From: Luteipulveratus flavus
GTDB taxonomy: Bacteria > Actinomycetota > Actinomycetes > Actinomycetales > Dermatophilaceae
DNA length: 64,000 nucleotides
NCBI RefSeq assembly: GCF_029439465.1
Contig: NZ_JAROAV010000010.1
Span: 124,001 to 188,000, forward strand
Reading direction: 5' to 3'
Each line of letters starts with the position of its first letter. Position 1 is the first letter of the stretch. The notes beneath the pieces were generated by a model, which saw nothing but the letters and a program-made list of their open reading frames with translations, made no database searches and was not told the origin of the DNA. The position numbers and the translations under genes were made by a program. Positions 1 through 64,000 of the stretch are shown here, in pieces.

Positions 1-138
1 TATGAGTGGCCGAGCCGGCTCGGTGCCGGGCTCGCTGTCCTGGGTGTGCTCGTCGCCGGCTTCTCCGCGTGGCTGGGGCGCCGCTCACCCGAGGAGGGAG
101 ACCCTGCGACGAACGCCCTCACCGACCGCGGTCGGTGA
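1..138 (+). CDS. C-terminal end of a membrane protein (partial)
   Basis: This frame is open from the window edge to a TGA at 136-138 and encodes about 45 residues. It holds one hydrophobic helix (roughly residues 7-24, rich in Gly, Ala, Leu and Val) and then a charged tail (RRSPEEGD). That is what the C-terminus of an integral or tail-anchored membrane protein looks like. The start and most of the gene lie outside the window, so the family cannot be named. Its last codons are inside a perfect 44-bp palindrome that probably ends transcription. Confidence 0.5.
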   Translation, partial: YEWPSRLGAGLAVLGVLVAGFSAWLGRRSPEEGDPATNALTDRGR

Positions 139-150
139 GGGCGTTCGTCG
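107..150. terminator. perfect 44-bp palindrome, probable bidirectional terminator
   Basis: Arms at 107-126 and 131-150 are exact reverse complements of 20 bases, and the central CGCG is itself self-complementary. It sits between two converging genes and overlaps the stop codon of the left one. No clear U-tract follows on either side, which is common for actinobacterial hairpin terminators. Termination is inferred; the symmetry is seen. Confidence 0.65.
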
Positions 151-162
151 AGGCGGAGCCGG

Positions 163-759
163 TCAGGGAGCCGCCACGTAGTCGATCTTCACGGTGTTGC
201 CGCTGCCGGAGACCATCTTGGAGACGATCGGCGTGGCGAGTCCGCAGTCGGCGAACTTCGGGATGTCGAACGAGCCCTTGAGCGTGAACGGGTCGAAGAG
301 GCCGCCCTGCTTGCCGGACAGCTTCATCGTGACCGGGGACGAGGTCTTGCAGCTGTTGCCCACCAGGTTCACCGGCAGCCCGAGCGGCTGGATCTTCACG
401 ATGCGGATGTTGAGCCGCTGGGTGACCGAGATGTTGTTGGAGAAGTCCACCGTGCCGGTCGCCGGCCCGAGGGGTTCGATCCGGATCGTGGCCTTGGCGA
501 GCGGGAGGCCGATGACCTTGACCGGTGAGGTCGCGTCCTTGAGCGAGAGGTTCGCGCTCAGGGTGCGCTTCTCGAGGTCGAAGTTCGCGGTCTGGGTACC
601 CGTGGTCGTCACGGTCTGGTTCATCGACTTGATGTAGGTGCTAGCCGTCGCCGTGTGGTGGAGCTCCCAGACCTCCGCCTGGGCGCCGGGAGCCGTGGCC
701 ATGAGAGTCGCACCGGAGGTGGCGACCGCGGCGAGAGAGATCAAGGTGCGCGAGGGCAT
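163..759 (-). CDS. secreted protein of unknown function
   Basis: A 198-residue protein starting at the ATG at 759, which has a good ribosome site (AGGAAAGGA) about 8 bases upstream; a longer reading from 801 lacks this. Residues 1-28 form a Sec signal peptide (hydrophobic LISLAAVATSGATLMA core, cleavage likely after AQA). The mature part is rich in Thr, Ser and Val with alternating hydrophobic residues, so it is probably beta-sheet, and has two Cys (in NSCKTS and ADCGLA) that could pair. It resembles secreted beta-rich proteins found in many actinobacteria, but I do not recognise a named family. It is transcribed alone, convergent with the gene to its left. Confidence 0.7.
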   Translation of the reverse strand: MPSRTLISLAAVATSGATLMATAPGAQAEVWELHHTATASTYIKSMNQTVTTTGTQTANFDLEKRTLSANLSLKDATSPVKVIGLPLAKATIRIEPLGPATGTVDFSNNISVTQRLNIRIVKIQPLGLPVNLVGNSCKTSSPVTMKLSGKQGGLFDPFTLKGSFDIPKFADCGLATPIVSKMVSGSGNTVKIDYVAAP

Positions 760-779
760 GCCGGATTCCTTTCCTACTG

Positions 780-792
780 ATTGGTAACCAAT
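780..792. promoter_or_regulatory. 13-bp palindrome, possible operator
   Basis: ATTGGT-A-ACCAAT is perfectly symmetric and lies 21-33 bases upstream of the start of the secreted-protein gene, where a repressor would block its promoter. No regulator gene is adjacent, so the binding protein is unknown. Confidence 0.3.
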
Positions 793-928
793 GCACGTCA
801 CCGTACGTGATCCGGCTCACCTTGGCTACGCCACCGTAACCTCGTGTCGGATGGCGAGCGTCCTGACGGCCACGCCGGACGTGGGAGACTGAGCCGACTG
901 CTCCCGTACGCCGATCACCCCGAGGTAC

Positions 929-2785
929 ATGCCCGTGTCACCGATGGCCACCACCGCGCTGCCCCCTGCCGCGACGCCACCGGAGCTGATCCGAAACTTC
1001 TGCATCATCGCCCACATCGACCACGGGAAGTCGACCCTGGCCGACCGGATGCTGCAGATCACCGGCGTCGTCGAGGAGCGGGCCATGCGCGCGCAGTACC
1101 TCGACCGGATGGACATCGAGCGCGAGCGCGGCATCACCATCAAGAGCCAGGCCGTCCGGATGCCCTGGGCCGCCGAGGGCACGACGTACTGCCTCAACAT
1201 GATCGACACCCCGGGGCACGTCGACTTCACCTACGAGGTGTCCCGCTCGCTCGCGGCGTGCGAGGGTGCCGTCCTGCTGGTCGACGCCGCGCAGGGCATC
1301 GAGGCGCAGACGCTCGCCAACCTCTACCTGGCGATGGAGAACGACCTCACGATCATCCCGGTCCTCAACAAGATCGACCTGCCGGCGGCGCAGCCGGAGA
1401 AGTACGCCGCCGAGCTGGCCGGCCTGATCGGCTGCGACCCGGAGGACGTCCTCCGGGTATCGGGCAAGACGGGGGAGGGCGTCGAGGAGCTGCTCGACCA
1501 GATCGTCGGCCAGCTGCCCGCTCCCGAGGGCGACGCCGACAAGCCCGCCCGCGCGATGATCTTCGACTCGGTGTATGACACCTACCGCGGCGTGGTCACC
1601 TACGTCCGCGTCATCGACGGCCAGCTGAGCCCGCGCGAGAAGATCGCGATGATGTCGACGAAGGCGACGCACGAGCTGCTGGAGATCGGCGTCATCTCCC
1701 CGGAGCCGGTGCCGTCCAAGGGGCTCGGCGTCGGTGAGGTCGGCTACCTCATCACCGGCGTGAAGGACGTGCGCCAGTCGCGCGTCGGCGACACCGTGAC
1801 CAACGCCGCGAAGCCGGCCGGCGACGCGCTCGGCGGGTACCGCGACCCCAAGCCGATGGTGTTCTCCGGGCTGTACCCGATCGACGGCTCGGACTACCCG
1901 ATCCTGCGCGACGCCCTCGACCGGCTGAAGCTCAACGACGCCGCGCTGGTGTACGAGCCGGAGACATCGGCGGCGCTGGGCTTCGGCTTCCGCGTCGGCT
2001 TCCTCGGCATGCTGCACCTGGAGATCGTCCGCGAGCGGCTGGAGCGCGAGTTCAACCTCGACCTCATCTCCACCCTGCCGAACGTCGTCTACGAGGTGGC
2101 GCTCGACGACGGCCGTACGCACACGGTGACCAACCCGAGCGAGTTCCCCGAGGGCAAGATCGCCGAGATCACCGAGCCGGTCGTGCGGGCCACGCTGCTC
2201 GCGCCGAGCGAGTTCGTCGGCGCGATCATGGAGCTGTGCCAGTCCCGGCGCGGGTCGCTGCGCGGGATGGACTACCTGTCCGAGGACCGCGTCGAGATGC
2301 GCTACACCCTCCCGCTCGCGGAGATCGTGTTCGACTTCTTCGACGCCCTGAAGTCCCGCACCCGCGGCTACGCCTCGCTGGACTACGAGCCGGACGGCGA
2401 GCAGACCGCCGACCTGGTCAAGGTCGACATCCTGCTGCAGGGCGACAAGGTCGACGCGTTCAGCTCGATCGTCCACCGCGACAAGGCGTACGCGTACGGC
2501 ACCCTGATGGCGACCAAGCTCAAGGAGCTCATCCCGCGCCAGCAGTTCGAGGTGCCCATCCAGGCGGCCATCGGCGCCCGGGTCATCGCCCGCGAGAACA
2601 TTCGCGCCATCCGCAAGGACGTCCTGGCCAAGTGCTACGGCGGTGACATCAGCCGCAAGCGCAAGCTGCTGGAGAAGCAGAAGGAGGGCAAGAAGCGGAT
2701 GAAGATGGTCGGCTCCGTCGAGGTGCCGCAGGAGGCCTTCATCGCCGCGCTCTCCCAGGACTCCGGCTCGGAGAAGAAGAAGTAG
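929..2785 (+). CDS. lepA: elongation factor 4 (back-translocating GTPase LepA)
   Basis: A 618-residue translational GTPase. The P-loop AHIDHGKS is at about residues 29-36, followed by the switch I region (RGITIKSQ), the DTPGH switch II and the NKID guanine motif. The C-terminus has the LepA-specific domain with [16 protein letters not shown]. Length is normal for EF4. The protein acts on stalled or mis-translocated ribosomes. The start used here is the ATG at 929; an ATG at 944 is equally possible since both lack a strong ribosome site and the first 20 residues are not conserved. It overlaps trmB by one base (TAGTG), so the two are co-transcribed. Confidence 0.97.
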
Positions 2786-3564
2786 TGCAGCCGCCGCCCG
2801 ACGTCCCGCCCGAGCACCGGGCGCGGACCCGGTCCTTCACCCGTCGTGGCGGCCGGATGCCGCAGCGGCACCACCGCGCGATCGCCGAGCACGGCTCGAC
2901 CTACCTGCTGGACGTCGAGCTGGAGGGCCTGGGTACGACGGTGGCGGCCGACTCCCGGCTGGACCTCCCGTCGGTGTTCGGCCGGGTCGCGCCGGTCGTG
3001 GTCGAGATCGGCTCGGGTTCCGGTGACGCGGTGGTGCACGCCGCGCAGCAGAGCCCCGAGCGGGACTTCGTCGCGCTCGAGGTCTGGCGCCCGGGTGTCG
3101 CGCAGACCATCGCCAAGGCCGTGCACGCCGGCGTCGAGAACATCCGGCTGCTGGAGGCGGACGCGGCGCAGGCGCTGGCCGTGCTGTTCGGGCCGGGCAC
3201 GGTGAGCGAGGTCTGGACGTTCTTCCCCGACCCGTGGCCCAAGAGCAAGCACCACAAGCGCCGTCTCGTCACGCCTCAGTTCGCCGCCGCGGTCGCGACC
3301 GTCCTGGTGCCCGGTGGTGTGTGGCGGCTCGCGACCGACTGGGCCGACTACGCCTGGCAGATGCGCGACGTCGTCGAGGGCGAGCCGGCGTTCGAGAACC
3401 CGTACGTCGGCCGACTCGCCGCTCCAGGCGACGAGCACAACGACCCCGCGGGCGCTCGGGGCGGTTTCGCCCCGCGGTTCGAGGGCCGGGTCGAGACCCG
3501 GTTCGAGGGCAAGGGCCTGAAGGTCGAGCGCATCGTGCGCGACCTCACCGTCGTCAAGCGCTGA
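2785..3564 (+). CDS. trmB: tRNA (guanine-N7-)-methyltransferase
   Basis: 259 residues. It methylates G46 in the variable loop of tRNAs using S-adenosylmethionine. The SAM site is VEIGSGSGD, and the family signature FFPDPWPKSKHHKRR is present. The C-terminal region has the usual TDWADYAWQM stretch. The N-terminal 35 residues, rich in Arg and Pro, precede the conserved domain and may be disordered. The GTG start shares one base with the lepA stop codon, indicating translational coupling; lepA-trmB pairing fits a translation-quality role. Confidence 0.95.
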   Translation: MQPPPDVPPEHRARTRSFTRRGGRMPQRHHRAIAEHGSTYLLDVELEGLGTTVAADSRLDLPSVFGRVAPVVVEIGSGSGDAVVHAAQQSPERDFVALEVWRPGVAQTIAKAVHAGVENIRLLEADAAQALAVLFGPGTVSEVWTFFPDPWPKSKHHKRRLVTPQFAAAVATVLVPGGVWRLATDWADYAWQMRDVVEGEPAFENPYVGRLAAPGDEHNDPAGARGGFAPRFEGRVETRFEGKGLKVERIVRDLTVVKR

Positions 3565-3588
3565 CGCTCGCCGCCGACCGGCTCCCGG

Positions 3589-4683
3589 TCAGGGTGTCGC
3601 GGCGTCGACCTCCGGGGCACTGGTGACCGCCGCCGGCCGGCGTGCGCGGCGGCCGGTCGAGATCCAGCGTTGCGCGGGTCGCTCGACGAGGTGGTGGAGC
3701 AGCACCGCGCTGATCACGGACACGGCGAGGACGACCATCGCCGCCGGTACGCCCGTCGACGGGCGGTCGGGCAGGTGCCTGATGACGAGCTCGTGCACGA
3801 GGTAGAACGCGAACGACACCTCGCCGGCGTACGTGAGGCCGCGGTGTCCGAGCAGCCCGCTGCGTCCGCGGATGTCGTTGACCGCGGCCGCGGCGATGAG
3901 CAGGGCGAACGGCGGGGCGAGGAGCACCTGGGTCACCGGGTGGATCGCACCGGTCTTCGCCAGCACCCCGAGGGCGGCGAGGGTGAGGAGCAGGTACGGG
4001 ACCAGTCCGCCGCGCGGACGCCAGCCGTCCCGGACGGCGAGGGCCACGACCATCCCGAGCGTGAACTCGGCCATCCTCGCCCATGGCGCGTGGAACCAGA
4101 TGTCGGTCCAGCTGAACGCCACGCCGAGCGCGAGGACCGCCCCCAGGTACGCCGTCGCCACGAGGAGGCGAACCCGGGGACGAAGCCGACGCAGACCGGT
4201 GACGAGCAGCGGGAAGGCGAGGTAGAACGCCATCTCGCAGCTGAGCGACCACGCGGGACCGTTCATCCCGTAGACGACCTTGGGGTCGAACGCCCAGGCC
4301 TGCAGCAGCAGCACGTTCGGGATCAGCACCGCGGCACGCAACGGCCTCGGGTCGATGGTGAGCAAGAAGGCCAGCGCGACCAGCAGGGTGACCAGGTGGG
4401 AGGGGTAGACGCGGGCGAAGCGGCGCCGGTAGAAGCGGCGCGCGCTCGTTCCGGGCGCCGTACCCCACGTGAGCACGAAGCCGGACAGGACGAAGAAGAA
4501 CCCCACGCCGGTGTAGCCGATCGAGGACGCCGGCAGGTCCAGCACCCCGAACAGCATCAGGTGGAAGACCAGCACGGCCGCGGCCGCGAAGGCACGCAGC
4601 GAGGTGAGGCTGGGCAGCGCACGGGGCAGGGCCAGGTCCGGTGCCCGCGGCCCCGATCGTGCTTCGACATCCCCCACGCCCAC
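3589..4683 (-). CDS. acyltransferase 3 family membrane protein (OafA/YrhL-like)
   Basis: A membrane acyltransferase of about 364 residues with roughly ten hydrophobic helices. The N-terminal signature LTSLRAFAAAAVLVFH, with the conserved Arg and His, and the GYTGVGFFFVLSGFVLTW motif identify the family, which moves acyl groups onto cell-surface sugars or lipids. The start chosen is GTG at 4683, which has a strong GGAGGGAGC ribosome site. The frame stays open to a GTG at 4791, only 13 bases after the neighbouring acetyltransferase gene, but that extra 36-residue stretch is low-complexity. The acceptor cannot be told. It follows the Eis-like gene on the same strand. Confidence 0.85.
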   Translation of the reverse strand: MGVGDVEARSGPRAPDLALPRALPSLTSLRAFAAAAVLVFHLMLFGVLDLPASSIGYTGVGFFFVLSGFVLTWGTAPGTSARRFYRRRFARVYPSHLVTLLVALAFLLTIDPRPLRAAVLIPNVLLLQAWAFDPKVVYGMNGPAWSLSCEMAFYLAFPLLVTGLRRLRPRVRLLVATAYLGAVLALGVAFSWTDIWFHAPWARMAEFTLGMVVALAVRDGWRPRGGLVPYLLLTLAALGVLAKTGAIHPVTQVLLAPPFALLIAAAAVNDIRGRSGLLGHRGLTYAGEVSFAFYLVHELVIRHLPDRPSTGVPAAMVVLAVSVISAVLLHHLVERPAQRWISTGRRARRPAAVTSAPEVDAATP

Positions 4684-4804
4684 CAGCTCCCTCCCGGCAT
4701 GTTGCGAGGAGCGTACGGGGGCAGCGGCACGCGCCTGGCGTTGTTCGCGGGTCGCGCGGCGGACCGAAACAAATCCGCCAGCGAACCTCACGCCCGAAGG
4801 GGCC

Positions 4805-5983
4805 TCAGAAGTAGTCGCGGATGTGGACGCGACGTCCGGAGAAGGCTGCGTCCCATCGTTCGTCGTCGTGGTCGGCGCCGGACAGCAGACCCGCCTGCCG
4901 CAGCTCGGCGCAGCTGCTGACCCCGGCGTACCTCAGCGCGAGACCCGTTGCGGTGTACACGATCTCGGCGTTCTTGGCCGGCTCGACCGCCGCCCGGCCG
5001 TCGGCGACCCGTACCCGGTAGGCGCCGTCGGAGCCGACGGGCAGCCCCGAGACGCCGAAGGCCAGGTCCAGGTCGAGCCAGGTGGGGTACGCGCGTCCGG
5101 TCAGCGCTGCGGCGACGTCGAGAACGGCCAGCCCGTACGGGTTCGCCTGGCGGACCTTCCACACGTGGCTCGGCAGCGCCAGCTGCAGCAGGTCGGGCGC
5201 GGAGGTCGAGATCACGGTGGTGGGTGCGACCGTCGCGGAGGTTCCGAGTGCCCGGAGCAGGCTGCGCATGCCCTGGTCGGTGACCGCGACGAGGTCGTGC
5301 ACCTCCAGGGTCCCGTCCTGGCCGTAGCCGCCGCTGCGCGACCAGAGGGCGTACCCGGACGGCCTGCCGTCGTCGTCCGTCGCGATCGTCATGCCGGGGT
5401 ACTCGCCCGCCACCTCCTCGTCCGTCCGGGCGAAGCTCGCGCCGTCGCGGGTGAGCGGCCCGTTGTGGGTCACGGCCCACCGGGCGTACAGCTCACGCAG
5501 CACGGGTACGTCGCAGGCGCCGCCCCGGCGGACCGAGCCACCGGTCGTCCGGACCGCCGCGAGCTCGGCGGTCGGGAGGACCAGCTCGTCGTAGCTGCCG
5601 ACGGTCTCGTACCCGAAGCGGCGGTAGATGCCGGGGGCGGTCGCGTAGAGCGTGCTGATCGCGCAGCCGTCGGCCACGGCGTCCGAGAGCATGCGCTCGA
5701 ACAGCGGCGTGAGCAGACCCTGACCACGGTGCTCCAGGGCGACCTTGACGCCGGCGATGCCCGCGGTCCGGAACCGCGAGCCCCAGAACCACGAGTCGTA
5801 CCGGCGGTCGACCACAGCCGCGACCGGTGTGCCGCGCCACGTCGCGACGTACGTGCGGCGCCCGTCGGCGTCCGGGGGACGGGGCGGCCCGTCCGGTCGG
5901 GGGTAGCCGAAGCTCTCGACGCCCAGGACGGTCAGCGCCTCCGCGTCGTCGAGGACGGCCGGGCGGATCTCGTACTCGTTCAC
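4805..5983 (-). CDS. Eis-like GNAT N-acetyltransferase
   Basis: About 392 residues from the GTG at 5983. It has the three-part architecture of the Eis (enhanced intracellular survival) family: an N-terminal GNAT domain with the acetyl-CoA loop VALEHRGQGLLTPL, a second GNAT-like domain, and a SCP2-like C-terminal domain ending in a bulky free carboxylate (HIRDYF), which in Eis enzymes serves as a catalytic base. The conserved RRFGYE motif is present. Family members acetylate amines such as aminoglycosides or peptides; the substrate here is unknown. The start is not supported by a clear ribosome site and could move a few codons. Confidence 0.85.
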   Translation of the reverse strand: MNEYEIRPAVLDDAEALTVLGVESFGYPRPDGPPRPPDADGRRTYVATWRGTPVAAVVDRRYDSWFWGSRFRTAGIAGVKVALEHRGQGLLTPLFERMLSDAVADGCAISTLYATAPGIYRRFGYETVGSYDELVLPTAELAAVRTTGGSVRRGGACDVPVLRELYARWAVTHNGPLTRDGASFARTDEEVAGEYPGMTIATDDDGRPSGYALWSRSGGYGQDGTLEVHDLVAVTDQGMRSLLRALGTSATVAPTTVISTSAPDLLQLALPSHVWKVRQANPYGLAVLDVAAALTGRAYPTWLDLDLAFGVSGLPVGSDGAYRVRVADGRAAVEPAKNAEIVYTATGLALRYAGVSSCAELRQAGLLSGADHDDERWDAAFSGRRVHIRDYF

Positions 5984-6026
5984 GACCGAGATCGTACGGA
6001 CGCTACCGGCCGGTAATATCCGGCTC

Positions 6027-6491
6027 GTGACTTCCACCTACGAGCTGTACCGCAGAGCCGGCACGCGCCCGCTCGGCCAGAAGGCCTTCTCGCTGGCGTA
6101 CATGCTGAAGGCGCCGTACTTCGCCAGCGTCCGGCCCCAGGTCATCGAGATGCGAGAGCACCGCGCGGTCGTGCAGATCCGCAAGCGCCGGGCCGTGCAG
6201 AACCACATCGGCACCGTGCACGCCATCGCGGTCGCCAACGGCATGGAGGCGGCCATGGGCCTGCTCGCCGAGGCGACGACTCCGTCGGGAATGCGCTGGA
6301 TCCCCAAGGGAATCCAGCTGGAGTACGTCGCCAAGGCCACCTCCGACGTCCGGTGCGTCGCCGAGACCGACGCGGGCGACTGGGCGCACGAGCCGCCGTT
6401 CCAGGTCGACGTCCGCTGCACCGGGGTCCTCGCCGACGGCACCGAGGTCGTCCGCGGCACGATCCCGATCTGGGTGACGGCCAAGAAGTAG
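6027..6491 (+). CDS. DUF4442 hotdog-fold protein (thioesterase-like)
   Basis: 154 residues. The sequence has the hotdog helix-and-sheet pattern with a central NHIGTVHAIAVANGMEAA segment, which is typical of DUF4442 proteins related to PaaI/YiiD thioesterases. Such proteins bind acyl-CoA-like ligands, but no substrate can be inferred. It starts at GTG 6027, divergent from the Eis-like gene, with the two promoters sharing about 40 bases. The nearest downstream element is the manganese riboswitch, which belongs to the next gene. Confidence 0.8.
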   Translation: MTSTYELYRRAGTRPLGQKAFSLAYMLKAPYFASVRPQVIEMREHRAVVQIRKRRAVQNHIGTVHAIAVANGMEAAMGLLAEATTPSGMRWIPKGIQLEYVAKATSDVRCVAETDAGDWAHEPPFQVDVRCTGVLADGTEVVRGTIPIWVTAKK

Positions 6492-6531
6492 CCGGTTTTG
6501 CGGGGCGACCGCGTCGGCCCCTACAGTGGGC

Positions 6532-6625
6532 GGCCGAAAGGGAGTAGTCCCCAACAGCCGTGTCGACACACTGACCTCCGGGTCCGGCGCGGCGGGCCGC
6601 ATCGCGGCGGACGAGACTTTCGACC
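6532..6625 (+). promoter_or_regulatory. yybP-ykoY manganese riboswitch
   Basis: The closing stem GGCCGAAAG (6532-6540) pairs with CTTTCGACC (6617-6625). The two conserved loop elements of this class are present in order: AAAGGGAGTAG next to the first strand and the ACGAGACTTTCGACC element at the 3' side, with the GTCGACACACTGA block between. The RNA lies in the 220-base leader of a UPF0016 exporter, a standard target of this Mn2+ sensor. Confidence 0.85.
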
Positions 6626-6658
6626 AGTCGTACGACCCGTCAACAGGGCGTGCCTGGT

Positions 6659-6708
6659 CGAAGGCGCGTCCCCCCGGCCGGCTCCTTCGCCCAGCACGCA
6701 GAAGGAGC
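6659..6708 (+). promoter_or_regulatory. riboswitch expression platform hiding the ribosome site
   Basis: The exporter's ribosome site GAAGGAGC (6701-6708) is the exact complement of GCTCCTTC (6681-6688), so it can be buried in a hairpin. The sequestering strand can instead pair with CGAAGG (6659-6664). These two exclusive pairings suggest translational control: Mn2+ binding to the upstream aptamer would favour the second and free the ribosome site. The pairing is seen; the switching is inferred. Confidence 0.6.
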
Positions 6709-6711
6709 AGC

Positions 6712-7290
6712 ATGTACGCCTTCCTGCTGAGTACAGCAGTGATCTTCGTCGCCGAGCTCGGTGACAAGAGCCAGCTCATGGCCATGACCTTCGCGGCGCG
6801 CTACAACGTCCGCCAGGTCCTCATCGGCATCACCGTCGCGACCGCCGTGGTCCACCTGGCCTCGGTCGGCATCGGCCGTTTCGTCGGCGACCGGTTCACC
6901 GACAACCAGTGGATCATCACCCTCGTCGCGGGCATCGCGTTCCTCGTCTTCGCGCTGTGGACGCTGCGCGGTGACGAGCTCACCGACGAGGAGGCCGAGA
7001 AGGCCAAGCGCAGCACCGGCGCGGCCGTCCTCGCGGTTGGCACCGCGTTCTTCCTCGCCGAGCTCGGCGACAAGACGATGCTCGCGACCATCACGCTGGC
7101 CACCCGCGAGGGCTGGTTCGGGACCTGGCTCGGCAGCACCCTCGGCATGGTCCTGGCCGACGCCCTCGCCATCGGGGTCGGTGCGCTGCTGGGCAAGCAC
7201 CTGCCCGAGAAGGCGATCAAGTACGGCGCCGCCGCGCTGTTCGCGATCTTCGGGGTGCTGCTGATCATCGACGGTCTGGCCGCTCGCTGA
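6712..7290 (+). CDS. UPF0016/TMEM165-family manganese exporter
   Basis: 192 residues with six predicted membrane helices in two homologous halves. Each half has the family signature E-x-GD-K-S/T: AELGDKSQ near residue 15 and AELGDKTM in the second half, separated by an acidic cytoplasmic loop (GDELTDEEAEKAK). Bacterial members export Mn2+ (MneA/Mnx type). The ATG at 6712 is chosen because GAAGGAGC lies just upstream and the conserved first helix begins there; earlier in-frame starts would run through the riboswitch. Control by the upstream manganese riboswitch supports the substrate. Confidence 0.92.
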   Translation: MYAFLLSTAVIFVAELGDKSQLMAMTFAARYNVRQVLIGITVATAVVHLASVGIGRFVGDRFTDNQWIITLVAGIAFLVFALWTLRGDELTDEEAEKAKRSTGAAVLAVGTAFFLAELGDKTMLATITLATREGWFGTWLGSTLGMVLADALAIGVGALLGKHLPEKAIKYGAAALFAIFGVLLIIDGLAAR

Positions 7291-7299
7291 CGCCCCTCG

Positions 7300-7950
7300 T
7301 CAGTCCTGCGGCCCGACCGTCTCGGGCGCCGTCCGCCAACCACTCACGCGCACCGACCCGCCGTCCACGATGTCGATCGGCATCGTGTGCTCGGTGAGGG
7401 TCACCGGCGCCGGGGCGCTGCCGCGGGTGACGGTCAGCGCGAACGACCCCACCTGCTCGACGCCAGCGGCAGCGCCGTCGCCGCGCCAGCCGAGTCGGAC
7501 GACCGCCTTCCGCCCGGGCGCGATCCGCACCGTGCGGGGGCGGATGGGCCCGTCGTTGTCGTAGACCGCCATGGTGCGGTCCCTGGTGACCCGAAACCTC
7601 TGCCCGCTGGTTCCCCACATGGTGGCGGTCGCGTAACCGGCCACGGTGCACGGCGTCCGGCTGGTGTTCGTCGCGACGACCGCCATCTCGCGGTAGCCGA
7701 GGGAGGCGTCCGTGCCGCCTGCGACCAGGCGCAGCTGGGAGGGCTGGCACGGACCACCTGAACGGGGCGCTGCGGCGTCGGTGACCCGGACAGGCGGAGT
7801 GGCCGGGGCGGACCTCGACGCGGTTGTCGACGGTTTGCCGTCCGTCCCGCTCGGTGTCCGCCCGCCCTCCTGGCCGGGCGCGACCTCGGTGCCGCACCCG
7901 GCCAGGGCTGCGGCGACCGCGAGCGACAGCACGACCGGTCGGGCCCTCAC
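7300..7950 (-). CDS. DUF4232 lipoprotein
   Basis: 216 residues with a lipoprotein signal peptide ending in LAGC (lipidated Cys19), then a Pro/Ser/Thr-rich linker of about 50 residues and a C-terminal DUF4232-like beta domain starting near CQPSQLRL. Two Cys in the domain (in GPCQPS and RTPCTV) probably form a disulfide, as is usual for the family. It should be anchored on the outer face of the membrane. Function is unknown. It converges with the manganese exporter, with only nine bases between the stops. Confidence 0.8.
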   Translation of the reverse strand: MRARPVVLSLAVAAALAGCGTEVAPGQEGGRTPSGTDGKPSTTASRSAPATPPVRVTDAAAPRSGGPCQPSQLRLVAGGTDASLGYREMAVVATNTSRTPCTVAGYATATMWGTSGQRFRVTRDRTMAVYDNDGPIRPRTVRIAPGRKAVVRLGWRGDGAAAGVEQVGSFALTVTRGSAPAPVTLTEHTMPIDIVDGGSVRVSGWRTAPETVGPQD

Positions 7951-8041
7951 CGGGCCTCCGTCGGCGTCATCGGTGCGAGAACGACCGGCTCGTCAGGAGT
8001 CACGGGACCACTGTGCCGGACGACGCGGGCGAGCACCGACA

Positions 8042-9277
8042 ATGGAGGACGTGCCGAGTGTCCTGCCCGACGGAGAGCCCGCCCCGCGCGACGGGGCGCT
8101 GCCCTCGTCCGCGCTCACGCACCTGGGCGAGCGGCCGTTCGGCGCGTACGTCCACGTGCCGTTCTGCTCGGTGCGCTGCGGGTACTGCGACTTCAACACC
8201 TACACGCTGACCGAGCTCGGCATGCCCGGCGCAGGGGTGTCCTCGTACGCCGACGCTGCTCTCGCGGAGGTCGCGCTCGCGGCCGACGTGCTGGGCCCGG
8301 CCAGGCCGCCGATCGACACCGTCTTCGTCGGCGGCGGCACCCCGACGATGCTGCGCTCCCGTGACCTGGTGCGAATCGTTGACGGTCTGCGTGACGCGTT
8401 CGGCCTGGCCGAGGGCGTGGAGATCACGACCGAGGCCAACCCGGACTCCGTCACCCCGGACTCGCTGCGCGAGCTCGCCGACGGTGGGTTCACCCGGGTG
8501 AGCCTGGGCATGCAGTCGGCCGTCCCTCACGTGCTGCGAACCCTGGAGCGCACGCACGACCCGGCCAACGTCGGGCGCGTGGTCGAGGCGGTGCGGGCCG
8601 CCGGGATGCAGGTCAGCGTCGACCTGATCTACGGCACACCGGGGGAGTCGCTCGGTGACTGGCGGACCAGCCTGGAGGCCGCGGTCGCGATGGAGCCCGA
8701 CCACATCAGCGCGTACGCACTGGTCGTCGAGGACGGCACCAAGCTGGCCGCCCAGGTGCGCCGCGGACTGGTGACGATGCCCGACGACGACGACGAGGCG
8801 GACAAGTACGAGCTGGCCGACGAGATGCTGTCGACCGCCGGGTTCGGCTGGTACGAGGTGAGCAACTGGGCGACGTCCCCGACGACGCGGTGCCGCCACA
8901 ACGAGGGCTACTGGGCGGACGGCGACTGGTGGGGCATCGGCCCGGGCGCGCACAGCCACGTGGGCGGCGTGCGTTGGTGGAACGTCAAGCACCCCAACGC
9001 CTTCGCCGGGCGCGTCAACGCCGGCGACTCGCCGGCCGCGGGACGCGAGCTCCTCACCGAGGAGCAGCGGTACGACGAGCGCGTCCTGCTCGGCGTGCGC
9101 CTGGTCGAAGGTCTGCCGCTGGACCTCGTCCGCCCGGACGGCCGCCGCGCCGTGGCCGGGCTGGTGGCCGACGGTCTGCTGGACGGACCCAGCGCCGTCC
9201 GGGACGCGCGAGCGGTGCTCACCCGACGCGGACGGCTGCTGGCCGACACGGTGGTCCGCCGCCTGCTGGGCTACTGA
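8042..9277 (+). CDS. hemW: radical SAM heme chaperone HemW
   Basis: About 411 residues. The radical SAM cluster motif is CSVRCGYCDF, preceded by the conserved AYVHVPFC, and followed by VGGGTPT, a SAM-binding element. The HemW C-terminal domain (RHNEGYWADGDWWGIGPGAHS) is intact. Family members bind heme and deliver it to respiratory enzymes; they lack the extra residues of coproporphyrinogen oxidase HemN, with which they are often confused. The ATG at 8042 is used. A GTG at 8051 lies about seven bases after a possible -10 (GACAAT) and could be a leaderless start. Confidence 0.92.
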   Translation: MEDVPSVLPDGEPAPRDGALPSSALTHLGERPFGAYVHVPFCSVRCGYCDFNTYTLTELGMPGAGVSSYADAALAEVALAADVLGPARPPIDTVFVGGGTPTMLRSRDLVRIVDGLRDAFGLAEGVEITTEANPDSVTPDSLRELADGGFTRVSLGMQSAVPHVLRTLERTHDPANVGRVVEAVRAAGMQVSVDLIYGTPGESLGDWRTSLEAAVAMEPDHISAYALVVEDGTKLAAQVRRGLVTMPDDDDEADKYELADEMLSTAGFGWYEVSNWATSPTTRCRHNEGYWADGDWWGIGPGAHSHVGGVRWWNVKHPNAFAGRVNAGDSPAAGRELLTEEQRYDERVLLGVRLVEGLPLDLVRPDGRRAVAGLVADGLLDGPSAVRDARAVLTRRGRLLADTVVRRLLGY

Positions 9278-9673
9278 TCAGCGCAGCACACGCAGCTGCC
9301 ACGGGTACTCGTACGGCTGGCCGTTGGCCGCGCGGATCGCGCCCTTGACGTGGCACCAGGCCGCGACGACGAAGATCACGATCAGCAGCGGCACGCCGAC
9401 GATCAGGCCGATCACGCTGAAGATCAGGATCCAGCTGATGAGGTAGAGGATCCAGAACGACAGGTTGAAGTTGAACGCTCCCGCGGCGGCGTGCCGGGCG
9501 GCAGGGCTCCGGTCCTTGTAGACGAACCACACGATCAGCGGTCCGACCATGCTGAGCCAGCCCAGGCTCAGGACGGCGGCGATCGGGGCGGACAGGTGGG
9601 CGAGCACCGAGGCGGTGCGGTCCTGCGAGGACAGGGCGGGTTGGCCCGCGTACGGCTGGGTGGGATAGCTCAT
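9278..9673 (-). CDS. DUF4870 membrane protein
   Basis: 131 residues from the ATG at 9673, which has an AGGAGTGAT ribosome site. After a short hydrophilic N-terminus come three to four hydrophobic helices, with the DUF4870 signature FVYKDRSPAARHAAAGAFNFNLSFW split across the second helix and loop. These small Tic20-like proteins are common in Gram-positive bacteria, and their function is unknown. Its stop codon abuts the hemW stop with no base between, so the two genes converge exactly. Confidence 0.85.
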   Translation of the reverse strand: MSYPTQPYAGQPALSSQDRTASVLAHLSAPIAAVLSLGWLSMVGPLIVWFVYKDRSPAARHAAAGAFNFNLSFWILYLISWILIFSVIGLIVGVPLLIVIFVVAAWCHVKGAIRAANGQPYEYPWQLRVLR

Positions 9674-9788
9674 GGCATCACTCCTGGATCGGTTCTCCAC
9701 CAGTGAACTCCACGAGAGGCGCAGAATCTCGCCCGATCGGGGTGGGATCGGTGGGGACCAGGGTGGTTTCAGGGACCACCCTGACCGG

Positions 9789-10667
9789 CTACTCCTGCGG
9801 TGCGGTGACGAAGTCGATGAGCTCCTCGACCCGGCCCAGCAGCGAGGGCTCCAGGTCGGCGTAGGTCCGCACGGTCGACAGGATGCGCTTCCAGCCCTGA
9901 GCGACGTCGGCCTGGTCGGCGTGCGGCCACCCGAGCTCGGCGAGGATGCCGTGCTTCCACGACGTCCCGCGGGGGATCACCGGCCACTGCGACCAGCCGA
10001 GCCGCTCCGGTCGGACCGACTGCCATACGTCGACGTAGGGGTGGCCCACGATCAGGACGTGCTCCGAACCCGCGCTGCGGTGGGCCTCCTCGACGATGCG
10101 CGCCTCCTTGGTGCCCGGCACCAGGTGGTCCACGAGCACCCCGAGCCGGCGTGACCGGTCCGGAGCGAAGTCGCGGATCACCGCGGCCAGGTCGTCCACG
10201 CCGTCGAGCATCTCCACGACCACGCCCTCGATGCGCAGGTCGTCGCCCCAGACCTTCTCGACGAGCTCGGCGTCGTGGCGCCCCTCGACGAAGATCCGCG
10301 AGCCGGACGCGACCCGCGCGCGAGCGCCCTGCACGGCCACCGAACCGGACGCGGTGCGCTGGGTCGCCGCGCGGGCGGCGTCCAGCGCGGACCGCTGGGT
10401 CGCGGTGGGCGGCGTCAGCTCGACGGGCTTGCCGTCGACCAGGAAGCCCGGCCCGAGCGGGAACGCCTTGAGCCTGCCGCGGCGGTCCTCCAGGTGCACG
10501 ACCTGCATGCCGCCGGCCTTCTCGACCCGGACGACGGCGCCGCACCAGCCGGTCTGCGCGTCCTCGACCACGAGCCCCGGCTGCGCCTCCACCGGCGTCG
10601 ACCGGCCGCGGCGGGGAGCCTTCCAGTCCGAGCTGAGCACGTCACTGCCGTATCGGTCGTAGGTCAC
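9789..10667 (-). CDS. DUF3097 family protein
   Basis: 292 residues, matching the usual size of this actinobacterial family. It starts MTYDRYGSDVLSSDW and has a central block with IFVEGRHDAELVEKVWGDDLR and VLVDHLVPGTKE, which resemble the E and DxD motifs of Toprim folds. That suggests nucleic-acid or nucleotide chemistry, but no activity is established to my knowledge. It is conserved beside hemW and hrcA in actinobacteria, as here, and is divergent from hrcA. Confidence 0.88.
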   Translation of the reverse strand: MTYDRYGSDVLSSDWKAPRRGRSTPVEAQPGLVVEDAQTGWCGAVVRVEKAGGMQVVHLEDRRGRLKAFPLGPGFLVDGKPVELTPPTATQRSALDAARAATQRTASGSVAVQGARARVASGSRIFVEGRHDAELVEKVWGDDLRIEGVVVEMLDGVDDLAAVIRDFAPDRSRRLGVLVDHLVPGTKEARIVEEAHRSAGSEHVLIVGHPYVDVWQSVRPERLGWSQWPVIPRGTSWKHGILAELGWPHADQADVAQGWKRILSTVRTYADLEPSLLGRVEELIDFVTAPQE

Positions 10668-10737
10668 GCGGCGAGACTAGGCGGACGCGCCGCGTCCACC
10701 GGCGTCCGACACGCTCGGCTGCAACCACCCCGTAGAC

Positions 10738-10764
10738 TTGGCACTCGGATGTCCTGAGTGCCAG
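10738..10764. promoter_or_regulatory. CIRCE operator for HrcA
   Basis: TTGGCACTC, nine spacer bases, then GAGTGCCAG: the classic CIRCE inverted repeat with nine-base arms. A -10-like TAGACT (10733-10738) touches its left edge, so bound HrcA would block transcription start. It lies 21 bases before the hrcA start, showing that the heat-shock repressor controls its own operon. Confidence 0.93.
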
Positions 10765-10784
10765 CGTCAGCGAGGAGGTGGACC

Positions 10785-11813
10785 ATGTCCGAGGAGCGAC
10801 GGCTGCAGATCCTGCGAGCGATCGTGCAGGACTACGTGTCGACCTCCGAGCCGGTCGGCTCCAAGGCCCTGCTCGAGCGCCACCACCTGGGCGTGAGCGC
10901 GGCGACGGTCCGCAACGACATGGCCGTCCTGGAGGAGGAGGGCCTGATCGCGGCCCCGCACACCTCCGCCGGCCGGGTGCCGACCGACGCCGGCTACCGG
11001 CTGTTCGTCGACCGGCTCAGCCAGGTGAAGCCGCTCAGCCGCGCCGAGCGCTCGGCCATCCGGGAGTTCCTCGAGCAGTCCATCGACCTGGACGACGTCG
11101 TGGACCGCACGGCCCGGCTGCTCGCCTCCATCACCCAGCAGGTCGCGGTGATGCAGTACCCCTCCCTGTCCCGCTCGTCGGTCCGGCACATCGAGCTGGT
11201 GCCGCTGACGTCCAGCCGCCTCATGGTGGTGCTGATCACCTCCAGCGGCCGGGTCGAGCAGCGTGTCATGGACGTGGGGGAGGAGAACCTCGCCTCAGCC
11301 GGCGGCGAGGCGTTCGTCGCCCGGCTGCGCAGCCGCCTCAACGCCGAGGCGCAGGGACGCCTGCTCGGTGACGCCGCGCAGGGCCTCACCGACCTCCCGG
11401 AGACGTTCGACGACACCGAGCGCGCCTCGGTGCGGCGCGTGGTCCAGGCCCTGACCGACGTCCTCGCCGAGCAGCGCGAGGAACGCGTCGTCCTGGCCGG
11501 TACCGCGAACCTCGCCCGCACCGGTGGTGACGTGGTCAGCATCGCGCCGGTGCTGGACGCCCTGGAACAACACGTCGTCCTGCTGCGTTTGCTCTCGACG
11601 ATGAACGCCGACGCGACGGACGCCGTCGCGGTGCGGATCGGTGCGGAGAACCCGTACGAGGGCCTGCACACGACCTCGATGGTGACCACGAGCTACGGCA
11701 CCGGAGCGGTCGCAGGCCTGGGGGTCCTCGGCCCGACCCGGATGGACTACCCCTCGACCATGGCGGCCGTTCGTGCCGTCGCCCGCTACGTCTCGGAGAT
11801 CCTCGATCAGTGA
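10785..11813 (+). CDS. hrcA: heat-inducible transcription repressor HrcA
   Basis: 342 residues. It represses chaperone genes by binding CIRCE and is kept folded by GroE. The N-terminal winged helix (residues about 1-75, with SEPVGSKAL and [18 protein letters not shown]) is followed by a GAF-like dimer and effector region. The ATG at 10785 has a strong AGGAGGTG ribosome site. A CIRCE element lies immediately upstream. Its stop overlaps the dnaJ start by four bases (GTGA), so the repressor and chaperone are made together. Confidence 0.97.
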
Positions 11814-12937
11814 ACGACTACTACGCCACCCTCGGTGTCGACCGCGATGCGAGCCAGGAGGAGATCAAGCGCGCCTACCGCAAGCTGGCGCGCAAGCTCC
11901 ACCCGGACGTGAACCCCGACGCCGAGGCGTCGGATGAGTTCAAGCGGATCTCGCAGGCGTACGAGGTGCTGTCGGACCCGCAGAAGCGACGTGCCTTCGA
12001 CATGGGTGCCGACCCGTACGCCCAGGCGGGCGCCGCCGGCTACGGCCAGGGCTTCTCGTTCAGCGACATCATGGACGCCTTCTTCGGCGGCACCGCCGCA
12101 GGCGCCGGTCGCGGTCCTCGGTCCCGCCAGGAGCGCGGGCAGGACGCCCTGCTCCCGCTGGAGATCGACCTCAGCACCGCGGTGTTCGGCGGCAACGCCG
12201 ACCTCGTCTTCGACACCGCGGTCGTCTGCCCGACCTGTCACGGCGGCGGCTCGCGGCCGGGCACCGGGACGCGGACCTGCGACGTCTGCCAGGGCGCCGG
12301 TCAGGTCCAGCAGATCCAGAAGTCCTTCCTCGGCCAGGTCATGACCACCCGCCCCTGCTCCGCCTGCCGCGGGTACGGCGAGGTCATCACCGACCCGTGC
12401 TTCGAGTGCTCGGGCGAGGGCCGGGTGCGTGACCGCCGCAGCATGACGATCAAGGTTCCGGCCGGGGTCGACAGCGGCACCCGCATCCAGCTGTCCGGTG
12501 AGGGCGAGGTCGGACGCGCCGGCGGCCCGGCCGGAGACCTGTACGTCGAGGTCCGCGTCCGCAAGCACGCGATGTTCCAGCGGCAGGGCGACGACCTGCA
12601 CTGCTCGCTGGAGCTGCCGATGACCGCCGCCGCTCTCGGGACCACCCTCCCGCTGGAGACCCTGGACGGCACCCGCGACGTCGACATCAAGCCGGGTACA
12701 CAGCCGGGCGACGTCATCACGCTCAAGGGCCTCGGCGTCACGCACCTGCGCTCGAGCGTGCGCGGCGACCTGCACGTGCACGCCAACGTCCGTACGCCCA
12801 CCAAGCTCGACGCCCCGCAGCAGGAGCTGCTCCACCAGCTCGCCAAGGAGCGCGGCGAGGAGCGGCCCGAGGCGAAGTTCCAGCCCGTCAACCACGGTCT
12901 GCTCGGCCGCCTGCGCGACGCGTTCGCCGGCAAGTAG
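11810..12937 (+). CDS. dnaJ: chaperone protein DnaJ (DnaJ2)
   Basis: 375 residues with full type I layout. The J-domain covers residues 1-65 with HPD at 31-33, followed by a Gly/Phe region ([10 protein letters not shown]). The four zinc repeats [24 protein letters not shown] and CFECSGEG come next, then two substrate-binding beta domains. It stimulates DnaK ATPase and hands over unfolded clients. Actinobacteria usually carry two dnaJ genes; the copy next to hrcA is the HrcA-controlled one, and the CIRCE site upstream agrees. Confidence 0.97.
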
Positions 12938-12949
12938 GCGCCGGCCGTC

Positions 12950-13690
12950 ATGACCGCGCCGCTCTTCCACCTGGAGCCCGGCCGCCTCGACGGGTGCGCA
13001 CCGGGCTCGTCGGTGGTGCTCGACGGTGCGGAGGGGCGGCACGCGGCGACCGTGCGCCGGATCGGCGTCGGCGAGGACGTCCTGCTGGCGGACGGGTCCG
13101 GCCTCCTGGTGCGGGGGGTCGTCTCGACCACCGCCAAGGACGAGCTGACCCTGACGGTCGCGTCCGTGGAGCAGGTGGCTCCGGACCAGCCGCGGCTCGT
13201 GCTGGTCCAGGCGCTGGCCAAGGGCGACCGGGACGACCAGGCCATCGAGGCGGCCACCGAGCTCGGCGTCGACGAGGTCGTCCCCTGGCAGGCCGCACGC
13301 AGCATCGTGCAGTGGAAGGGCGAGCGTGGCGCCAAGGCGCACCGCAAGTGGGAGAGCGTCGTCCGTGCGGCGGCCAAGCAGTCGCGCCGGCCCGTCGTGC
13401 CGGTGGTGGCCGATCTCGTCGCCCGGGACGCCCTCGCCACACGAGCCGCCGCCGCCGCTCTCGTCCTCGTCCTGCACGAGGACGCGCGGACGCCGCTGAG
13501 CGACGTCGAGCTGCCGGCTGAGGGTGACGTGCTGGTCGTGGTCGGACCCGAGGGTGGCATCGCCCCCGACGAGGTCGACGCGCTCACGGCCGCCGGGGGA
13601 GTGCCGGTCCGGCTGGGTCCGACCGTGCTGCGCTCCTCGAGCGCCGGTCCGGCCGCCCTGGCGGTGCTCGCGTCCCGCCTACGCTGGTGA
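12950..13690 (+). CDS. rsmE: 16S rRNA (uracil(1498)-N3)-methyltransferase
   Basis: 246 residues. The protein has an N-terminal PUA-like domain and a C-terminal SPOUT knot. The SAM-binding knot is visible as VVVGPEGGIAPDEVDAL and LGPTVLRSSSAGPAAL, the standard RsmE signature. It methylates U1498 in helix 44 of 16S rRNA. It follows dnaJ by 12 bases on the same strand and is likely in the hrcA operon. Its last 12 bases overlap the tail of the convergent regulator gene. Confidence 0.95.
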   Translation: MTAPLFHLEPGRLDGCAPGSSVVLDGAEGRHAATVRRIGVGEDVLLADGSGLLVRGVVSTTAKDELTLTVASVEQVAPDQPRLVLVQALAKGDRDDQAIEAATELGVDEVVPWQAARSIVQWKGERGAKAHRKWESVVRAAAKQSRRPVVPVVADLVARDALATRAAAAALVLVLHEDARTPLSDVELPAEGDVLVVVGPEGGIAPDEVDALTAAGGVPVRLGPTVLRSSSAGPAALAVLASRLRW

Positions 13691-14452
13691 CGCGCCCAGC
13701 AGATCGGCCAGGGCCTCCTCGCCGCGCCGGGTGATCACCAGCTCGCGCGGCCGCGGCCCGTCCTCCACCCAGCCCTGGTCCCGCACGCTCCGCAGCAGCG
13801 CGGCACCGAGACCGCCCGCCAGGTGGTAGCGCTGCTCGGTCCAGTCGGTGCAGAACCGCAGGACTGGGCGGCTGCGCCCGTGCTCCCGCAGCGCCGCCAG
13901 GTTCACACCCCAGCGCGCCAGGCCCTCCGCGGCGCGGGCGCCCAGCTCGTACGGCGACCCGTGCGCGGGGGAGGACAGCGCGTCCGAGTGCGACCGGTGG
14001 ACACCGTCGCCGCCGTCGGTCCGGCGCAGCACCGCGATGTCGACCAGGTGCGCGGTGATCCGTACCCCCAGCCGACCGGCGAGATGGTCGTAGCAGGTAC
14101 GGGCGTCGCGGAGCCGTTGCGCCCGGGTGCCCTGCCGCAACGAGGTGATCGGTGGCTCGGGCGCGAGGCGACCGAGCGCCTCGAGGGCGGTCGCGACCTC
14201 CGCGCTCGCCAGACTGTAGAAGCGGTGCCGTCCGCTGCGCTCGACCGTCACCAGTCCCGCCTCCAGCAACCGTCCCAGGTGCGAGCTGGTCGTCTGGGGC
14301 GTGACACCGGCCTCGGCGGCGAGCCGCCCGGCCGGGAGCGCACGGCCGTCCAGCAGTGCCGACAGCAGGCGTGCGCGCGAGCGGTCCGCGAGCAGCGCTG
14401 CGACCGCGGCGATGTCCGGCTCGCCGCCGGTACGGGTGATCGGTGCGCTCAT
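13679..14452 (-). CDS. ArsR-type winged-helix regulator with C-terminal extension
   Basis: 257 residues from the ATG at 14452. The N-terminal 90 residues are an ArsR-like winged helix: LLADRSRARLLSALLDGRAL, then the recognition helix AGVTPQTTSSHLGRLLEAGLV and the wing VERSGRHRFYSLAS. There is no CxC metal site in the helix, so it is not a classic arsenic or cadmium sensor. The remaining 150 residues hold a second wing-like segment and three separated His-containing stretches of unknown role. A strong inverted repeat 22 bases upstream is a likely self-binding operator. The gene overlaps rsmE by 12 bases tail-to-tail. Confidence 0.75.
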   Translation of the reverse strand: MSAPITRTGGEPDIAAVAALLADRSRARLLSALLDGRALPAGRLAAEAGVTPQTTSSHLGRLLEAGLVTVERSGRHRFYSLASAEVATALEALGRLAPEPPITSLRQGTRAQRLRDARTCYDHLAGRLGVRITAHLVDIAVLRRTDGGDGVHRSHSDALSSPAHGSPYELGARAAEGLARWGVNLAALREHGRSRPVLRFCTDWTEQRYHLAGGLGAALLRSVRDQGWVEDGPRPRELVITRRGEEALADLLGASPA

Positions 14453-14473
14453 CGGTCCATGGTGCGCCCAGGA

Positions 14474-14495
14474 CGTCTCGACCACCGTCGAGACG
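14474..14495. promoter_or_regulatory. inverted repeat, probable operator of the ArsR-like regulator
   Basis: CGTCTCGAC and GTCGAGACG are exact nine-base arms around a four-base spacer, 22-43 bases before the regulator's start. A further GAGACG half-site follows at 14499-14504. Position and symmetry fit autoregulation by the adjacent protein, which is inferred. Confidence 0.5.
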
Positions 14496-14571
14496 ACCGA
14501 GACGCTTCACCGAGGACCGCGGCGAGAACTCATGAGGTGACGACAGTCCCGAACCGTAGACTGAGGGGAAC

Positions 14572-16725
14572 ATGACTGACGATCACAGCACCATGTCCAC
14601 CGGACCCGACTCCTCCGACATCGAGGGTCTGCCGCCGACGACCGAGACCCCGCGCACCATCGTGATCCCGCCGGACGTGCAGATGGTCACCCTGCTCGGC
14701 CCGCGCGACGAGCTGCTGCGCACCATGGAGCGAGCGTTCCCGCGCCTGGAGATCCACGTCCGCGGCAACGAGTTCCACCTGACGGGTCCGGAGGCGGACA
14801 TCGCGATCGTCGAGGACCTGCTCACCGAGCTCCTCACCATCATCGACGCCGGCCAGCCGCTGAACCGGGACGCGGTCGAGCGCTCGATCGGGATGCTGCA
14901 GTCCCAGACCCGTGAGCGTCCCGCCGACGTGCTGACGATGAACATCGTCAGCAGCCGCGGTCGGACGATCCGGCCGAAGACGCTTGGTCAGAAGGAGTAC
15001 GTCGACGCGATCGACAAGAACACCATCGTGTTCGGGATCGGCCCGGCGGGCACCGGCAAGACCTACCTCGCGATGGCCAAGGCGGTGGCCGCGCTGCAGG
15101 CCAAGCAGGTCAACCGCATCATCCTGACGCGTCCGGCGGTGGAGGCGGGCGAGCGGCTGGGCTTCCTGCCCGGCACCCTCAACGACAAGATCGACCCCTA
15201 CCTGCGGCCGCTGTACGACGCGCTGCACGACATGGTCGATCCGGACTCCATCCCGCGCCTGATGGCCTCGGGCACCGTCGAGGTCGCGCCCCTGGCGTAC
15301 ATGCGTGGCCGAGCGCAACCGTTGGACGCGAAGGTGCTGACGCCGGAGGGGTTTGTCCCGATCGGCTCGCTCGCGGTCGGTGACCTGGTGATCGGGTCGA
15401 ACGGAGAGCCCACGCCCGTGCTCGGCGTGTTCCCACAGGGACGCAAGCAGGTCTACCGCCTGTCGACCCAGGACGGCGCGTCGACGCGCTGCTGCGGCGA
15501 GCACCTGTGGGCCGTCATGACGCGCGATGACAAGCGCCGTGGCAAGCAGCGCGTGGTGCAGACGACCGACATGATCGGCCGGCTGCGCCAGAACCACTTT
15601 CACCGCTTCGAGCTACCCGTGGTCGATGCCGTGGCCCTTCCTGAGCAGCCGGTGCCGATGGATCCGTACGCACTCGGGCTGCTGCTGGGCGACGGCTGCA
15701 TCACGACGAAGACGACCCCGTCGTTCACCACCGCCGACCCGGAGCTGGTCGAGGCGCTCGAGCAGGCGCTGCCCGGCATCACGCCGGTGCGCAAGTCCGG
15801 GTACGACTACGTCCTGAGGCGCACCGGCGGCGGACGCGGTGGAGTCATCGTCGCGAATCCCGTGACCGCGGTGGTTCGCGAGCTGGGGCTCGCCGGCACG
15901 ACGTCCGCGACGAAGTTCGTGCCGACCTCCTACCTTCACAACACCCGCGAGGTTCGCCTCGCGGTGCTGCAGGGTCTTCTCGACACCGACGGTGGTCCCG
16001 TCCCGCAACGCGGGCGCACCTGTCGGGTCCAGTACTCGACGACCTCGACCCGCTTGCGGGACGACGTCATGTTCCTGGTGCGCTCGCTCGGTGGCGTCGC
16101 GTACACGAGGACGAGAGCTGCCGAAGGGAGAGTGCCGGGGCTGGCGAACGGGCGACCGGTGGGTTACCGCACCGACGCACACGTGGTCGACATCCGGCTT
16201 CCGGAGGGCTGCGAGCCCTTCAGGATGACGCGCAAGCGTGAGGCCTACGCCCGTACGGCGCCCGGGAGGCCGATGCGCTATGTGCACGCCATCGAGCCGC
16301 TCGGCGAGGTGGAGACGGTGTGCATCCAGGTGGCCGCGGCGGACTCGCTCTACGTGACCGACGACTTCATCCTCACCCACAACACGCTCAACGACGCCTT
16401 CATCATCCTGGACGAGGCGCAGAACACCTCGGCCGAGCAGATGAAGATGTTCCTCACCCGCCTCGGGTTCGGCTCCAAGATGGTCGTGACCGGAGACGTC
16501 ACCCAGGTCGACCTCCCCGGCGGTACCCAGTCGGGTCTGCGGGTGGTCCAGGACATCCTGGGCGGCGTCGAGGACGTCCACTTCTCCCAGCTGAACGCCC
16601 AGGACGTCGTCCGCCACCGGCTGGTCAGCCACATCGTCGAGGCGTACGGCCGGTGGGACGCTCGAGGCAAGGCCGGTCGCGGTCCCTCCCGCGTGCGTCC
16701 GGCGCAGGAGCGGGACCAGGCATGA
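14572..16725 (+). CDS. phoH: PhoH-like ATPase (PhoL) carrying an in-frame intein
   Basis: 717 residues in one frame: a PhoH-type P-loop ATPase of 360 residues interrupted by a 357-residue intein (residues 248-604). The host protein has an N-terminal KH-like region, Walker A GPAGTGKT at residues 157-164, and after the intein Walker [10 protein letters not shown] at about 610-618, then [14 protein letters not shown]. The intein therefore separates Walker A from Walker B, so ATPase activity must depend on splicing. PhoH/PhoL proteins act with YbeY and Era in rRNA handling. The start ATG at 14572 has GAGGGGA upstream. It overlaps ybeY by four bases and leads the phoH-ybeY-corC-era operon. Confidence 0.95.
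15313..16383 (+). mobile_element. LAGLIDADG intein in phoH with class 3 hallmarks
   Basis: This 357-residue insertion begins at Ala248 ([14 protein letters not shown]) instead of Cys or Ser and ends THN before Thr605. Block A is recognisable as [20 protein letters not shown]. Block B has His311 and, two residues later, Trp313 (EHLW). Block F has Cys584 (VCIQV), and block G has Thr602-His603-Asn604. A non-nucleophilic first residue with Trp in B, Cys in F and Thr in G is the WCT set of class 3 inteins. Both endonuclease motifs are kept: ALGLLLGDG (residues 367-375, Asp374) and LQGLLDTDG (466-474, Asp473), so homing may still be possible. Confidence 0.88.
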
Positions 16726-17216
16726 GCATCGACGTCCTCAACGAGACCGACGTCGAGGTCGACCTCGACGAGCTGCACGCCTGTGCGGGCTACACCCTGG
16801 AGCAGATGCGGGTCCACCCGCAGGCCGACCTGTGCGTCCGCGTGATCGACGAGGCCGCCATGGAGGTCCTGCACGTGCAGTGGATGGACCTGCCCGGCCC
16901 GACCGACGTGATGAGCTTCCCGATGGACGAGCTGCGTCCCGGTCGGGACGGCGCGGAGCCGGAGGAGGGCGTCCTCGGCGACATCGTGCTGTGCCCGACC
17001 GTCGCCGCCCGCCAGGCGGCGCAGGCCGGCCACTCGGCGCAGGAGGAGCTGCTGCTGCTGACCGTGCACGGCATCCTGCACCTGCTCGGCTTCGACCACG
17101 CGGAGCCGGACGAGCGCCGCGAGATGTTCGACCTGCAGCGCACCCTCCTGCTCACCTTCCTCGCGAGCCGGAACCGACCCGCGGCCCGGATCACCCCTCC
17201 CTCGGGAGCTGAGTGA
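16722..17216 (+). CDS. ybeY: endoribonuclease YbeY (rRNA maturation factor)
   Basis: 164 residues. The zinc motif [11 protein letters not shown] (His116, His120, His126) and the upstream [10 protein letters not shown] block define the family. YbeY works in 16S rRNA 3'-end processing and 70S quality control. The ATG at 16722 overlaps the phoH stop by four bases, and the next gene follows after six bases, so it is co-translated in the phoH-era operon. Both phoH and era products are known partners in the same rRNA pathway. Confidence 0.96.
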
Positions 17217-17222
17217 GCCGTC

Positions 17223-18542
17223 ATGACCGGCTTGTGGATCGCCGCGCTGCTCAGTGTGGTGCTCGGCTTCGTCCTCGCTCTGATCGAGTCGGCGATCGGC
17301 CGCCTGGGGCCGCACCGCGCTGACGACCTCGCCGAGGAGGGTCGCCGCGGTGCGAGCACCCTCCAGGCCCTGCTCCAGGACCGCGGTGCGGTGCTGATGG
17401 TGATCACCTTCCTGCGGGTGCTGGCCGAGGCGACCGCTGCCGTCCTGGTCACCCTCGCCGTGGACCGGCTCGTCGGAGGCTTCTGGACGACGTTGCTCGT
17501 CGCGGTCGCCGTGATGGCCGTGGTGTCGTTCGTCCTCGTCGGGGTCTCACCGCGCACGCTCGGGCGCCAGCACGCCGAGGCGGTGGCGCTGGCCAGTGCG
17601 CCGCTGGTCCGCTGGTTGCGGGCCGTGCTCGCCCCGATCGTGCGGCTGGTCGTGCTCGTCGGCAACGCCGTCACGCCCGGCCGCGGCTACCGCGACGGAC
17701 CGTTCGAGACCGAGGCCGAGCTGCGCGAGTTCGTCGACCTGGCCCAGGAGTCGGAGCTGATCGAGGCCGACGAGCGCAAGATGATCCACTCGGTCTTCGA
17801 GCTCGGCGACACCGTCGCCCGCGAGGTCATGGTGCCGCGGACGGACATGATCACGATCGATCGCGGGAAGACCCTGCGCCAGGCGATGGTGCTGTTCAGC
17901 CGGTCCGGGTTCTCCCGTCTGCCTGTCGTCGACGGCAGCCCGGACGAGGTCGCCGGGCTGCTGTTCTTCAAGGACGTCTCGCGCCGGATCTTCACCGACC
18001 CCGACGCCGAGTCCACGGTGGTCCACGAGGCGATGCGCCCGGTCGCGTACGTCCCGGACAGCAAGCCGGCGGACGACCTGCTGCGCGAGATGCAGCTGGA
18101 GCGGCGCCACTTCGCCATCGTCATCGACGAGTACGGCGGGACGGCCGGTCTGGTGACCATGGAGGACATCGTCGAGGAGATCGTCGGCGAGATCGACGAC
18201 GAGTACGACCGCGCCACCCCGGGGGTGGAGCACACCGACGACGGGCGTACCCGGGTGCCGGCCCGGATGCACGTGGACGACCTCGCCGAGCTGTTCGAGG
18301 TCACCATCGAGGAGGACGACGTCGACACCGTCGGCGGCCTGCTCACCAAGCTGGTCGGTCGCGTCCCGATCCCCGGCGCGACGGCCGTTGTCGCCGGCCT
18401 GCAGCTCACCGCGGAGCGGATGGCCGGACGACGCCATCAGCTCGCGACCGTGGTGGTCGACCGCGTCGCGGCCGACGCAGGGGACAATGAGCCGACGCTG
18501 ACCGCGAACCACCGAGACATCGGCGAGGAGAAGGTGCTGTGA
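17223..18542 (+). CDS. CNNM/CorC-family membrane protein with CBS pair (hemolysin-like)
   Basis: 439 residues. An N-terminal CNNM (DUF21) domain with three to four membrane helices (residues about 1-150) is followed by a CBS pair (EVMVPRTDMITI ... FSRLPVVDG and the second repeat with HFAIVIDEYGGTAGLVTMEDIVEEIVGEI), then a CorC/HlyC C-terminal domain. Relatives transport or regulate Mg2+ or Co2+. The 'hemolysin' name in databases is historical. It sits between ybeY and era, its usual place in actinobacteria, and its stop overlaps the era start by four bases. Confidence 0.93.
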   Translation: MTGLWIAALLSVVLGFVLALIESAIGRLGPHRADDLAEEGRRGASTLQALLQDRGAVLMVITFLRVLAEATAAVLVTLAVDRLVGGFWTTLLVAVAVMAVVSFVLVGVSPRTLGRQHAEAVALASAPLVRWLRAVLAPIVRLVVLVGNAVTPGRGYRDGPFETEAELREFVDLAQESELIEADERKMIHSVFELGDTVAREVMVPRTDMITIDRGKTLRQAMVLFSRSGFSRLPVVDGSPDEVAGLLFFKDVSRRIFTDPDAESTVVHEAMRPVAYVPDSKPADDLLREMQLERRHFAIVIDEYGGTAGLVTMEDIVEEIVGEIDDEYDRATPGVEHTDDGRTRVPARMHVDDLAELFEVTIEEDDVDTVGGLLTKLVGRVPIPGATAVVAGLQLTAERMAGRRHQLATVVVDRVAADAGDNEPTLTANHRDIGEEKVL

Positions 18543-19483
18543 ACGCAGGAGGAGCGGGTACGGGCGCTCGCGGCGAGGACTTCCGCGCGGGGTTCGCCTG
18601 CCTGGTGGGACGGCCGAACGCCGGCAAGTCCACGCTGACGAACGCCCTGGTCGGGCAGAAGGTCGCCATCACCTCGAGCAAGCCGCAGACCACCCGGCAC
18701 ACGATCCGCGGCATCGCGACCAGTGAGCGGGGCCAGCTGATCCTGGTGGACACACCGGGGCTGCACAAGCCGCGCACCCTGCTGGGCCAGCGGCTGAACG
18801 ACCTGGTGCGGGAGACGCTGCTCGAGGTGGACGTGATCGGGTTCTGCCTGCCGGCGGACCAGCGGATCGGGCCGGGCGACCAGTTCATCGCGGCCGAGCT
18901 GAAGGAGCTGCGCCAGGGCCGCCGGCGTCCGGTCGTCGCCATCGCGACGAAGTCGGACACGGTCGACAAGCAGCGCCTGGCCGAGCACCTGGTGAGCATC
19001 GACCAGCTGGGGGAGTGGGACGAGATCGTCCCGTGCTCGGCGACGGGCGGCGACCAGGTCGACGTCGTCGCCGAGGTGCTGACGTCGTACCTGCCGCTGT
19101 CGCCCGCGCTCTACCCCGACGGCGTCCTCACCGACGAGCCCGAGGCGGTGATGATCGCCGAGCTGGTCCGCGAGGCCGCGCTGGAGGGTGTCCGCGACGA
19201 GCTGCCGCACAGCCTGGCCGTCGTGGTCGAGGAGATGGTGCCGCGCGAGGACCGCCCGGCCGACAGCCCGCTGCTGGACGTGCGCGTCAACGTGTTCGTC
19301 GAGCGGTCCAGCCAGAAGGCCATCGTCATCGGGCGCGGCGGTTCGCGCCTGCGAGAGGTGGGGACGACTGCGCGACGCGGCATCGAGGCGCTGCTCGGGC
19401 AGAAGGTGTTCCTCGACCTGCACGTGAAGGTCGCCAAGGACTGGCAGCGGGACCCGAACCAGCTGAGCCGGCTGGGCTTCTAG
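18539..19483 (+). CDS. era: GTPase Era
   Basis: 314 residues. The G domain carries GRPNAGKST (residues 24-32), the T-rich switch I (QTTRHTIRGI), DTPG and the TKSD guanine motif. The C-terminal KH domain has VIGRGGSRLREVG. Era binds the 3' end of 16S rRNA during 30S assembly. The GTG start overlaps the corC stop, and the stop TAG shares a base with the following methyltransferase's GTG, so the whole run from phoH is one operon. Confidence 0.97.
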   Translation: MNAGGAGTGARGEDFRAGFACLVGRPNAGKSTLTNALVGQKVAITSSKPQTTRHTIRGIATSERGQLILVDTPGLHKPRTLLGQRLNDLVRETLLEVDVIGFCLPADQRIGPGDQFIAAELKELRQGRRRPVVAIATKSDTVDKQRLAEHLVSIDQLGEWDEIVPCSATGGDQVDVVAEVLTSYLPLSPALYPDGVLTDEPEAVMIAELVREAALEGVRDELPHSLAVVVEEMVPREDRPADSPLLDVRVNVFVERSSQKAIVIGRGGSRLREVGTTARRGIEALLGQKVFLDLHVKVAKDWQRDPNQLSRLGF

Positions 19484-20214
19484 TGAAGGACTACCAGGCC
19501 TGGGCGGAGTTCGGCGACGTCCTGCGGCTGCCGCTGCAGGAGACCGACTTCGTGCACGAGATCCCTTGGGACGCAGCGGCGTTCGACCCCTCACTACCCC
19601 TGATCGACATCGGTCCCGGCAGCGGTGTGACGACCGTGGCGCTGGCGCAGCGGTACCCCGGAGCCGAGGTCATCGCCGTCGAGCCGGACGAGATCATGCG
19701 GTCCCTGCTGATGACGCGGCTGTCGGAGTGCACGCCGGTGCGCGAGCGGACGACGGTCGTGCCCGACTCGATCCTGGACGCCTGGCTGCCCGAGCCGTGC
19801 GGTGGTGCGCTGCTGTTCAACGTCATCTACTTCCTCGGCGAGCGTGAGCGGGAGATGTTCTGGCACCGCATGGCCCAGGTGCTCGTGTCGGGTGCCTCGG
19901 TGCTGATGAGTCGCTCGTACGGCGCCGGTGGCGGGCGCGTCGAGCGGAAGCTGTCCAGCTCGGCACGCGTCGGACGGCACGAGTACCAGCGGTGGTTCGA
20001 GGCGGAGCCGGTGTCGGAGGGGCGGGTGCGCACCAGCAACACCTACGTCGTCCTGCGCGACGACGAGGTGGTCCGCGAGGAGCACACCCAGAACGTCATC
20101 GTCGGGCTCACCGAGGACCACGTCGTGGACGAGATCCCGGTGGGCCAGTTCGGCATCGAGGAGATCGACGAGCGGTTCATCGCGATCCGCCGGCTGCCCG
20201 ACATCAAGCGCTGA
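19483..20214 (+). CDS. class I SAM-dependent methyltransferase-like protein
   Basis: 243 residues from the GTG at 19483, coupled by a one-base overlap to era. A Rossmann SAM site is clear: LIDIGPGSGVTTVALAQRYP, then an acidic EVIAVEPDE strand end and a motif near PCGGALLFNVIYFLGE. The C-terminal third, with paired strands and many charged residues, is not a known RNA-binding domain that I recognise. Position at the end of an rRNA-maturation operon makes an RNA or ribosome target possible but unproven. Its last 11 bases overlap the convergent membrane-protein gene. Confidence 0.75.
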   Translation: MKDYQAWAEFGDVLRLPLQETDFVHEIPWDAAAFDPSLPLIDIGPGSGVTTVALAQRYPGAEVIAVEPDEIMRSLLMTRLSECTPVRERTTVVPDSILDAWLPEPCGGALLFNVIYFLGEREREMFWHRMAQVLVSGASVLMSRSYGAGGGRVERKLSSSARVGRHEYQRWFEAEPVSEGRVRTSNTYVVLRDDEVVREEHTQNVIVGLTEDHVVDEIPVGQFGIEEIDERFIAIRRLPDIKR

Positions 20215-21382
20215 CGGCGTCCGACTCCTCCTGCTCCGGTGCGGTGACGTCGTCCCGCAGACCCCAGTAGACGTTGGCGCTGACGAGCAGGACCAGCAGG
20301 AGACCGGCCGCGATCCAGAGGGCGATGACGCCGAGGTGGGACCACAGGTCCTCGCTGCGCAGGTAGACGACGCTGCGCACCGCGTCGACGCCGGCGCCGT
20401 TGGGCAGCCAGCGGCCGATGGAGCGCCACGGCTCATCCAGCAGCTGGTAGCCGTACGCGCCACCGGCGCTGGGATTGCCCAGGACGACGAAGACGACGAT
20501 GGCGACGCCGATCCCGATGATGCCGAGCAGCGCCTGCAGGCCGAGGGTGACGACGGAGGCCGACAACGACAGCAGGAAGCCGATGCCGACCAGCTGCCAG
20601 AAGTGACCGGTGATCGCGCTCAGCCAGGTGTCGACGACCAGCGCTCCGCCGACGCCCGAGACGGCCGCGTAGACGGCGCAGGCCACCAGCCGCCAGAGCG
20701 TCCGGCTGAAGTTGCGAGCCCGCCCCCCGCCGCGGACGCCGATGAACGAGGCCATCAGGTAGCCGCCGACGAGCCAGCCGATGACGACGTAGAAGCTGGT
20801 GAGGCCACGGGCGTCACCGGGCTGCGCCGGGACGACGTCCTGCACCGTGACCGTCCGCCGCTGGGACGCCTCGACCTGCTGGAACACCGCCTGCATCGCC
20901 TGGGAGGTGGACGCCCCCTGCGCCGAGCTGACCAGCAGCCGGTCCTGGGTGCCCTGCGGGTCGACCACCAGCACCGCCTGGCGCAGCCCGTGCCGCAGGT
21001 CGTCCACCGCGCTCGCCCGGTCGGTGGTCGCGTCGGCCTGCAGCGGGTTCCCGGCGATGCCGTTCAGCCGAGTGGCGACCTGGTCACCGGCGTCACCGGG
21101 CGCGACGACGGCGACCGTGAGCGCGTGGGGCTGCGGGGCGTGGAAGGCGCCGACGTAGGAGGCGATGAACGCCAGCTGGACGAGCAGGACGCCGATCAGG
21201 ATGCCGACCCACGCCGGGCCCAGCACCTCACGGAGCCGGTCCCGACGCGGCTCGTCGGAGCTGCGCTCGTACCCCGGGCGCGGGGCACGGGCCAGGGGAC
21301 TGCGGTGCTCGACGTGGGCGCCGGCGGGCGGTTCCGGGCCAGTGTCCGCTGATGGTGGGGTCGCGTCGGGCTGGTCGGACAT
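20204..21382 (-). CDS. YhgE/Pip- or DUF3533-like membrane protein
   Basis: 392 residues from the ATG at 21382, which has an AGGAGGCACC ribosome site. A Pro-rich cytoplasmic N-terminus of about 70 residues is followed by one helix (ILIGVLLVQLAFIASYVGAF), an extracellular domain of about 130 residues, and five more C-terminal helices. This layout matches the ABC-2-permease-like YhgE/Pip or DUF3533 families, which include phage receptors and efflux-related proteins. No ATPase lies beside it. Substrate and role are unknown. Confidence 0.65.
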   Translation of the reverse strand: MSDQPDATPPSADTGPEPPAGAHVEHRSPLARAPRPGYERSSDEPRRDRLREVLGPAWVGILIGVLLVQLAFIASYVGAFHAPQPHALTVAVVAPGDAGDQVATRLNGIAGNPLQADATTDRASAVDDLRHGLRQAVLVVDPQGTQDRLLVSSAQGASTSQAMQAVFQQVEASQRRTVTVQDVVPAQPGDARGLTSFYVVIGWLVGGYLMASFIGVRGGGRARNFSRTLWRLVACAVYAAVSGVGGALVVDTWLSAITGHFWQLVGIGFLLSLSASVVTLGLQALLGIIGIGVAIVVFVVLGNPSAGGAYGYQLLDEPWRSIGRWLPNGAGVDAVRSVVYLRSEDLWSHLGVIALWIAAGLLLVLLVSANVYWGLRDDVTAPEQEESDAVSA

Positions 21383-21418
21383 GGTGCCTCCTCGCCTGGG
21401 GATCACACTCCGGCGACG

Positions 21419-22552
21419 CTACCCGCCCGGCGTGACCTTCACGGTCGCCCACGCCTGCTGGACCGCGCGGTGCTGCGTGCCCCCGTCACCGAACCGGGCC
21501 GCGGCCGCCTGGGTCGTCGCGGCGGCGAAGCCGGCGAAGTCCAGGTCCTTGGCCAGGTTGCCGTCGACGAGCGTGTCGTACCAGATCCGTCCGGCGCCGT
21601 CCCACGCGTTGCCCCCGATGGCGGTGGCGGCCAGGTAGAACGCCCGGTTGGGGATGCCGGAGTTGATGTGCACGCCGCCGTTGTCGTGCTCCTCGTCGTG
21701 CGGGAGGTCCTGGTAGCCGTCCATGTCGGCGGGCTGGGGGTCCTTGCCGAGGTGCGGGTCGTCGTACGCCGTCCCCGGCGCCTTCATCGAGCGCAGCGCG
21801 ACGCCCTTGACCCGGTCGGTGAACAGCTTGTCACCGATCAGCCAGTCGGCCTGCTCGGCGGTCTGACCGAGCGTGTGCTGCTTGACCAGGGAGCCGAAGA
21901 CGTCCGAGACCGACTCGTTCAGCGCGCCGGACTGACCGACGTAGGTGAGTCCGGCGGTGAACTGGGTGACGCCGTGGGTGAGCTCGTGCCCGATCACGTC
22001 GACGCTGTCGGTGAAGGAGTTGAAGTACGTCCCGTCGCCGTCGCCGAACACCATCTGCTCGCCGTCCCAGAAGGCGTTGTCGAAGTCGCGGTCGTAGTGG
22101 ACCGAGGCGACCAGGCCGAGGCCTGCCCCGTCGAGGGAGTTGCGGCCGTACACCTCCGCGAACAGCGAGAAGGTGGCGCCGAGCCCGTCGTACGCCTCGT
22201 TGGCCGACTCGTCCGAGACCGCCGGCTGGCCCTCGGAGCGGACCAGCGTGCCGGGCAGCGTCGTGCCGTGCTGGGCGTCGTGCACCGACCGCTTCGGCGA
22301 GAACGCCGTGGCGCCCTCCTCGGCTCGGGTCCGGGGCCCACGCGCCCGCTCCCTCAGCTCACCGGGCAGCAGTCCGGTGCCGCCGAGACCGCCGGCCTCG
22401 CGGCCGGAGCGCGCCGACCGTACGTCACGGCGCGCGACGACGCGCATGCCGAACTCCAGTGTGTGGCGGGCGGCCTGGGCCGCACGGGGGTCGTCGACGG
22501 CGGCGAGGTGGGCGAGCAGGTGCGGCGGCACGATCAGGCAACGGTGGCTCAT
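21419..22552 (-). CDS. M4-family metalloprotease, protealysin-like
   Basis: 377 residues from the ATG at 22552. The catalytic domain is thermolysin-like: HELTH at residues 189-193 with the third zinc ligand Glu213 (NESVSD), and the later HINSGIPNRAFYLA block. There is no signal peptide. The short N-terminus carries CLIVPPHLL, the PPxxL propeptide motif of protealysin-like proteases, which are made as cytoplasmic precursors and may be released without Sec. Many such enzymes have an inhibitor gene (emfourin) beside them, but no candidate is seen here. It is divergent from the glycosyltransferase gene. Confidence 0.9.
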   Translation of the reverse strand: MSHRCLIVPPHLLAHLAAVDDPRAAQAARHTLEFGMRVVARRDVRSARSGREAGGLGGTGLLPGELRERARGPRTRAEEGATAFSPKRSVHDAQHGTTLPGTLVRSEGQPAVSDESANEAYDGLGATFSLFAEVYGRNSLDGAGLGLVASVHYDRDFDNAFWDGEQMVFGDGDGTYFNSFTDSVDVIGHELTHGVTQFTAGLTYVGQSGALNESVSDVFGSLVKQHTLGQTAEQADWLIGDKLFTDRVKGVALRSMKAPGTAYDDPHLGKDPQPADMDGYQDLPHDEEHDNGGVHINSGIPNRAFYLAATAIGGNAWDGAGRIWYDTLVDGNLAKDLDFAGFAAATTQAAAARFGDGGTQHRAVQQAWATVKVTPGG

Positions 22553-22623
22553 GACGACACTCTGCCCGCGAGGGCCGACACGGCAGGCGCAACAGGCCGG
22601 CACGAGTCAGTACGATCTGGCCC

Positions 22624-24117
22624 GTGACCGCTCACAGGGTGGGGTCCGCAGCACCGACGGCGCGCCTCGCTCGTGCTCCGATCGCTGTCGTCCTGCTCGG
22701 TGTCGCCGTGCTGCTGCTGGTGACGAGCGCGCGCTGGGGCTACCACCGCGACGAGCTGTACTTCCGCGCGGCGGGCTACCACCCGGCGTGGGGCTACCCC
22801 GACCAGGGGCCGCTCACCCCGCTCGTCGCCCGCGCCGCAGACCAGCTCGGCGGCGGCTCGCTCGTGGTCTTTCGCCTGCCGGGCCTGCTCTGCGTGCTCG
22901 TCCTCGCCCTGGTCAGCGCGCTGATCGCCCGGGAGCTCGGCGGCCGGACGGTCGCCCAGGTCCTGACGGCCCTCGTCGTGGGCCTCGGCGGATTCCCGCT
23001 GGCCGTCGGGCACATCCTGGTGACAGCCACGATCGACGTGCTGGTGTGGGTCACGGTGCTGTGGCTCGTGGTCCGCATCGTGCGCACCGGCCAGGAGAGG
23101 CTCTGGCTGCTGGTCGGCGCGATCGCGGGGCTGGGCCTGCTGAACAAGGCGCTGCCCGAGGTCCTGCTGCTGGCCGTGGTCTTGTCGCTCGCGCTCGTGC
23201 CAGGCACCCGGCGGCCCCTGCGCAGCCGGTGGCTGTGGCTCGGGCTGCTGGTCGCGGCCGTGATGTGGGTCCCGTACCTGCTGTGGCAGGCGGACCACGG
23301 CTGGCCGCAGCTGACGTTCTCGCGGCAGATCTCGAACGAGTACTCGGCGCTCGGCGAGCGCATCGGGTTCGTGGTCGAGCAGCTGGGCATGTACGGGCTG
23401 GTGGGCGCCTTCCTCTGGATCGTCGGCGTTCGACGCCTGCTGCGCGACCGCAGCCCGTACCGAGTCCTGGTCTGGGTCTGGCTCATCGGGCTCGTCGTCT
23501 TCGTGGTGACGGCCGGTCAGGGGTACTACACGGCCGGCACCTACCCACCGCTGATCGCCGCGGGCGCGGTCGCCCTCGAGCGGCGGTTGCGCCGGCCGTG
23601 GATCGCGTACGTCGTGACCGTCCTGGGGGCCGCGGTGATGGCTCCGGCGTTCATCCCGCTCACCTCGCCGGCGACGGTCGCGGACAGCCCGGTGTGGTCC
23701 GGACTGGGGGAGAACCAGCTCGAGACGGTCGGGTGGCCGCAGCTGGTGGACCAGGTCGCCGGGGCGTACCGGTCGCTGCCCGCGGACGCTCGCGCCCGGA
23801 CGGCGATCCTCACCGACAACTACGGCGAGGCCGGCGCCGTCGACCGGTTCGGTCCCGAACGCGGCCTGCCGCGGGCGTACAGCGGCATGAACGGGTACGG
23901 CCTGTGGGGGCCACCTCCGGAGTCGGCCACCACCGTGGTCGGTGTCTTCCAGGGTCGGCCGCCCGCCCCGCTGCGGGACTGCCGCCGGTACGCGGACGTG
24001 CCCGACCACGACGGCGTCGCCAACGAGGAGAGCACCGAGGCCGCGATCTACCTCTGCCGCGGGCCCGCCCAGGGATGGGCCAGGTCCTGGCCGGCCTTCC
24101 GGTACCTCGCCTCCTGA
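22624..24117 (+). CDS. GT39-like membrane glycosyltransferase
   Basis: 497 residues with about ten to eleven membrane helices. The first external loop holds YHRDELYFRAAGYHPAWGYPDQGP, which contains the acidic D/E residues that define the ArnT/PMT (GT-C fold) family using a lipid-linked sugar donor. A soluble domain of about 130 residues forms the C-terminus. It probably glycosylates a cell-envelope acceptor; donor and acceptor are unknown. The GTG at 22624 is used. The gene stands alone, between a protease and leuA. Confidence 0.82.
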   Translation: MTAHRVGSAAPTARLARAPIAVVLLGVAVLLLVTSARWGYHRDELYFRAAGYHPAWGYPDQGPLTPLVARAADQLGGGSLVVFRLPGLLCVLVLALVSALIARELGGRTVAQVLTALVVGLGGFPLAVGHILVTATIDVLVWVTVLWLVVRIVRTGQERLWLLVGAIAGLGLLNKALPEVLLLAVVLSLALVPGTRRPLRSRWLWLGLLVAAVMWVPYLLWQADHGWPQLTFSRQISNEYSALGERIGFVVEQLGMYGLVGAFLWIVGVRRLLRDRSPYRVLVWVWLIGLVVFVVTAGQGYYTAGTYPPLIAAGAVALERRLRRPWIAYVVTVLGAAVMAPAFIPLTSPATVADSPVWSGLGENQLETVGWPQLVDQVAGAYRSLPADARARTAILTDNYGEAGAVDRFGPERGLPRAYSGMNGYGLWGPPPESATTVVGVFQGRPPAPLRDCRRYADVPDHDGVANEESTEAAIYLCRGPAQGWARSWPAFRYLAS

Positions 24118-24191
24118 GCCGTCTCGTCTTGTGATGTGGACCTCATGCCCGAACTGTGGACGTCCGCCGAGGTCACACCTACCCTGGTGGC

Positions 24192-24223
24192 GTGCGGACG
24201 GCGTACGGACTTCTTCTTCGCTG

Positions 24224-24239
<16 letters not shown>
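24192..24239 (+). CDS. leuA leader peptide (attenuator)
   Basis: GTG opens a 15-codon frame encoding MRTAYGLLLRCRGEA with three consecutive leucine codons (all CTT, a rare Leu codon in this DNA) and a TGA at 24237-24239. It lies about 100 bases before leuA. Leader peptides with tandem Leu codons before leuA are a known actinobacterial attenuation device: when leucyl-tRNA is scarce the ribosome stalls on the Leu run and changes the downstream RNA fold. The tail of the peptide overlaps the first strand of a hairpin. Confidence 0.78.
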
Positions 24240-26105
<1,866 letters not shown>

Positions 26106-26117
26106 CGGCCGACCCGG

Positions 26118-26534
26118 TCACCGCAGGGCGACCAGGGCGGCGGCCGCGCCGATGAGCGCACCGACCAGCCGGATGCGGTCGACGCGGACGAGCCGATCGA
26201 GCAGGGTCGGCTCGTACGCGTCCCCCAGGCGTGCGTGCAGCGGCGCCGCGAGCGCGGCGGTCACGCCCGCCGACAGCAGGGCGCCCATCGTGCTGACGAC
26301 GACGGCGGTCGAGGGCTGCGCCACCAGGCACCAGGTCAGGGTCGCGACCAGGCCGAGGTACACGACCGCGACGACCGGCGTGATGGTGCGGGAGTGGCGC
26401 TCGTGCGCGATCCGCCAGTCGTCCCGGCCCACGCGGCCCAGCGCGGGATACACCAGGAGCGTGACGGTGCCCTGGAAGCCCAGGTGCAGCCACGTCGCCG
26501 CGACCAGGCACACGAGTGCCGCCGGTGTCCTCAC
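26118..26534 (-). CDS. small four-helix membrane protein, unknown
   Basis: 138 residues with four hydrophobic segments. The pattern VYPALGRVGRDDWRIAHERHSRTITP after the first helix (a YPxL motif, Trp and paired His) recalls DUF1772/anthrone-oxygenase-like membrane proteins, but the similarity is by eye only. It is convergent with leuA and divergent from mutA, which starts about 65 bases away. No ribosome site is obvious before the ATG at 26534. Confidence 0.55.
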   Translation of the reverse strand: MRTPAALVCLVAATWLHLGFQGTVTLLVYPALGRVGRDDWRIAHERHSRTITPVVAVVYLGLVATLTWCLVAQPSTAVVVSTMGALLSAGVTAALAAPLHARLGDAYEPTLLDRLVRVDRIRLVGALIGAAAALVALR

Positions 26535-26600
26535 CCGCGGAGGCTAGCCGCGCGCGGGCTGTCGCGGCGCCGCTGCGACCCCCCGAATAGGCTGACCGCC

Positions 26601-28379
26601 ATGATTGCGCTGGACGACGACGCTGCGCCGGATCGCCGGCAGCACTGGGAGCACGCGGTTCGCGCGGTGCTCACCCGGGCCGGACGCGACATCGGCGACG
26701 GCGATCTGGCCGCAGCGCTCGACAGCGACACGCTCGACGGGGTCGTCGTCCACGCCCTGGCCGAGCCGGTCCGTACCGATCGGGGGAGCGTGGGCGAGGC
26801 GCCGTTCACCCGTGGGGCGCCGATGCCCGGGGGCGGCTGGGACGCGCGCGCACTGCTGACGGCCGGCTCCGAGCAGGCTGCCCGCGACGCCGTCGAGGAG
26901 CTCGAGGGCGGCAGCACGTCGCTGTGGGTACGAGCGGACGGCGCCGAGGCCATGACATCGGCGCTCGCGGACGTCTACCTCGATCTCGCTCCGGTCGTCC
27001 TGGACGCGGTCGATGTGCCGGTACCCGAGCTCGCTCGCGCGCTGGTGGACCGGGCCGAGCACGCCGGGCGGGCGCTGCACGCGAGGACGAACCTCGGCGC
27101 AGAGGCGTTCGGCGCCGCGCTCCGGGACGGCGGATCCGCAGACCTCGCCGCCACGGTCGAGGTCGCCCGCCTGGCCGCCGGCGCAGGAGTACGCGGTGTG
27201 GTCGTCGACGCCACCGCCGCGTACGACCTGGGCTCGACGGACGTCACCGAGCTCGCCTTCGCCCTGGCCGCCGGCGCCGAGGTGCTGCGAGCCCTCGAGG
27301 ACGGCGGCGTCGACCTGCCGACAGCGTTGCGACTCATGGAGTTCCGGCTGTCGGTGTCGGACGACCAGCTGATCTCCATCGCCAAGCTGCGGGCCGCCCG
27401 CCTGCTCTGGTCGGGGCTGGCACGCGCCGCGGGGGCCGACGCGCCGAGCACCCTGATGCACCAGCATGCGGTGACCGCACGGCCGATGCTCACCCGCTAC
27501 GACTCGTGGACCAACCTGCTGCGGACCACGATCGCCGCGTTCTCGGCCGGGGTCGCGGGCGCGGAGGCGGTGACGGTGCTTCCGTTCGACACCGCGCTGG
27601 GCGAGCCCGAGCGGCTGGGCCGCCGGATGGCCCGCAACATCTCGCGTCTGCTCATCGAGGAGTCCCACCTGGACGCCGTCGCGGACCCGGCGGGTGGCGC
27701 ACACGGCATCGAGCGGCTCACCGACGACCTCGCCGCCGAGGCGTGGGACGCGTTCCGGCAGATCGAGCAGGACGGCGGTCTGCGGATCGCGCTGGAGTCC
27801 GGCACGATTCGTCGCCGGATCGACGAGGAGGCAGGCGAGCGTGACCGGCTCGTGCGGACGCGACGGCAACCGGTGACGGGCGTCAGCGAGTTCCCCGTTG
27901 CGGGAGAGACGTTGCCGGTGCGGCGGCCTGAGCCCCATCCGGTACGGGTTCGCTCCTGGACGCACGAGCTCGAGGCGTTGCGTGACGATGCCGCAGCCCG
28001 GCCGGTGGTGCTCGCGGCGATCGGCGCGGTCGCCGAGCACACCGCCAGGGTGGGTTTCGCCTCGCACCTGCTGACCGCTGGGGGCGTACCTGTGGTGTCC
28101 ACCGGTCCGACCGCGTCGGCGGCAGACGTCAACGAGGTGATCCGCGAATCACGTTCTGCGGTGGCTGTTCTCGCGGGTAGCGACGCACAGTACGCGAAGG
28201 AGGGTGCTGCATACGTCGAGGCGTTGCGCGACGCGGGCGTGACCTGGGTCGTCCTGGCAGGGAGACCGTCCGCCGAGCTGGAGCCACGGGTGGACGACCA
28301 CCTGGCGGTGGGGCACGACGTGGTCGAGACCGTGCAGCGGCTACGCAGCCGACTCGACGGCGAAGGAGCCGAGTCATGA
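26601..28379 (+). CDS. mutA: methylmalonyl-CoA mutase small (beta) subunit
   Basis: 592 residues. It pairs with MutB in the adenosylcobalamin-dependent interconversion of methylmalonyl-CoA and succinyl-CoA. The barrel domain resembles MutB, and the C-terminal Rossmann-like domain lacks the DxHxxG cobalamin ligand motif, as expected for the non-catalytic subunit. The ATG at 26601 lies about seven bases after a TAGGCT -10-like element, so the message may be leaderless. A longer open frame upstream is not coding. It overlaps mutB by four bases (ATGA). Confidence 0.93.
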
Positions 28380-30571
28380 GCATTCCCCAGTCTTTTGCCG
28401 AGCTGAGCTGGGACGAGGCGCGCTCGACCAGGAGGGCTTCGTCCTCCGCCGGCGCTCCGAGCCACTCGACCAGCGGGTGGGAGTCGCCGGAGGGCATCCT
28501 CGTGCGGCCCTCGTACGACGCGGACGACCTCGACGGGCTCGACGCCCTGGACACCTACCCCGGGCAGCCGCCGTTCCTGCGCGGCCCGTACCCGGCGATG
28601 TACGCGACGCAGCCGTGGACGATCCGCCAGTACGCCGGGTTCTCGACGGCCGAGGAGTCCAACGCCTTCTACCGGCGCAACCTCGCCGCCGGGCAGAAGG
28701 GCCTGTCGGTGGCGTTCGACCTCGCCACGCACCGCGGCTACGACTCCGACCACCCGCGGGTCGCCGGCGACGTCGGCATGGCGGGGGTCGCGATCGACTC
28801 GATCCTGGACATGCGGCAGCTCTTCGACGGCATCCCGTTGGATCGGATGAGCGTGTCGATGACGATGAACGGCGCCGTCCTGCCGGTGCTCGCGCTCTAC
28901 ATCGTCGCGGCGCAGGAGCAGAGGGTGAAGCCGGAGCAGCTCACGGGGACCATCCAGAACGACATCCTCAAGGAGTTCATGGTCCGCAACACCTACATCT
29001 ACCCGCCGGAGCCGTCGATGCGGATCATCTCCGACATCTTCGCGTTCACCGCGGCGCACATGCCGCGGTTCAACTCCATCTCCATCTCGGGCTACCACAT
29101 CCAGGAGGCCGGAGCGACGGCCGACCTGGAGCTCGCGTACACCCTCGCCGACGGGATGGAGTACATCCGGGCCGGTCAGGCGGCAGGCCTGGACATCGAC
29201 GCGTTCGCGCCGCGGCTGTCCTTCTTCTGGGCGGTCGGGATGAACTTCTTCATGGAGGTCGCCAAGCTGCGGGCGGGCCGGGCGCTGTGGTCGCGGGTGA
29301 CCCGCGAGCTCGGCGCGCAGAACCCGAAGTCGCGCTCGCTGCGGACCCACTGCCAGACGTCCGGCTGGTCGCTGACGGCACAGGACCCCTTCAACAACGT
29401 GGCCCGGACGTGCATCGAGGCGATGGCGGCAACGCAAGGCCACACCCAGTCGCTGCACACCAACGCCCTGGACGAGGCGATCGCGCTGCCGACCGACTTC
29501 TCGGCCCGCATCGCCCGCAACACCCAGCTGGTCCTGCAGCACGAGAGCGGGACCACGCGGATGGTCGACCCGTGGGGCGGCTCGTACTACGTCGAGCGCC
29601 TGACCCACGAGCTGGCCGACCGCGCCTGGGAGCACATCCGGGAGGTCGAGGACGCCGGCGGCATGGCCAAGGCGATCGAGGCGGGCATCCCGAAGATGCG
29701 CATCGAGGAGGCGGCGGCCAGGACGCAGGCACGGATCGACTCCGGCGCGCAGGCCGTCGTCGGTGTGAACCGGTACCGGTCCGAGGACGCCGACGACATC
29801 GAGGTGCTGCGGATCGACAACGCCTCGGTCCGCGCCCAGCAGCTCGCGAAGCTGGAGCGGCTGCGGCGCGAGCGGGACGACGAGGCGGTCCGGGCCGCCC
29901 TGGACGCGCTGACCCACGCGGCCGAGCAGCCGGCCGGCGGCGCCGACTCGGAGCACAACCTGCTGGCGCGCGCGGTGGACGCCGCTCGGGCGCACGCGAC
30001 GGTGGGCGAGATCTCCGACGCGCTGGAGAAGGTCTACGGCCGGCACACCGCCCAGATCCGTACGATCTCGGGTGTGTACCGCGACGAGGCCCGCAGCAGC
30101 GGCGGCGACGCCACCGTGCAGCAGGTCTTGGACGCGACCGAGTCGTTCGCCGAGTCCGAGGGCCGACGCCCGCGGATCCTCGTCGCGAAGATGGGCCAGG
30201 ACGGCCACGACCGCGGGCAGAAGGTGATCGTGACCGCGTTCGCCGACATGGGCTTCGACGTCGACGTGGGCCCGCTGTTCGCGACGCCCGAGGAGGTCGC
30301 GCAGCAGGCGGTCGACAACGACGTGCACGTCGTCGGGGTGAACTCGCTGGCCGCCGGTCACCTCACGCTGGTGCCGGCGCTGCGGGACGCGCTCGCGGAG
30401 GCCGGACGGCCGGACATCATGATCGTCGTCGGCGGTGTCATCCCGCCGGCGGACGTCGCGACGCTGCGCGAGATGGGTGCGGCGGCGGTGTTCCTGCCCG
30501 GCACGGTGATCGCGGAGTCGGCGCTGACCCTGCTGGGCGATCTCGCCCGCGCCCACGGGCACGCGGTGTGA
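28376..30571 (+). CDS. mutB: methylmalonyl-CoA mutase large (alpha) subunit
   Basis: 731 residues, the usual length. The substrate barrel is complete, with [12 protein letters not shown] and [10 protein letters not shown]. The B12-binding domain carries the ligand motif DGHDRG (Asp609, His611, Gly614) in [15 protein letters not shown], followed by the GG loop VVGGVIPP. It is the catalytic half of the mutase, feeding propionyl-CoA carbon into the TCA cycle or drawing methylmalonyl-CoA out for synthesis. It overlaps mutA and meaB by four bases, giving a coupled operon. Confidence 0.97.
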
Positions 30572-31569
30572 CCGCGGGACGGGTCGACGTCGCCCGGCTC
30601 GCGGCGGGCGTACGGGCGGGGGACCGGTCGTTGCTGTCGCGGGCGATCACCCTCCTGGAGTCGACCCGCGCCGACCACCGCTCCGCGGCGCGCGAGCTGC
30701 TGACCGACCTCGCCGCCGACGACCCCGGCGCGGCGTCCGTACGACTCGGCGTCTCCGGCGTGCCCGGCGTGGGAAAGTCCACGTTCATCGAGGCGCTCGG
30801 CTCGATGCTGATCGAGCGCGGATACCGTGTCGGGGTGCTGGCTGTCGACCCGTCGAGTACACGCACGGGCGGCTCGGTTCTCGGTGACAAGACCCGGATG
30901 CCGCGGCTGGCCGCGAACGAGGCGGCGTACGTCCGTCCGTCACCGACCGCGGGAACGCTCGGTGGCGTGACGCGCGCCACCGCCCAGACGATCCCCGTGC
31001 TGGAGGCGGCCGGGTACGACGTCGTGCTCGTCGAGACCGTCGGGGTCGGCCAGTCCGAGACCGCCGTCGCGCAGATGGTCGACACCTTCCTGCTGCTCGG
31101 CCTCGCTCGCTCGGGCGATCAGCTGCAGGGCATCAAGAAGGGCATCCTGGAGATCGCTGACGTGCTGGCGGTCAACAAGGCCGACGGCGCGTACGCCGAG
31201 CAGGCGGCGACCGCGGCCAAGGAGCTCGCCGGCGCGATCAGGCTCGTCCACCCGCGGGGGAGCCGGTGGGTGCCCCCGGTGCTCACCACCTCGGGCCTCA
31301 CCGGGGAGGGCATCGACCGGCTCTGGGACGCGGTGGTACGCCACCGGGAGTCCTACGACGACGGGGGCCTGGCGGCCAAGCGGTCCGACCAGCAGTGGGC
31401 GCTGGCCCGGCTGCTGGTCCAGGACGAGCTCGAGCAGCGGTTGCGGCGGTCGCGCGGGGTTCGCGAGGTCTCCGCGGACCTGCGCGCAGAGGTCCTCGCC
31501 GGCCGGCTGCCCGCTGTGAGCGCGGCCGACCGGATGCTCGCGGCGTACGACGCCGAACGGCTCAGCTGA
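30568..31569 (+). CDS. meaB: methylmalonyl-CoA mutase-associated GTPase MeaB
   Basis: 333 residues from the GTG at 30568, overlapping the mutB stop. It is a G3E GTPase chaperone that gates cobalamin loading and protects the mutase. The P-loop is GVPGVGKST, with [22 protein letters not shown] and ETVGVGQSE following. The NKAD guanine motif is present. The open frame continues upstream inside mutB in another frame for nearly 700 codons, but this is a high-GC artefact. Its last eight bases overlap the convergent MDMPI-fold gene. Confidence 0.95.
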
Positions 31570-32371
31570 CTCCGCGGTCGACAACGGCGTGCACGGCGGC
31601 GAGCGCCGCGGAGTCGCCCTCGGTCTCGACCTCCTCGGAGGTCGGTCGGCGCCACAGCCACAGGTCGAGGTCGGTCGCCTTACCGCTGATGGTGACGCCC
31701 ACCGGGCCGGTGGAGTCGGCGGCGCACTGGAAGCGATGGTCGTTGACGGGCTCGCCGCCCCACGGAGGCATGCCGGTGAACCGACCGACCGAGACGACCC
31801 ACTCCTGCTCGGTGTCGGTCGCGCGGAACCGCGCGGTGTGCTCGCCGACCGTGAACGTGCCCCACGCGGGGTGGCCGCCGTACATGACCCGTAGCACCTC
31901 GTCGACGCCGTCCGCCGCGAGCTCGGTGTCGATCGGCGCGCGGTCGGTGCCGGCGGTCAGCTCGGCGTCGATGCGGTGGATGAGCGCCTCATGGGCTTGG
32001 CGGCGACGGATGTAGCCGACCGTGTGCAACGACTCGTCCGGCACCCACATCCAGCGCGGCTCGCTCGGGTCCGCGGCCGCGGCGGACTCGGCCAGGTGCG
32101 GGCTCCACCGGTCGAAGAACCGCAGCAGGCCGGTGTGGTCGGTGGGCCGCTCGGGATCGGGGAGGTCCTCGATCTGCTGCACGGTGCGCAGGTCCTCGCT
32201 GATGATCGACCCCCAGAACCACTGCACCTCACCGAGGTGCCACAGCAGGTCGTCGGTCTGCCACCCGGGGCACGTGGGAACCGGCGCGTCAGGGGCGGCC
32301 AGACGGATCGCGTCGCTGAACCGCACCGACTCGCGGGCCAGGTGCTCGAGATAATTCAGCTCGTCAGTCAT
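31562..32371 (-). CDS. MDMPI-fold (maleylpyruvate isomerase family) mycothiol-dependent enzyme
   Basis: 269 residues. The N-terminal DinB/MDMPI_N four-helix domain holds the metal-ligand pattern: VPTCPGWQTDDLLWHLGEV with the His in helix 2, and QAHEALIHRID later. The C-terminal part resembles the SCP2-like C-terminal domain of these proteins. Members use mycothiol as cofactor in isomerase or transfer reactions. A detailed substrate cannot be inferred. The tail overlaps meaB by eight bases, and the ATG at 32371 is used. Confidence 0.85.
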   Translation of the reverse strand: MTDELNYLEHLARESVRFSDAIRLAAPDAPVPTCPGWQTDDLLWHLGEVQWFWGSIISEDLRTVQQIEDLPDPERPTDHTGLLRFFDRWSPHLAESAAAADPSEPRWMWVPDESLHTVGYIRRRQAHEALIHRIDAELTAGTDRAPIDTELAADGVDEVLRVMYGGHPAWGTFTVGEHTARFRATDTEQEWVVSVGRFTGMPPWGGEPVNDHRFQCAADSTGPVGVTISGKATDLDLWLWRRPTSEEVETEGDSAALAAVHAVVDRGVS

Positions 32372-32440
32372 CGTCAGGCACCGTATCCCGGGAGCCGTCT
32401 CCGCACGACCCGGAGCACCCGACCGTCGCCGTGAGACGGC

Positions 32441-33091
32441 TCACCGCACGCCGCGTGGTCGCAGCTGGATGCTGATCCGCGGACCGATCGGACGGGTCGT
32501 CTTCGGGATCGCGTGCTCCCACGTCCGCTGGCACGAGCCGCCCATCACCAGCAGGTCGCCGTGGCCGAGGACGAACCGCATCGACTCACCGCCACCCTGG
32601 GGGCGCAGCGCCAGGGCACGTGGCGAGCCGATCGAGACGATCGCCACCATCGTGTCGTGCGTGCTCGCCCGGCCCTCACGGTCGCCGTGCCAGGCGACCG
32701 AGTCCCGGCCGTCGCGGTACAGGCACATCCCTGCTGTACGGAACGGCTCGCCGAGCTCGGCGCGGTAGTACGCCGACAGCTCCGCGCGCGCCCGCTCCAC
32801 GACCGGGTCCGGCCAGGGCTCGTGCTCGCCGTAGAAGCACAGCAGCCGCGGGGTGTCGACCTCGCGGTCGTACATCATCCGTCGCTCGCCGCGCCATTCC
32901 ACCCCGGCGGAGCCCCCGAGGGTCAGCCGGGTGAAGAGCTCGTCGGCCCCCGTCAGCCACCCGGGGCGCAGGTCGACCCACGCGCCGCGCGACAGAGGCG
33001 TCCGCCGGACGGCACCGTGCAAGGAGCGCAGCCCGACGTGGTCGACCTGGTCCAGCAGCGAGCCCTGCAGCGCGGCGACGTCCATCCCCAC
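32441..33091 (-). CDS. AlkB-like 2-oxoglutarate/Fe(II) oxygenase
   Basis: 216 residues. It has the jelly-roll core with the metal ligands SVAWHGDREG (His and Asp) and a distal TWEHAIPK His, followed by the 2-oxoglutarate Arg pair TRPIGPRISIQLRP. AlkB proteins reverse alkyl damage on DNA or RNA bases. The long N-terminus (about 100 residues) with LLCFYGEHEPWPDP is a normal nucleotide-recognition lid. The start is ATG 33091, or ATG 33085 two codons later. It is a single gene without ada-type partners here. Confidence 0.9.
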   Translation of the reverse strand: MGMDVAALQGSLLDQVDHVGLRSLHGAVRRTPLSRGAWVDLRPGWLTGADELFTRLTLGGSAGVEWRGERRMMYDREVDTPRLLCFYGEHEPWPDPVVERARAELSAYYRAELGEPFRTAGMCLYRDGRDSVAWHGDREGRASTHDTMVAIVSIGSPRALALRPQGGGESMRFVLGHGDLLVMGGSCQRTWEHAIPKTTRPIGPRISIQLRPRGVR

Positions 33092-33207
33092 ACTCTAGAA
33101 CACCTGTTCGGACCTGTCGATCGTTCCTCCCTCTCGTGCACCAGGGTGGGCGAGACGTCGGGTCGGTCGTCGCGGACGATCAGGGGAGGCGGCCACGGTG
33201 CGTCGGC

Positions 33208-34782
33208 TCAGGAGCGGTCGGCCTCCAGGACGGCGCGGGCGGCGTGGTAGCCACCCAGCCCGCTCACGCCGCCGCCTCGGCGCGAACCCGCACCGCACAC
33301 CAGGACGCGGTCGTGCGCGGTCGCGACGCCCCAGCGCCGGGCCGGGGTGTCCAGCGGCTCGTCGTCCTCGGCGAACGGCCAGTCCAGCGGACCGTGGAAG
33401 ATGCTGCCGCCGGACATCCCGAGCGTGCGCTGCAGGTCCAGCGTGGTCTTCGTCTCCACGCAGGGCGTACCGTCCGGCCGGCGCATCACGACGTCGTCGA
33501 TCGGCTCGGCGAGCACCGAGGTCAGCGAGTCCAGGACGGCCTTCTCGAGCGCCTCGCGCTGAGCGTCGTGCGTCGCCGCGTCGAGCAGGCGGTGCGGCGT
33601 CTGCAGCGAGAAGACGGTGAGGGTCTGCGCGCCGGAGGCGTGGAGCTGTGGGCTCAGGATGCTGGGGTCGGTGAGGGAGTGGCAGTAGATCTCCGCCGGC
33701 ATCGGGGCCGGCACCTGCCCGCCGGCCGCCGTGGCGTACGCGTCCTCCAGCTGGGTGTAGAGCTCGTTGATGTGGAAGGTCCCCCCGAACGCCGCGGCCG
33801 GGTCGACGCCCGCCTCGCGCAGGCGGGGCAGCCGGGACAGCAGCAGGTTGACCTTGACCTGCGCGCCCTCCGCGGCCGGCCCGGACGTCTGGGATCCGAG
33901 CAGGCCGGCGAGGACCTGCGGGGCCGCTCCGCACAGGACGTACTCGCCGCGGACGGTGTGCTCGCCGTCCGCGTCGGCGTACGAGACCGTGCCGTCGGGG
34001 TCGATCGCGCTGACCGTGCTCCCGCTACGTAGCCGCGCCCCTGCCTCGCGAGCGGCGCGTTCGAGCGCCCCCGAGACCTCGCCCATCCCGCCGACCGGCA
34101 CGTCCCAGGCGCCGGTACCCCCGCCGATCACGTGGTAAAGGAAGCAGATGTTCTGCTGCAGATCCGGCTGGTGGGCCCGGGCGAACGTGCTGATCAGCCC
34201 GTCGGTGAGGACGACGCCGCGGACCAGGTCGTCCTGCAGCCGGGTCTCGATCATCTCTCCGAGCGGCCGCTCGATCAGGTCGTGCCAGATCGAGTCGTCG
34301 ACGCGGGAACGCAGCTCGGCCCGGCGCGCGAGGGGCTCGGTCACGGTCGGCCACAGCGCCTCGGCGAGGCGTCCGGTGCGCTCGTACAGCTCGGCGAAGG
34401 CGTCCGCGTCCTGCCCGGCGCCGACGGCGCGGAACGACTCACGGGTGGCGGCGACGTCCTGGTTGTCGACCAGCAGCCCGGTGTCGGCGCCCGGACGCGG
34501 GGTGTAGGAGGCGTACCGGCGGCGCCGCAGCGTGATGCGCAGACCGAGGTCGTCGATGATCTGCCGGGGGAGCAGGCTGACCAGGTAGGAGTACCGGGAC
34601 AGCCGGGCGCCCATGCCCTCGAACGCCTCGGCCGAGACCGCCGCGCCACCGAGATGGTCCTGCCGCTCCAGCAGCAGGACCGAGCGGCCGGCGCGGGCGA
34701 GGTAGGCCGCGGCGGTCAGTCCGTTGTGGCCACCGCCGACGATGACGACGTCGTAGGAGGTGCGGTCGGGTGAGGAGGACAC
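33208..34782 (-). CDS. phytoene-desaturase-like FAD oxidoreductase
   Basis: 524 residues from the GTG at 34782. The N-terminal dinucleotide fold reads [22 protein letters not shown], then [10 protein letters not shown]. It belongs to the CrtI/PYROXD2-like group of NAD(P)/FAD-dependent oxidoreductases. No carotenoid genes are near, so a role in carotenoid synthesis is not supported. It is divergent from recO with 69 bases between. An in-frame extension upstream across the recO region is not coding. Confidence 0.88.
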
Positions 34783-34851
34783 GGCCGGGAGCGTAGTCCT
34801 CCGGTCGTGTCCGTGAGCGTTCTGTCGGGTACGGGGATCACAATGGTGGGG

Positions 34852-35613
34852 ATGTCCCTGTACCGAGATGCTGCGATCGTGCTGCGCACCCACAAGCTGG
34901 GCGAGGCGGACCGCATCGTCACGCTGCTCGGTCGCAGCAAGGGCAAGGTCCGCGCGGTCGCCAAGGGCGTGCGGCGTACCCGGTCCCGGTTCGGTGCCCG
35001 GCTGGAGCCGGGCATGGTCGTGGACGTCCAGTGCTACGAGGGGCGCTCGCTGGACACCGTGACGCAGGCCGAGTCCCTCGCGCCGTACGGCGACCAGATC
35101 GCCCGTGACTACGCCGCCTGGACCGCGGCGTCCGCGATGCTGGAGACGGCCGACCGGCTCACCGAGGAGCGCGAGCCGATCACCGCTCAGTTCACGCTCC
35201 TGGCCGGTGGGCTCAGTGCCCTCGCCGCCGGCCAGCACGACTCCTCGCTCCTGCTGGACTCCTACCTGGTCCGTGCCGTGTCCGTCGCCGGGTGGGCGCC
35301 GACGTTCGACGCCTGCGCGGGCTGCGGCGCCCCGGGCCCGCACCGCGCGTTCAACCTCGCCAGCGGCGGCGCCGTCTGCTCCTCGTGCCGGCCGCCGGGC
35401 TCGGCCGCTCCCCGGCCCGAGACGTTCACGCTGCTCGGCGCGCTGCTGGTCGGTGACTGGTCGACCGCCTCGACCAGCGACGACCGCACCCGGCAGGAGG
35501 CGAGCGGGCTGGTGTCGGCGTACGTCCAGTGGCACCTGGAACGCGGTGTGCGATCCTTGCGCCTCGTGGACCGCACCGCTGACACAGCCGCCGTACGCGA
35601 GGGCACCCGGTGA
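34852..35613 (+). CDS. recO: DNA repair protein RecO
   Basis: 253 residues. The N-terminal OB fold begins [24 protein letters not shown], and the C-terminal region has a zinc-binding CAGCG ... CSSC pair. RecO works with RecR to load RecA onto SSB-coated DNA. The ATG at 34852 is preferred because the conserved fold starts immediately after it and a GGTGGGG ribosome site precedes it; an earlier start at 34807 adds non-conserved residues. Its stop overlaps the uppS start by four bases (GTGA). Confidence 0.95.
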
Positions 35614-36425
35614 GGGGTCGCCGCGCCCCCGAGCCCTCCCGCCCGGTCGTCGCCCCACCGCCGCACGCCGGCGGCGCCCGACCGCCCGTGATCCCCGCGG
35701 ACCTGGTGCCGCAGCACATCGCCATGGTCATGGACGGCAACGGCCGCTGGGCCAACCAGCGCGGCCTGCCCCGGACCAAGGGGCACGAGGCCGGCGAGGC
35801 GCAGCTCATCGACGTCATCGCCGGAGCGATCGAGCTCGGCGTCAAGAACCTGTCGGCGTACATGTTCTCCACCGAGAACTGGAAGCGCTCGCCGGACGAG
35901 GTGCGCTTCCTGATGGGGTTCAACCGGGACGTCATCCGGCGCCGGGTCGACCTGCTGGACTCCTGGGGTGTGCGCTGCCGCTGGTCGGGGCAACGACCCC
36001 GGCTGTGGCGCTCGGTCATCAAGGAGCTGGAGCGGGCCGAGGAGATCACGGCCGACAACTCGGTCATGACCCTGCAGATGTGCGTCAACTACGGCGGCCG
36101 CGCGGAGATCGCGAACGCCACCCGCCGGATCGCCGAGCAGGTCGCCGCGGGAAAGCTGCGCCCGGACCGCATCGACGAGCGCACCATCGCCCGCAACCTG
36201 GACTGGCCCGACATGCCGGACGTCGACCTGTTCGTCCGGTCCTCGGGGGAGCAGCGCACCAGCAACTTCCTGCTGTGGCAGTCCGCGTACGCGGAGATGG
36301 TGTTCCTGGACACGCTGTGGCCGGACTTCGACCGCCGCCACCTGTGGGAGGCCGTGCAGATCTTCGCCGAGCGCGACCGCAGGTACGGCGGGGCGATCGA
36401 CCAGTCCACCCCGACCACCGGCTGA
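35610..36425 (+). CDS. uppS: undecaprenyl/decaprenyl diphosphate synthase (Z-type)
   Basis: 271 residues. This cis-prenyltransferase makes the lipid carrier for peptidoglycan. The catalytic Asp is in [10 protein letters not shown] (Asp42), with TEN near FSTENW and the C-terminal [14 protein letters not shown] block. The first 30 residues are a Pro/Arg-rich extension. recO-uppS overlap by GTGA, the order typical of actinobacteria. Product chain length cannot be told from sequence. Confidence 0.95.
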
Positions 36426-36460
36426 GCACTGCGCCGTCTGGCGGTGGGTGCGACCGACGC

Positions 36461-36835
36461 TCAGGCCCGGGTGGTGCGTGACCGCCAGGCGAGTCCGGCC
36501 GCCGCCGCCGACACCGGCGTCCAGACGGCGCGCTCGATCGGAGACCGCGACGCGGCGTTGGTCGCTGACCCGATGCCCATCAGGACGCTCAGGCCGGTGA
36601 AGGCGATGACTCGGGATCGCGGCGAGCCGGCGCCGCTGACGATGAGGGCTGCGCCCGTGCCGTACCCCAGCGCGGCGACGCCGCTCACCACGCGGAGGCG
36701 AGTCGGGAGAACGCCCTGGTGCGCCCCGCCGTACGACGCTCGGCCCCACGGTGCACCGCCGGCGAGGGCCACCTGGAACGCGCCGATGGCCAGAAGTGTT
36801 GTCGCGGTGGCTGTTTCGGAGCGGCTCGCACGCAC
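36461..36835 (-). CDS. small membrane protein, unknown
   Basis: 124 residues with about four hydrophobic segments separated by short loops, and a basic C-terminus (WRSRTTRA). No domain is recognised. The frame is not supported by a clear ribosome site, but hydrophobic patterning and the lack of overlap with the flanking genes favour a real gene. It lies between convergent uppS and the zinc-uptake regulator. Confidence 0.5.
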   Translation of the reverse strand: MRASRSETATATTLLAIGAFQVALAGGAPWGRASYGGAHQGVLPTRLRVVSGVAALGYGTGAALIVSGAGSPRSRVIAFTGLSVLMGIGSATNAASRSPIERAVWTPVSAAAAGLAWRSRTTRA

Positions 36836-36937
36836 GACCCGAGGCTAGCGGCCCACCGAGTCACAGCAAAGGCCGGCCACGCACCTTCCGTGACGGCTCC
36901 CGAGGTGCCAGGCCAGGGCCGGCCCGGGCGCAGCCGA

Positions 36938-37348
36938 TCAGGACTGGCAGTCGCGGCAGGTACCGAAGATCTCGACGGTGTGGGTGACGTCGACGAACCC
37001 GTGCTCGGCGCTGATCGCCTCGGCCCAGCGCTCGACGGCAGGGCCCTCGACCTCGACCGTCGACCCGCAGGAGCGGCACACCAGGTGGTGGTGGTGCCCG
37101 GTGCTGCACTGCCGGTAGACCGCCTCCCCGTCGTCGGTGCGCAGCACGTCGACCTCACCGTCGGCGGCCATCGACTGCAGCGTCCGGTAGACGGTGGCCA
37201 GGCCGACCGAGTCGCCCTGCGAGCGCAGCTGGGCGTGCAGGTCCTGGGCCGAGGTGAAGTCGTCCAGCTCGGACAGCAGGCCGGTCACGGCCGACCGCTG
37301 GCGGGTCGGGCGGCGTGAGCGGCTGGTGTCGTCGGTGCGGGTGGTCAT
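36938..37348 (-). CDS. zur: Fur-family zinc uptake regulator (Zur)
   Basis: 136 residues. A Fur-type winged helix (TRQRSAVTGLLSELDDFTSAQDLHAQL ... GLATVYRTLQSM) is followed by a metal site: GHHHHLVCRSCG and the C-terminal CRDC pair, giving a structural zinc with four Cys. It should repress zinc uptake when zinc is replete. It is the last gene of the znuACB-zur operon, overlapping znuB by four bases, and the operon has double Zur-box sequence at its front. Confidence 0.92.
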   Translation of the reverse strand: MTTRTDDTSRSRRPTRQRSAVTGLLSELDDFTSAQDLHAQLRSQGDSVGLATVYRTLQSMAADGEVDVLRTDDGEAVYRQCSTGHHHHLVCRSCGSTVEVEGPAVERWAEAISAEHGFVDVTHTVEIFGTCRDCQS

Positions 37349-38337
37349 CGCTCCTCCTTCTGGCCGGCGGCGACGATGTGGTGCTCGTCCCAGTGGTCGG
37401 CGTGCGCGGCGTGGCGCTCGCCGTCGTGCAGGTAGTCGACGTGGTCGCCGTGCCGGATCGCCGGGTGGCCGCACCCGGCACCGTGCTCGTGGTCGTGCTC
37501 GTCCAGGTGCTCCTGCCGGCGACCGCGTCGCCGCGCCAGCATCCCGCTGAGGACGGACGCGAGCACGAAGAACACGATCGTGAGGATCACGATGGTCCCG
37601 CCGGACGGGGTGTCGGCGTAGTACGACGTCGCGACTCCTCCGACGCTGGCGACGACGCCCAGCACGACCGCCAGGCGCAGCGCCGCCCGGAAGCTGCCGG
37701 TCAGCAGCTGCGACGCGGCGTTCGGCACGATCATCAGCGCGCTGATCAGCAGCAGGCCCACGACGCGCATCGACACCACCACCGTGATCGCGGTGAGGAC
37801 GGCGAGCGCGATGTTGAGCGCCGTGACCCGCATCCCGGTGGCGCGGGCGTACTCCTCGTCGTTGGCGACCGCGAACAGCCGGGGGCGCAGCACCCAGGTG
37901 GTGACCACGATGACCGCGGCCAGCACCGCGAACGTCCAGACGTCGCCCCTGCTCGTGGTGGTGATGGCACCGAAGAGGTAGGAGTCCAGGTTGGTGGGCG
38001 TACCGGTGTCGGCCTTGCTGATGAGCACGACGCCGACGGCGATGCCGCCGTAGAACATGATGGCCAGCGCGACGTCGCCGCTGGTGTTCCCGCGCGCCCG
38101 CACGACCTCGATCAGCACGGCGGCCGCGACGGCGAAGATTAGTGCCGTGGCGACGGGCTGGTTACCCGTGAAGAGGCCGACGGCCACACCGGCGAGGGAC
38201 ACGTGACCCATACCGTCCCCGATCAGCGACAGCCGCCGCTGCACCAGGAAGATGCCGACCATCGGCGCGGCGAGGCCGACGAGGAGCGCCGCGATCAGCG
38301 CGCGCTGCATGAAGTCGTACGAGAGCAGGTCAAGCAT
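37345..38337 (-). CDS. znuB: zinc ABC transporter permease with His-rich tail
   Basis: 330 residues. About eight membrane helices form the ABC-3 permease fold (FMQRALIAALLVGLAAPMVGIF, GDGMGHVSLAG). The last 60 residues form a soluble tail with 13 His among many Asp/Glu, an unusual feature for this subunit and a candidate zinc-binding segment. The remainder is a normal ZnuB. It overlaps znuC by eight bases and zur by four. Confidence 0.92.
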   Translation of the reverse strand: MLDLLSYDFMQRALIAALLVGLAAPMVGIFLVQRRLSLIGDGMGHVSLAGVAVGLFTGNQPVATALIFAVAAAVLIEVVRARGNTSGDVALAIMFYGGIAVGVVLISKADTGTPTNLDSYLFGAITTTSRGDVWTFAVLAAVIVVTTWVLRPRLFAVANDEEYARATGMRVTALNIALAVLTAITVVVSMRVVGLLLISALMIVPNAASQLLTGSFRAALRLAVVLGVVASVGGVATSYYADTPSGGTIVILTIVFFVLASVLSGMLARRRGRRQEHLDEHDHEHGAGCGHPAIRHGDHVDYLHDGERHAAHADHWDEHHIVAAGQKEER

Positions 38338-39160
38338 CGGGCGCTCCCAGGTGGTCGACGGGTCCGTGGGCGCCGGTCGGGGTCGGTCGACGGGCGGGCA
38401 GCTCGTCGTCGTGGTGGTGGCCGCCGTGGGTGTGGGCCAGCTCGTCCGCGGCGCGGCGCTCGGCGTACGCCGCCGGGGTGTCGTCGAAGATCACGCGGCC
38501 GCTGGTGAGCACGACGATGCGACTGACGACGTCGCGCAGCGCTGCGAGCTCGTGGGTGACGATGAGCATGGTCGTGCCTCGCGCGACGAGCCGGTGCAGC
38601 ACGTCGGCGAGGACGTACTGGCTCGCCTCATCGATCCCGGCGGTGGGCTCGTCCATGATCAGCACGTCCGGCTGGGCCGCGAGGGCGCGGGCGATGAGCA
38701 CCCGTCGCTGCTGGCCGCCGGAGAGGGTGGAGACGTCCTCCTGGGCGCGGTCGGACAGCCCGACCAGCTCCAGGCTCTCCCGCACGATCTGCTGGTCCGC
38801 GCGGCTGCGGCGGGCGAACCAGCCCTGGTGCGGCAGCCGGCCGATGGCGACGATCTCCTCGACGGTGGCGCGCACGGACGCCGACAGCGTGTGCCGCTGG
38901 GGGACGTACCCGAGGCGGTAGCGGTCGCGCAGCCGCTCCACCTCGGTGCCGAACAGGCGGACCGAGCCGCCGAGGTGCTCGTTGAGGCCGAGCAGGCCGC
39001 GCACCAGGGTCGACTTGCCCGAGCCGTTCGGGCCGAGCAGCGCGACGACCTCGCCGGGCTCGACGTCCAGGTCGACGCCCCGGACGACGGCGCGGTCGGC
39101 GTACCCGAACGAGGCGCCCTGCAGCTGCAGGATCCCCGAGCCGGACGATGAGCCGCTCAT
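38330..39160 (-). CDS. znuC: zinc ABC transporter ATP-binding protein
   Basis: 276 residues. Walker A GPNGSGKST, signature LSGGQQRRVLIA and Walker B VLIMDEP identify an ABC ATPase. The ATG at 39160 shares four bases with the znuA stop. Near the C-terminus lies a His cluster (HTHGGHHHDDE), rare in such ATPases. The operon order znuA-znuC-znuB-zur and the Zur boxes assign zinc uptake. Confidence 0.92.
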   Translation of the reverse strand: MSGSSSGSGILQLQGASFGYADRAVVRGVDLDVEPGEVVALLGPNGSGKSTLVRGLLGLNEHLGGSVRLFGTEVERLRDRYRLGYVPQRHTLSASVRATVEEIVAIGRLPHQGWFARRSRADQQIVRESLELVGLSDRAQEDVSTLSGGQQRRVLIARALAAQPDVLIMDEPTAGIDEASQYVLADVLHRLVARGTTMLIVTHELAALRDVVSRIVVLTSGRVIFDDTPAAYAERRAADELAHTHGGHHHDDELPARRPTPTGAHGPVDHLGAPDA

Positions 39161-40104
39161 GTGCACGCCTGGCCCTTCTTCAAGGTCGCCAGGTTGGACC
39201 GCATGACCTCGAAGTAGTCCTTGCCGGCGGAGGAGTCGGTGATCCCTTCGACCGGGTCGAGCACCGCCGTGGTGGCACCGGTGCTGCGGGCCACGGTCCT
39301 GGCGAACTCGGGCGAGCCGAGGGTCTCGGCGTAGATCGTACGGATGCCGTGCTGCTTGGTGTAGCGCGCGACGGCGGCGAGGTGGGCGGCGTCCGGCTCG
39401 GACTCGGGGGAGAGGCCGGCGATGGGCACCTGGTGCAGTCCGGTGCGGGCGGCGAGATAGCCGAACGCCGCGTGGCTGGTGACCAGGTTCTTCTGGGCGC
39501 AGGAGCGCAGGCCGGCGGTCAGCTCGGTCGACAGCGTGCCGAGCCGGGCGTTGAAGGACTTCAGCCCCGCGGCGTAGTCGGCCCGGTGCTCCGGGTCGGC
39601 CTTGCTCAGCCGGTCCGCGACGGCGCTCGCGACGCCCTGGTAGCGCACCGGGTCCAGCCAGAAGTGCGGGTCGGTGCCCCCGTGGTCGTGGTCGTGCGCC
39701 TCCTCGCCCTCGCCGCCGTGGTCCTCCTCGCCGACGCCCTCCTCGAGGTGCAGGTCCAGGTGAGCTGCGCCCGACACGTCGTACGCCCGGTCCCCCGCCT
39801 GGTTCCGCGCGGTCTGGTCGACGGCGCCCGAGATGCCCTTCTGGTAGACGAGCAGGTCGGCCTTGCTGACCTTCGCGACGTCCTTGGGTGACAGCTCCAG
39901 GTCGTGGGGCTCGGTGCCTGGCTTGGTGAGGTCGGTGACCGTCACGTGACTGCCGCCGATCTGCTGGACGGCCAGCTGCAGCGGGTAGAAGGAGGTCACG
40001 ACGTCCATCCCGGAGGAGGCCGACGCCTCGTCGTCGCCGCAGGCCGACAGCGCGAGGGGGGCGAGCAGGGCGGCTGCGGCGGTGGCGGCGACACGTGAGT
40101 TCAT
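39157..40104 (-). CDS. znuA: zinc ABC transporter substrate-binding lipoprotein
   Basis: 315 residues from the ATG at 40104. A lipoprotein signal ends LSAC (Cys22). The cluster A-I fold has metal ligands including His of EPHDLELSP and HFWLDP, and the His/Asp-rich loop at about residues 115-141 (HLDLHL ... AHDHDHGG) is the classic zinc-acquisition loop. Alternative starts lie 3 and 5 codons upstream inside the Zur box, so the message is probably leaderless or very short-leadered. It captures Zn2+ outside the membrane for the ZnuBC pump. Confidence 0.92.
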   Translation of the reverse strand: MNSRVAATAAAALLAPLALSACGDDEASASSGMDVVTSFYPLQLAVQQIGGSHVTVTDLTKPGTEPHDLELSPKDVAKVSKADLLVYQKGISGAVDQTARNQAGDRAYDVSGAAHLDLHLEEGVGEEDHGGEGEEAHDHDHGGTDPHFWLDPVRYQGVASAVADRLSKADPEHRADYAAGLKSFNARLGTLSTELTAGLRSCAQKNLVTSHAAFGYLAARTGLHQVPIAGLSPESEPDAAHLAAVARYTKQHGIRTIYAETLGSPEFARTVARSTGATTAVLDPVEGITDSSAGKDYFEVMRSNLATLKKGQACT

Positions 40105-40140
40105 GACAACCATTCTCAACTCAACTGAGAACGATTGTCA
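40104..40140. promoter_or_regulatory. tandem Zur-box dyad in front of znuA
   Basis: Two imperfect 15-base palindromes, TGACAACCATTCTCA (40104-40118) and TGAGAACGATTGTCA (40126-40140), each match the AT-rich Zur-type pattern and are also inverted copies of each other apart from two bases. They overlap the start codon of znuA, so Zur bound here would block both promoter and translation start. Confidence 0.75.
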
Positions 40141-40149
40141 AAAAGAGGC

Positions 40150-40485
40150 TCAGCGAGGGACGGCCGTCACCAGGGTCAGCACCGCGGTCAGCAGCAGCAG
40201 GGCGAGCCGCATCAGCCGCTCCAGGCTCCCCAGCCGCGGCCAGCTGAGGTAGAGCAGCCAGGCGACGAGCACGGTCAGGACGCCGAAGCACACCGCGCCG
40301 ACCCAGCCGCGCAGCACCGCGCCGAGCACGGCGAGCACCACGAACAGGACCAGGGGAGTGAACCGGGGCAGCCGGGCCAGCCGTTGCAGGACGGGGTGGC
40401 TCGCGTGCTCGACCCGGCTGCGTACGGCGCTCGTACGGACGGACGGCTTGGGGGCGGACGGCTGCGGCGCTGACTGCGGAGGCAC
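40150..40485 (-). CDS. small DUF6703-like membrane protein
   Basis: 111 residues: a Pro/Ser/Arg-rich cytoplasmic N-terminus of 35 residues, then HPVLQRLARLPRFTP and three hydrophobic helices. The pattern resembles DUF6703 proteins of actinobacteria, which I recognise only loosely. It lies upstream of znuA on the same strand but is separated from it by the Zur-box promoter, so it is transcribed on its own. Confidence 0.55.
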   Translation of the reverse strand: MPPQSAPQPSAPKPSVRTSAVRSRVEHASHPVLQRLARLPRFTPLVLFVVLAVLGAVLRGWVGAVCFGVLTVLVAWLLYLSWPRLGSLERLMRLALLLLTAVLTLVTAVPR

Positions 40486-40640
40486 GCGCAGAGGGTAGTC
40501 AGCCGGAGGGGCCTGACCAACTCTTGACCGCTGCGTGGCCGATCCCGGGACTCACCTTGGGCCGGTGCAGCCCGAATCACGCCTACGGTCCTGCCACCGG
40601 GGCCCGTACCCCGTGGCCCCTCGCACGCAGGAGATCAGGC

Positions 40641-41810
40641 ATGAATGCTCAGACCTCGAAGCTTGCCACTGCTGTTGCCGCTGCAGGACTGCTCGTGACC
40701 TCGTTGGCCGCCGCACCCGGCGCCGGCGCCGCGCATCATCCGGCGCCACGAAGCGTACAGGGCAGCGGGGACGCCACCGAGATGACCGCCCGGTTCTTGG
40801 CAAAGGACCGCGGCATCAGCCTCGCCGCCGCGCGCGCCCGGGTCGCCGCCGAGCCCCGCCAGACCGCCCAGGGCGCACGGATGGAGTCCGGCCTCGGATC
40901 CTCGCGCACCGGCGGCTCCTACCTGGACGGGCAGGGTCGCCTCGTCGTCACCGTGGTGAGGACCGCGGACGCCGGATCGGTCCGGTCCCAGGGTGCCGTC
41001 GCCCGCGTTGTCACGCGGTCGACCCAGCAGCTCGACGCGACCCAGCGCACCGTCCGCAGCCGCCTCGGAACCGGCTTCTCGGCGCTCGGGACCGATGTGG
41101 TCGCCAACACCGTCACGGTCACCGTCCCCGCGGCCGACGTCGCCCGGACCCGCACCGCCCTGCGCGGCCTCGGCGGTGTGAAGGTGGTCGGCACCACCGC
41201 CCGGATCAGCCCGCAGGCCAACGTCTACGGAGGGCAGCAGATCGCGTTCAACGGTTACGTGTGCTCGCTCGGCTTCAACGCCCGGCGCGGCTCGACGCCG
41301 GTCTTCATCACCGCTGGCCACTGCGGCGAGGGTTACCCCACCTTCACCCGCAACGGCATCACCCTCGGCCGGACGCAGGCGTACTCCTTCCCGGGCAACG
41401 ACTACGCGTACTCCTCGCTGACGTCCAGCTGGACCGGCGTCGGCGCGGTGGACCTGTACAACGGGTCGGTCCGCGCGGTGAAGGGGTCCTCGAACGCCGC
41501 GGTGGGCTCGGCCATCTGCAAGTCCGGTCGCACCACCGGGTGGACCTGCGGGTACGTGCGCGCCAAGAACCAGCAGGTCAACTACGGCGGCGGTGACGTC
41601 GTGTCCGGGCTGACCCGCGCCAGCGCCTGCACCGAGGGCGGTGACTCCGGCGGTCCGTGGATGGTCGGCAACTACGCCCAGGGCGTGACCAGCGGCGGGG
41701 CGATGATCAACGGCCGCTGCCTGCAGGTCTACGGGCAGGAGAACCAGACCTACTTCCAGCCGGTGGGAGAGATCCTCTCCGCGTACGGCCTGACGCTCGC
41801 CACGAGCTGA
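40641..41810 (+). CDS. secreted S1-family (streptogrisin/alpha-lytic-like) serine protease
   Basis: 389 residues. A Sec signal peptide (to about residue 30, AAPGAGA) is followed by an inhibitory pro-domain with a Pro_Al_protease-like fold to about residue 200, then the mature trypsin-like domain. The triad is His227 (ITAGHCG), Asp254 (GNDYAY) and Ser336 (GGDSGGPW). Six Cys can form three disulfides. The ATG at 40641 has a CAGGAGATC ribosome site. It is exported and self-processed; a large inverted repeat follows its stop. Confidence 0.93.
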   Translation: MNAQTSKLATAVAAAGLLVTSLAAAPGAGAAHHPAPRSVQGSGDATEMTARFLAKDRGISLAAARARVAAEPRQTAQGARMESGLGSSRTGGSYLDGQGRLVVTVVRTADAGSVRSQGAVARVVTRSTQQLDATQRTVRSRLGTGFSALGTDVVANTVTVTVPAADVARTRTALRGLGGVKVVGTTARISPQANVYGGQQIAFNGYVCSLGFNARRGSTPVFITAGHCGEGYPTFTRNGITLGRTQAYSFPGNDYAYSSLTSSWTGVGAVDLYNGSVRAVKGSSNAAVGSAICKSGRTTGWTCGYVRAKNQQVNYGGGDVVSGLTRASACTEGGDSGGPWMVGNYAQGVTSGGAMINGRCLQVYGQENQTYFQPVGEILSAYGLTLATS

Positions 41811-41830
41811 CGCCGGACCGCTCGCTCGAC

Positions 41831-41921
41831 GTCACGGCGTACGCGCGCTCCCTGTCGTCGGCAGCGGTGCCGCCCGCAGGCGGGCCGCCGACGATGACGG
41901 ATGTCACGCGTACGCCGTGAC
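41831..41921. repeat. 91-base nested inverted repeat (large hairpin)
   Basis: Outer arms of 15 bases (41831-41845 and 41907-41921) are exact reverse complements. Inside, TCGTCGGC (41855-41862) pairs with GCCGACGA (41887-41894), and GCCCGC/GCGGGC (41872-41877/41880-41885) forms the tip. It fills most of the space between the protease gene and an ABC transporter gene. It could be a terminator, or a palindromic repeat element; the structure is clear but the function is not. Confidence 0.6.
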
Positions 41922-41965
41922 GCGCGTGTGGGGTCGAGGGTCCTCGCCCGCGCCAGAGTGGCGGC

Positions 41966-42910
41966 ATGACGACAGAGGTGTCCGTGGCGACGGGCCACGA
42001 ATCAGGGGAGAGCGGCTCGGCCGCAGCGATCCGGCTGGACGGTGTGCACCGGTCCTTCGGGAGCGTGCATGCCGTCCGGGGGATCGACCTGCGGGTCGAG
42101 CCGGGGGAGATCGTGGCCTTCCTCGGACCCAACGGGGCTGGCAAGACCACGACGATCGACATGGTGCTCGGGCTCACCCGACCCGACGCGGGGGAGGTGG
42201 AGGTCTTCGGGATGGCGCCGCGCCGCGCGATCGAGCGCGGGCTGGTGTCGGCGGTGATGCAGACCGGTGGCTTGCTCAAGGACCTCACGGTCGCCGAGAC
42301 CGTCGAGCTGACCGGGTCGCTGTTCAGCCACTCCCGCACCGTGGGCGAGGTGCTGGACCGAGCCGGGATCGCCGACATCGCCAAGCAGCGGGTCGGCACC
42401 TGCTCCGGCGGCCAGCAGCAGCGGCTCCGGTTCGCGATGGCGCTGATGTCCGACCCGGCGCTGATCATCCTGGACGAGCCGACGACGGGGATGGACGTCA
42501 CCGGGCGGCGCGACTTCTGGTCGGCGATCCGGGCCGACGCAGCCCGCGGACGCACCGTGCTCTTCGCCACCCACTACCTGGAGGAGGCGGACCAGTACGC
42601 CGACCGCATCGTGCTCGTCCGCGACGGCGAGATCGTCGCGGACGGCACCGCCGCGCAGATCAAGGCCCGCAGCGCCGGCCGCACCGTACGGGCGACCGTG
42701 CCCTCGCTCGACGAGTCGGAGCTGCGGGCCGTGCCCGGCGTCCAGGGCCTGGAGCTGCGCGGGGAGTCGGTCCTGGTGCACACCACCGACTCCGACGCGG
42801 TGGCCCGCCACCTGCTCACCCGCACCGGCGCCCACGACCTCGAGATCACCGCCCACGGCCTGGAAGAGGCGTTCATCGCCCTGACCGGCCGCGACGCCGA
42901 AGGAGCCTGA
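41966..42910 (+). CDS. ABC transporter ATP-binding protein (DrrA/CcmA-like)
   Basis: 314 residues. Walker A GPNGAGKTT, signature CSGGQQQRLR and Walker B LIILDEPTTGMD are intact, followed by the ATH switch His and a C-terminal domain of about 80 residues typical of multidrug-type ATPases. It is 3 bases from an ABC-2 permease and leads an operon ending with a two-component system, which suggests a stress-inducible exporter. Substrate is unknown. Confidence 0.92.
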   Translation: MTTEVSVATGHESGESGSAAAIRLDGVHRSFGSVHAVRGIDLRVEPGEIVAFLGPNGAGKTTTIDMVLGLTRPDAGEVEVFGMAPRRAIERGLVSAVMQTGGLLKDLTVAETVELTGSLFSHSRTVGEVLDRAGIADIAKQRVGTCSGGQQQRLRFAMALMSDPALIILDEPTTGMDVTGRRDFWSAIRADAARGRTVLFATHYLEEADQYADRIVLVRDGEIVADGTAAQIKARSAGRTVRATVPSLDESELRAVPGVQGLELRGESVLVHTTDSDAVARHLLTRTGAHDLEITAHGLEEAFIALTGRDAEGA

Positions 42911-42913
42911 CCG

Positions 42914-43714
42914 ATGACGACCCTCACCCCCGAGAACCGCATCGACGCGGCGTCCCGGACCGTGCCGCCGCGGGGCGGTCTCAACGTCACCCTCCTGCGC
43001 ATCGAGCTGCGCCGGGTCCTGCGCAACCGGCGCACGATGATCTTCACCCTCCTGATGCCGGTCGCGTTCTACTTCGCCTTCGGCAACGCCGAGTACGGCG
43101 ACGACCGGCTGGGCGCCGGCAACTACGCCGCGTACTCCGTCATCTCCTTCGCGCTGTACGGCGCCATGGTCGCGACCACGTCGGCCGCCGCCTCGGTGTC
43201 GGTCGAGCGCTCGCAGGGCTGGTCCCGGCAACTGCGGCTGACCCCGCTGAGCGGCTTCGCCTACATCACGGTCAAGGTCGTCGCGGCCATGGTGCTCGGC
43301 CTGCTGCCCGTCGCGCTGGTGTACGCGGTGGGGCAGACGGGCAAGGCCGAGATGCCGGGCAGCGCCTGGATCACCTCGGCGGTGCTGGTGTGGGCGGGCG
43401 CGCTGATGTTCGCGGCGTTCGGGCTGTTCATGGGGTACCTGCTGCCCACCGAGAACGCCATGCAGGTGATCGGTCCGCTGATGGCCTTCCTGGCCTTCGG
43501 CGGTGGCATCTTCTACCCCTATCCCGCGATGGGGAGCACGATGCAGCACGTCGCCCAGCTCACGCCGATGTGGGGTGTCAGCATGATGGCCCACCTGCCG
43601 CTGACCGCCGAGGGCGTGCAGGCGTGGCAGTGGGCGCTGAACATCGTGGTCTGGCTCACGATCTTCGTCGGCGGCGCGGTGTGGCGGTTCCGCCGGGACA
43701 CCCGTCGGGTCTGA
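42914..43714 (+). CDS. ABC-2 type transporter permease
   Basis: 266 residues with six membrane helices. The N-terminus reads LLRIELRRVLRNRRTMIFTLLMPV and the later SVERSQGWSRQLRLTPLSGFAYI is the coupling loop, both usual for ABC-2 permeases. It forms the exporter with the ATPase just upstream. It is followed by the sensor kinase after 25 bases on the same strand. Confidence 0.9.
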   Translation: MTTLTPENRIDAASRTVPPRGGLNVTLLRIELRRVLRNRRTMIFTLLMPVAFYFAFGNAEYGDDRLGAGNYAAYSVISFALYGAMVATTSAAASVSVERSQGWSRQLRLTPLSGFAYITVKVVAAMVLGLLPVALVYAVGQTGKAEMPGSAWITSAVLVWAGALMFAAFGLFMGYLLPTENAMQVIGPLMAFLAFGGGIFYPYPAMGSTMQHVAQLTPMWGVSMMAHLPLTAEGVQAWQWALNIVVWLTIFVGGAVWRFRRDTRRV

Positions 43715-43739
43715 GCGCCCAGGTGCCAGAGTGGGCGCC

Positions 43740-44960
43740 ATGAGCGCCACTGATCGTCGTCCGGCATGGTTCGCGACCGTGCCGGACGACGCCGACGCGG
43801 CCGCGCCGGAGGGCGAGGAGCGCGGGATGTCGGGGCTGGTCGTCTCCGCCCTTTTCGCCGGTGTCTGGCTGGTCTTCCTCGCCACGCCGATCGCGACCGC
43901 CTGGCGGATGCCGAACCACGTCCGTGGCGCGGCGGGGGTGGCGCTCACCATCGCCTTCGGCGCCGTCTACCTGCTGCACTTCAACGCCGCCCGGACGGCG
44001 TCCTTCGGTGCTCGGCCCTCCGGCGAGGTCAACCGGCTGCGCCACCTCGCCTGGTACGCGCTGCTGGCCCTGACGGCGCTCGCCTGCACCCTGGTGGTCG
44101 GCCAGGACGGTACGGCGACCTGGGTCTTCCTGGCCGTGGCGGGCTGCTGGACCTTCCGGCTGTGGATCGCGCTCGCCGTCGGAGTGGGCCTGATCGTGGC
44201 GTACGAGCTGCTCGCCTGGCTCTACACCGGCTGGGAGCGCGACGCCTCCCTGGGCGGCTCGATCCTGCTGGCGATGATCGCCGTCTCCGGGGCCATGCTC
44301 GCCGCCCGTCGGCAGCGGGCGCTGGTCGAGGTCCGGCGCGAGAACGCCCGGCTCGCCGTCCAGGACGAGCGCAACCGGATGGCCCGCGACCTGCACGACA
44401 TCCTCGGGCACTCCCTGACCGTCATCACCGTCAAGGCCGAGCTGGCCGGCCGGCTGCTGGACGCCGACCCGGTGCGTGCTCGCGCCGAGGTCGCCGACCT
44501 CGAGCGGCTCTCGCGCGACGCGCTGTCGGACGTGCGCCGCGCCGTCGAGGGCTACCGCGAGATCTCCCTCGCCGGTGAGCTGGCGCGGGCCCGGGAGGTG
44601 CTGGCCGCCGCGGGAATCCGGGCCGAGGTGCCGCGCGCGACGGACGAGGTGTCGACCGACCTGCGCGAGATGTTCGCCTGGACGGTGCGCGAGGCCATCA
44701 CCAACATCCTGCGGCACAGCCGCGCGCAGGAGTGCACCATCACGCTCACGCCGACCAGCGTGACCGTCACGGACGACGGTCGGGGGGCCCAGGGCTCCTC
44801 CGGCGGCGGCAACGGTCTGCGCGGGCTGCGCGAGCGGGCGACCGCGGCCGGTGCGGTCCTGGTGACGCGTCAGCGTGAGCCGTCCGGCTTCGAGCTGACC
44901 GTCGCGGCGAGCGGCACCCCGACCACCAGCAGGACGACGAGGGAGACCACGCAGGCATGA
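43740..44960 (+). CDS. DesK-like (HisKA_3) sensor histidine kinase
   Basis: 406 residues from the ATG at 43740. About five membrane helices in the first 190 residues form the sensor, with no large external domain, as in DesK-type membrane-state sensors. The dimerisation helix carries DERNRMARDLHDILGHS with phospho-acceptor His219. The C-terminal ATPase region (EAITNILRHS, DDGRGAQGSSGGGNGLRGL) is complete. It overlaps the response-regulator start by four bases. Confidence 0.9.
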   Translation: MSATDRRPAWFATVPDDADAAAPEGEERGMSGLVVSALFAGVWLVFLATPIATAWRMPNHVRGAAGVALTIAFGAVYLLHFNAARTASFGARPSGEVNRLRHLAWYALLALTALACTLVVGQDGTATWVFLAVAGCWTFRLWIALAVGVGLIVAYELLAWLYTGWERDASLGGSILLAMIAVSGAMLAARRQRALVEVRRENARLAVQDERNRMARDLHDILGHSLTVITVKAELAGRLLDADPVRARAEVADLERLSRDALSDVRRAVEGYREISLAGELARAREVLAAAGIRAEVPRATDEVSTDLREMFAWTVREAITNILRHSRAQECTITLTPTSVTVTDDGRGAQGSSGGGNGLRGLRERATAAGAVLVTRQREPSGFELTVAASGTPTTSRTTRETTQA

Positions 44961-45565
44961 GCATCAAGGTGATGCTGGCGGACGACCAGGCGATGGTGCG
45001 CGGAGCACTGGCAGCGCTGCTCGACCTGGAGAACGACCTGCAGGTGGTCGGCGAGGTGGGGCGCGGTGACGAGGTGGTGCCGCAGGCGGTGCGGGCCGGG
45101 CCGGACGTGGTCCTGATGGACGTCGAGATGCCCGGTCTCGACGGCATCGCGGCGACCGCCGCCCTGAAGCAGCGGCTGCCCGCGGTGCGGGTGCTCGTCG
45201 TGACGACGTTCGGCCGGCCGGGTTACCTCCGGCGCGGCCTCCAGGCGGGCGCCGACGGCTTCGTCGTCAAGGACACACCGGCGCGCGAGCTCGCCGACGC
45301 GGTCCGGCGGGTCCACCAGGGCCTGCGCGTCGTGGACCCGGCGCTCGCGGCGGACAGCCTCATCGCCGGGGAGTCCCCGCTGACCGAGCGCGAGGCGGAG
45401 GTGCTGCGCGCGAGCCTCGACGGCGGCACCGTCGCCGACGTCGCGCGAGCGCTGTTCCTGTCCGAGGGCACCGTGCGCAACCACCTGTCCTCGGTGATCG
45501 GGAAGACCGGCGCGCGGATCCGTGCGGAGGCCGCGCGGATCGCGGTGGACAACGGCTGGCTCTGA
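44957..45565 (+). CDS. NarL/DesR-type response regulator
   Basis: 202 residues. The receiver has Asp9/Asp10 and the phospho-acceptor Asp55 (VVLMDVEMPG), with Lys in VVKDT. The C-terminal LuxR-type helix-turn-helix reads PLTEREAEVLRASLDGGTVADVARALFLSEGTVRNHLSSVI. It is coupled to the kinase by ATGA overlap, and the ABC exporter genes lie just before them, their likely target. Confidence 0.93.
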   Translation: MSIKVMLADDQAMVRGALAALLDLENDLQVVGEVGRGDEVVPQAVRAGPDVVLMDVEMPGLDGIAATAALKQRLPAVRVLVVTTFGRPGYLRRGLQAGADGFVVKDTPARELADAVRRVHQGLRVVDPALAADSLIAGESPLTEREAEVLRASLDGGTVADVARALFLSEGTVRNHLSSVIGKTGARIRAEAARIAVDNGWL

Positions 45566-45663
45566 CGCTCGACCCAGCACACCGGGCCGGTAGGCGACGT
45601 GATGCCTGGTCGATCGTCCGGGTGGATCGGGCGGATGGCGCGGGCTGCGACAATAGGCCGGTC

Positions 45664-46872
45664 ATGACCGAAGTACTCCCCGCCCCCACCCCCGTGCTGC
45701 CGCCCCTGCGCATCGGGCGCCACACCATCGACTCACCCGTGGTCCTCGCCCCGATGGCAGGCATCACCAACCGCGCGTTCCGCCGGTTGTGCCGCCAGTA
45801 CGGCGACCGCGGCCTGGCCGCCGGAGGCGCGTCCGGCGCGACCTCCCTGTACGTCAGCGAGATGATCACCTCGCGGGCGCTGGTCGAGCGCACGCCGATC
45901 TCGATGCAGCTGATCGAGCACGACCCGGACGAGAGCCCGCGGTCGATCCAGCTGTACGGCGTGGACCCCGCGACGGTGGGCAAGGCCGTACGCATGCTGG
46001 TCACCGAGGACCGCGCCGACCACATCGACCTGAACTTCGGCTGCCCCGTCCCGAAGGTCACCCGCAAGGGCGGGGGAGCGGCCCTGCCGTGGAAGACCGA
46101 GCTGTTCCGCGGCATCGTGTCGGCGGCCGTCCGTGAGGCGACCCCGTACGACGTGCCGGTCACCGTCAAGATGCGCAAGGGCATCGACCCCGATCACCTC
46201 ACCTTCCTGGAGGCCGGCCGGATCGCCGAGGGGGAGGGCGCGGCGGCCGTCGCGCTGCACGGGCGTACGGCCGCGCAGGCGTACTCCGGTCACGCCGACT
46301 GGAGCGCGATCGCCCAGCTGAAGCAGACGGTGACCAGCATCCCCGTGCTCGGCAACGGTGACATCTGGTCGGCCGAGGACGCCCTGGCGATGGTGCGCGA
46401 GACCGGCTGCGACGGCGTCGTCGTCGGACGCGGCTGCCTGGGCCGGCCGTGGCTGTTCACCGACCTCGCGGCGGCGTTCGCCGGCTCGGACGAGCGGGTC
46501 CTGCCGAGCCTGGGCGAGGTGTGCGAGACCCTGCGTCGGCACACGGTCTACCTCGCCGAGTTCCACCAGTCGGAGCAGAAGGCCTGCCGGGACATCCGCA
46601 AGCACATCGCCTGGTACCTCAAGGGCTTCCCCGCCGGCTCGCAGGTCCGCTCGTCGCTGGCGACGGTCGAGTCACTGGCGTCCCTGGACGACCTCATCGC
46701 GAGCCTCGACCTGAGCCAGCCCTGGCCGGGCGACGCCGCCGAGGGCCAGCGCGGTCGGGCGGGGTCGGAGCGGCACGTGGTCCTGCCGGACGGCTGGCTG
46801 GACTCCCAGCGGCTCGACGGTGCGGCCGCCGAGGCGGTCGCGCAGGCCGAGCTGTCCGTCTCCGGCGGCTGA
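45664..46872 (+). CDS. dusB: tRNA-dihydrouridine synthase
   Basis: 402 residues. An FMN TIM barrel with LAPMAGITNRAFRRLCRQYG, the NFGCPVPKVTRKGGGAAL substrate segment with its catalytic Cys, and the C-terminal helical tRNA-binding domain. It reduces uridines in tRNA D-loops. The ATG at 45664 is preferred; an earlier frame extension has no ribosome site. The start sits about nine bases after a -10-like CAATAG, suggesting a very short leader. It is followed 26 bases later by a convergent gene. Confidence 0.93.
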   Translation: MTEVLPAPTPVLPPLRIGRHTIDSPVVLAPMAGITNRAFRRLCRQYGDRGLAAGGASGATSLYVSEMITSRALVERTPISMQLIEHDPDESPRSIQLYGVDPATVGKAVRMLVTEDRADHIDLNFGCPVPKVTRKGGGAALPWKTELFRGIVSAAVREATPYDVPVTVKMRKGIDPDHLTFLEAGRIAEGEGAAAVALHGRTAAQAYSGHADWSAIAQLKQTVTSIPVLGNGDIWSAEDALAMVRETGCDGVVVGRGCLGRPWLFTDLAAAFAGSDERVLPSLGEVCETLRRHTVYLAEFHQSEQKACRDIRKHIAWYLKGFPAGSQVRSSLATVESLASLDDLIASLDLSQPWPGDAAEGQRGRAGSERHVVLPDGWLDSQRLDGAAAEAVAQAELSVSGG

Positions 46873-46898
46873 CGCCTCAGCGCGGGGAGCCGCAGCCC

Positions 46899-47765
46899 TC
46901 AGGCTCCGGGAGCCGGCTCCGGCGTCCCCGCGGCGACCGCGCGGTCGGGGTCGGTGATCCAGTGCGACCAGGAACCCACGTACACCGCGCTGCGGGTGCC
47001 GAGCCCGGAGGCGTCCAGCGCCAGCGCCGTGTGCATGGCCTGGACCCCGGACCCGCAGTAGACGCCGACCTCGCAGTGAGGCGTGACACCGCGTGAGGTG
47101 AAGCGCATCGCCAGGTCGTCCGCGGGCAGGAACCGGCCGTCCTCCTGCAGGTTGGCCAGGGCGGGTGCACTGACCGCACCCGGGATGTGGCCGGCGACCG
47201 GGTCGATCGTCTCGTTCTCACCGCGGAAGCGGTCGGCCGGCCGGGCGTCCAGCAGCACGGCGCGGTCGGCGTACTCGGCCGCGCCGTCGGCGTCCAGCAC
47301 GTCCCGGCCCGGCGGGGTGGCGACGAAGTTGCCCGGACGCGGTCGCACCGCCTCGTCGCTCACCGGCAGCCCGAGGGCACTCCAGCGCCCGAAGCCGCCG
47401 TCGAGCACCTGGACCCGCTCGTGCGCGCAGTACTCCAGCAGCCACCAGCACCGGCTGGCGGCCAGGGAGCTCGAGCGGTCGTAGACCACGACGGGGCTCT
47501 CGTTGTCGACCCCCGCGGCGCGCATGGCCGCCTGGAACACCGCGATGTCCGGCATCGGGTGCCGGCCGCCGTCGCCCGGCTGCGCGGACAGGGCCTCCTC
47601 GAAGTCCACCCACGCGGCGCCCGGCAGGTGGGCCGCGTCGTACAGCGGCCGCTGGGATGGTGCGCCGAGCTGCCAGCTGACATCGAGCACGACCAGCGGC
47701 TCGCCGTCGTCCATCCGGGTCGCCAGCTGCTCGGCCGACACGAGCGGGCTGCAGGGTCGCGTCAT
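46899..47765 (-). CDS. sseA: thiosulfate/3-mercaptopyruvate sulfurtransferase (tandem rhodanese)
   Basis: 288 residues with two rhodanese domains. The C-terminal domain has the active loop CGSGVQA with catalytic Cys237, and the inactive N-terminal domain retains VVVYDRSSSLAASRCWWLL. The N-terminal linker GAAWVDFEEALS is typical. It transfers sulfane sulfur to cyanide or thiols. The ATG at 47765 is chosen because the conserved domain begins right after it; the frame is open far upstream without coding signal. It is convergent with dusB. Confidence 0.9.
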   Translation of the reverse strand: MTRPCSPLVSAEQLATRMDDGEPLVVLDVSWQLGAPSQRPLYDAAHLPGAAWVDFEEALSAQPGDGGRHPMPDIAVFQAAMRAAGVDNESPVVVYDRSSSLAASRCWWLLEYCAHERVQVLDGGFGRWSALGLPVSDEAVRPRPGNFVATPPGRDVLDADGAAEYADRAVLLDARPADRFRGENETIDPVAGHIPGAVSAPALANLQEDGRFLPADDLAMRFTSRGVTPHCEVGVYCGSGVQAMHTALALDASGLGTRSAVYVGSWSHWITDPDRAVAAGTPEPAPGA

Positions 47766-47858
47766 GCGTCGATCGTAGGCGCGGGGCAGCCGCAGCGGGA
47801 GGGCCGAGCAGCGGGCCGCCACCTGCCCGTTTCCGGCCGGTTGTGCCAGGCTGCAGAC

Positions 47859-48134
47859 ATGTGCCGGAACATTCGTCCGCTGAACAACTTCGCTCCCCCT
47901 GCGACCGACGACGAGGTGCACGACGCCGCGCTGCAGTACGTCCGCAAGATCAGCGGCGCCACCAAGCCCTCGCAGGCCAATCAGGAGGCGTTCGACCGGG
48001 CCGTCGCGGCGGTCACCGCGGCGACGCGCGAGCTGGTCGACTCCCTGGTCAGCGCGGCGCCGCCGAAGGACCGTGAGGTCGAGGCGGCCAAGCGGCGCGC
48101 GCGCTCCGCCGAGCGCTACCAGAACGCCGGCTGA
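47859..48134 (+). CDS. DUF2277 family protein
   Basis: 91 residues. The family start MCRNIRPLNNFAPPAT and the VRKISGATKPSQANQEAFDRAV segment are diagnostic of DUF2277. It is a small helical protein of unknown function found in many actinobacteria. It starts at ATG 47859, divergent from sseA, and is followed one base later by the DUF3806-like gene, with which it is likely co-expressed. Confidence 0.88.
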   Translation: MCRNIRPLNNFAPPATDDEVHDAALQYVRKISGATKPSQANQEAFDRAVAAVTAATRELVDSLVSAAPPKDREVEAAKRRARSAERYQNAG

Positions 48135-48135
48135 C

Positions 48136-48558
48136 GTGCCCGACGAGGACATCCGCATCAGCCCGCTCGGCGACGCGGAGCGGCGGACTCTGCACGAGTG
48201 GCTCAACGACGCGCGGTCGTGGGACATCGACCCCGACGACCTCGGCTCCATCGACCGCGCGTACGACGGGTACGTCGCGCGGGTGCTCGCGACCGACCCG
48301 GACGACCGCGAGGACCCGACGGCGGTGTGCACGATGATCGGTCTGGCGATGGGGGAGCACATCGTGCGCAACAGCGTCCTGGAGTGGCGCGTGGTGACCG
48401 ACGCCGAGGGCACCGACCTGGCCTTGGCGACGCCCTCCGAGGACGCAGTGCTCTACCCGGCGGACCCGGTGATCGAGGCGTGGGCCGACCAGCGGACCAG
48501 CTGGATCTCGGCCTGGGCGAGCGACCTGATCCGCGGGGTGAGGGAGGCGCACGGATGA
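48136..48558 (+). CDS. DUF3806-like protein
   Basis: 140 residues from GTG 48136. The layout is alpha/beta and acidic, with AVCTMIGLAMGEHIVRNSVLEW in the middle and AWADQRTSWISAWASDLI near the end, resembling DUF3806. It has no signal peptide or membrane segment. It overlaps the next gene by four bases (ATGA), giving a small operon that ends in dgt. Function is unknown. Confidence 0.75.
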   Translation: MPDEDIRISPLGDAERRTLHEWLNDARSWDIDPDDLGSIDRAYDGYVARVLATDPDDREDPTAVCTMIGLAMGEHIVRNSVLEWRVVTDAEGTDLALATPSEDAVLYPADPVIEAWADQRTSWISAWASDLIRGVREAHG

Positions 48559-49040
48559 CGGCCACGCTGCTCCCGAGTGAGCGGCTGACCAGTGGGCAAC
48601 GGGTGCGTTCCGCGCTGAACTGGGCGAACGGGTCCACGCTCTTCGGCCTCGCGGTGGCCGCCCTCGGGCACAGCCGGGTCCGGCAGGGGCCGCGCGGTCT
48701 GTGGCTGGCCGACCGGTACGCGTACGGCTTCCCGATCGCCGGCGCCTTCACCGTCGGCAACGTGCTCATCACGCGCCACGACTGGACCGTCCGGGTCGAG
48801 CAGTACCCCGACCTCCTCGCGCACGAGGAACGCCACTCCTGGCAGTACGTCTGGTGCGGCGGCCTGCCGTTCATCCCGCTCTATCTCGCGGCGATGGGAT
48901 GGTCGGCGCTGCGGACCGGGGACCGCGCGGCGCGCAACCTCTTCGAGCGGCACGCCGGCCTGGCGTCCGGTGGGTACGTCGACGCTCCGGTCCGCACGTG
49001 GTCGGCGTCCGTCCGTGCGTTGCGTCCGAGCGTTCGATGA
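48555..49040 (+). CDS. small HExxH-motif protein, possible metalloprotease
   Basis: 161 residues. A zinc-protease motif HEERH (residues 90-94) is followed by SWQYVW, and a third Glu is at 131 in NLFERHAGL, spaced as in minimal DUF4157-like peptidase folds. One hydrophobic stretch (PFIPLYLAAMGW) lies between them. There is no signal peptide. It is translationally coupled on both sides (ATGA overlaps) with the DUF3806-like gene and dgt, which suggests linked expression. Catalysis is inferred from the motif alone. Confidence 0.6.
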   Translation: MTATLLPSERLTSGQRVRSALNWANGSTLFGLAVAALGHSRVRQGPRGLWLADRYAYGFPIAGAFTVGNVLITRHDWTVRVEQYPDLLAHEERHSWQYVWCGGLPFIPLYLAAMGWSALRTGDRAARNLFERHAGLASGGYVDAPVRTWSASVRALRPSVR

Positions 49041-50278
49041 CCGATCCGTACGACAGCCGCTCGCGCGAGCGGTGGGTCGGGGAGGACCCGGCGACCAAAC
49101 GAGCCGACCGGGACGACTTCGCTCGGGACCGGGCCCGGCTGCTGCACTCGGCCGCGCTGCGCCGGCTGTCCCAGAAGACGCAGATGCACCAGCCGACCGG
49201 CGACGACTTCGTCCGCAACCGGCTCACCCACTCCCTGGAGGTCGCCCAGATCGGGCGGGAGTTCGGGGCGGCGCTCGGGTGCAGTGCCGACGTCGTCGAC
49301 ACCGCCTGCCTCGCGCACGACCTCGGTCACCCGCCGTTCGGGCACAACGGCGAGACCGCGCTGAACGAGCTGGCGGCGGGCATCGGCGGGTTCGAGGGGA
49401 ACGCCCAGACCCTTCGGCTGCTCACCCGGCTGGAGGCCAAGCGCGCCCACCCGGACGGCCGGTCCGCCGGCCTGAACCTCACCCGGGCCAGCCTGGACGC
49501 GTCGATCAAGTACCCGTGGCGGCGGGGCGAGTCCCCCTGGCCCACAGTGAAGTTCGGCGTGTACGACGACGACGCTCCCGTGTTCGAGTGGGTCCGGGAG
49601 GGCGTGCCCGCCGACGCCCCGACGCGGCTCTGCGTCGAGGCGCAGGTGATGGACTGGTCGGACGACGTCGCGTACTCCGTGCACGACGTCGAGGACGCGG
49701 TCGCGGCCGGACTGGTCGACCTGCGTGCGCTGCGGTCCCGCGAGGTCACCGAGGAGGTCGCCTCCGTCACCCAGCGCCTGTACGCCCCCGACCTCGACGT
49801 CGCGATGCTCGCCGACGCCCTCACCCGCGTCCTGACGGCCGGCGGGATGCCGGCCGACCACGACGGCACCCGGACAAGCCTGGCCGCGCTGAAGGACACC
49901 ACCAGCCGGCTGATCGGGCACTTCGTCCACACGGTCGAGACCGCGACCCGGGACCGGCACGGTGACGGCCCGCTGACCCGGCACGGGGCGGAGGTCGTGG
50001 TGCCCGACGAGGTCCGCGGCGAGTGCGCGGTGCTGAAGGGAGTCGCGGCCCGCTTCGTGCTGATGACCGAGGACCGGCAGCAGCTGCACGCCGAGCAGCG
50101 CGAGATGGTCGGGTCGTTGTTCCGCGCCTACGGCGACCGTCCCGAGCGGCTCGACCCCTTGTACGCGGCCGACTTCGCCGCCGCCGAGGGCGACGCGGCG
50201 CGCCTGCGGGTGATCACCGACCAGATCGCCTCGCTGACCGACGGACGGGCGATCACGTTGGCGCGCACCTGGTCCTAG
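49037..50278 (+). CDS. dgt: deoxyguanosinetriphosphate triphosphohydrolase-like protein
   Basis: 413 residues with an HD domain: His65 in LTHSLEVAQ and HD94-95 in CLAHDLGHPPFGHNGE, followed by FEGNAQTLRLLTRLE and the VMDWSDDVAYSVHDVED block. It hydrolyses dNTPs to nucleosides, affecting nucleotide pools. The ATG at 49037 overlaps the HEERH gene by four bases. Just upstream of dnaG, which is conserved in actinobacteria. Confidence 0.93.
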   Translation: MTDPYDSRSRERWVGEDPATKRADRDDFARDRARLLHSAALRRLSQKTQMHQPTGDDFVRNRLTHSLEVAQIGREFGAALGCSADVVDTACLAHDLGHPPFGHNGETALNELAAGIGGFEGNAQTLRLLTRLEAKRAHPDGRSAGLNLTRASLDASIKYPWRRGESPWPTVKFGVYDDDAPVFEWVREGVPADAPTRLCVEAQVMDWSDDVAYSVHDVEDAVAAGLVDLRALRSREVTEEVASVTQRLYAPDLDVAMLADALTRVLTAGGMPADHDGTRTSLAALKDTTSRLIGHFVHTVETATRDRHGDGPLTRHGAEVVVPDEVRGECAVLKGVAARFVLMTEDRQQLHAEQREMVGSLFRAYGDRPERLDPLYAADFAAAEGDAARLRVITDQIASLTDGRAITLARTWS

Positions 50279-50288
50279 GCTCGAGCGC

Positions 50289-51308
50289 GTGGACGTCACC
50301 CGGTTGCAACGACCCGTGATCGCAGCCCCCATGGCGGGCGGGCCGTCGACGCCGGAGCTGGTGGCCGCGGTGAACGCCGCGGGCGGTATGGGCCAGCTGG
50401 CGGCGGGCTACGTGACCGTCGAGGCCGTCCGGCAGCAGATCGAGCGGACGAGATCGCTCACCGACCGGCCGATCGGCGTCAACGTCTTCGTGCCGGCGCA
50501 CCCCGACCCGCGGATCGACCGCGCTGCCGTGGAGGCCTACCGCCGGCGACTGACCCCGATCGCCCTGCGGCTGGGCGCCGACGTGCCGGAGCCGCGCTGG
50601 GACGACACCGACGGGTTCGAGGCCAAGATCGCGCTGCTGGAGGAGGCCGCCGTCGACACGGTGAGCTTCACCTTCGGCTGCCCGGGCGCGCAGGTCGTGC
50701 GTCGGCTGCGGGCGGTGGGCAGCCAGGTGGTGGTCACGGTGACCGACGCCGACGAGGCGCTCGCCGCCGTCCGGGAGGGCGCCGACGCCTTGTGCATCCA
50801 GGGCGCCCAGGCGGGTGGCCATCGCAGCACCCACCGGGTCGACGCCATCCCGAACGACCTGTCCCATCTCGACCTGCTGCGCGAGGTCCGCAGCGTCACC
50901 TCGGTCCCGCTCGTCGCCGCGGGCGGGATCGCGGACGCCCAGGACGTCCGGCGTGCGCTCGGGCTGGGCGCGGCGGCGGTCCAGGTCGGCACGGCGTTGC
51001 TGCTGACGCCGGAGGCCGGGACGAGCGCCACTCATCGCGCCGGTCTGACCGAGCCGTCGCTGAGCCGGTCGGTCGTGACGCGGGCCTTCTCGGGGCGGCC
51101 CGGGCGCGGGGTGCGCAACGCGTTCGTGGACGAGCTCGACGCGTACGCGCCCTCGGTGTTCCCGGTCGTGGACCAGCTCACCAAGCCGATGCGGGCGGCC
51201 GCGGCCGCCGTCGAGGACTTCCATCTCGTCAACCTGTGGGCGGGGACCAGGTGGCGGCAGGCGACAGCGGCCCCCGCGGCGGAGGTCCTCGAACGGCTGA
51301 CGCCCTGA
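50289..51308 (+). CDS. nitronate monooxygenase-like FMN enzyme
   Basis: 339 residues. An FMN TIM barrel with IAAPMAGGPSTPELVAAVNAAGGMGQLAAGY and the QGAQAGGHRS segment with its active His, then VPLVAAGGIADAQDVRRAL and AVQVGTALLL phosphate-binding loops. The family oxidises alkyl nitronates such as propionate-3-nitronate. The GTG at 50289 is 10 bases after the dgt stop, so it likely shares the transcript. Confidence 0.9.
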   Translation: MDVTRLQRPVIAAPMAGGPSTPELVAAVNAAGGMGQLAAGYVTVEAVRQQIERTRSLTDRPIGVNVFVPAHPDPRIDRAAVEAYRRRLTPIALRLGADVPEPRWDDTDGFEAKIALLEEAAVDTVSFTFGCPGAQVVRRLRAVGSQVVVTVTDADEALAAVREGADALCIQGAQAGGHRSTHRVDAIPNDLSHLDLLREVRSVTSVPLVAAGGIADAQDVRRALGLGAAAVQVGTALLLTPEAGTSATHRAGLTEPSLSRSVVTRAFSGRPGRGVRNAFVDELDAYAPSVFPVVDQLTKPMRAAAAAVEDFHLVNLWAGTRWRQATAAPAAEVLERLTP

Positions 51309-51339
51309 CCGTGTCCGGGTACGGCGCTACTGTCGCGGG

Positions 51340-51852
51340 ATGACGAGCCCGCGCGGGTCGCTCGACACCCGCTTCTCCGACCCGGTGGCGCACGCACTCG
51401 GCTGGCCCGAGGTCGTGTCGCTGCTCACCTCGGCCGAGCTGTACTGGCTCACCACCGTGCGCTCGGACGGGAGGCCGCACACCTGTCCGCTGGTCGGTGT
51501 CTGGGCGCAGGGCGCCTTCTCGTTCTGCACGGGTACGGGCGAGCAGAAGCACGCGAACCTGGAGCACCGCGCCGATGTCTCGGTGACCACGGGCGCCAAC
51601 ACCTGGACGGAGGGCACCGACGTCGTCGTCGAGGGCCGAGCCGAGCGCGTGAGAGGTCGCGAGCGGCTCGCCCTGCTGGCCGCGGCCTGGCGGGACAAGT
51701 ACGGCGACCAATGGGCCTGGCAGGCCGACGACGAGGGATTCCACGACGATGGCGAGCAGCCGGGCAGCCGCCCATGGGTGTACGTCGTCCCCCCGGCGAA
51801 GGTCATCGCCTTCGGCAAGAGGCCGCACAGCCAGACGACGTTCCGGTTCTGA
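51340..51852 (+). CDS. pyridoxamine 5'-phosphate oxidase-fold protein
   Basis: 170 residues with the split-barrel FMN/F420-binding pattern: WLTTVRSDGRPHTCPLVGVW, FCTGTGEQKHANLEH and DVVVEGRAERVRGRERL. It has the size and pattern of actinobacterial PNPOx-like proteins that act with flavin or F420, but the specific cofactor is not clear. It sits alone between the nitronate-monooxygenase-like gene and dnaG, each with its own start and no overlap. Confidence 0.82.
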   Translation: MTSPRGSLDTRFSDPVAHALGWPEVVSLLTSAELYWLTTVRSDGRPHTCPLVGVWAQGAFSFCTGTGEQKHANLEHRADVSVTTGANTWTEGTDVVVEGRAERVRGRERLALLAAAWRDKYGDQWAWQADDEGFHDDGEQPGSRPWVYVVPPAKVIAFGKRPHSQTTFRF

Positions 51853-51936
51853 GCATCCGCGCCGGCGGTCGTCCACAGCCGGCCGGAGGCCCTCGGCGCG
51901 CACGACCTAGACTCGGGCGACACCGAAGGGAGAGCC

Positions 51937-53841
51937 GTGGCCGGTCGCATCAAGCCCGACGACATCGCGCTGGTCAAGGAGCGTGCCTCCCTCGAGGACG
52001 TCGTCCGCGAGCACGTCACGCTGCGCGCGGCGGGTCCGGGGTCGCTCAAGGGGCTGTGCCCGTTCCACGACGAGAAGACGCCGTCGTTCAACATCAGGCC
52101 GGCCGTCGGGGCGTACCACTGCTTCGGCTGCGGCGAGAGCGGCGACCTCATCGAGTTCGTGATGAAGGTCGAGCACCTCTCCTTCGGTGAGGCCGTCGAG
52201 CGGCTCGCGGCCAAGGCCGGTGTCGAGCTGCACTACGAGGACGGCCCACGCCCGAAGGAGGAGTCGATCGGGCGGCGCTCGCGCCTGGTCGAGGCTCACC
52301 GGGTGGCCGCGGAGTTCTTCGCCACCGCCCTGGTCGACTCCGGTGAGGCCGCCGTCGCTCGCCGCTTCCTGCACGACCGCGGCTTCGACCGTGCGGCGGC
52401 CGAGACGTTCGGGGTGGGCTACGCACCCAAGGGGTTCGACCATCTGGCGAATCACCTTCGTGGCAAAGGGTTCTCGGCCGACGAGATTGTCCTCGGCGGT
52501 CTGGCCGGACGCGGCCAACGCGGGCTGCTCGACCGTTTCCGCGGCCGGCTCGTCTGGCCGATCCGCGACATCACCGGCGACACCATCGGCTTCGGCGCGC
52601 GCCGGCTGTACGACGACGACCGCATCGAGGCGAAGTACCTCAACACCTCCGAGACGCCGATCTACAAGAAGACCCACGTGCTGTACGGCCTCGACCTGGC
52701 CAAGCGGTCCATCGCCAAGGAGCGTCGGGCCGTCGTCGTCGAGGGCTACACCGACGTGATGGCCTGTCACCTCGCCGGGGTGGAGCAGGCAGTCGCGACC
52801 TGTGGCACCGCGTTCGGCGTCGACCACATCAAGACGCTGCGGCGCATCCTGCGCGACGAGGCGGACCAGGACTCCGCGCGCGTGGTGTTCACCTTCGACG
52901 GCGACGCCGCCGGTCAGGCCGCCGCGATGAAGGCGTTCAAGGAGGATCAGCGCTGGGCCTCGCAGTCGTTCGTCGCGGTCGCCCCGGGTGGTCAGGACCC
53001 GTGCGACCTGCGCAAGTCCTCCGGGGACGCTGCGGTGCAGCACCTGGTCGACGACGCGGTGCCGATGTTCGAGTTCGCGGTCCGGACGACGATCGCGCGG
53101 TTCGACCTCGACCACGCCGAGTCCCGGGTGCGCGCGATGCGCGCGGTGGCGCCGATCATCGCCGAGATCCGGGACAAGGCGCTGCGCCCGATGTACACCC
53201 GGGACGTCGCCGGCTGGCTGGGCGTCGACGTCGAGCAGCTCTCGACCGAGGTCGCCCGGGCGGCCCGCGCGCCGCGTACCGAGCCCACCGCTTCGCGCCG
53301 TCCCGCGACGGACGGCGAGGCCGTCGACGCGGGCCCGATCCAGCCGATCCTGGAACGGCCTGACCTGCGCGATCCCGTCGTCGCGCTGGAGCGCCAGCTG
53401 CTGCAGGCGATCCTGCAGTTCCCGTCCGCGTTCACCGCCGACCAGCTGGCCGCGCTGTCCCCGCAGGGGTTCTCCGCGCCCGCGCACGGCGCGGTCTACG
53501 ACGGGATCGCCCAGGCCGCGCCCCCGGGGGACCGCACCACTGCGGGCTGGGCCCAGGCCGTCACCGAGGCCGCGGCGTCCGTCGTGACGCCGCTGGTGCG
53601 CGAGCTCGCCGTCGCCCCGCTGCCGACCCGCCTCGACCCCAGCACCGGCCGACCTGACGGCCGCTACCTGGCGTCGTTGGTCGTCCGGGTCGAGGAGGTC
53701 GGGCTGAACCGGCAGATCTCGGACGCGATGAGCATGCTGCGCCGCCTCGACGGCAACGAGCCCGAGCGGGCGCGCCAGGTGTCGCACACCCTGAACGAGA
53801 TGCAGGTCCGGCTGGCCCGCCTCCGGGCGAGCATGACCTGA
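51937..53841 (+). CDS. dnaG: DNA primase
   Basis: 634 residues. The N-terminal zinc site CPFHDEKTPSFNI ... CFGCGESGD, the RNA-polymerase domain with VVEGYTDVMA and FDGDAAGQ (Toprim acidic residues) and the C-terminal DnaB-binding domain are all present. It synthesises lagging-strand primers. The GTG at 51937 has a GAAGGGAGA ribosome site, and a TAGACT -10-like element lies 23 bases before the start. The gene is monocistronic or followed by the small gene at 53912. Confidence 0.97.
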   Translation: MAGRIKPDDIALVKERASLEDVVREHVTLRAAGPGSLKGLCPFHDEKTPSFNIRPAVGAYHCFGCGESGDLIEFVMKVEHLSFGEAVERLAAKAGVELHYEDGPRPKEESIGRRSRLVEAHRVAAEFFATALVDSGEAAVARRFLHDRGFDRAAAETFGVGYAPKGFDHLANHLRGKGFSADEIVLGGLAGRGQRGLLDRFRGRLVWPIRDITGDTIGFGARRLYDDDRIEAKYLNTSETPIYKKTHVLYGLDLAKRSIAKERRAVVVEGYTDVMACHLAGVEQAVATCGTAFGVDHIKTLRRILRDEADQDSARVVFTFDGDAAGQAAAMKAFKEDQRWASQSFVAVAPGGQDPCDLRKSSGDAAVQHLVDDAVPMFEFAVRTTIARFDLDHAESRVRAMRAVAPIIAEIRDKALRPMYTRDVAGWLGVDVEQLSTEVARAARAPRTEPTASRRPATDGEAVDAGPIQPILERPDLRDPVVALERQLLQAILQFPSAFTADQLAALSPQGFSAPAHGAVYDGIAQAAPPGDRTTAGWAQAVTEAAASVVTPLVRELAVAPLPTRLDPSTGRPDGRYLASLVVRVEEVGLNRQISDAMSMLRRLDGNEPERARQVSHTLNEMQVRLARLRASMT

Positions 53842-53911
53842 CCCGCGGGTACCGTTGCCGCATGCCGGCTGATCGTCCGACCCCGTCCCGCCCGACCTCA
53901 CGGAGTGGCCG

Positions 53912-54436
53912 GTGAGGCTTCCCCAGCTCCGACGCTCGAACGCTCTGCCCGAGGACGTGCGCGAGGCGCTCGAGCTCGATCGTGGCGAGCGGGTCGTCGC
54001 CTCCGCCACGGACGACAACACCGACGCGACGGTCGTCGCCACCACGACGCACCTGGTCGTCGTCGGGCCCGCCGGGCAGGTGACGACCCGGCGCCCGTGG
54101 CACCTGGTGGACGCCGGACAGTGGAACGCCGACACCTGGACGCTCTCGGTGACCTGGGTGGACAAGGCACGTCCGGGTCAGTGGACCTTCCGCGACCAGG
54201 ACACCCGGCTCCTGCAGGCCTTCCGTGAGCGCGTCGAGGCGACCGTCGTCGTCACCGAGCCGCTCGGACTGACCGGCGCGGGTCGTGCCGGCCGCGTCGT
54301 CCTGCGCAAGGACCTGAGCACCCAGCAGCTGCTCGTCCAGCCCGTTCTCGGGCGCGGTACGCGCGCCGACGACCCCGTCGTACGGGCGGCCGTGGAGCGC
54401 GCGACGGCGCGGCTGGAGGAGCAGGTCGGCCTCTGA
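53912..54436 (+). CDS. conserved hypothetical protein (PH-like?)
   Basis: 174 residues. It begins LPQLRRSNALPEDVREALELDRGERVVASA and then strand-rich blocks (VVATTTHLVVVGPAGQVTTRRPWHLVDAGQWN), a pattern seen in actinobacterial PH-like 'YdbT/bPH' type proteins following dnaG. No signal peptide or membrane helix. A 17-codon frame starting at ATG 53862 overlaps its GTG start by four bases and could be a small leader. Function is unknown. Confidence 0.65.
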   Translation: MRLPQLRRSNALPEDVREALELDRGERVVASATDDNTDATVVATTTHLVVVGPAGQVTTRRPWHLVDAGQWNADTWTLSVTWVDKARPGQWTFRDQDTRLLQAFRERVEATVVVTEPLGLTGAGRAGRVVLRKDLSTQQLLVQPVLGRGTRADDPVVRAAVERATARLEEQVGL

Positions 54437-54473
54437 TCCGGGCCGTCGCCGGGGGCTTCCGACTCGGTTTCAT

Positions 54474-54487
54474 GGGTGGCCCCACCC
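54474..54487 (+). terminator. short hairpin with T-rich tail
   Basis: GGGTGG-CC-CCACCC forms a six-base stem, followed by TTTGCTATTGTTG. It lies 38 bases after the hypothetical gene and 40 before tRNA-Asn. A weak intrinsic terminator fits, but the tail is imperfect and the region may instead hold the tRNA promoter. Confidence 0.35.
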
Positions 54488-54526
54488 TTTGCTATTGTTG
54501 CCGTCGCGCCTCAGCGAGACGCACCT

Positions 54527-54602
54527 TCCCCTGTAGCTCAACTGGCAGAGCATTCGGCTGTTAACCGGAGGGTTGTTGGTTCGAGTCCAACCGGGGGAGC
54601 CA
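54527..54602 (+). tRNA. tRNA-Asn (GTT)
   Basis: The cloverleaf folds fully: acceptor TCCCCTG/CGGGGGA with one G-U pair, D-arm from GCTC, anticodon loop CTGTTAA (anticodon GTT), and a T-arm with GGTTCGAGTCC. The discriminator is G and CCA is encoded at 54600-54602. A strong terminator follows within five bases. Confidence 0.96.
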
Positions 54603-54606
54603 GAGA

Positions 54607-54649
54607 AGAAGCCCCCTGACCAGGCAGACTGCCTGGTCAGGGGGCTTCT
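54607..54649. terminator. strong bidirectional rho-independent terminator
   Basis: A 20-base perfect stem (54607-54626 with 54630-54649) closes a three-base loop. On the plus strand it ends the tRNA-Asn transcript and is followed by a short T-run; on the minus strand it lies immediately after the fic stop codon. One hairpin serves both genes. Confidence 0.93.
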
Positions 54650-54650
54650 T

Positions 54651-55835
54651 TCATGGTGTCGACGGATTCGCACCAGAACCGCTCAGCTGGAGGATGTCCA
54701 GCACCGCGTCGGCCTGGTACAGATGGGCCCGTTTCAGCTTGCCGCCGGAGGGTGTGAGCACCCCCGCCTCGACGAGCGCGTTCACGCAGGTGTGGGCCGC
54801 CATCTTGGTCACACCCAGCTCGCGCTGCAGGTACGAGGTGGTGACGACCGGCTGCTGGATCAGGATGTCGACCGCTCGGTGAACCGAGGAGTCTGCGCGA
54901 AAGCGGGACACCGCCCCGGTCCAGTCGTCCCACACCCGGTCGACCCGTTCCGCGACGTCGTGCGTGATGGCGACCGAGACGTTCACGAAGTCGAGCATCG
55001 TCTCGGTGTAGCGCGAGACCGCAGCGCGGCGGTCCTCGATGCGGTCACCGTCGTGCCGGTACGTCGTGAGCGCATCGACGTAGGCGGACGTGTCCTTCGC
55101 GAGCGCCAGCGACAACGGGAGGACCCCGCCGGTGACGACGCCTGCTCGGTGCAGGACGCCGTGGAACAGCGCTCGCCCGACGCGGCCGTTCCCGTCGGTG
55201 TAGGGATGGATGGTCTCGAACTGAGCGTGCGCCAGCACCGCTGTCAGCAGGGGGTTGTCGCCCCCGCGATTCACATATGCCAAGAAGTCGTCCATGCAGC
55301 TCGGCACGGTCTGGAACGGTGGCGGGACGTACTGCGCGCTGAGTGCCGAGCGGCCGCCGATGAACACCTGTTCGTGGCGGTAGCCGCCGGCGGAGAGGCT
55401 CGGCAGCAGAGTGGCGTGGATCTGGTGGATGTCCTCGTGCTGCCAGATGCCGTCCAACCTAGCGATGGCAGCGCTCATCGCATCGATGTTGCGAGCGACG
55501 CTGCGCCCCTGCGGGGTCGCTCTGTCGTGATCCAGGCGGGCCAGCATGATGTTGCGCGGCGTCTCACGCTCACCCTCCACCCAGGACGAAGCGATGCTCT
55601 CCGAGCGGATCAGGGCGGCATACAGCAGCGGCAGCGGTCGCGCCCGGAGACGCTCACCCAGCACGGCCACTGCGCTCGAGGAGTCGTAGGCGTACTCGAG
55701 TGCGTCGGTGCTCAGCAGCTGCAGGCCGGAGACCAGCGGGTCAGGGTGGTAGCGCAGGTAGCTTCCACCGCGGCGCTCCCGGCTGCTCACGCCCGTGAAG
55801 TCCGGGTCGATCCTGACGCGTTCCCAGTGAGCCAT
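54651..55835 (-). CDS. Fic-family protein with N-terminal inhibitory helix and C-terminal winged helix
   Basis: 394 residues. The Fic core has HPYTDGNGRVGR (residues 210-221), matching HPFxxGNGRxxR with the catalytic His210. An inhibitory (S/T)xxxE(G/N) motif, SSWVEG, lies N-terminal at 83-88, so this is a self-inhibited class II Fic. A winged helix (about 320-375, with TTSYLQRELGVTKMAAHTCVNALVEAGVL) follows. Fic enzymes usually transfer AMP to target proteins. The gene lies between tRNA-Asn and the glutamate importer, and is AT-richer than its surroundings at its promoter, hinting at acquisition. Confidence 0.93.
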   Translation of the reverse strand: MAHWERVRIDPDFTGVSSRERRGGSYLRYHPDPLVSGLQLLSTDALEYAYDSSSAVAVLGERLRARPLPLLYAALIRSESIASSWVEGERETPRNIMLARLDHDRATPQGRSVARNIDAMSAAIARLDGIWQHEDIHQIHATLLPSLSAGGYRHEQVFIGGRSALSAQYVPPPFQTVPSCMDDFLAYVNRGGDNPLLTAVLAHAQFETIHPYTDGNGRVGRALFHGVLHRAGVVTGGVLPLSLALAKDTSAYVDALTTYRHDGDRIEDRRAAVSRYTETMLDFVNVSVAITHDVAERVDRVWDDWTGAVSRFRADSSVHRAVDILIQQPVVTTSYLQRELGVTKMAAHTCVNALVEAGVLTPSGGKLKRAHLYQADAVLDILQLSGSGANPSTP

Positions 55836-55861
55836 CGATGAAGCTCTTCTCGTCAGAATAA

Positions 55862-55879
55862 AGGCTAATGATCTAGCCT
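55862..55879. promoter_or_regulatory. palindrome in the fic promoter, possible self-operator
   Basis: AGGCTA, six spacer bases, then TAGCCT: exact arms located 27-44 bases before the fic ATG, immediately upstream of a possible -10 (TATTCT, 55860-55855 on the minus strand). The fic product has its own winged helix, so autoregulation is plausible but not shown. Confidence 0.4.
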
Positions 55880-55915
55880 ATACCCAGCACGGCGGCGAGG
55901 AGCTTCATCTCTCGG

Positions 55916-56818
55916 TCAGGCCGCCTGAGTGTTCTTCGACAGGTCCGGTCCGGTCGCACTGCCACCGAGGCCACCGCCGGCCATCGCATCCGGCCCCGCG
56001 ACCGTACGGCCGCGTCGGGCCAGCCGCCGCTCGATCCAGACGGCCAGCTTGGTCAGCGCGTAGTTGATGACGATGTAGATCACCGCGATGACGAGGATGA
56101 CCGGGACCAGGTTGCTGTAGTTGCTGGAGGCGTTGTTGCCGGCGTACAGCAGCTCGTTGAAGAGCACGTTGTAGCCGAGCGCGGTGTCCTTCAGCACGAC
56201 CACCAGCTGGCTCACCAGGCTCGGCAGCATCGCGGTGATCGCCTGCGGCAGCAGGATCGTCCGCAGCGCCTGGCTCTCGCTCAGGCCGACGGACAGACCC
56301 GCCTCGCGCTGCCCGCTGGGCAGCTGGTCGACGCCGGACCGGATGACCTCGCAGATCACGGAGGCGTTGTAGAGCGTCAGGCCGGTCACGACGGCCGCGA
56401 GCGGTCGCTGGGCGTCCGGGAAGACGTTGTACTGCACGTACATGCCGAACGAGAAGATCATCATCAGCAGCACCGGGACGGCGCGGAAGAACTCCACGAT
56501 GACGCTCGCGACCCAGCGCAGCGGTCGGACGCTCGACATCCGGGCCAGCGCGAGCAGGCCGCCGAGGACGCCCGCGAACACGATGCTGATCGCCGCCGCC
56601 TTCAGGGTGCCCTGCAGGCCAGGGAGCAGGTAGGAGTTCCAGATCTCGCTCTGGGTGAAGGGCTTCCACTTGGCCGAGGCGAACTGGCCCTGCTGCTGGA
56701 ACTTCCAGCCGATGAGGGCGACGATCGCGGCGATCAGCAGCAGCCCGAGACCACCGAGCAGCCGGTGGCGGACCTTCGCCTTCGGACCGGGTGCGTCGAA
56801 CAGGACGCCCGCACTCAT
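55916..56818 (-). CDS. gluD: glutamate ABC transporter permease GluD-like
   Basis: 300 residues from the ATG at 56818. Five to six helices with the EAA-type loop GQREAGLSVGLSESQALRTILLPQAI and N-terminal segment PLGG-like FFRAVPVLLMMIFSF match amino acid permeases of the His/Glu family. It overlaps the preceding permease by four bases. The frame is open another 450 bases upstream into gluC but that is not coding. The C-terminal tail is Gly-rich. Confidence 0.9.
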   Translation of the reverse strand: MSAGVLFDAPGPKAKVRHRLLGGLGLLLIAAIVALIGWKFQQQGQFASAKWKPFTQSEIWNSYLLPGLQGTLKAAAISIVFAGVLGGLLALARMSSVRPLRWVASVIVEFFRAVPVLLMMIFSFGMYVQYNVFPDAQRPLAAVVTGLTLYNASVICEVIRSGVDQLPSGQREAGLSVGLSESQALRTILLPQAITAMLPSLVSQLVVVLKDTALGYNVLFNELLYAGNNASSNYSNLVPVILVIAVIYIVINYALTKLAVWIERRLARRGRTVAGPDAMAGGGLGGSATGPDLSKNTQAA

Positions 56819-57480
56819 CGCTTCACCGCCAGCTTCTTGGAGAGTCGGCCGGTCAGCAGGCCGATCGGGATGGTCAGCACGACGAAGAAGACGGCCGAGA
56901 GGATGAACACGTTGGTCAGCTGGTCGGCGGCGTCCTCGTTCACCTTGCTCATCAGGTAGGCGGTCTCGGCGACACCGATGGTGACGACGACCGTGGTGTT
57001 CTTCGCGAGCGCGATCAGGGTGTTGCCGAGCGGCGTGATCGCGCCCCGGAAGGCCTGGGGAAGGATGATCTCGCGCAGGCTCTGGCCGAAGGTGAGCCCG
57101 ATGGAGCGGGCCGCCTCGGCCTGGCCCAGGGGGATGGTGTTCACACCCGAGCGCAGCGCCTCGCAGACGAAGGCGGCGTGGTAGACCGACAGGCCGATGA
57201 CCGCGAAGCGGAATGCGTTGACCGACAGCTGCGCGGACAGCTCGATCCCGAGGGTCTGCCACAGGCCGATCAGGGAGAAGAACACGATCAGCGTCAGCGG
57301 GGTGTTGCGGAAGACGTTGACGTACGACGTCCCGAGGAAGCGCAGGACCGGCACGGGGGAGAGGCGCATGATCGCGACGACCGTGCCGATCACCAGCGAG
57401 AACACCGCGGCGAGCACCGTGAGCTTGATCGTCATCCAGAACGCGCCCCAGACGTCGAACTGGTCGAACAGGGTGGACAT
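56815..57480 (-). CDS. gluC: glutamate ABC transporter permease GluC-like
   Basis: 221 residues from the ATG at 57480, with a GAGGAGG ribosome site. Five helices, the ABC-type loop GQAEAARSIGLTFGQSLREIILPQAFR, and NVFRNTPLTLIVFF identify it. With GluD it forms the membrane channel. It is separated from gluB by 73 bases containing a hairpin. The operon runs gluA-gluB-gluC-gluD on the minus strand. Confidence 0.92.
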   Translation of the reverse strand: MSTLFDQFDVWGAFWMTIKLTVLAAVFSLVIGTVVAIMRLSPVPVLRFLGTSYVNVFRNTPLTLIVFFSLIGLWQTLGIELSAQLSVNAFRFAVIGLSVYHAAFVCEALRSGVNTIPLGQAEAARSIGLTFGQSLREIILPQAFRGAITPLGNTLIALAKNTTVVVTIGVAETAYLMSKVNEDAADQLTNVFILSAVFFVVLTIPIGLLTGRLSKKLAVKR

Positions 57481-57511
57481 GGGCCTCCTCGGGAGGTCAG
57501 GTGACGAGCGG

Positions 57512-57544
57512 GACCCGGGCCGACGTGCGGTGTCGGCCCGGGTC
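57512..57544. promoter_or_regulatory. gluB-gluC intergenic hairpin
   Basis: GACCCGGGCCGAC (57512-57524) pairs exactly with GTCGGCCCGGGTC (57532-57544), a 13-base stem with a seven-base loop. It lies just after the gluB stop and before gluC on the transcript. Such hairpins often lower permease output relative to the binding protein by partial termination or by protecting the upstream mRNA end. The structure is seen and the effect inferred. Confidence 0.6.
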
Positions 57545-57553
57545 GACGCTCCG

Positions 57554-58378
57554 TCAGGAGCAGGCGGCCGGCTGCGGCGGGTTCTTGCTGGAGTCGATCT
57601 TGTACTCGCTGCCGAGGTTGGTCTCGACGGCCTTCTTCCAGGTGCCGTCCTGAACCATCTTCTTGAGCGCGTCGTTGATCTTCTTGCAGGTGGCGGTGTC
57701 GCCCTTCTTGATGCCGATGCCGTAGATCTCATCGCCACCGACACCGGGCACGACCTGCAGCTTGCCCTTGTACGCGGCCTGGTTGGCGTACCCCGACAGG
57801 ATCGTGTCGTCGGTGGTCATGGCGTCGATACGGCCGGAGGCGAGCACCTCGGCGCACTTGGAGTAGGTGTCGAACTCCTGGAGGTTGACCCCGGGCACCT
57901 TCGCCTTGAGCTTGGTCGCCGACGTCGAGCCGGACACCGAGCACAGCTTCTTGCCCTGCAGTCCCTGCAGGTCGGTGATGCCGCTGTCCTTCTTGACCAG
58001 CAGCGCCTGCTGCGCGATGAAGTACGGCCCCGCGAAGGAGACCTCCTTCTTGCGCTCGTCGGTGATCGAGTACGACGCGACGACCATCTTGACCTGGCCG
58101 GACTTGATCAGCTGCTCGCGCTGCTTGGACGGAGCGGCCTTCCAGGTGATGTCGCCCTCCTTGTAGCCGAGCTCCTTGGCGACGTACTTGGCGACATCGA
58201 CGTCCAGGCCGGAGTACTTCTCGCCCTGCTTCAGGCCGATACCGGGCTGGTCGAACTTGATGCCGATGGTGACCTTGCCACCACCACCGGAACCGCCACC
58301 GCTGTCGTCCCCGCACGCGGCCAGCGTGAGCGCGGCGGCCGCGACGACGGCCACAGCACTCATTCGGCGAATCTGCAT
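57554..58378 (-). CDS. gluB: glutamate-type ABC transporter substrate-binding lipoprotein
   Basis: 274 residues. A lipoprotein signal ends LAAC (Cys22). The periplasmic-binding-protein fold type II follows, with VTIGIKFDQPGIGLKQGEKYSGLDVDVAKYVAKELG and the hinge DTYSKCAEVLASGRIDAMTTDD. The ATG at 58378 has AGGAGGA just upstream. Cys in the C-terminal part probably form a disulfide. It feeds the GluCD permease; ligand is glutamate or a related amino acid by synteny, not proven. Confidence 0.9.
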   Translation of the reverse strand: MQIRRMSAVAVVAAAALTLAACGDDSGGGSGGGGKVTIGIKFDQPGIGLKQGEKYSGLDVDVAKYVAKELGYKEGDITWKAAPSKQREQLIKSGQVKMVVASYSITDERKKEVSFAGPYFIAQQALLVKKDSGITDLQGLQGKKLCSVSGSTSATKLKAKVPGVNLQEFDTYSKCAEVLASGRIDAMTTDDTILSGYANQAAYKGKLQVVPGVGGDEIYGIGIKKGDTATCKKINDALKKMVQDGTWKKAVETNLGSEYKIDSSKNPPQPAACS

Positions 58379-58401
58379 GACATTCCTCCTGATCGGTCCT
58401 A

Positions 58402-59247
58402 CTAGTGAGTGAGGATCTTGCCGAGGAAGTCCTTGGCGCGATCGGTCTGAGGGTTGGTGAAGAAGTCCTTGGGCGTGCCCTGCTCGAGGACGGCGCCGTC
58501 GGACATGAACACGACACGGTCGGCCGCTCGGTTGGCGAAGCCCATCTCGTGGGTGACGACGACCATCGTCATGCCCTCCTTGGCCAGGGAGGTCATGACG
58601 TCGAGGACCTCGGTGATCATCTCCGGGTCCAGCGCCGAGGTCGGCTCGTCGAACAGCATCACCTTGGGGTCCATCGCCAGCGACCGGGCGATGGCGACGC
58701 GCTGCTGCTGCCCGCCGGAGAGCTGGGCGGGGTACTTGGACGCCTGGTGGTCGACACCGACCCGGGCCAGCAGCTCCATGGCGCGCTTCTCGGCGGCCTC
58801 CTTGGACTGCTTGCGGACCTTGATCGGCCCGAGCGTGACGTTCTGCAGGATCGTCTTGTGGGCGAACAGGTTGAAGGACTGGAAGACCATGCCGACGTCG
58901 GCGCGCAGCCGGGCGAGGTCGGCGCCCTCCTCGGGCAGCGGCTTGCCGTCGATCTCGATCGAGCCGGACTCGAACGTCTCCAGCCGGTTGATCGTGCGGC
59001 ACAGCGTCGACTTGCCGGAGCCCGACGGGCCGATGACGATCACGACCTCGCCGCGGTGGACGGTCAGGTCGATGTCCTTCAGCACGTGCAGGTCACCGAA
59101 GTGCTTGTTGACGCCCTTCATGACGACGAGGGGCTCGCCGGGCGCTGCCTGCGCCGGGACGCTCGCCGCTTCCGGGACTCCCGCAGTGTCCTCGGGGACC
59201 GGGGCTCCCGGAGTGTCCTGCGGGGTCGCACCAGATGGGTCGCTCAT
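58402..59247 (-). CDS. gluA: glutamate ABC transporter ATP-binding protein
   Basis: 281 residues. A 40-residue Pro/Ala/Gly-rich N-terminal extension precedes a polar-amino-acid ABC ATPase with Walker [10 protein letters not shown], signature [12 protein letters not shown] and Walker [14 protein letters not shown]. The extension is not typical of the family and may be disordered. First gene of the gluABCD operon; the ATG lies nine bases after a TATAGG -10-like element, giving a very short leader. Confidence 0.92.
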
Positions 59248-59255
59248 GCGCAGAC

Positions 59256-59261
59256 CCTATA
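59256..59261 (-). promoter_or_regulatory. -10 element of the glu operon
   Basis: TATAGG on the minus strand ends nine bases before the gluA ATG, so transcription would start within a few bases of the start codon. No convincing -35 at the usual spacing is seen. The near-leaderless layout is common in actinobacteria. Confidence 0.45.
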
Positions 59262-59400
59262 GTCCGGGCGTCGCCGCGCGCCCGTCGAATCGCGTGCTGT
59301 GACCGGACTGAAGCCTGCTATCGCGCGCGGGAAGGGCTCCTGGGCGGCACGCCGCCGGTTCCTACGGGTAGCCTCGCCCGGTGCGTCCTCGGGCGCTCCC

Positions 59401-59474
59401 GGGGCGGTAGCTCAGCCGGTCAGAGCAGCGGACTCATAATCCGTCGGTCGTGGGTTCAAGCCCCACCCGCCCTA
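59401..59474 (+). tRNA. tRNA with CAT anticodon (Ile2 or elongator Met)
   Basis: A full cloverleaf folds: acceptor GGGGCGG/CCGCCCT with a G-U first pair, D-arm, anticodon stem GCGGA/TCCGT with loop CTCATAA (anticodon CAT), and T-arm GTGGGTTCAAGCCCCAC. The discriminator is A; CCA is not encoded. Lysidine-modified tRNA-Ile2 and elongator tRNA-Met share this anticodon, and the sequence alone does not settle which it is. It is not the initiator, since the anticodon stem lacks three G-C pairs. Confidence 0.88.
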
Positions 59475-59543
59475 CGTGTTGCACGGTCCGGTCGCCGGAA
59501 CCGGCTGCAGCCGTCCTGCCGGTGACGGGGGGCTACTGAGCGA

Positions 59544-61145
59544 TCAGGCGTTCGGCGCCGCCCAGCGGCACTCGCCGCCGACGTAGGTCGCGAGCACCTG
59601 CGTCTCACGCAGCTCGACGGGCGTGACGGCGTACGGATCGCGGTCGATGCAGATCAGGTCCGCCAGCTGCCCGGGGGAGAGGCGGCCCTTGCGCCCCTCC
59701 TGACCGGCGGCGTACGCCGCCCCGGTCGTGAACCCCGCGACGGCCTGGCCGAGCGACACCCGCTGCTCGGGCTGCCAGCCGCCGGCCGGGGTGGCGTCCG
59801 GGCGTTGCCGGGTGATGGCGGCGTACAGGCCGTGGAACGGGTTCGGCTCCTCCACGGGTGCGTCCGAGCCGAACGCGACGGAGGCGCCCGCTCGCAGCAG
59901 CTGCGACCACGCGTACGACACGATGTCGTGGCCGGCCAGCAGCTCGTCGGCGAGCGCGATGTCGCTGGTGCAGTGGGTGGGCTGCAGCGAGGCGACGACG
60001 CCCAGGCGGGCCATCCGGTCGACGTCCGCGGGCCGCAGGTGCTGGGCGTGCTCGACCCGCAGCCGCAGGGGCAGACCGTTCGGCATGCGCGGGAGGTCGC
60101 CGTCGGCGAGCACCTTCTCGTAGGTGTCCAGGACCGTCCGTGCCGCGGCGTCGCCGATGGCGTGCGTCGCGACGGCGATGCCGTTCGCGGTCGCCAGCCG
60201 CACCGTCGCGTCCAGCGCCTCCGGACCCATCACCGGCATGCCGCGGTTGGACGGGTCGTCGGCGTACGGCACCGTGAGGTACGCCGTCCGGGAGCCGAGC
60301 GCGCCGTCGCTGAAGAGCTTGACCGGACCCGTGCCGAACCAGTCGTCGCCGTCGCCCGTGCGTCGGCCCTCGGCGACCGCCCCCTCCAGCGCGTCGACCG
60401 GGATGGCCTTGTGCACGCGCAGCCGGAGCCGGCCCCTCTCGCGCAGCCGCAGGTACGCCGCCCGGCAGTCCTCGCCGTCGATGTCGTGCACGCTGGTCAG
60501 GCCCACCGACAGCAGAGCGTCCTGAGCGGCGTCCAGCACGTCGTCGAGCGTCGTCGACGTCGGGTCGGCCATGATCGCCCGCAGCGGCATCGCGGCCTGC
60601 TCGCGCAGGATGCCCGTGGGTACGCCGTCGGCGTCCCGCACGACCTGGCCTCCGACCGGGTCGGCGGAGTCGCGGGTGATCCCGGCGGCCTCGAGCGCCG
60701 CCGTGCTGGCCCACGTCGTGTGCCCGTCGATGCTGGGCAGCGCGACCTTGCGCCCCGGCGCCACGCGGTCCAGGTCGTGCCGGTCCGGCTGGCGTCGAGT
60801 GGCCCACTTGTTGCTGTCCCAGCGGCCGCCGAACACCCAGGAGTCCTGCGGCAGGTCGGCGACGTGGACGGCGAGGGTGTCGAGCGCCTCCTCCAGCGAC
60901 CGTGCGCCGCGCAGGTCGACCGAGACGAGGTCGCGCGCGAGGTTGGCGGTGTGGATGTGCGCGTCGTACAGGCCCGGCATCACCGTGGTCCCCGGAAGGT
61001 CCACGACCCGACCGGCCTCGGCCCCCAGCGCTTCGGCGTCGCCGACGGCGAGGATCGACTCACCCTCGAGCAGCAGCCCGGTGACGACCGGGCTGTCCGA
61101 GTCGCCGGTCAGGATGTGCGGATGGCGCAGGAGTACTCGCGACAC
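59544..61145 (-). CDS. YtcJ-like amidohydrolase
   Basis: 533 residues from the GTG at 61145, which has a GAAGGGACGA ribosome site. The metal site is DAHIHT after MPGLY, with AVATHAIGDAAAR and RVEHAQHL carrying further ligands. YtcJ-type enzymes are large amidohydrolases of the imidazolonepropionase-like superfamily with poorly known substrates. No signal peptide is seen, so it should be cytoplasmic. Divergent from the kinase gene. Confidence 0.88.
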   Translation of the reverse strand: MSRVLLRHPHILTGDSDSPVVTGLLLEGESILAVGDAEALGAEAGRVVDLPGTTVMPGLYDAHIHTANLARDLVSVDLRGARSLEEALDTLAVHVADLPQDSWVFGGRWDSNKWATRRQPDRHDLDRVAPGRKVALPSIDGHTTWASTAALEAAGITRDSADPVGGQVVRDADGVPTGILREQAAMPLRAIMADPTSTTLDDVLDAAQDALLSVGLTSVHDIDGEDCRAAYLRLRERGRLRLRVHKAIPVDALEGAVAEGRRTGDGDDWFGTGPVKLFSDGALGSRTAYLTVPYADDPSNRGMPVMGPEALDATVRLATANGIAVATHAIGDAAARTVLDTYEKVLADGDLPRMPNGLPLRLRVEHAQHLRPADVDRMARLGVVASLQPTHCTSDIALADELLAGHDIVSYAWSQLLRAGASVAFGSDAPVEEPNPFHGLYAAITRQRPDATPAGGWQPEQRVSLGQAVAGFTTGAAYAAGQEGRKGRLSPGQLADLICIDRDPYAVTPVELRETQVLATYVGGECRWAAPNA

Positions 61146-61321
61146 GTCGTCCCTTCCTCGCGGTGGCCCGGTCACGGTACCCGCTGACGAGTGCCGAGCG
61201 GGCCCGTGCCGACCTCCCGTCGGCGGGTGGCAGCACGGCGGGCTCGGTCACGGCCGAGAGGCGATATCGTCAGCGCGCACAAGGCGATCCGCGGAGGCGG
61301 GTCGTGCCGGGGAGGACGGGC

Positions 61322-62761
61322 GTGGCAGCGCAGCAGGGAGACGTACTCGGGGGGCGATACACCCTTCGGACCCGTATCGCGGGCGGCGGCATGGGCGAAG
61401 TGTGGACGGCGACGGACGCCATCCTGTCGCGCACGGTGGCCGTCAAGGTCGTACGACCGGGGCTGGGGGACGACCCGGCCTTCGCCGCTCGTTTCCGGAC
61501 CGAGGCCCGCATCGCCGCCGGGCTGACCCACAGTCACATCGCCCAGGTGTACGACTTCGGCGAGGGCGCCGGGACCGCGTACCTGGTGATGGAGTACGTC
61601 GCCGGCCGGTCCTTCGCCGACCTCATCGACCGCCCGTCGCCCCTCGCGCCCGGCGAGGCCGTCCGGCTGCTCGGCCAGGCGGCCGAGGCGCTGGCGGCGG
61701 CGCACGAGTCCGGGGTCATCCACCGTGACGTCAAGCCGGCCAACATCCTGATCACCCAGCACGGCGCGGTGAAGCTGACCGACTTCGGCATCGCCCGCGC
61801 GCTCGGGGAGGCGAAGGTCACCCGGACCGGCGAGGTCATGGGGACCGCCCAGTACCTCGCCCCGGAGGCCGCGCTCGGGCGGCCGGTCACCGCGCAGACC
61901 GACGTGTACGCGCTCGCCGTCGTCGCGTACGAGATGCTCGCCGGCCGCCGGCCCTTCGACGCCGACTCCGCCGTCAGCCTCGCGATGAAGCACGTGAACG
62001 AGCCGCCGCCACCCCTGCCACCGACGATCCCCTGGGGGTTGCGCGAGGCGGTCATGCGCGGTCTGGCGAAGAACCCCGAGCACCGCCCGCGCGGAGCGGC
62101 GGAGCTCGCCCGACAGATGCGTGAGGGGCTCTCGACGAGCGGCCCGCAGCCGCACCCGGCGTCCTGGCCGGCGGCTCCGAGCGCTGTCGGCGGGACCTCG
62201 TGGCAGGCGGGGCGGAGTGCTGCTTGGACCACGTCGCCGGCGCCGGCCACCTGGAGCGCACGGCCGGACGGCCGACCGGGGTCCTGGCCTTCCGGTCCGC
62301 AGCCACGGCGGGCCGGCGCCGGCTCGACCGTCCGCGGCATCGGGTGGGGCTGGGTCGTCGCCGGGCTGCTGGCCTGCCTGGGGCTCCTGCTGCCGTACGC
62401 GAAGCACCCCCGGACCGGTGAGTCGTGGAACGCCTTCGCCCTCGGCGACGCCGAGCGCACCTACGCGACCGCGGCGGACAGCACGGGCGACGGGCTGGGC
62501 GGGGTCATCCTCGTCGTCGCCCTGTTCGTCGTGGCGCTGGGCGTGCCCTACGCGTTCGGTCGCCCGCACGTCTCGATGCCGATCATCGCCGGCGTCCTGT
62601 GCCTGCTCGCCGGGCTGCTGTGGATCGCGGCGCTCGGCGTCGTCACCGGCACCGACGGCGACCACAGCGAGCTGAGACTCGGTCCAGGGTTCGCGGTCAC
62701 CGGCATCGCGGGGACCGTCCTGCTCGGGTTCGTCATCGCCGGCATGGTGCGCCGGCGCTGA
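61322..62761 (+). CDS. Ser/Thr protein kinase with multi-helix membrane tail
   Basis: 479 residues from the GTG at 61322, which has a GGGGAGGAC ribosome site. A Pkn-type kinase domain covers residues 12-270: glycine loop IAGGGMGEVWTA, Lys42, HRDVKPAN (Asp136) and DFGIA (Asp154). A Pro/Ser-rich linker follows, and then a C-terminal region with about four hydrophobic helices in place of the single helix and PASTA repeats of PknB. It is therefore membrane-anchored by a multi-helix module with little extracellular domain. Its stimulus is unknown. Confidence 0.92.
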   Translation: MAAQQGDVLGGRYTLRTRIAGGGMGEVWTATDAILSRTVAVKVVRPGLGDDPAFAARFRTEARIAAGLTHSHIAQVYDFGEGAGTAYLVMEYVAGRSFADLIDRPSPLAPGEAVRLLGQAAEALAAAHESGVIHRDVKPANILITQHGAVKLTDFGIARALGEAKVTRTGEVMGTAQYLAPEAALGRPVTAQTDVYALAVVAYEMLAGRRPFDADSAVSLAMKHVNEPPPPLPPTIPWGLREAVMRGLAKNPEHRPRGAAELARQMREGLSTSGPQPHPASWPAAPSAVGGTSWQAGRSAAWTTSPAPATWSARPDGRPGSWPSGPQPRRAGAGSTVRGIGWGWVVAGLLACLGLLLPYAKHPRTGESWNAFALGDAERTYATAADSTGDGLGGVILVVALFVVALGVPYAFGRPHVSMPIIAGVLCLLAGLLWIAALGVVTGTDGDHSELRLGPGFAVTGIAGTVLLGFVIAGMVRRR

Positions 62762-62899
62762 TCTCTTCGATCCCCGCGTGGGGGATGGTGCTCGAGGGAT
62801 CGGTGAGGCAAGATGTGACGCGGTAGTCGCATGTGACAGCACAGGTCCGCGCCGCGAGGTCGTTGGGGAAGACGTCCCTCGCAGCCGAAGGAGGACCGG

Positions 62900-63415
62900 A
62901 TGTCTGTCGCGATGCCGCGTGCCGTCACGCGAGGCGTGGTGTTCGTTCACTCCACGTCCACTGCGTTGTGCCCTCACATCAGCTGGGCGCTGGAGTCCCT
63001 GCTCGAGGTGCCCGTCCGTATCGAGTGGACCAAGCAGCCGATCGCGCCCGGCATGGTGCGCGGTGAGCTGTCGTGGGCCGGCGAGCCGGGCACCGGAGCG
63101 CGGATCGCGAGCGCGATGCGCGGGTGGGAGCACCTGCGCTACGAGGTGACCGAGGAGCCGAGCTCGGGCTGCGACGGCTCGCGCTGGTCCCACACCCCCG
63201 ACCTGGGCATCCACCACACCTGGACCTCGGCGAGTGGCGACGCGATCGTCAACGAGGATCGGCTGCGCTCAGCGCTCGCCGTCGCCCAGGGCGACCCCGA
63301 GCTGTTCCGGGCCGAGGTGGCCGAGCTGCTCGGCACCGCGTGGGACCAGGAGCTGGAGCCCTTCCGAGTGGCCGGTGAGGGAGCGACGGTCCGCTGGCTG
63401 CACCGGGTGTCCTGA
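62900..63415 (+). CDS. DUF3145 family protein
   Basis: 171 residues. The start MSVAMPRAVTRGVVFVHSTSTALCPHISWAL and the SCGDGSRWSHTPDLGIHHTW-like segment fit DUF3145, a small actinobacterial protein with no known function. The ATG at 62900 has an AAGGAGG site eight bases upstream. In actinobacteria it lies beside fatty-acid synthesis genes, and here it faces an acyl-CoA carboxylase subunit gene. Confidence 0.92.
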   Translation: MSVAMPRAVTRGVVFVHSTSTALCPHISWALESLLEVPVRIEWTKQPIAPGMVRGELSWAGEPGTGARIASAMRGWEHLRYEVTEEPSSGCDGSRWSHTPDLGIHHTWTSASGDAIVNEDRLRSALAVAQGDPELFRAEVAELLGTAWDQELEPFRVAGEGATVRWLHRVS

Positions 63416-63445
63416 CCGACGTCAGGCCACCGGCACGACCTGAGG

Positions 63446-63488
63446 AACGAGGAACGACCGCGACGTGCTGTCGCGGTCGTTCCTCGTT
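63446..63488. terminator. bidirectional terminator between DUF3145 and carboxylase genes
   Basis: A perfect 19-base stem (63446-63464 with 63470-63488) closes a five-base loop. It lies 30 bases after the DUF3145 stop and 24 bases after the carboxylase stop on the opposite strand, so it can stop both transcripts. Confidence 0.85.
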
Positions 63489-63512
63489 GTCCGGCGTCGG
63501 ACGCAGCGCGCC

Positions 63513-64000
63513 TCAGAGCGGGATGTTCCCGTGGTCGCCGCGGCGCTGCGGCGCGTCGGCGATCGCCTGCGCGAGCGCGGTACGGGTCGAGTCCGGCTCG
63601 ACGACCTGGTCGATCACGCCGATCTCGACGGCCCGCGGGATGCCCCCGGCGAGCCGTGCGTGCTCCTCGGCGAGCTCGTTCTCGACGTGCGTCCGCTCCG
63701 CCTCGTCCACCTCGGCCAGCCGGCGTCGGTGCAGGATGCGGACCGCGGCGACATGGCCCATGACCGCCACCTCGGCACTCGGCCAGGCGAACACCTTGGT
63801 CGCGCCCAGCGACCGGGAGTTCATCGCGATGTACGCGCCGCCGTAGGTCTTCCGCGTCACCAGCGTGACCCGCGGAACGGTCGCCTCGGCGAACGCGTGC
63901 AGCAGCTTGGCGCCGCGCCGGACGACGCCGTCCCACTCCTGGCCGACACCGGGGAGGTAGCCGGGCACGTCCACGAGCACGATCAGCGGGACGCCGAATG
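63513..64000 (-). CDS. acyl-CoA carboxylase carboxyltransferase (beta) subunit, 3' part
   Basis: The last 162 residues of a carboxyltransferase subunit (AccD/PccB type), cut by the window edge. The crotonase-fold signature VLVDVPGYLPGVGQEWDGVVRRGAKLLHAFA and TLVTRKTYGGAYIAMNSRSLGATKVFAWP is clear, followed by the C-terminal helices. It would load CO2 from biotin onto acetyl- or propionyl-CoA. The missing N-terminus holds part of the acyl-CoA site, so acetyl versus propionyl preference is not assignable. Confidence 0.92.
   Translation of the reverse strand, partial: FGVPLIVLVDVPGYLPGVGQEWDGVVRRGAKLLHAFAEATVPRVTLVTRKTYGGAYIAMNSRSLGATKVFAWPSAEVAVMGHVAAVRILHRRRLAEVDEAERTHVENELAEEHARLAGGIPRAVEIGVIDQVVEPDSTRTALAQAIADAPQRRGDHGNIPL

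Follow-up and report, generated by a model that had tools for sequence, protein, structure and literature searches.

Organization of the fic locus

The window analyzed here, meaning the whole stretch of 64,000 nucleotides, derives from the 4.15 Mb genome of Luteipulveratus flavus (G000) and has a GC content of 0.718. It contains a tRNA-Asn (gtt) gene, identified with ARAGORN at 54527–54602 on the forward strand, and a convergent fic gene at 54651–55835 on the reverse strand, with its ATG at 55835 and its stop codon at 54651. The fic product comprises 394 amino acids in a Fic_N–Fic–winged helix order. fic stands as a single gene, separated by an 80 bp gap from the upstream ABC-transporter permease gene on the same strand. 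The distance to the tRNA is only 48 nt, which leaves no space for a downstream antitoxin gene. No consensus promoter was found at the fic locus.

A perfect 22 bp inverted repeat occupies 54606–54650 between the two genes, with its arms at 54606–54627 and 54629–54650 around a 1 nt center. Compared with shuffled sequences, it folds strongly on both strands (z = −8.0 and −7.8), and a hairpin of different sequence (z = −6.9) lies at the equivalent position in the sister species (G088). Since the fold is strong on both strands and a hairpin is retained there with another sequence, a shared terminator is a fair reading. The repeat is thus probably a two-way terminator common to tRNA-Asn and fic, as the first-pass annotation of this DNA had proposed. 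An imperfect inverted repeat (77%) was also observed at 55828–55849/55897–55918.

Domains, motifs, and predicted fold of the Fic protein

Membership of the Fic family was judged by a domain above the curated cut-off together with the HPFx[D/E]GN[G/K]R motif. The Pfam Fic domain (PF02661) was detected at 7.6e-18, with 65.6 bits over a cut-off of 24, and the motif reads HPYTDGNGRVGR, with Y in place of F. Its codons (residues 210–221) lie at 55173–55208 on the reverse strand, as located by translation and alignment, and 9 of its 12 residues are invariant in an alignment of 34 sequences (the fic protein and 33 relatives). The Fic_N match, at 26.4 bits, falls slightly below its cut-off of 26.7.

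Class II Fic proteins carry an inhibitory motif, (S/T)xxxE(G/N), in the N-terminal part of the same chain, and glutamate-mediated self-inhibition of AMP transfer is established for this class. The window protein contains this motif as S83-SWV-E87-G88, and the codons from S83 to G88 (SSWVEG) are located at 55572–55589 on the reverse strand. Ser83, Ser84, and Glu87 are invariant in the same 34 sequences, so that both the motif and the Glu87 numbering of the first-pass annotation are correct. The sequences TSAIEG and SARIEG, given in the papers on CbFic2 and CccR, agree with this form of the motif. Because the class II motif is present, Glu87 would be expected to block AMP transfer here as well.

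The AlphaFold2 model of the protein is confident (pLDDT 91.9, pTM 0.90). Its C-terminus consists of helices 317–327, 333–340, and 344–356, strands 361–363 and 372–374, and a final helix 376–387. The predicted fold of residues 317–387, encoded at 54675–54887 on the reverse strand, clearly follows the winged helix plan, in line with the annotated C-terminal winged helix. Pfam HTH-type models and FtsK_gamma match this region only below their cut-offs. The best sequence match of known structure is a Mycobacterium marinum Fic protein (PDB 7cb8; E = 5.9e-33, residues 68–383), which is also the best Foldseek match to the model (TM 0.82–0.83), although the two proteins share only 28–29% identity. No paper on the 7cb8 protein was present among the literature matches listed. 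SoFic of Shewanella oneidensis (PDB 3eqx, 3zcn, and 3zec) likewise combines a Fic domain with a C-terminal domain, with TM values of 0.70–0.76 by query length. The PADLOC SoFic model covers residues 28–383 at 4.2e-69 (model positions 8–359 of 361), placing the protein in the SoFic anti-phage group, whereas the NCBIfam SoFic equivalog NF046030 scores only 55.5 against a cut-off of 550.

A dyad upstream of fic is conserved in the sister species

A palindrome had been annotated in front of fic, and an 18 nt dyad, AGGCTA-N6-TAGCCT, is indeed present at 55862–55879, 27–44 bp upstream of the fic start. By itself, this dyad is unexceptional, with a generic palindrome score of 6.5: when the 75 bp preceding fic were shuffled 20,000 times, 343 of the shuffles contained some 6 + 6 dyad with a 6 nt gap. 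The weight given to it therefore derives from comparison with relatives. G088 carries an intact fic ortholog at the same site, encoding a protein 74–75% identical in an ORF of 382 amino acids. Its classification as a pseudogene was rejected, as the "1 TGA" in question is the gene's own stop and the ORF is intact. When GGTATAGGCTA-N6-TAGCCTTTA was compared between the window and G088, all 20 positions outside the spacer were identical and none of the 6 inside it were, while the surroundings have diverged. When both upstream regions were shuffled, none of 20,000 trials produced a half-site that they shared; the shuffles of the window and G088 upstream regions were mononucleotide shuffles that preserve single-base composition. 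At exact match, the genomes of G000 and G088 each contain a single copy of the dyad, at fic, and that of a third species, G089, contains none. With one exact dyad per genome, no wider regulon is indicated at the level of exact matches.

Alternatively, the dyad might belong to the ABC-transporter operon upstream on the same strand, as its intrinsic terminator or as an RNA hairpin. A pattern scan flags 55879–55862 on the reverse strand as terminator-like, and the dyad does sit downstream of the permease gene, ahead of fic. In G088, however, a VanY-type carboxypeptidase gene (L154 7263–8273), absent from this position in the window, lies between the permease gene and fic and adjoins fic on the opposite strand, facing away. 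No operon there runs toward the dyad, which is kept nonetheless and consequently cannot be a permease terminator in that species. The hairpin is also weak (z = −2.4 in the window and −1.3 in G088), and the covariation of the half-site with the winged helix described below would be unexpected for a terminator. From the gene order in G088 and the weak folding, we judge this explanation unlikely and regard the dyad as a candidate operator.

A second winged-helix Fic gene, whose product is 32% identical, is found in G000 on contig C24 at 1589–2778 (L002, L272). Its dyad, TCACTTA-N6-TAAGTGA, differs from that of fic and occurs once in the genome. Contigs C21 and C31 of the same genome hold three more Fic/Doc domain matches (L003, L004, and L005), which are too dissimilar to be found with the window protein.

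Palindromes are enriched upstream of related fic genes

The best palindrome between −120 and +20 was scored in relatives, with a threshold score of at least 9. Of 119 loci taken, 7 were dropped (3 with no hit and 4 in which no start codon was found), leaving 112 relatives. A score of at least 9 was reached in 49 of the 112, compared with 119 of 3337 flank windows (3.6%) and 22 of 2240 dinucleotide-preserving shuffles, although some of the counted palindromes may be terminators of neighboring genes, L008 being one such case. At a score of at least 11, the corresponding numbers from the same totals are 32, 37, and 1. The enrichment persists after identity reduction, with palindromes of at least 9 in 33 of 73 loci at 70% and 16 of 32 at 50%; this reduction omitted 5 of the 112, whose predicted proteins fall outside the range of 300 to 500 residues. 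Altogether, 63 of the 112 relatives have no palindrome that reaches a score of 9. Since the window dyad itself scores 6.5, below the threshold, the count may miss weaker operators, and the window site is not outstanding on its own.

Similar results were obtained in further sets. In a phylum set of proteins less than 70% identical to the first set, 11 of 23 loci bear a palindrome of at least 9; all 29 of its loci were analyzed, and the count was retaken on 23 of the 29 because L046 and L164 are the same protein. Among 80 loci on viral contigs, 17 were dropped (13 duplicates and 4 truncated or startless) and 63 analyzed, of which 47 have a long C-terminal part, 14 a short one, and 2 neither. Palindromes precede 22 of the 47 long-tailed genes versus 57 of 1483 flanks, and 2 of the 14 short-tailed genes versus 22 of 474, the latter being a small control; the viral set holds some pairs more than 90% identical. 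Reading the nearest clade by eye revealed an upstream dyad in all nine loci (L006–L009 and L156–L160), a count that includes the window's own locus and the near-identical L157 and L158. Among the palindrome-bearing records are ones labeled Actinomycetes, Cyanobacteria, Dormiibacterota, Eremiobacterota, and proteobacteria, several being metagenome bins. Relatives at E ≤ 1e-30 were also found in 9 plasmid records, all of these relatives being below 60% identity.

The half-sites of the relatives are diverse and include AAAGGATA, AAAGGCTA, TCACTTA, AACTTTA, and GGAAGTGAA, among others. An inner TA-N5/6-TA pattern is present in 15 of 33 fic palindromes but in only 1 of 81 flank palindromes, a comparison in which base composition is a partial confounder (mean GC 0.38 versus 0.65). 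Two separate palindromes precede one fic gene in L101, as if there were two operators.

The half-site covaries with the winged helix

If each dyad is recognized by the winged helix of the protein encoded behind it, the largest half-site differences are expected between proteins with the most divergent winged helices. This relationship was analyzed with Mantel correlations on 50 loci: those scoring at least 9, plus L006 and L007, which score below 9 and were added by hand, less L033, which was removed by an A+T filter. L008 was kept, although a terminator-like hairpin had been picked there instead of the dyad. Half-site distance correlates with winged helix distance at r = 0.37 (0 of 2000 permutations), whereas the Fic core reaches 0.21 and the N-terminal part 0.17. 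With these two parts controlled for, the winged helix retains a partial r of 0.32 (0 of 2000 permutations), whereas the Fic core given the winged helix adds nothing (0.02; 669 of 2000). In the 50-locus set, the half-site sequence therefore follows the winged helix and not the Fic core.

With the phylum set added, the partial correlation of the winged helix given the rest is 0.28, 0.31, and 0.35 at 90, 70, and 60% redundancy, respectively (each 0 of 1000). When redundancy is cut to 50%, 17 loci remain, for which the winged helix gives 0.28 (24 of 1000) and the recognition helix alone is non-significant (286 of 1000). The independent phylum set comprises 11 loci, in which all protein parts correlate alike: the whole winged helix is inseparable from the rest (partial r = 0.095; 251 of 1000), and the recognition helix alone is weakly separable (0.334; 17 of 1000).

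These correlations also bear on a further alternative, in which another regulator binds the dyad and the Fic winged helix either contacts the enzyme part or binds DNA without sequence preference. PMC10628234 describes nanomolar binding of random DNA by CbFic2, and PMC12249575 describes a C-terminal domain of EcSofic that matters for toxicity; both would fit such an arrangement. The restriction of the exact site to fic in two genomes and the covariation of half-sites with the winged helix across relatives, however, argue against it, and we consider it unlikely.

A proposed mechanism of autoregulation

The locus is best read as a SoFic-type class II Fic module that regulates its own expression. 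On the basis of sequence comparison, we put at about three in four the probability that it is a one-gene, self-regulated module in which a winged-helix dimer binds the dyad and represses its own gene. In this mechanism, the Fic domain would act as an AMP (nucleotidyl) transferase kept off by its own inhibitory helix through Glu87. The winged helix, as a dimer, would bind the dyad at 55862–55879 before its own gene, and the dyad-bound protein would repress fic transcription. The level of the enzyme, and possibly its state, would thereby be tied to the operator DNA. The first-pass annotation had proposed that fic may control its own expression and, separately, that it may be mobile. Of these two, autoregulation is the stronger half: the conservation of the dyad in G088, the enrichment of palindromes in relatives, and the covariation of half-site and winged helix all point to it.

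The arrangement has a precedent in CccR of Yersinia pseudotuberculosis (PDB 7xux), likewise a class II Fic protein with an HTH. According to PMC9755527, CccR represses its own gene by binding two 10 bp inverted repeats 26 bp apart. fic likewise has an inverted repeat before its own gene, but the half-site spacing of 6 in the window dyad is unlike the 26 bp of the CccR operator. The two proteins also differ in structure (TM 0.53–0.60), and CccR is a secreted effector. The authors of PMC9755527 consider Fic-HTH proteins to be widespread. In the literature examined, CccR is the only Fic-HTH protein with a mapped operator, and the best-ranked open-literature matches contain no account of a family-wide operator of Fic-HTH genes, subscription papers being mostly outside that scope. 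Self-repression by a Fic-HTH protein is thus already known, and what is new is the comparative evidence, which suggests that the arrangement is common. If the proposed mechanism is true, operators that covary with the winged helix across several phyla would make self-control of expression general in the group.

CbFic2 of Coxiella burnetii (PDB 8cil) also belongs to class II and carries a C-terminal HTH, but differs in having a DUF4172 N-terminal part and a host histone target, and the DNA used with it was random (PMC10628234). There, DNA binding is proposed to shift the enzyme from AMPylation to deAMPylation, and DNA binding by SoFic is stated, in 2023, as not yet shown. The dyads described here provide concrete DNA probes for whether DNA binding sets AMPylation. 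According to PMC12249575, EcSofic is an anti-phage toxin whose C-terminal domain is important for toxicity and whose gene is followed by an antitoxin gene, AS1, in contrast to the window fic with its 48 nt gap to the tRNA; the terms "palindrom" and "inverted repeat" are absent from the text of that paper. By analogy with this group, fic may contribute to phage defence. According to PMC11514479, SoFic genes of Streptococcus thermophilus stand alone and confer little resistance to the phages tested, which calls for caution on such a role. An improbable and speculative extension is that class II Fic proteins with a winged helix, among them the SoFic group, work as toxin switches made of one gene, with their own operator DNA as antitoxin. 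While bound to its coevolved dyad, the dimer would either be silent or catalyze deAMPylation; once the operator complex is lost, for example when a phage degrades or overruns host DNA, the enzyme would be freed and the gene derepressed.

The tRNA-Asn site in the family

Thirty family loci were found via the gene that precedes tRNA-Asn in the window. Several of these loci are short, and L142 shows no tRNA, so that the counts are lower bounds: fic lies beside tRNA-Asn in at least 2 of the 30 (G000 and G088), and an integrase in at least 2 (G089 and G033). Conservation of fic at this site across the family was thus not seen in these loci. Some relative of the fic protein at E ≤ 1e-20 is present in 65 of 186 family genomes, and outside G088 the best of these is 46% identical over its full length.

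Integrated elements are typically recognized by a signature of two parts, an integrase and a duplicated tRNA 3' end. Both are present in G089, where a tyrosine integrase (Pfam 1.8e-20) adjoins tRNA-Asn and the 3' end of the tRNA recurs 13 kb away (30 bases, 97%). The element so delimited (L155 3479–16640) also contains an IS481-type transposase and an ORF with a resolvase N-terminal domain. In G033, which belongs to a different genus of the family, an integrase 37% identical to that of G089 is located directly beside tRNA-Asn (L132 2250–3443). At fic, neither part of the signature was found; as previously annotated, the tRNA 3' end is present in a single copy in the window, and no second one was detected there or in 14 kb of G088 (L154).

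fic could nevertheless be cargo of an integrative element at tRNA-Asn whose integrase has since been lost. The integrases at the same tRNA in G089 and G033, and the presence of fic in only 2 of the 30 loci, are in its favor. The GC content of fic, 0.678 compared with 0.718 for the window, is not extreme, as 7.8% of windows of that size have an equal or lower value; two species carry fic at the same place, and the missing second 3' end in both also argues against this origin. We regard this origin as possible but doubtful. The integration idea is thus supported for the site, which elements use in relatives, but not for the arrival of fic by that route, given the single 3' end and the position shared with G088. 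fic has a limited distribution and occupies a site used by mobile elements. A general link between fic and tRNA genes was rejected: any tRNA was seen in only 10 of 116 loci, which are short and include the window's own and G088.

On the other side of the tRNA, the window encodes a 174-aa protein without a Pfam match at 53912–54436, adjoining dnaG. It is present in 177 of the 186 family genomes searched, with tRNA-Asn nearby in 29 of 30 loci.
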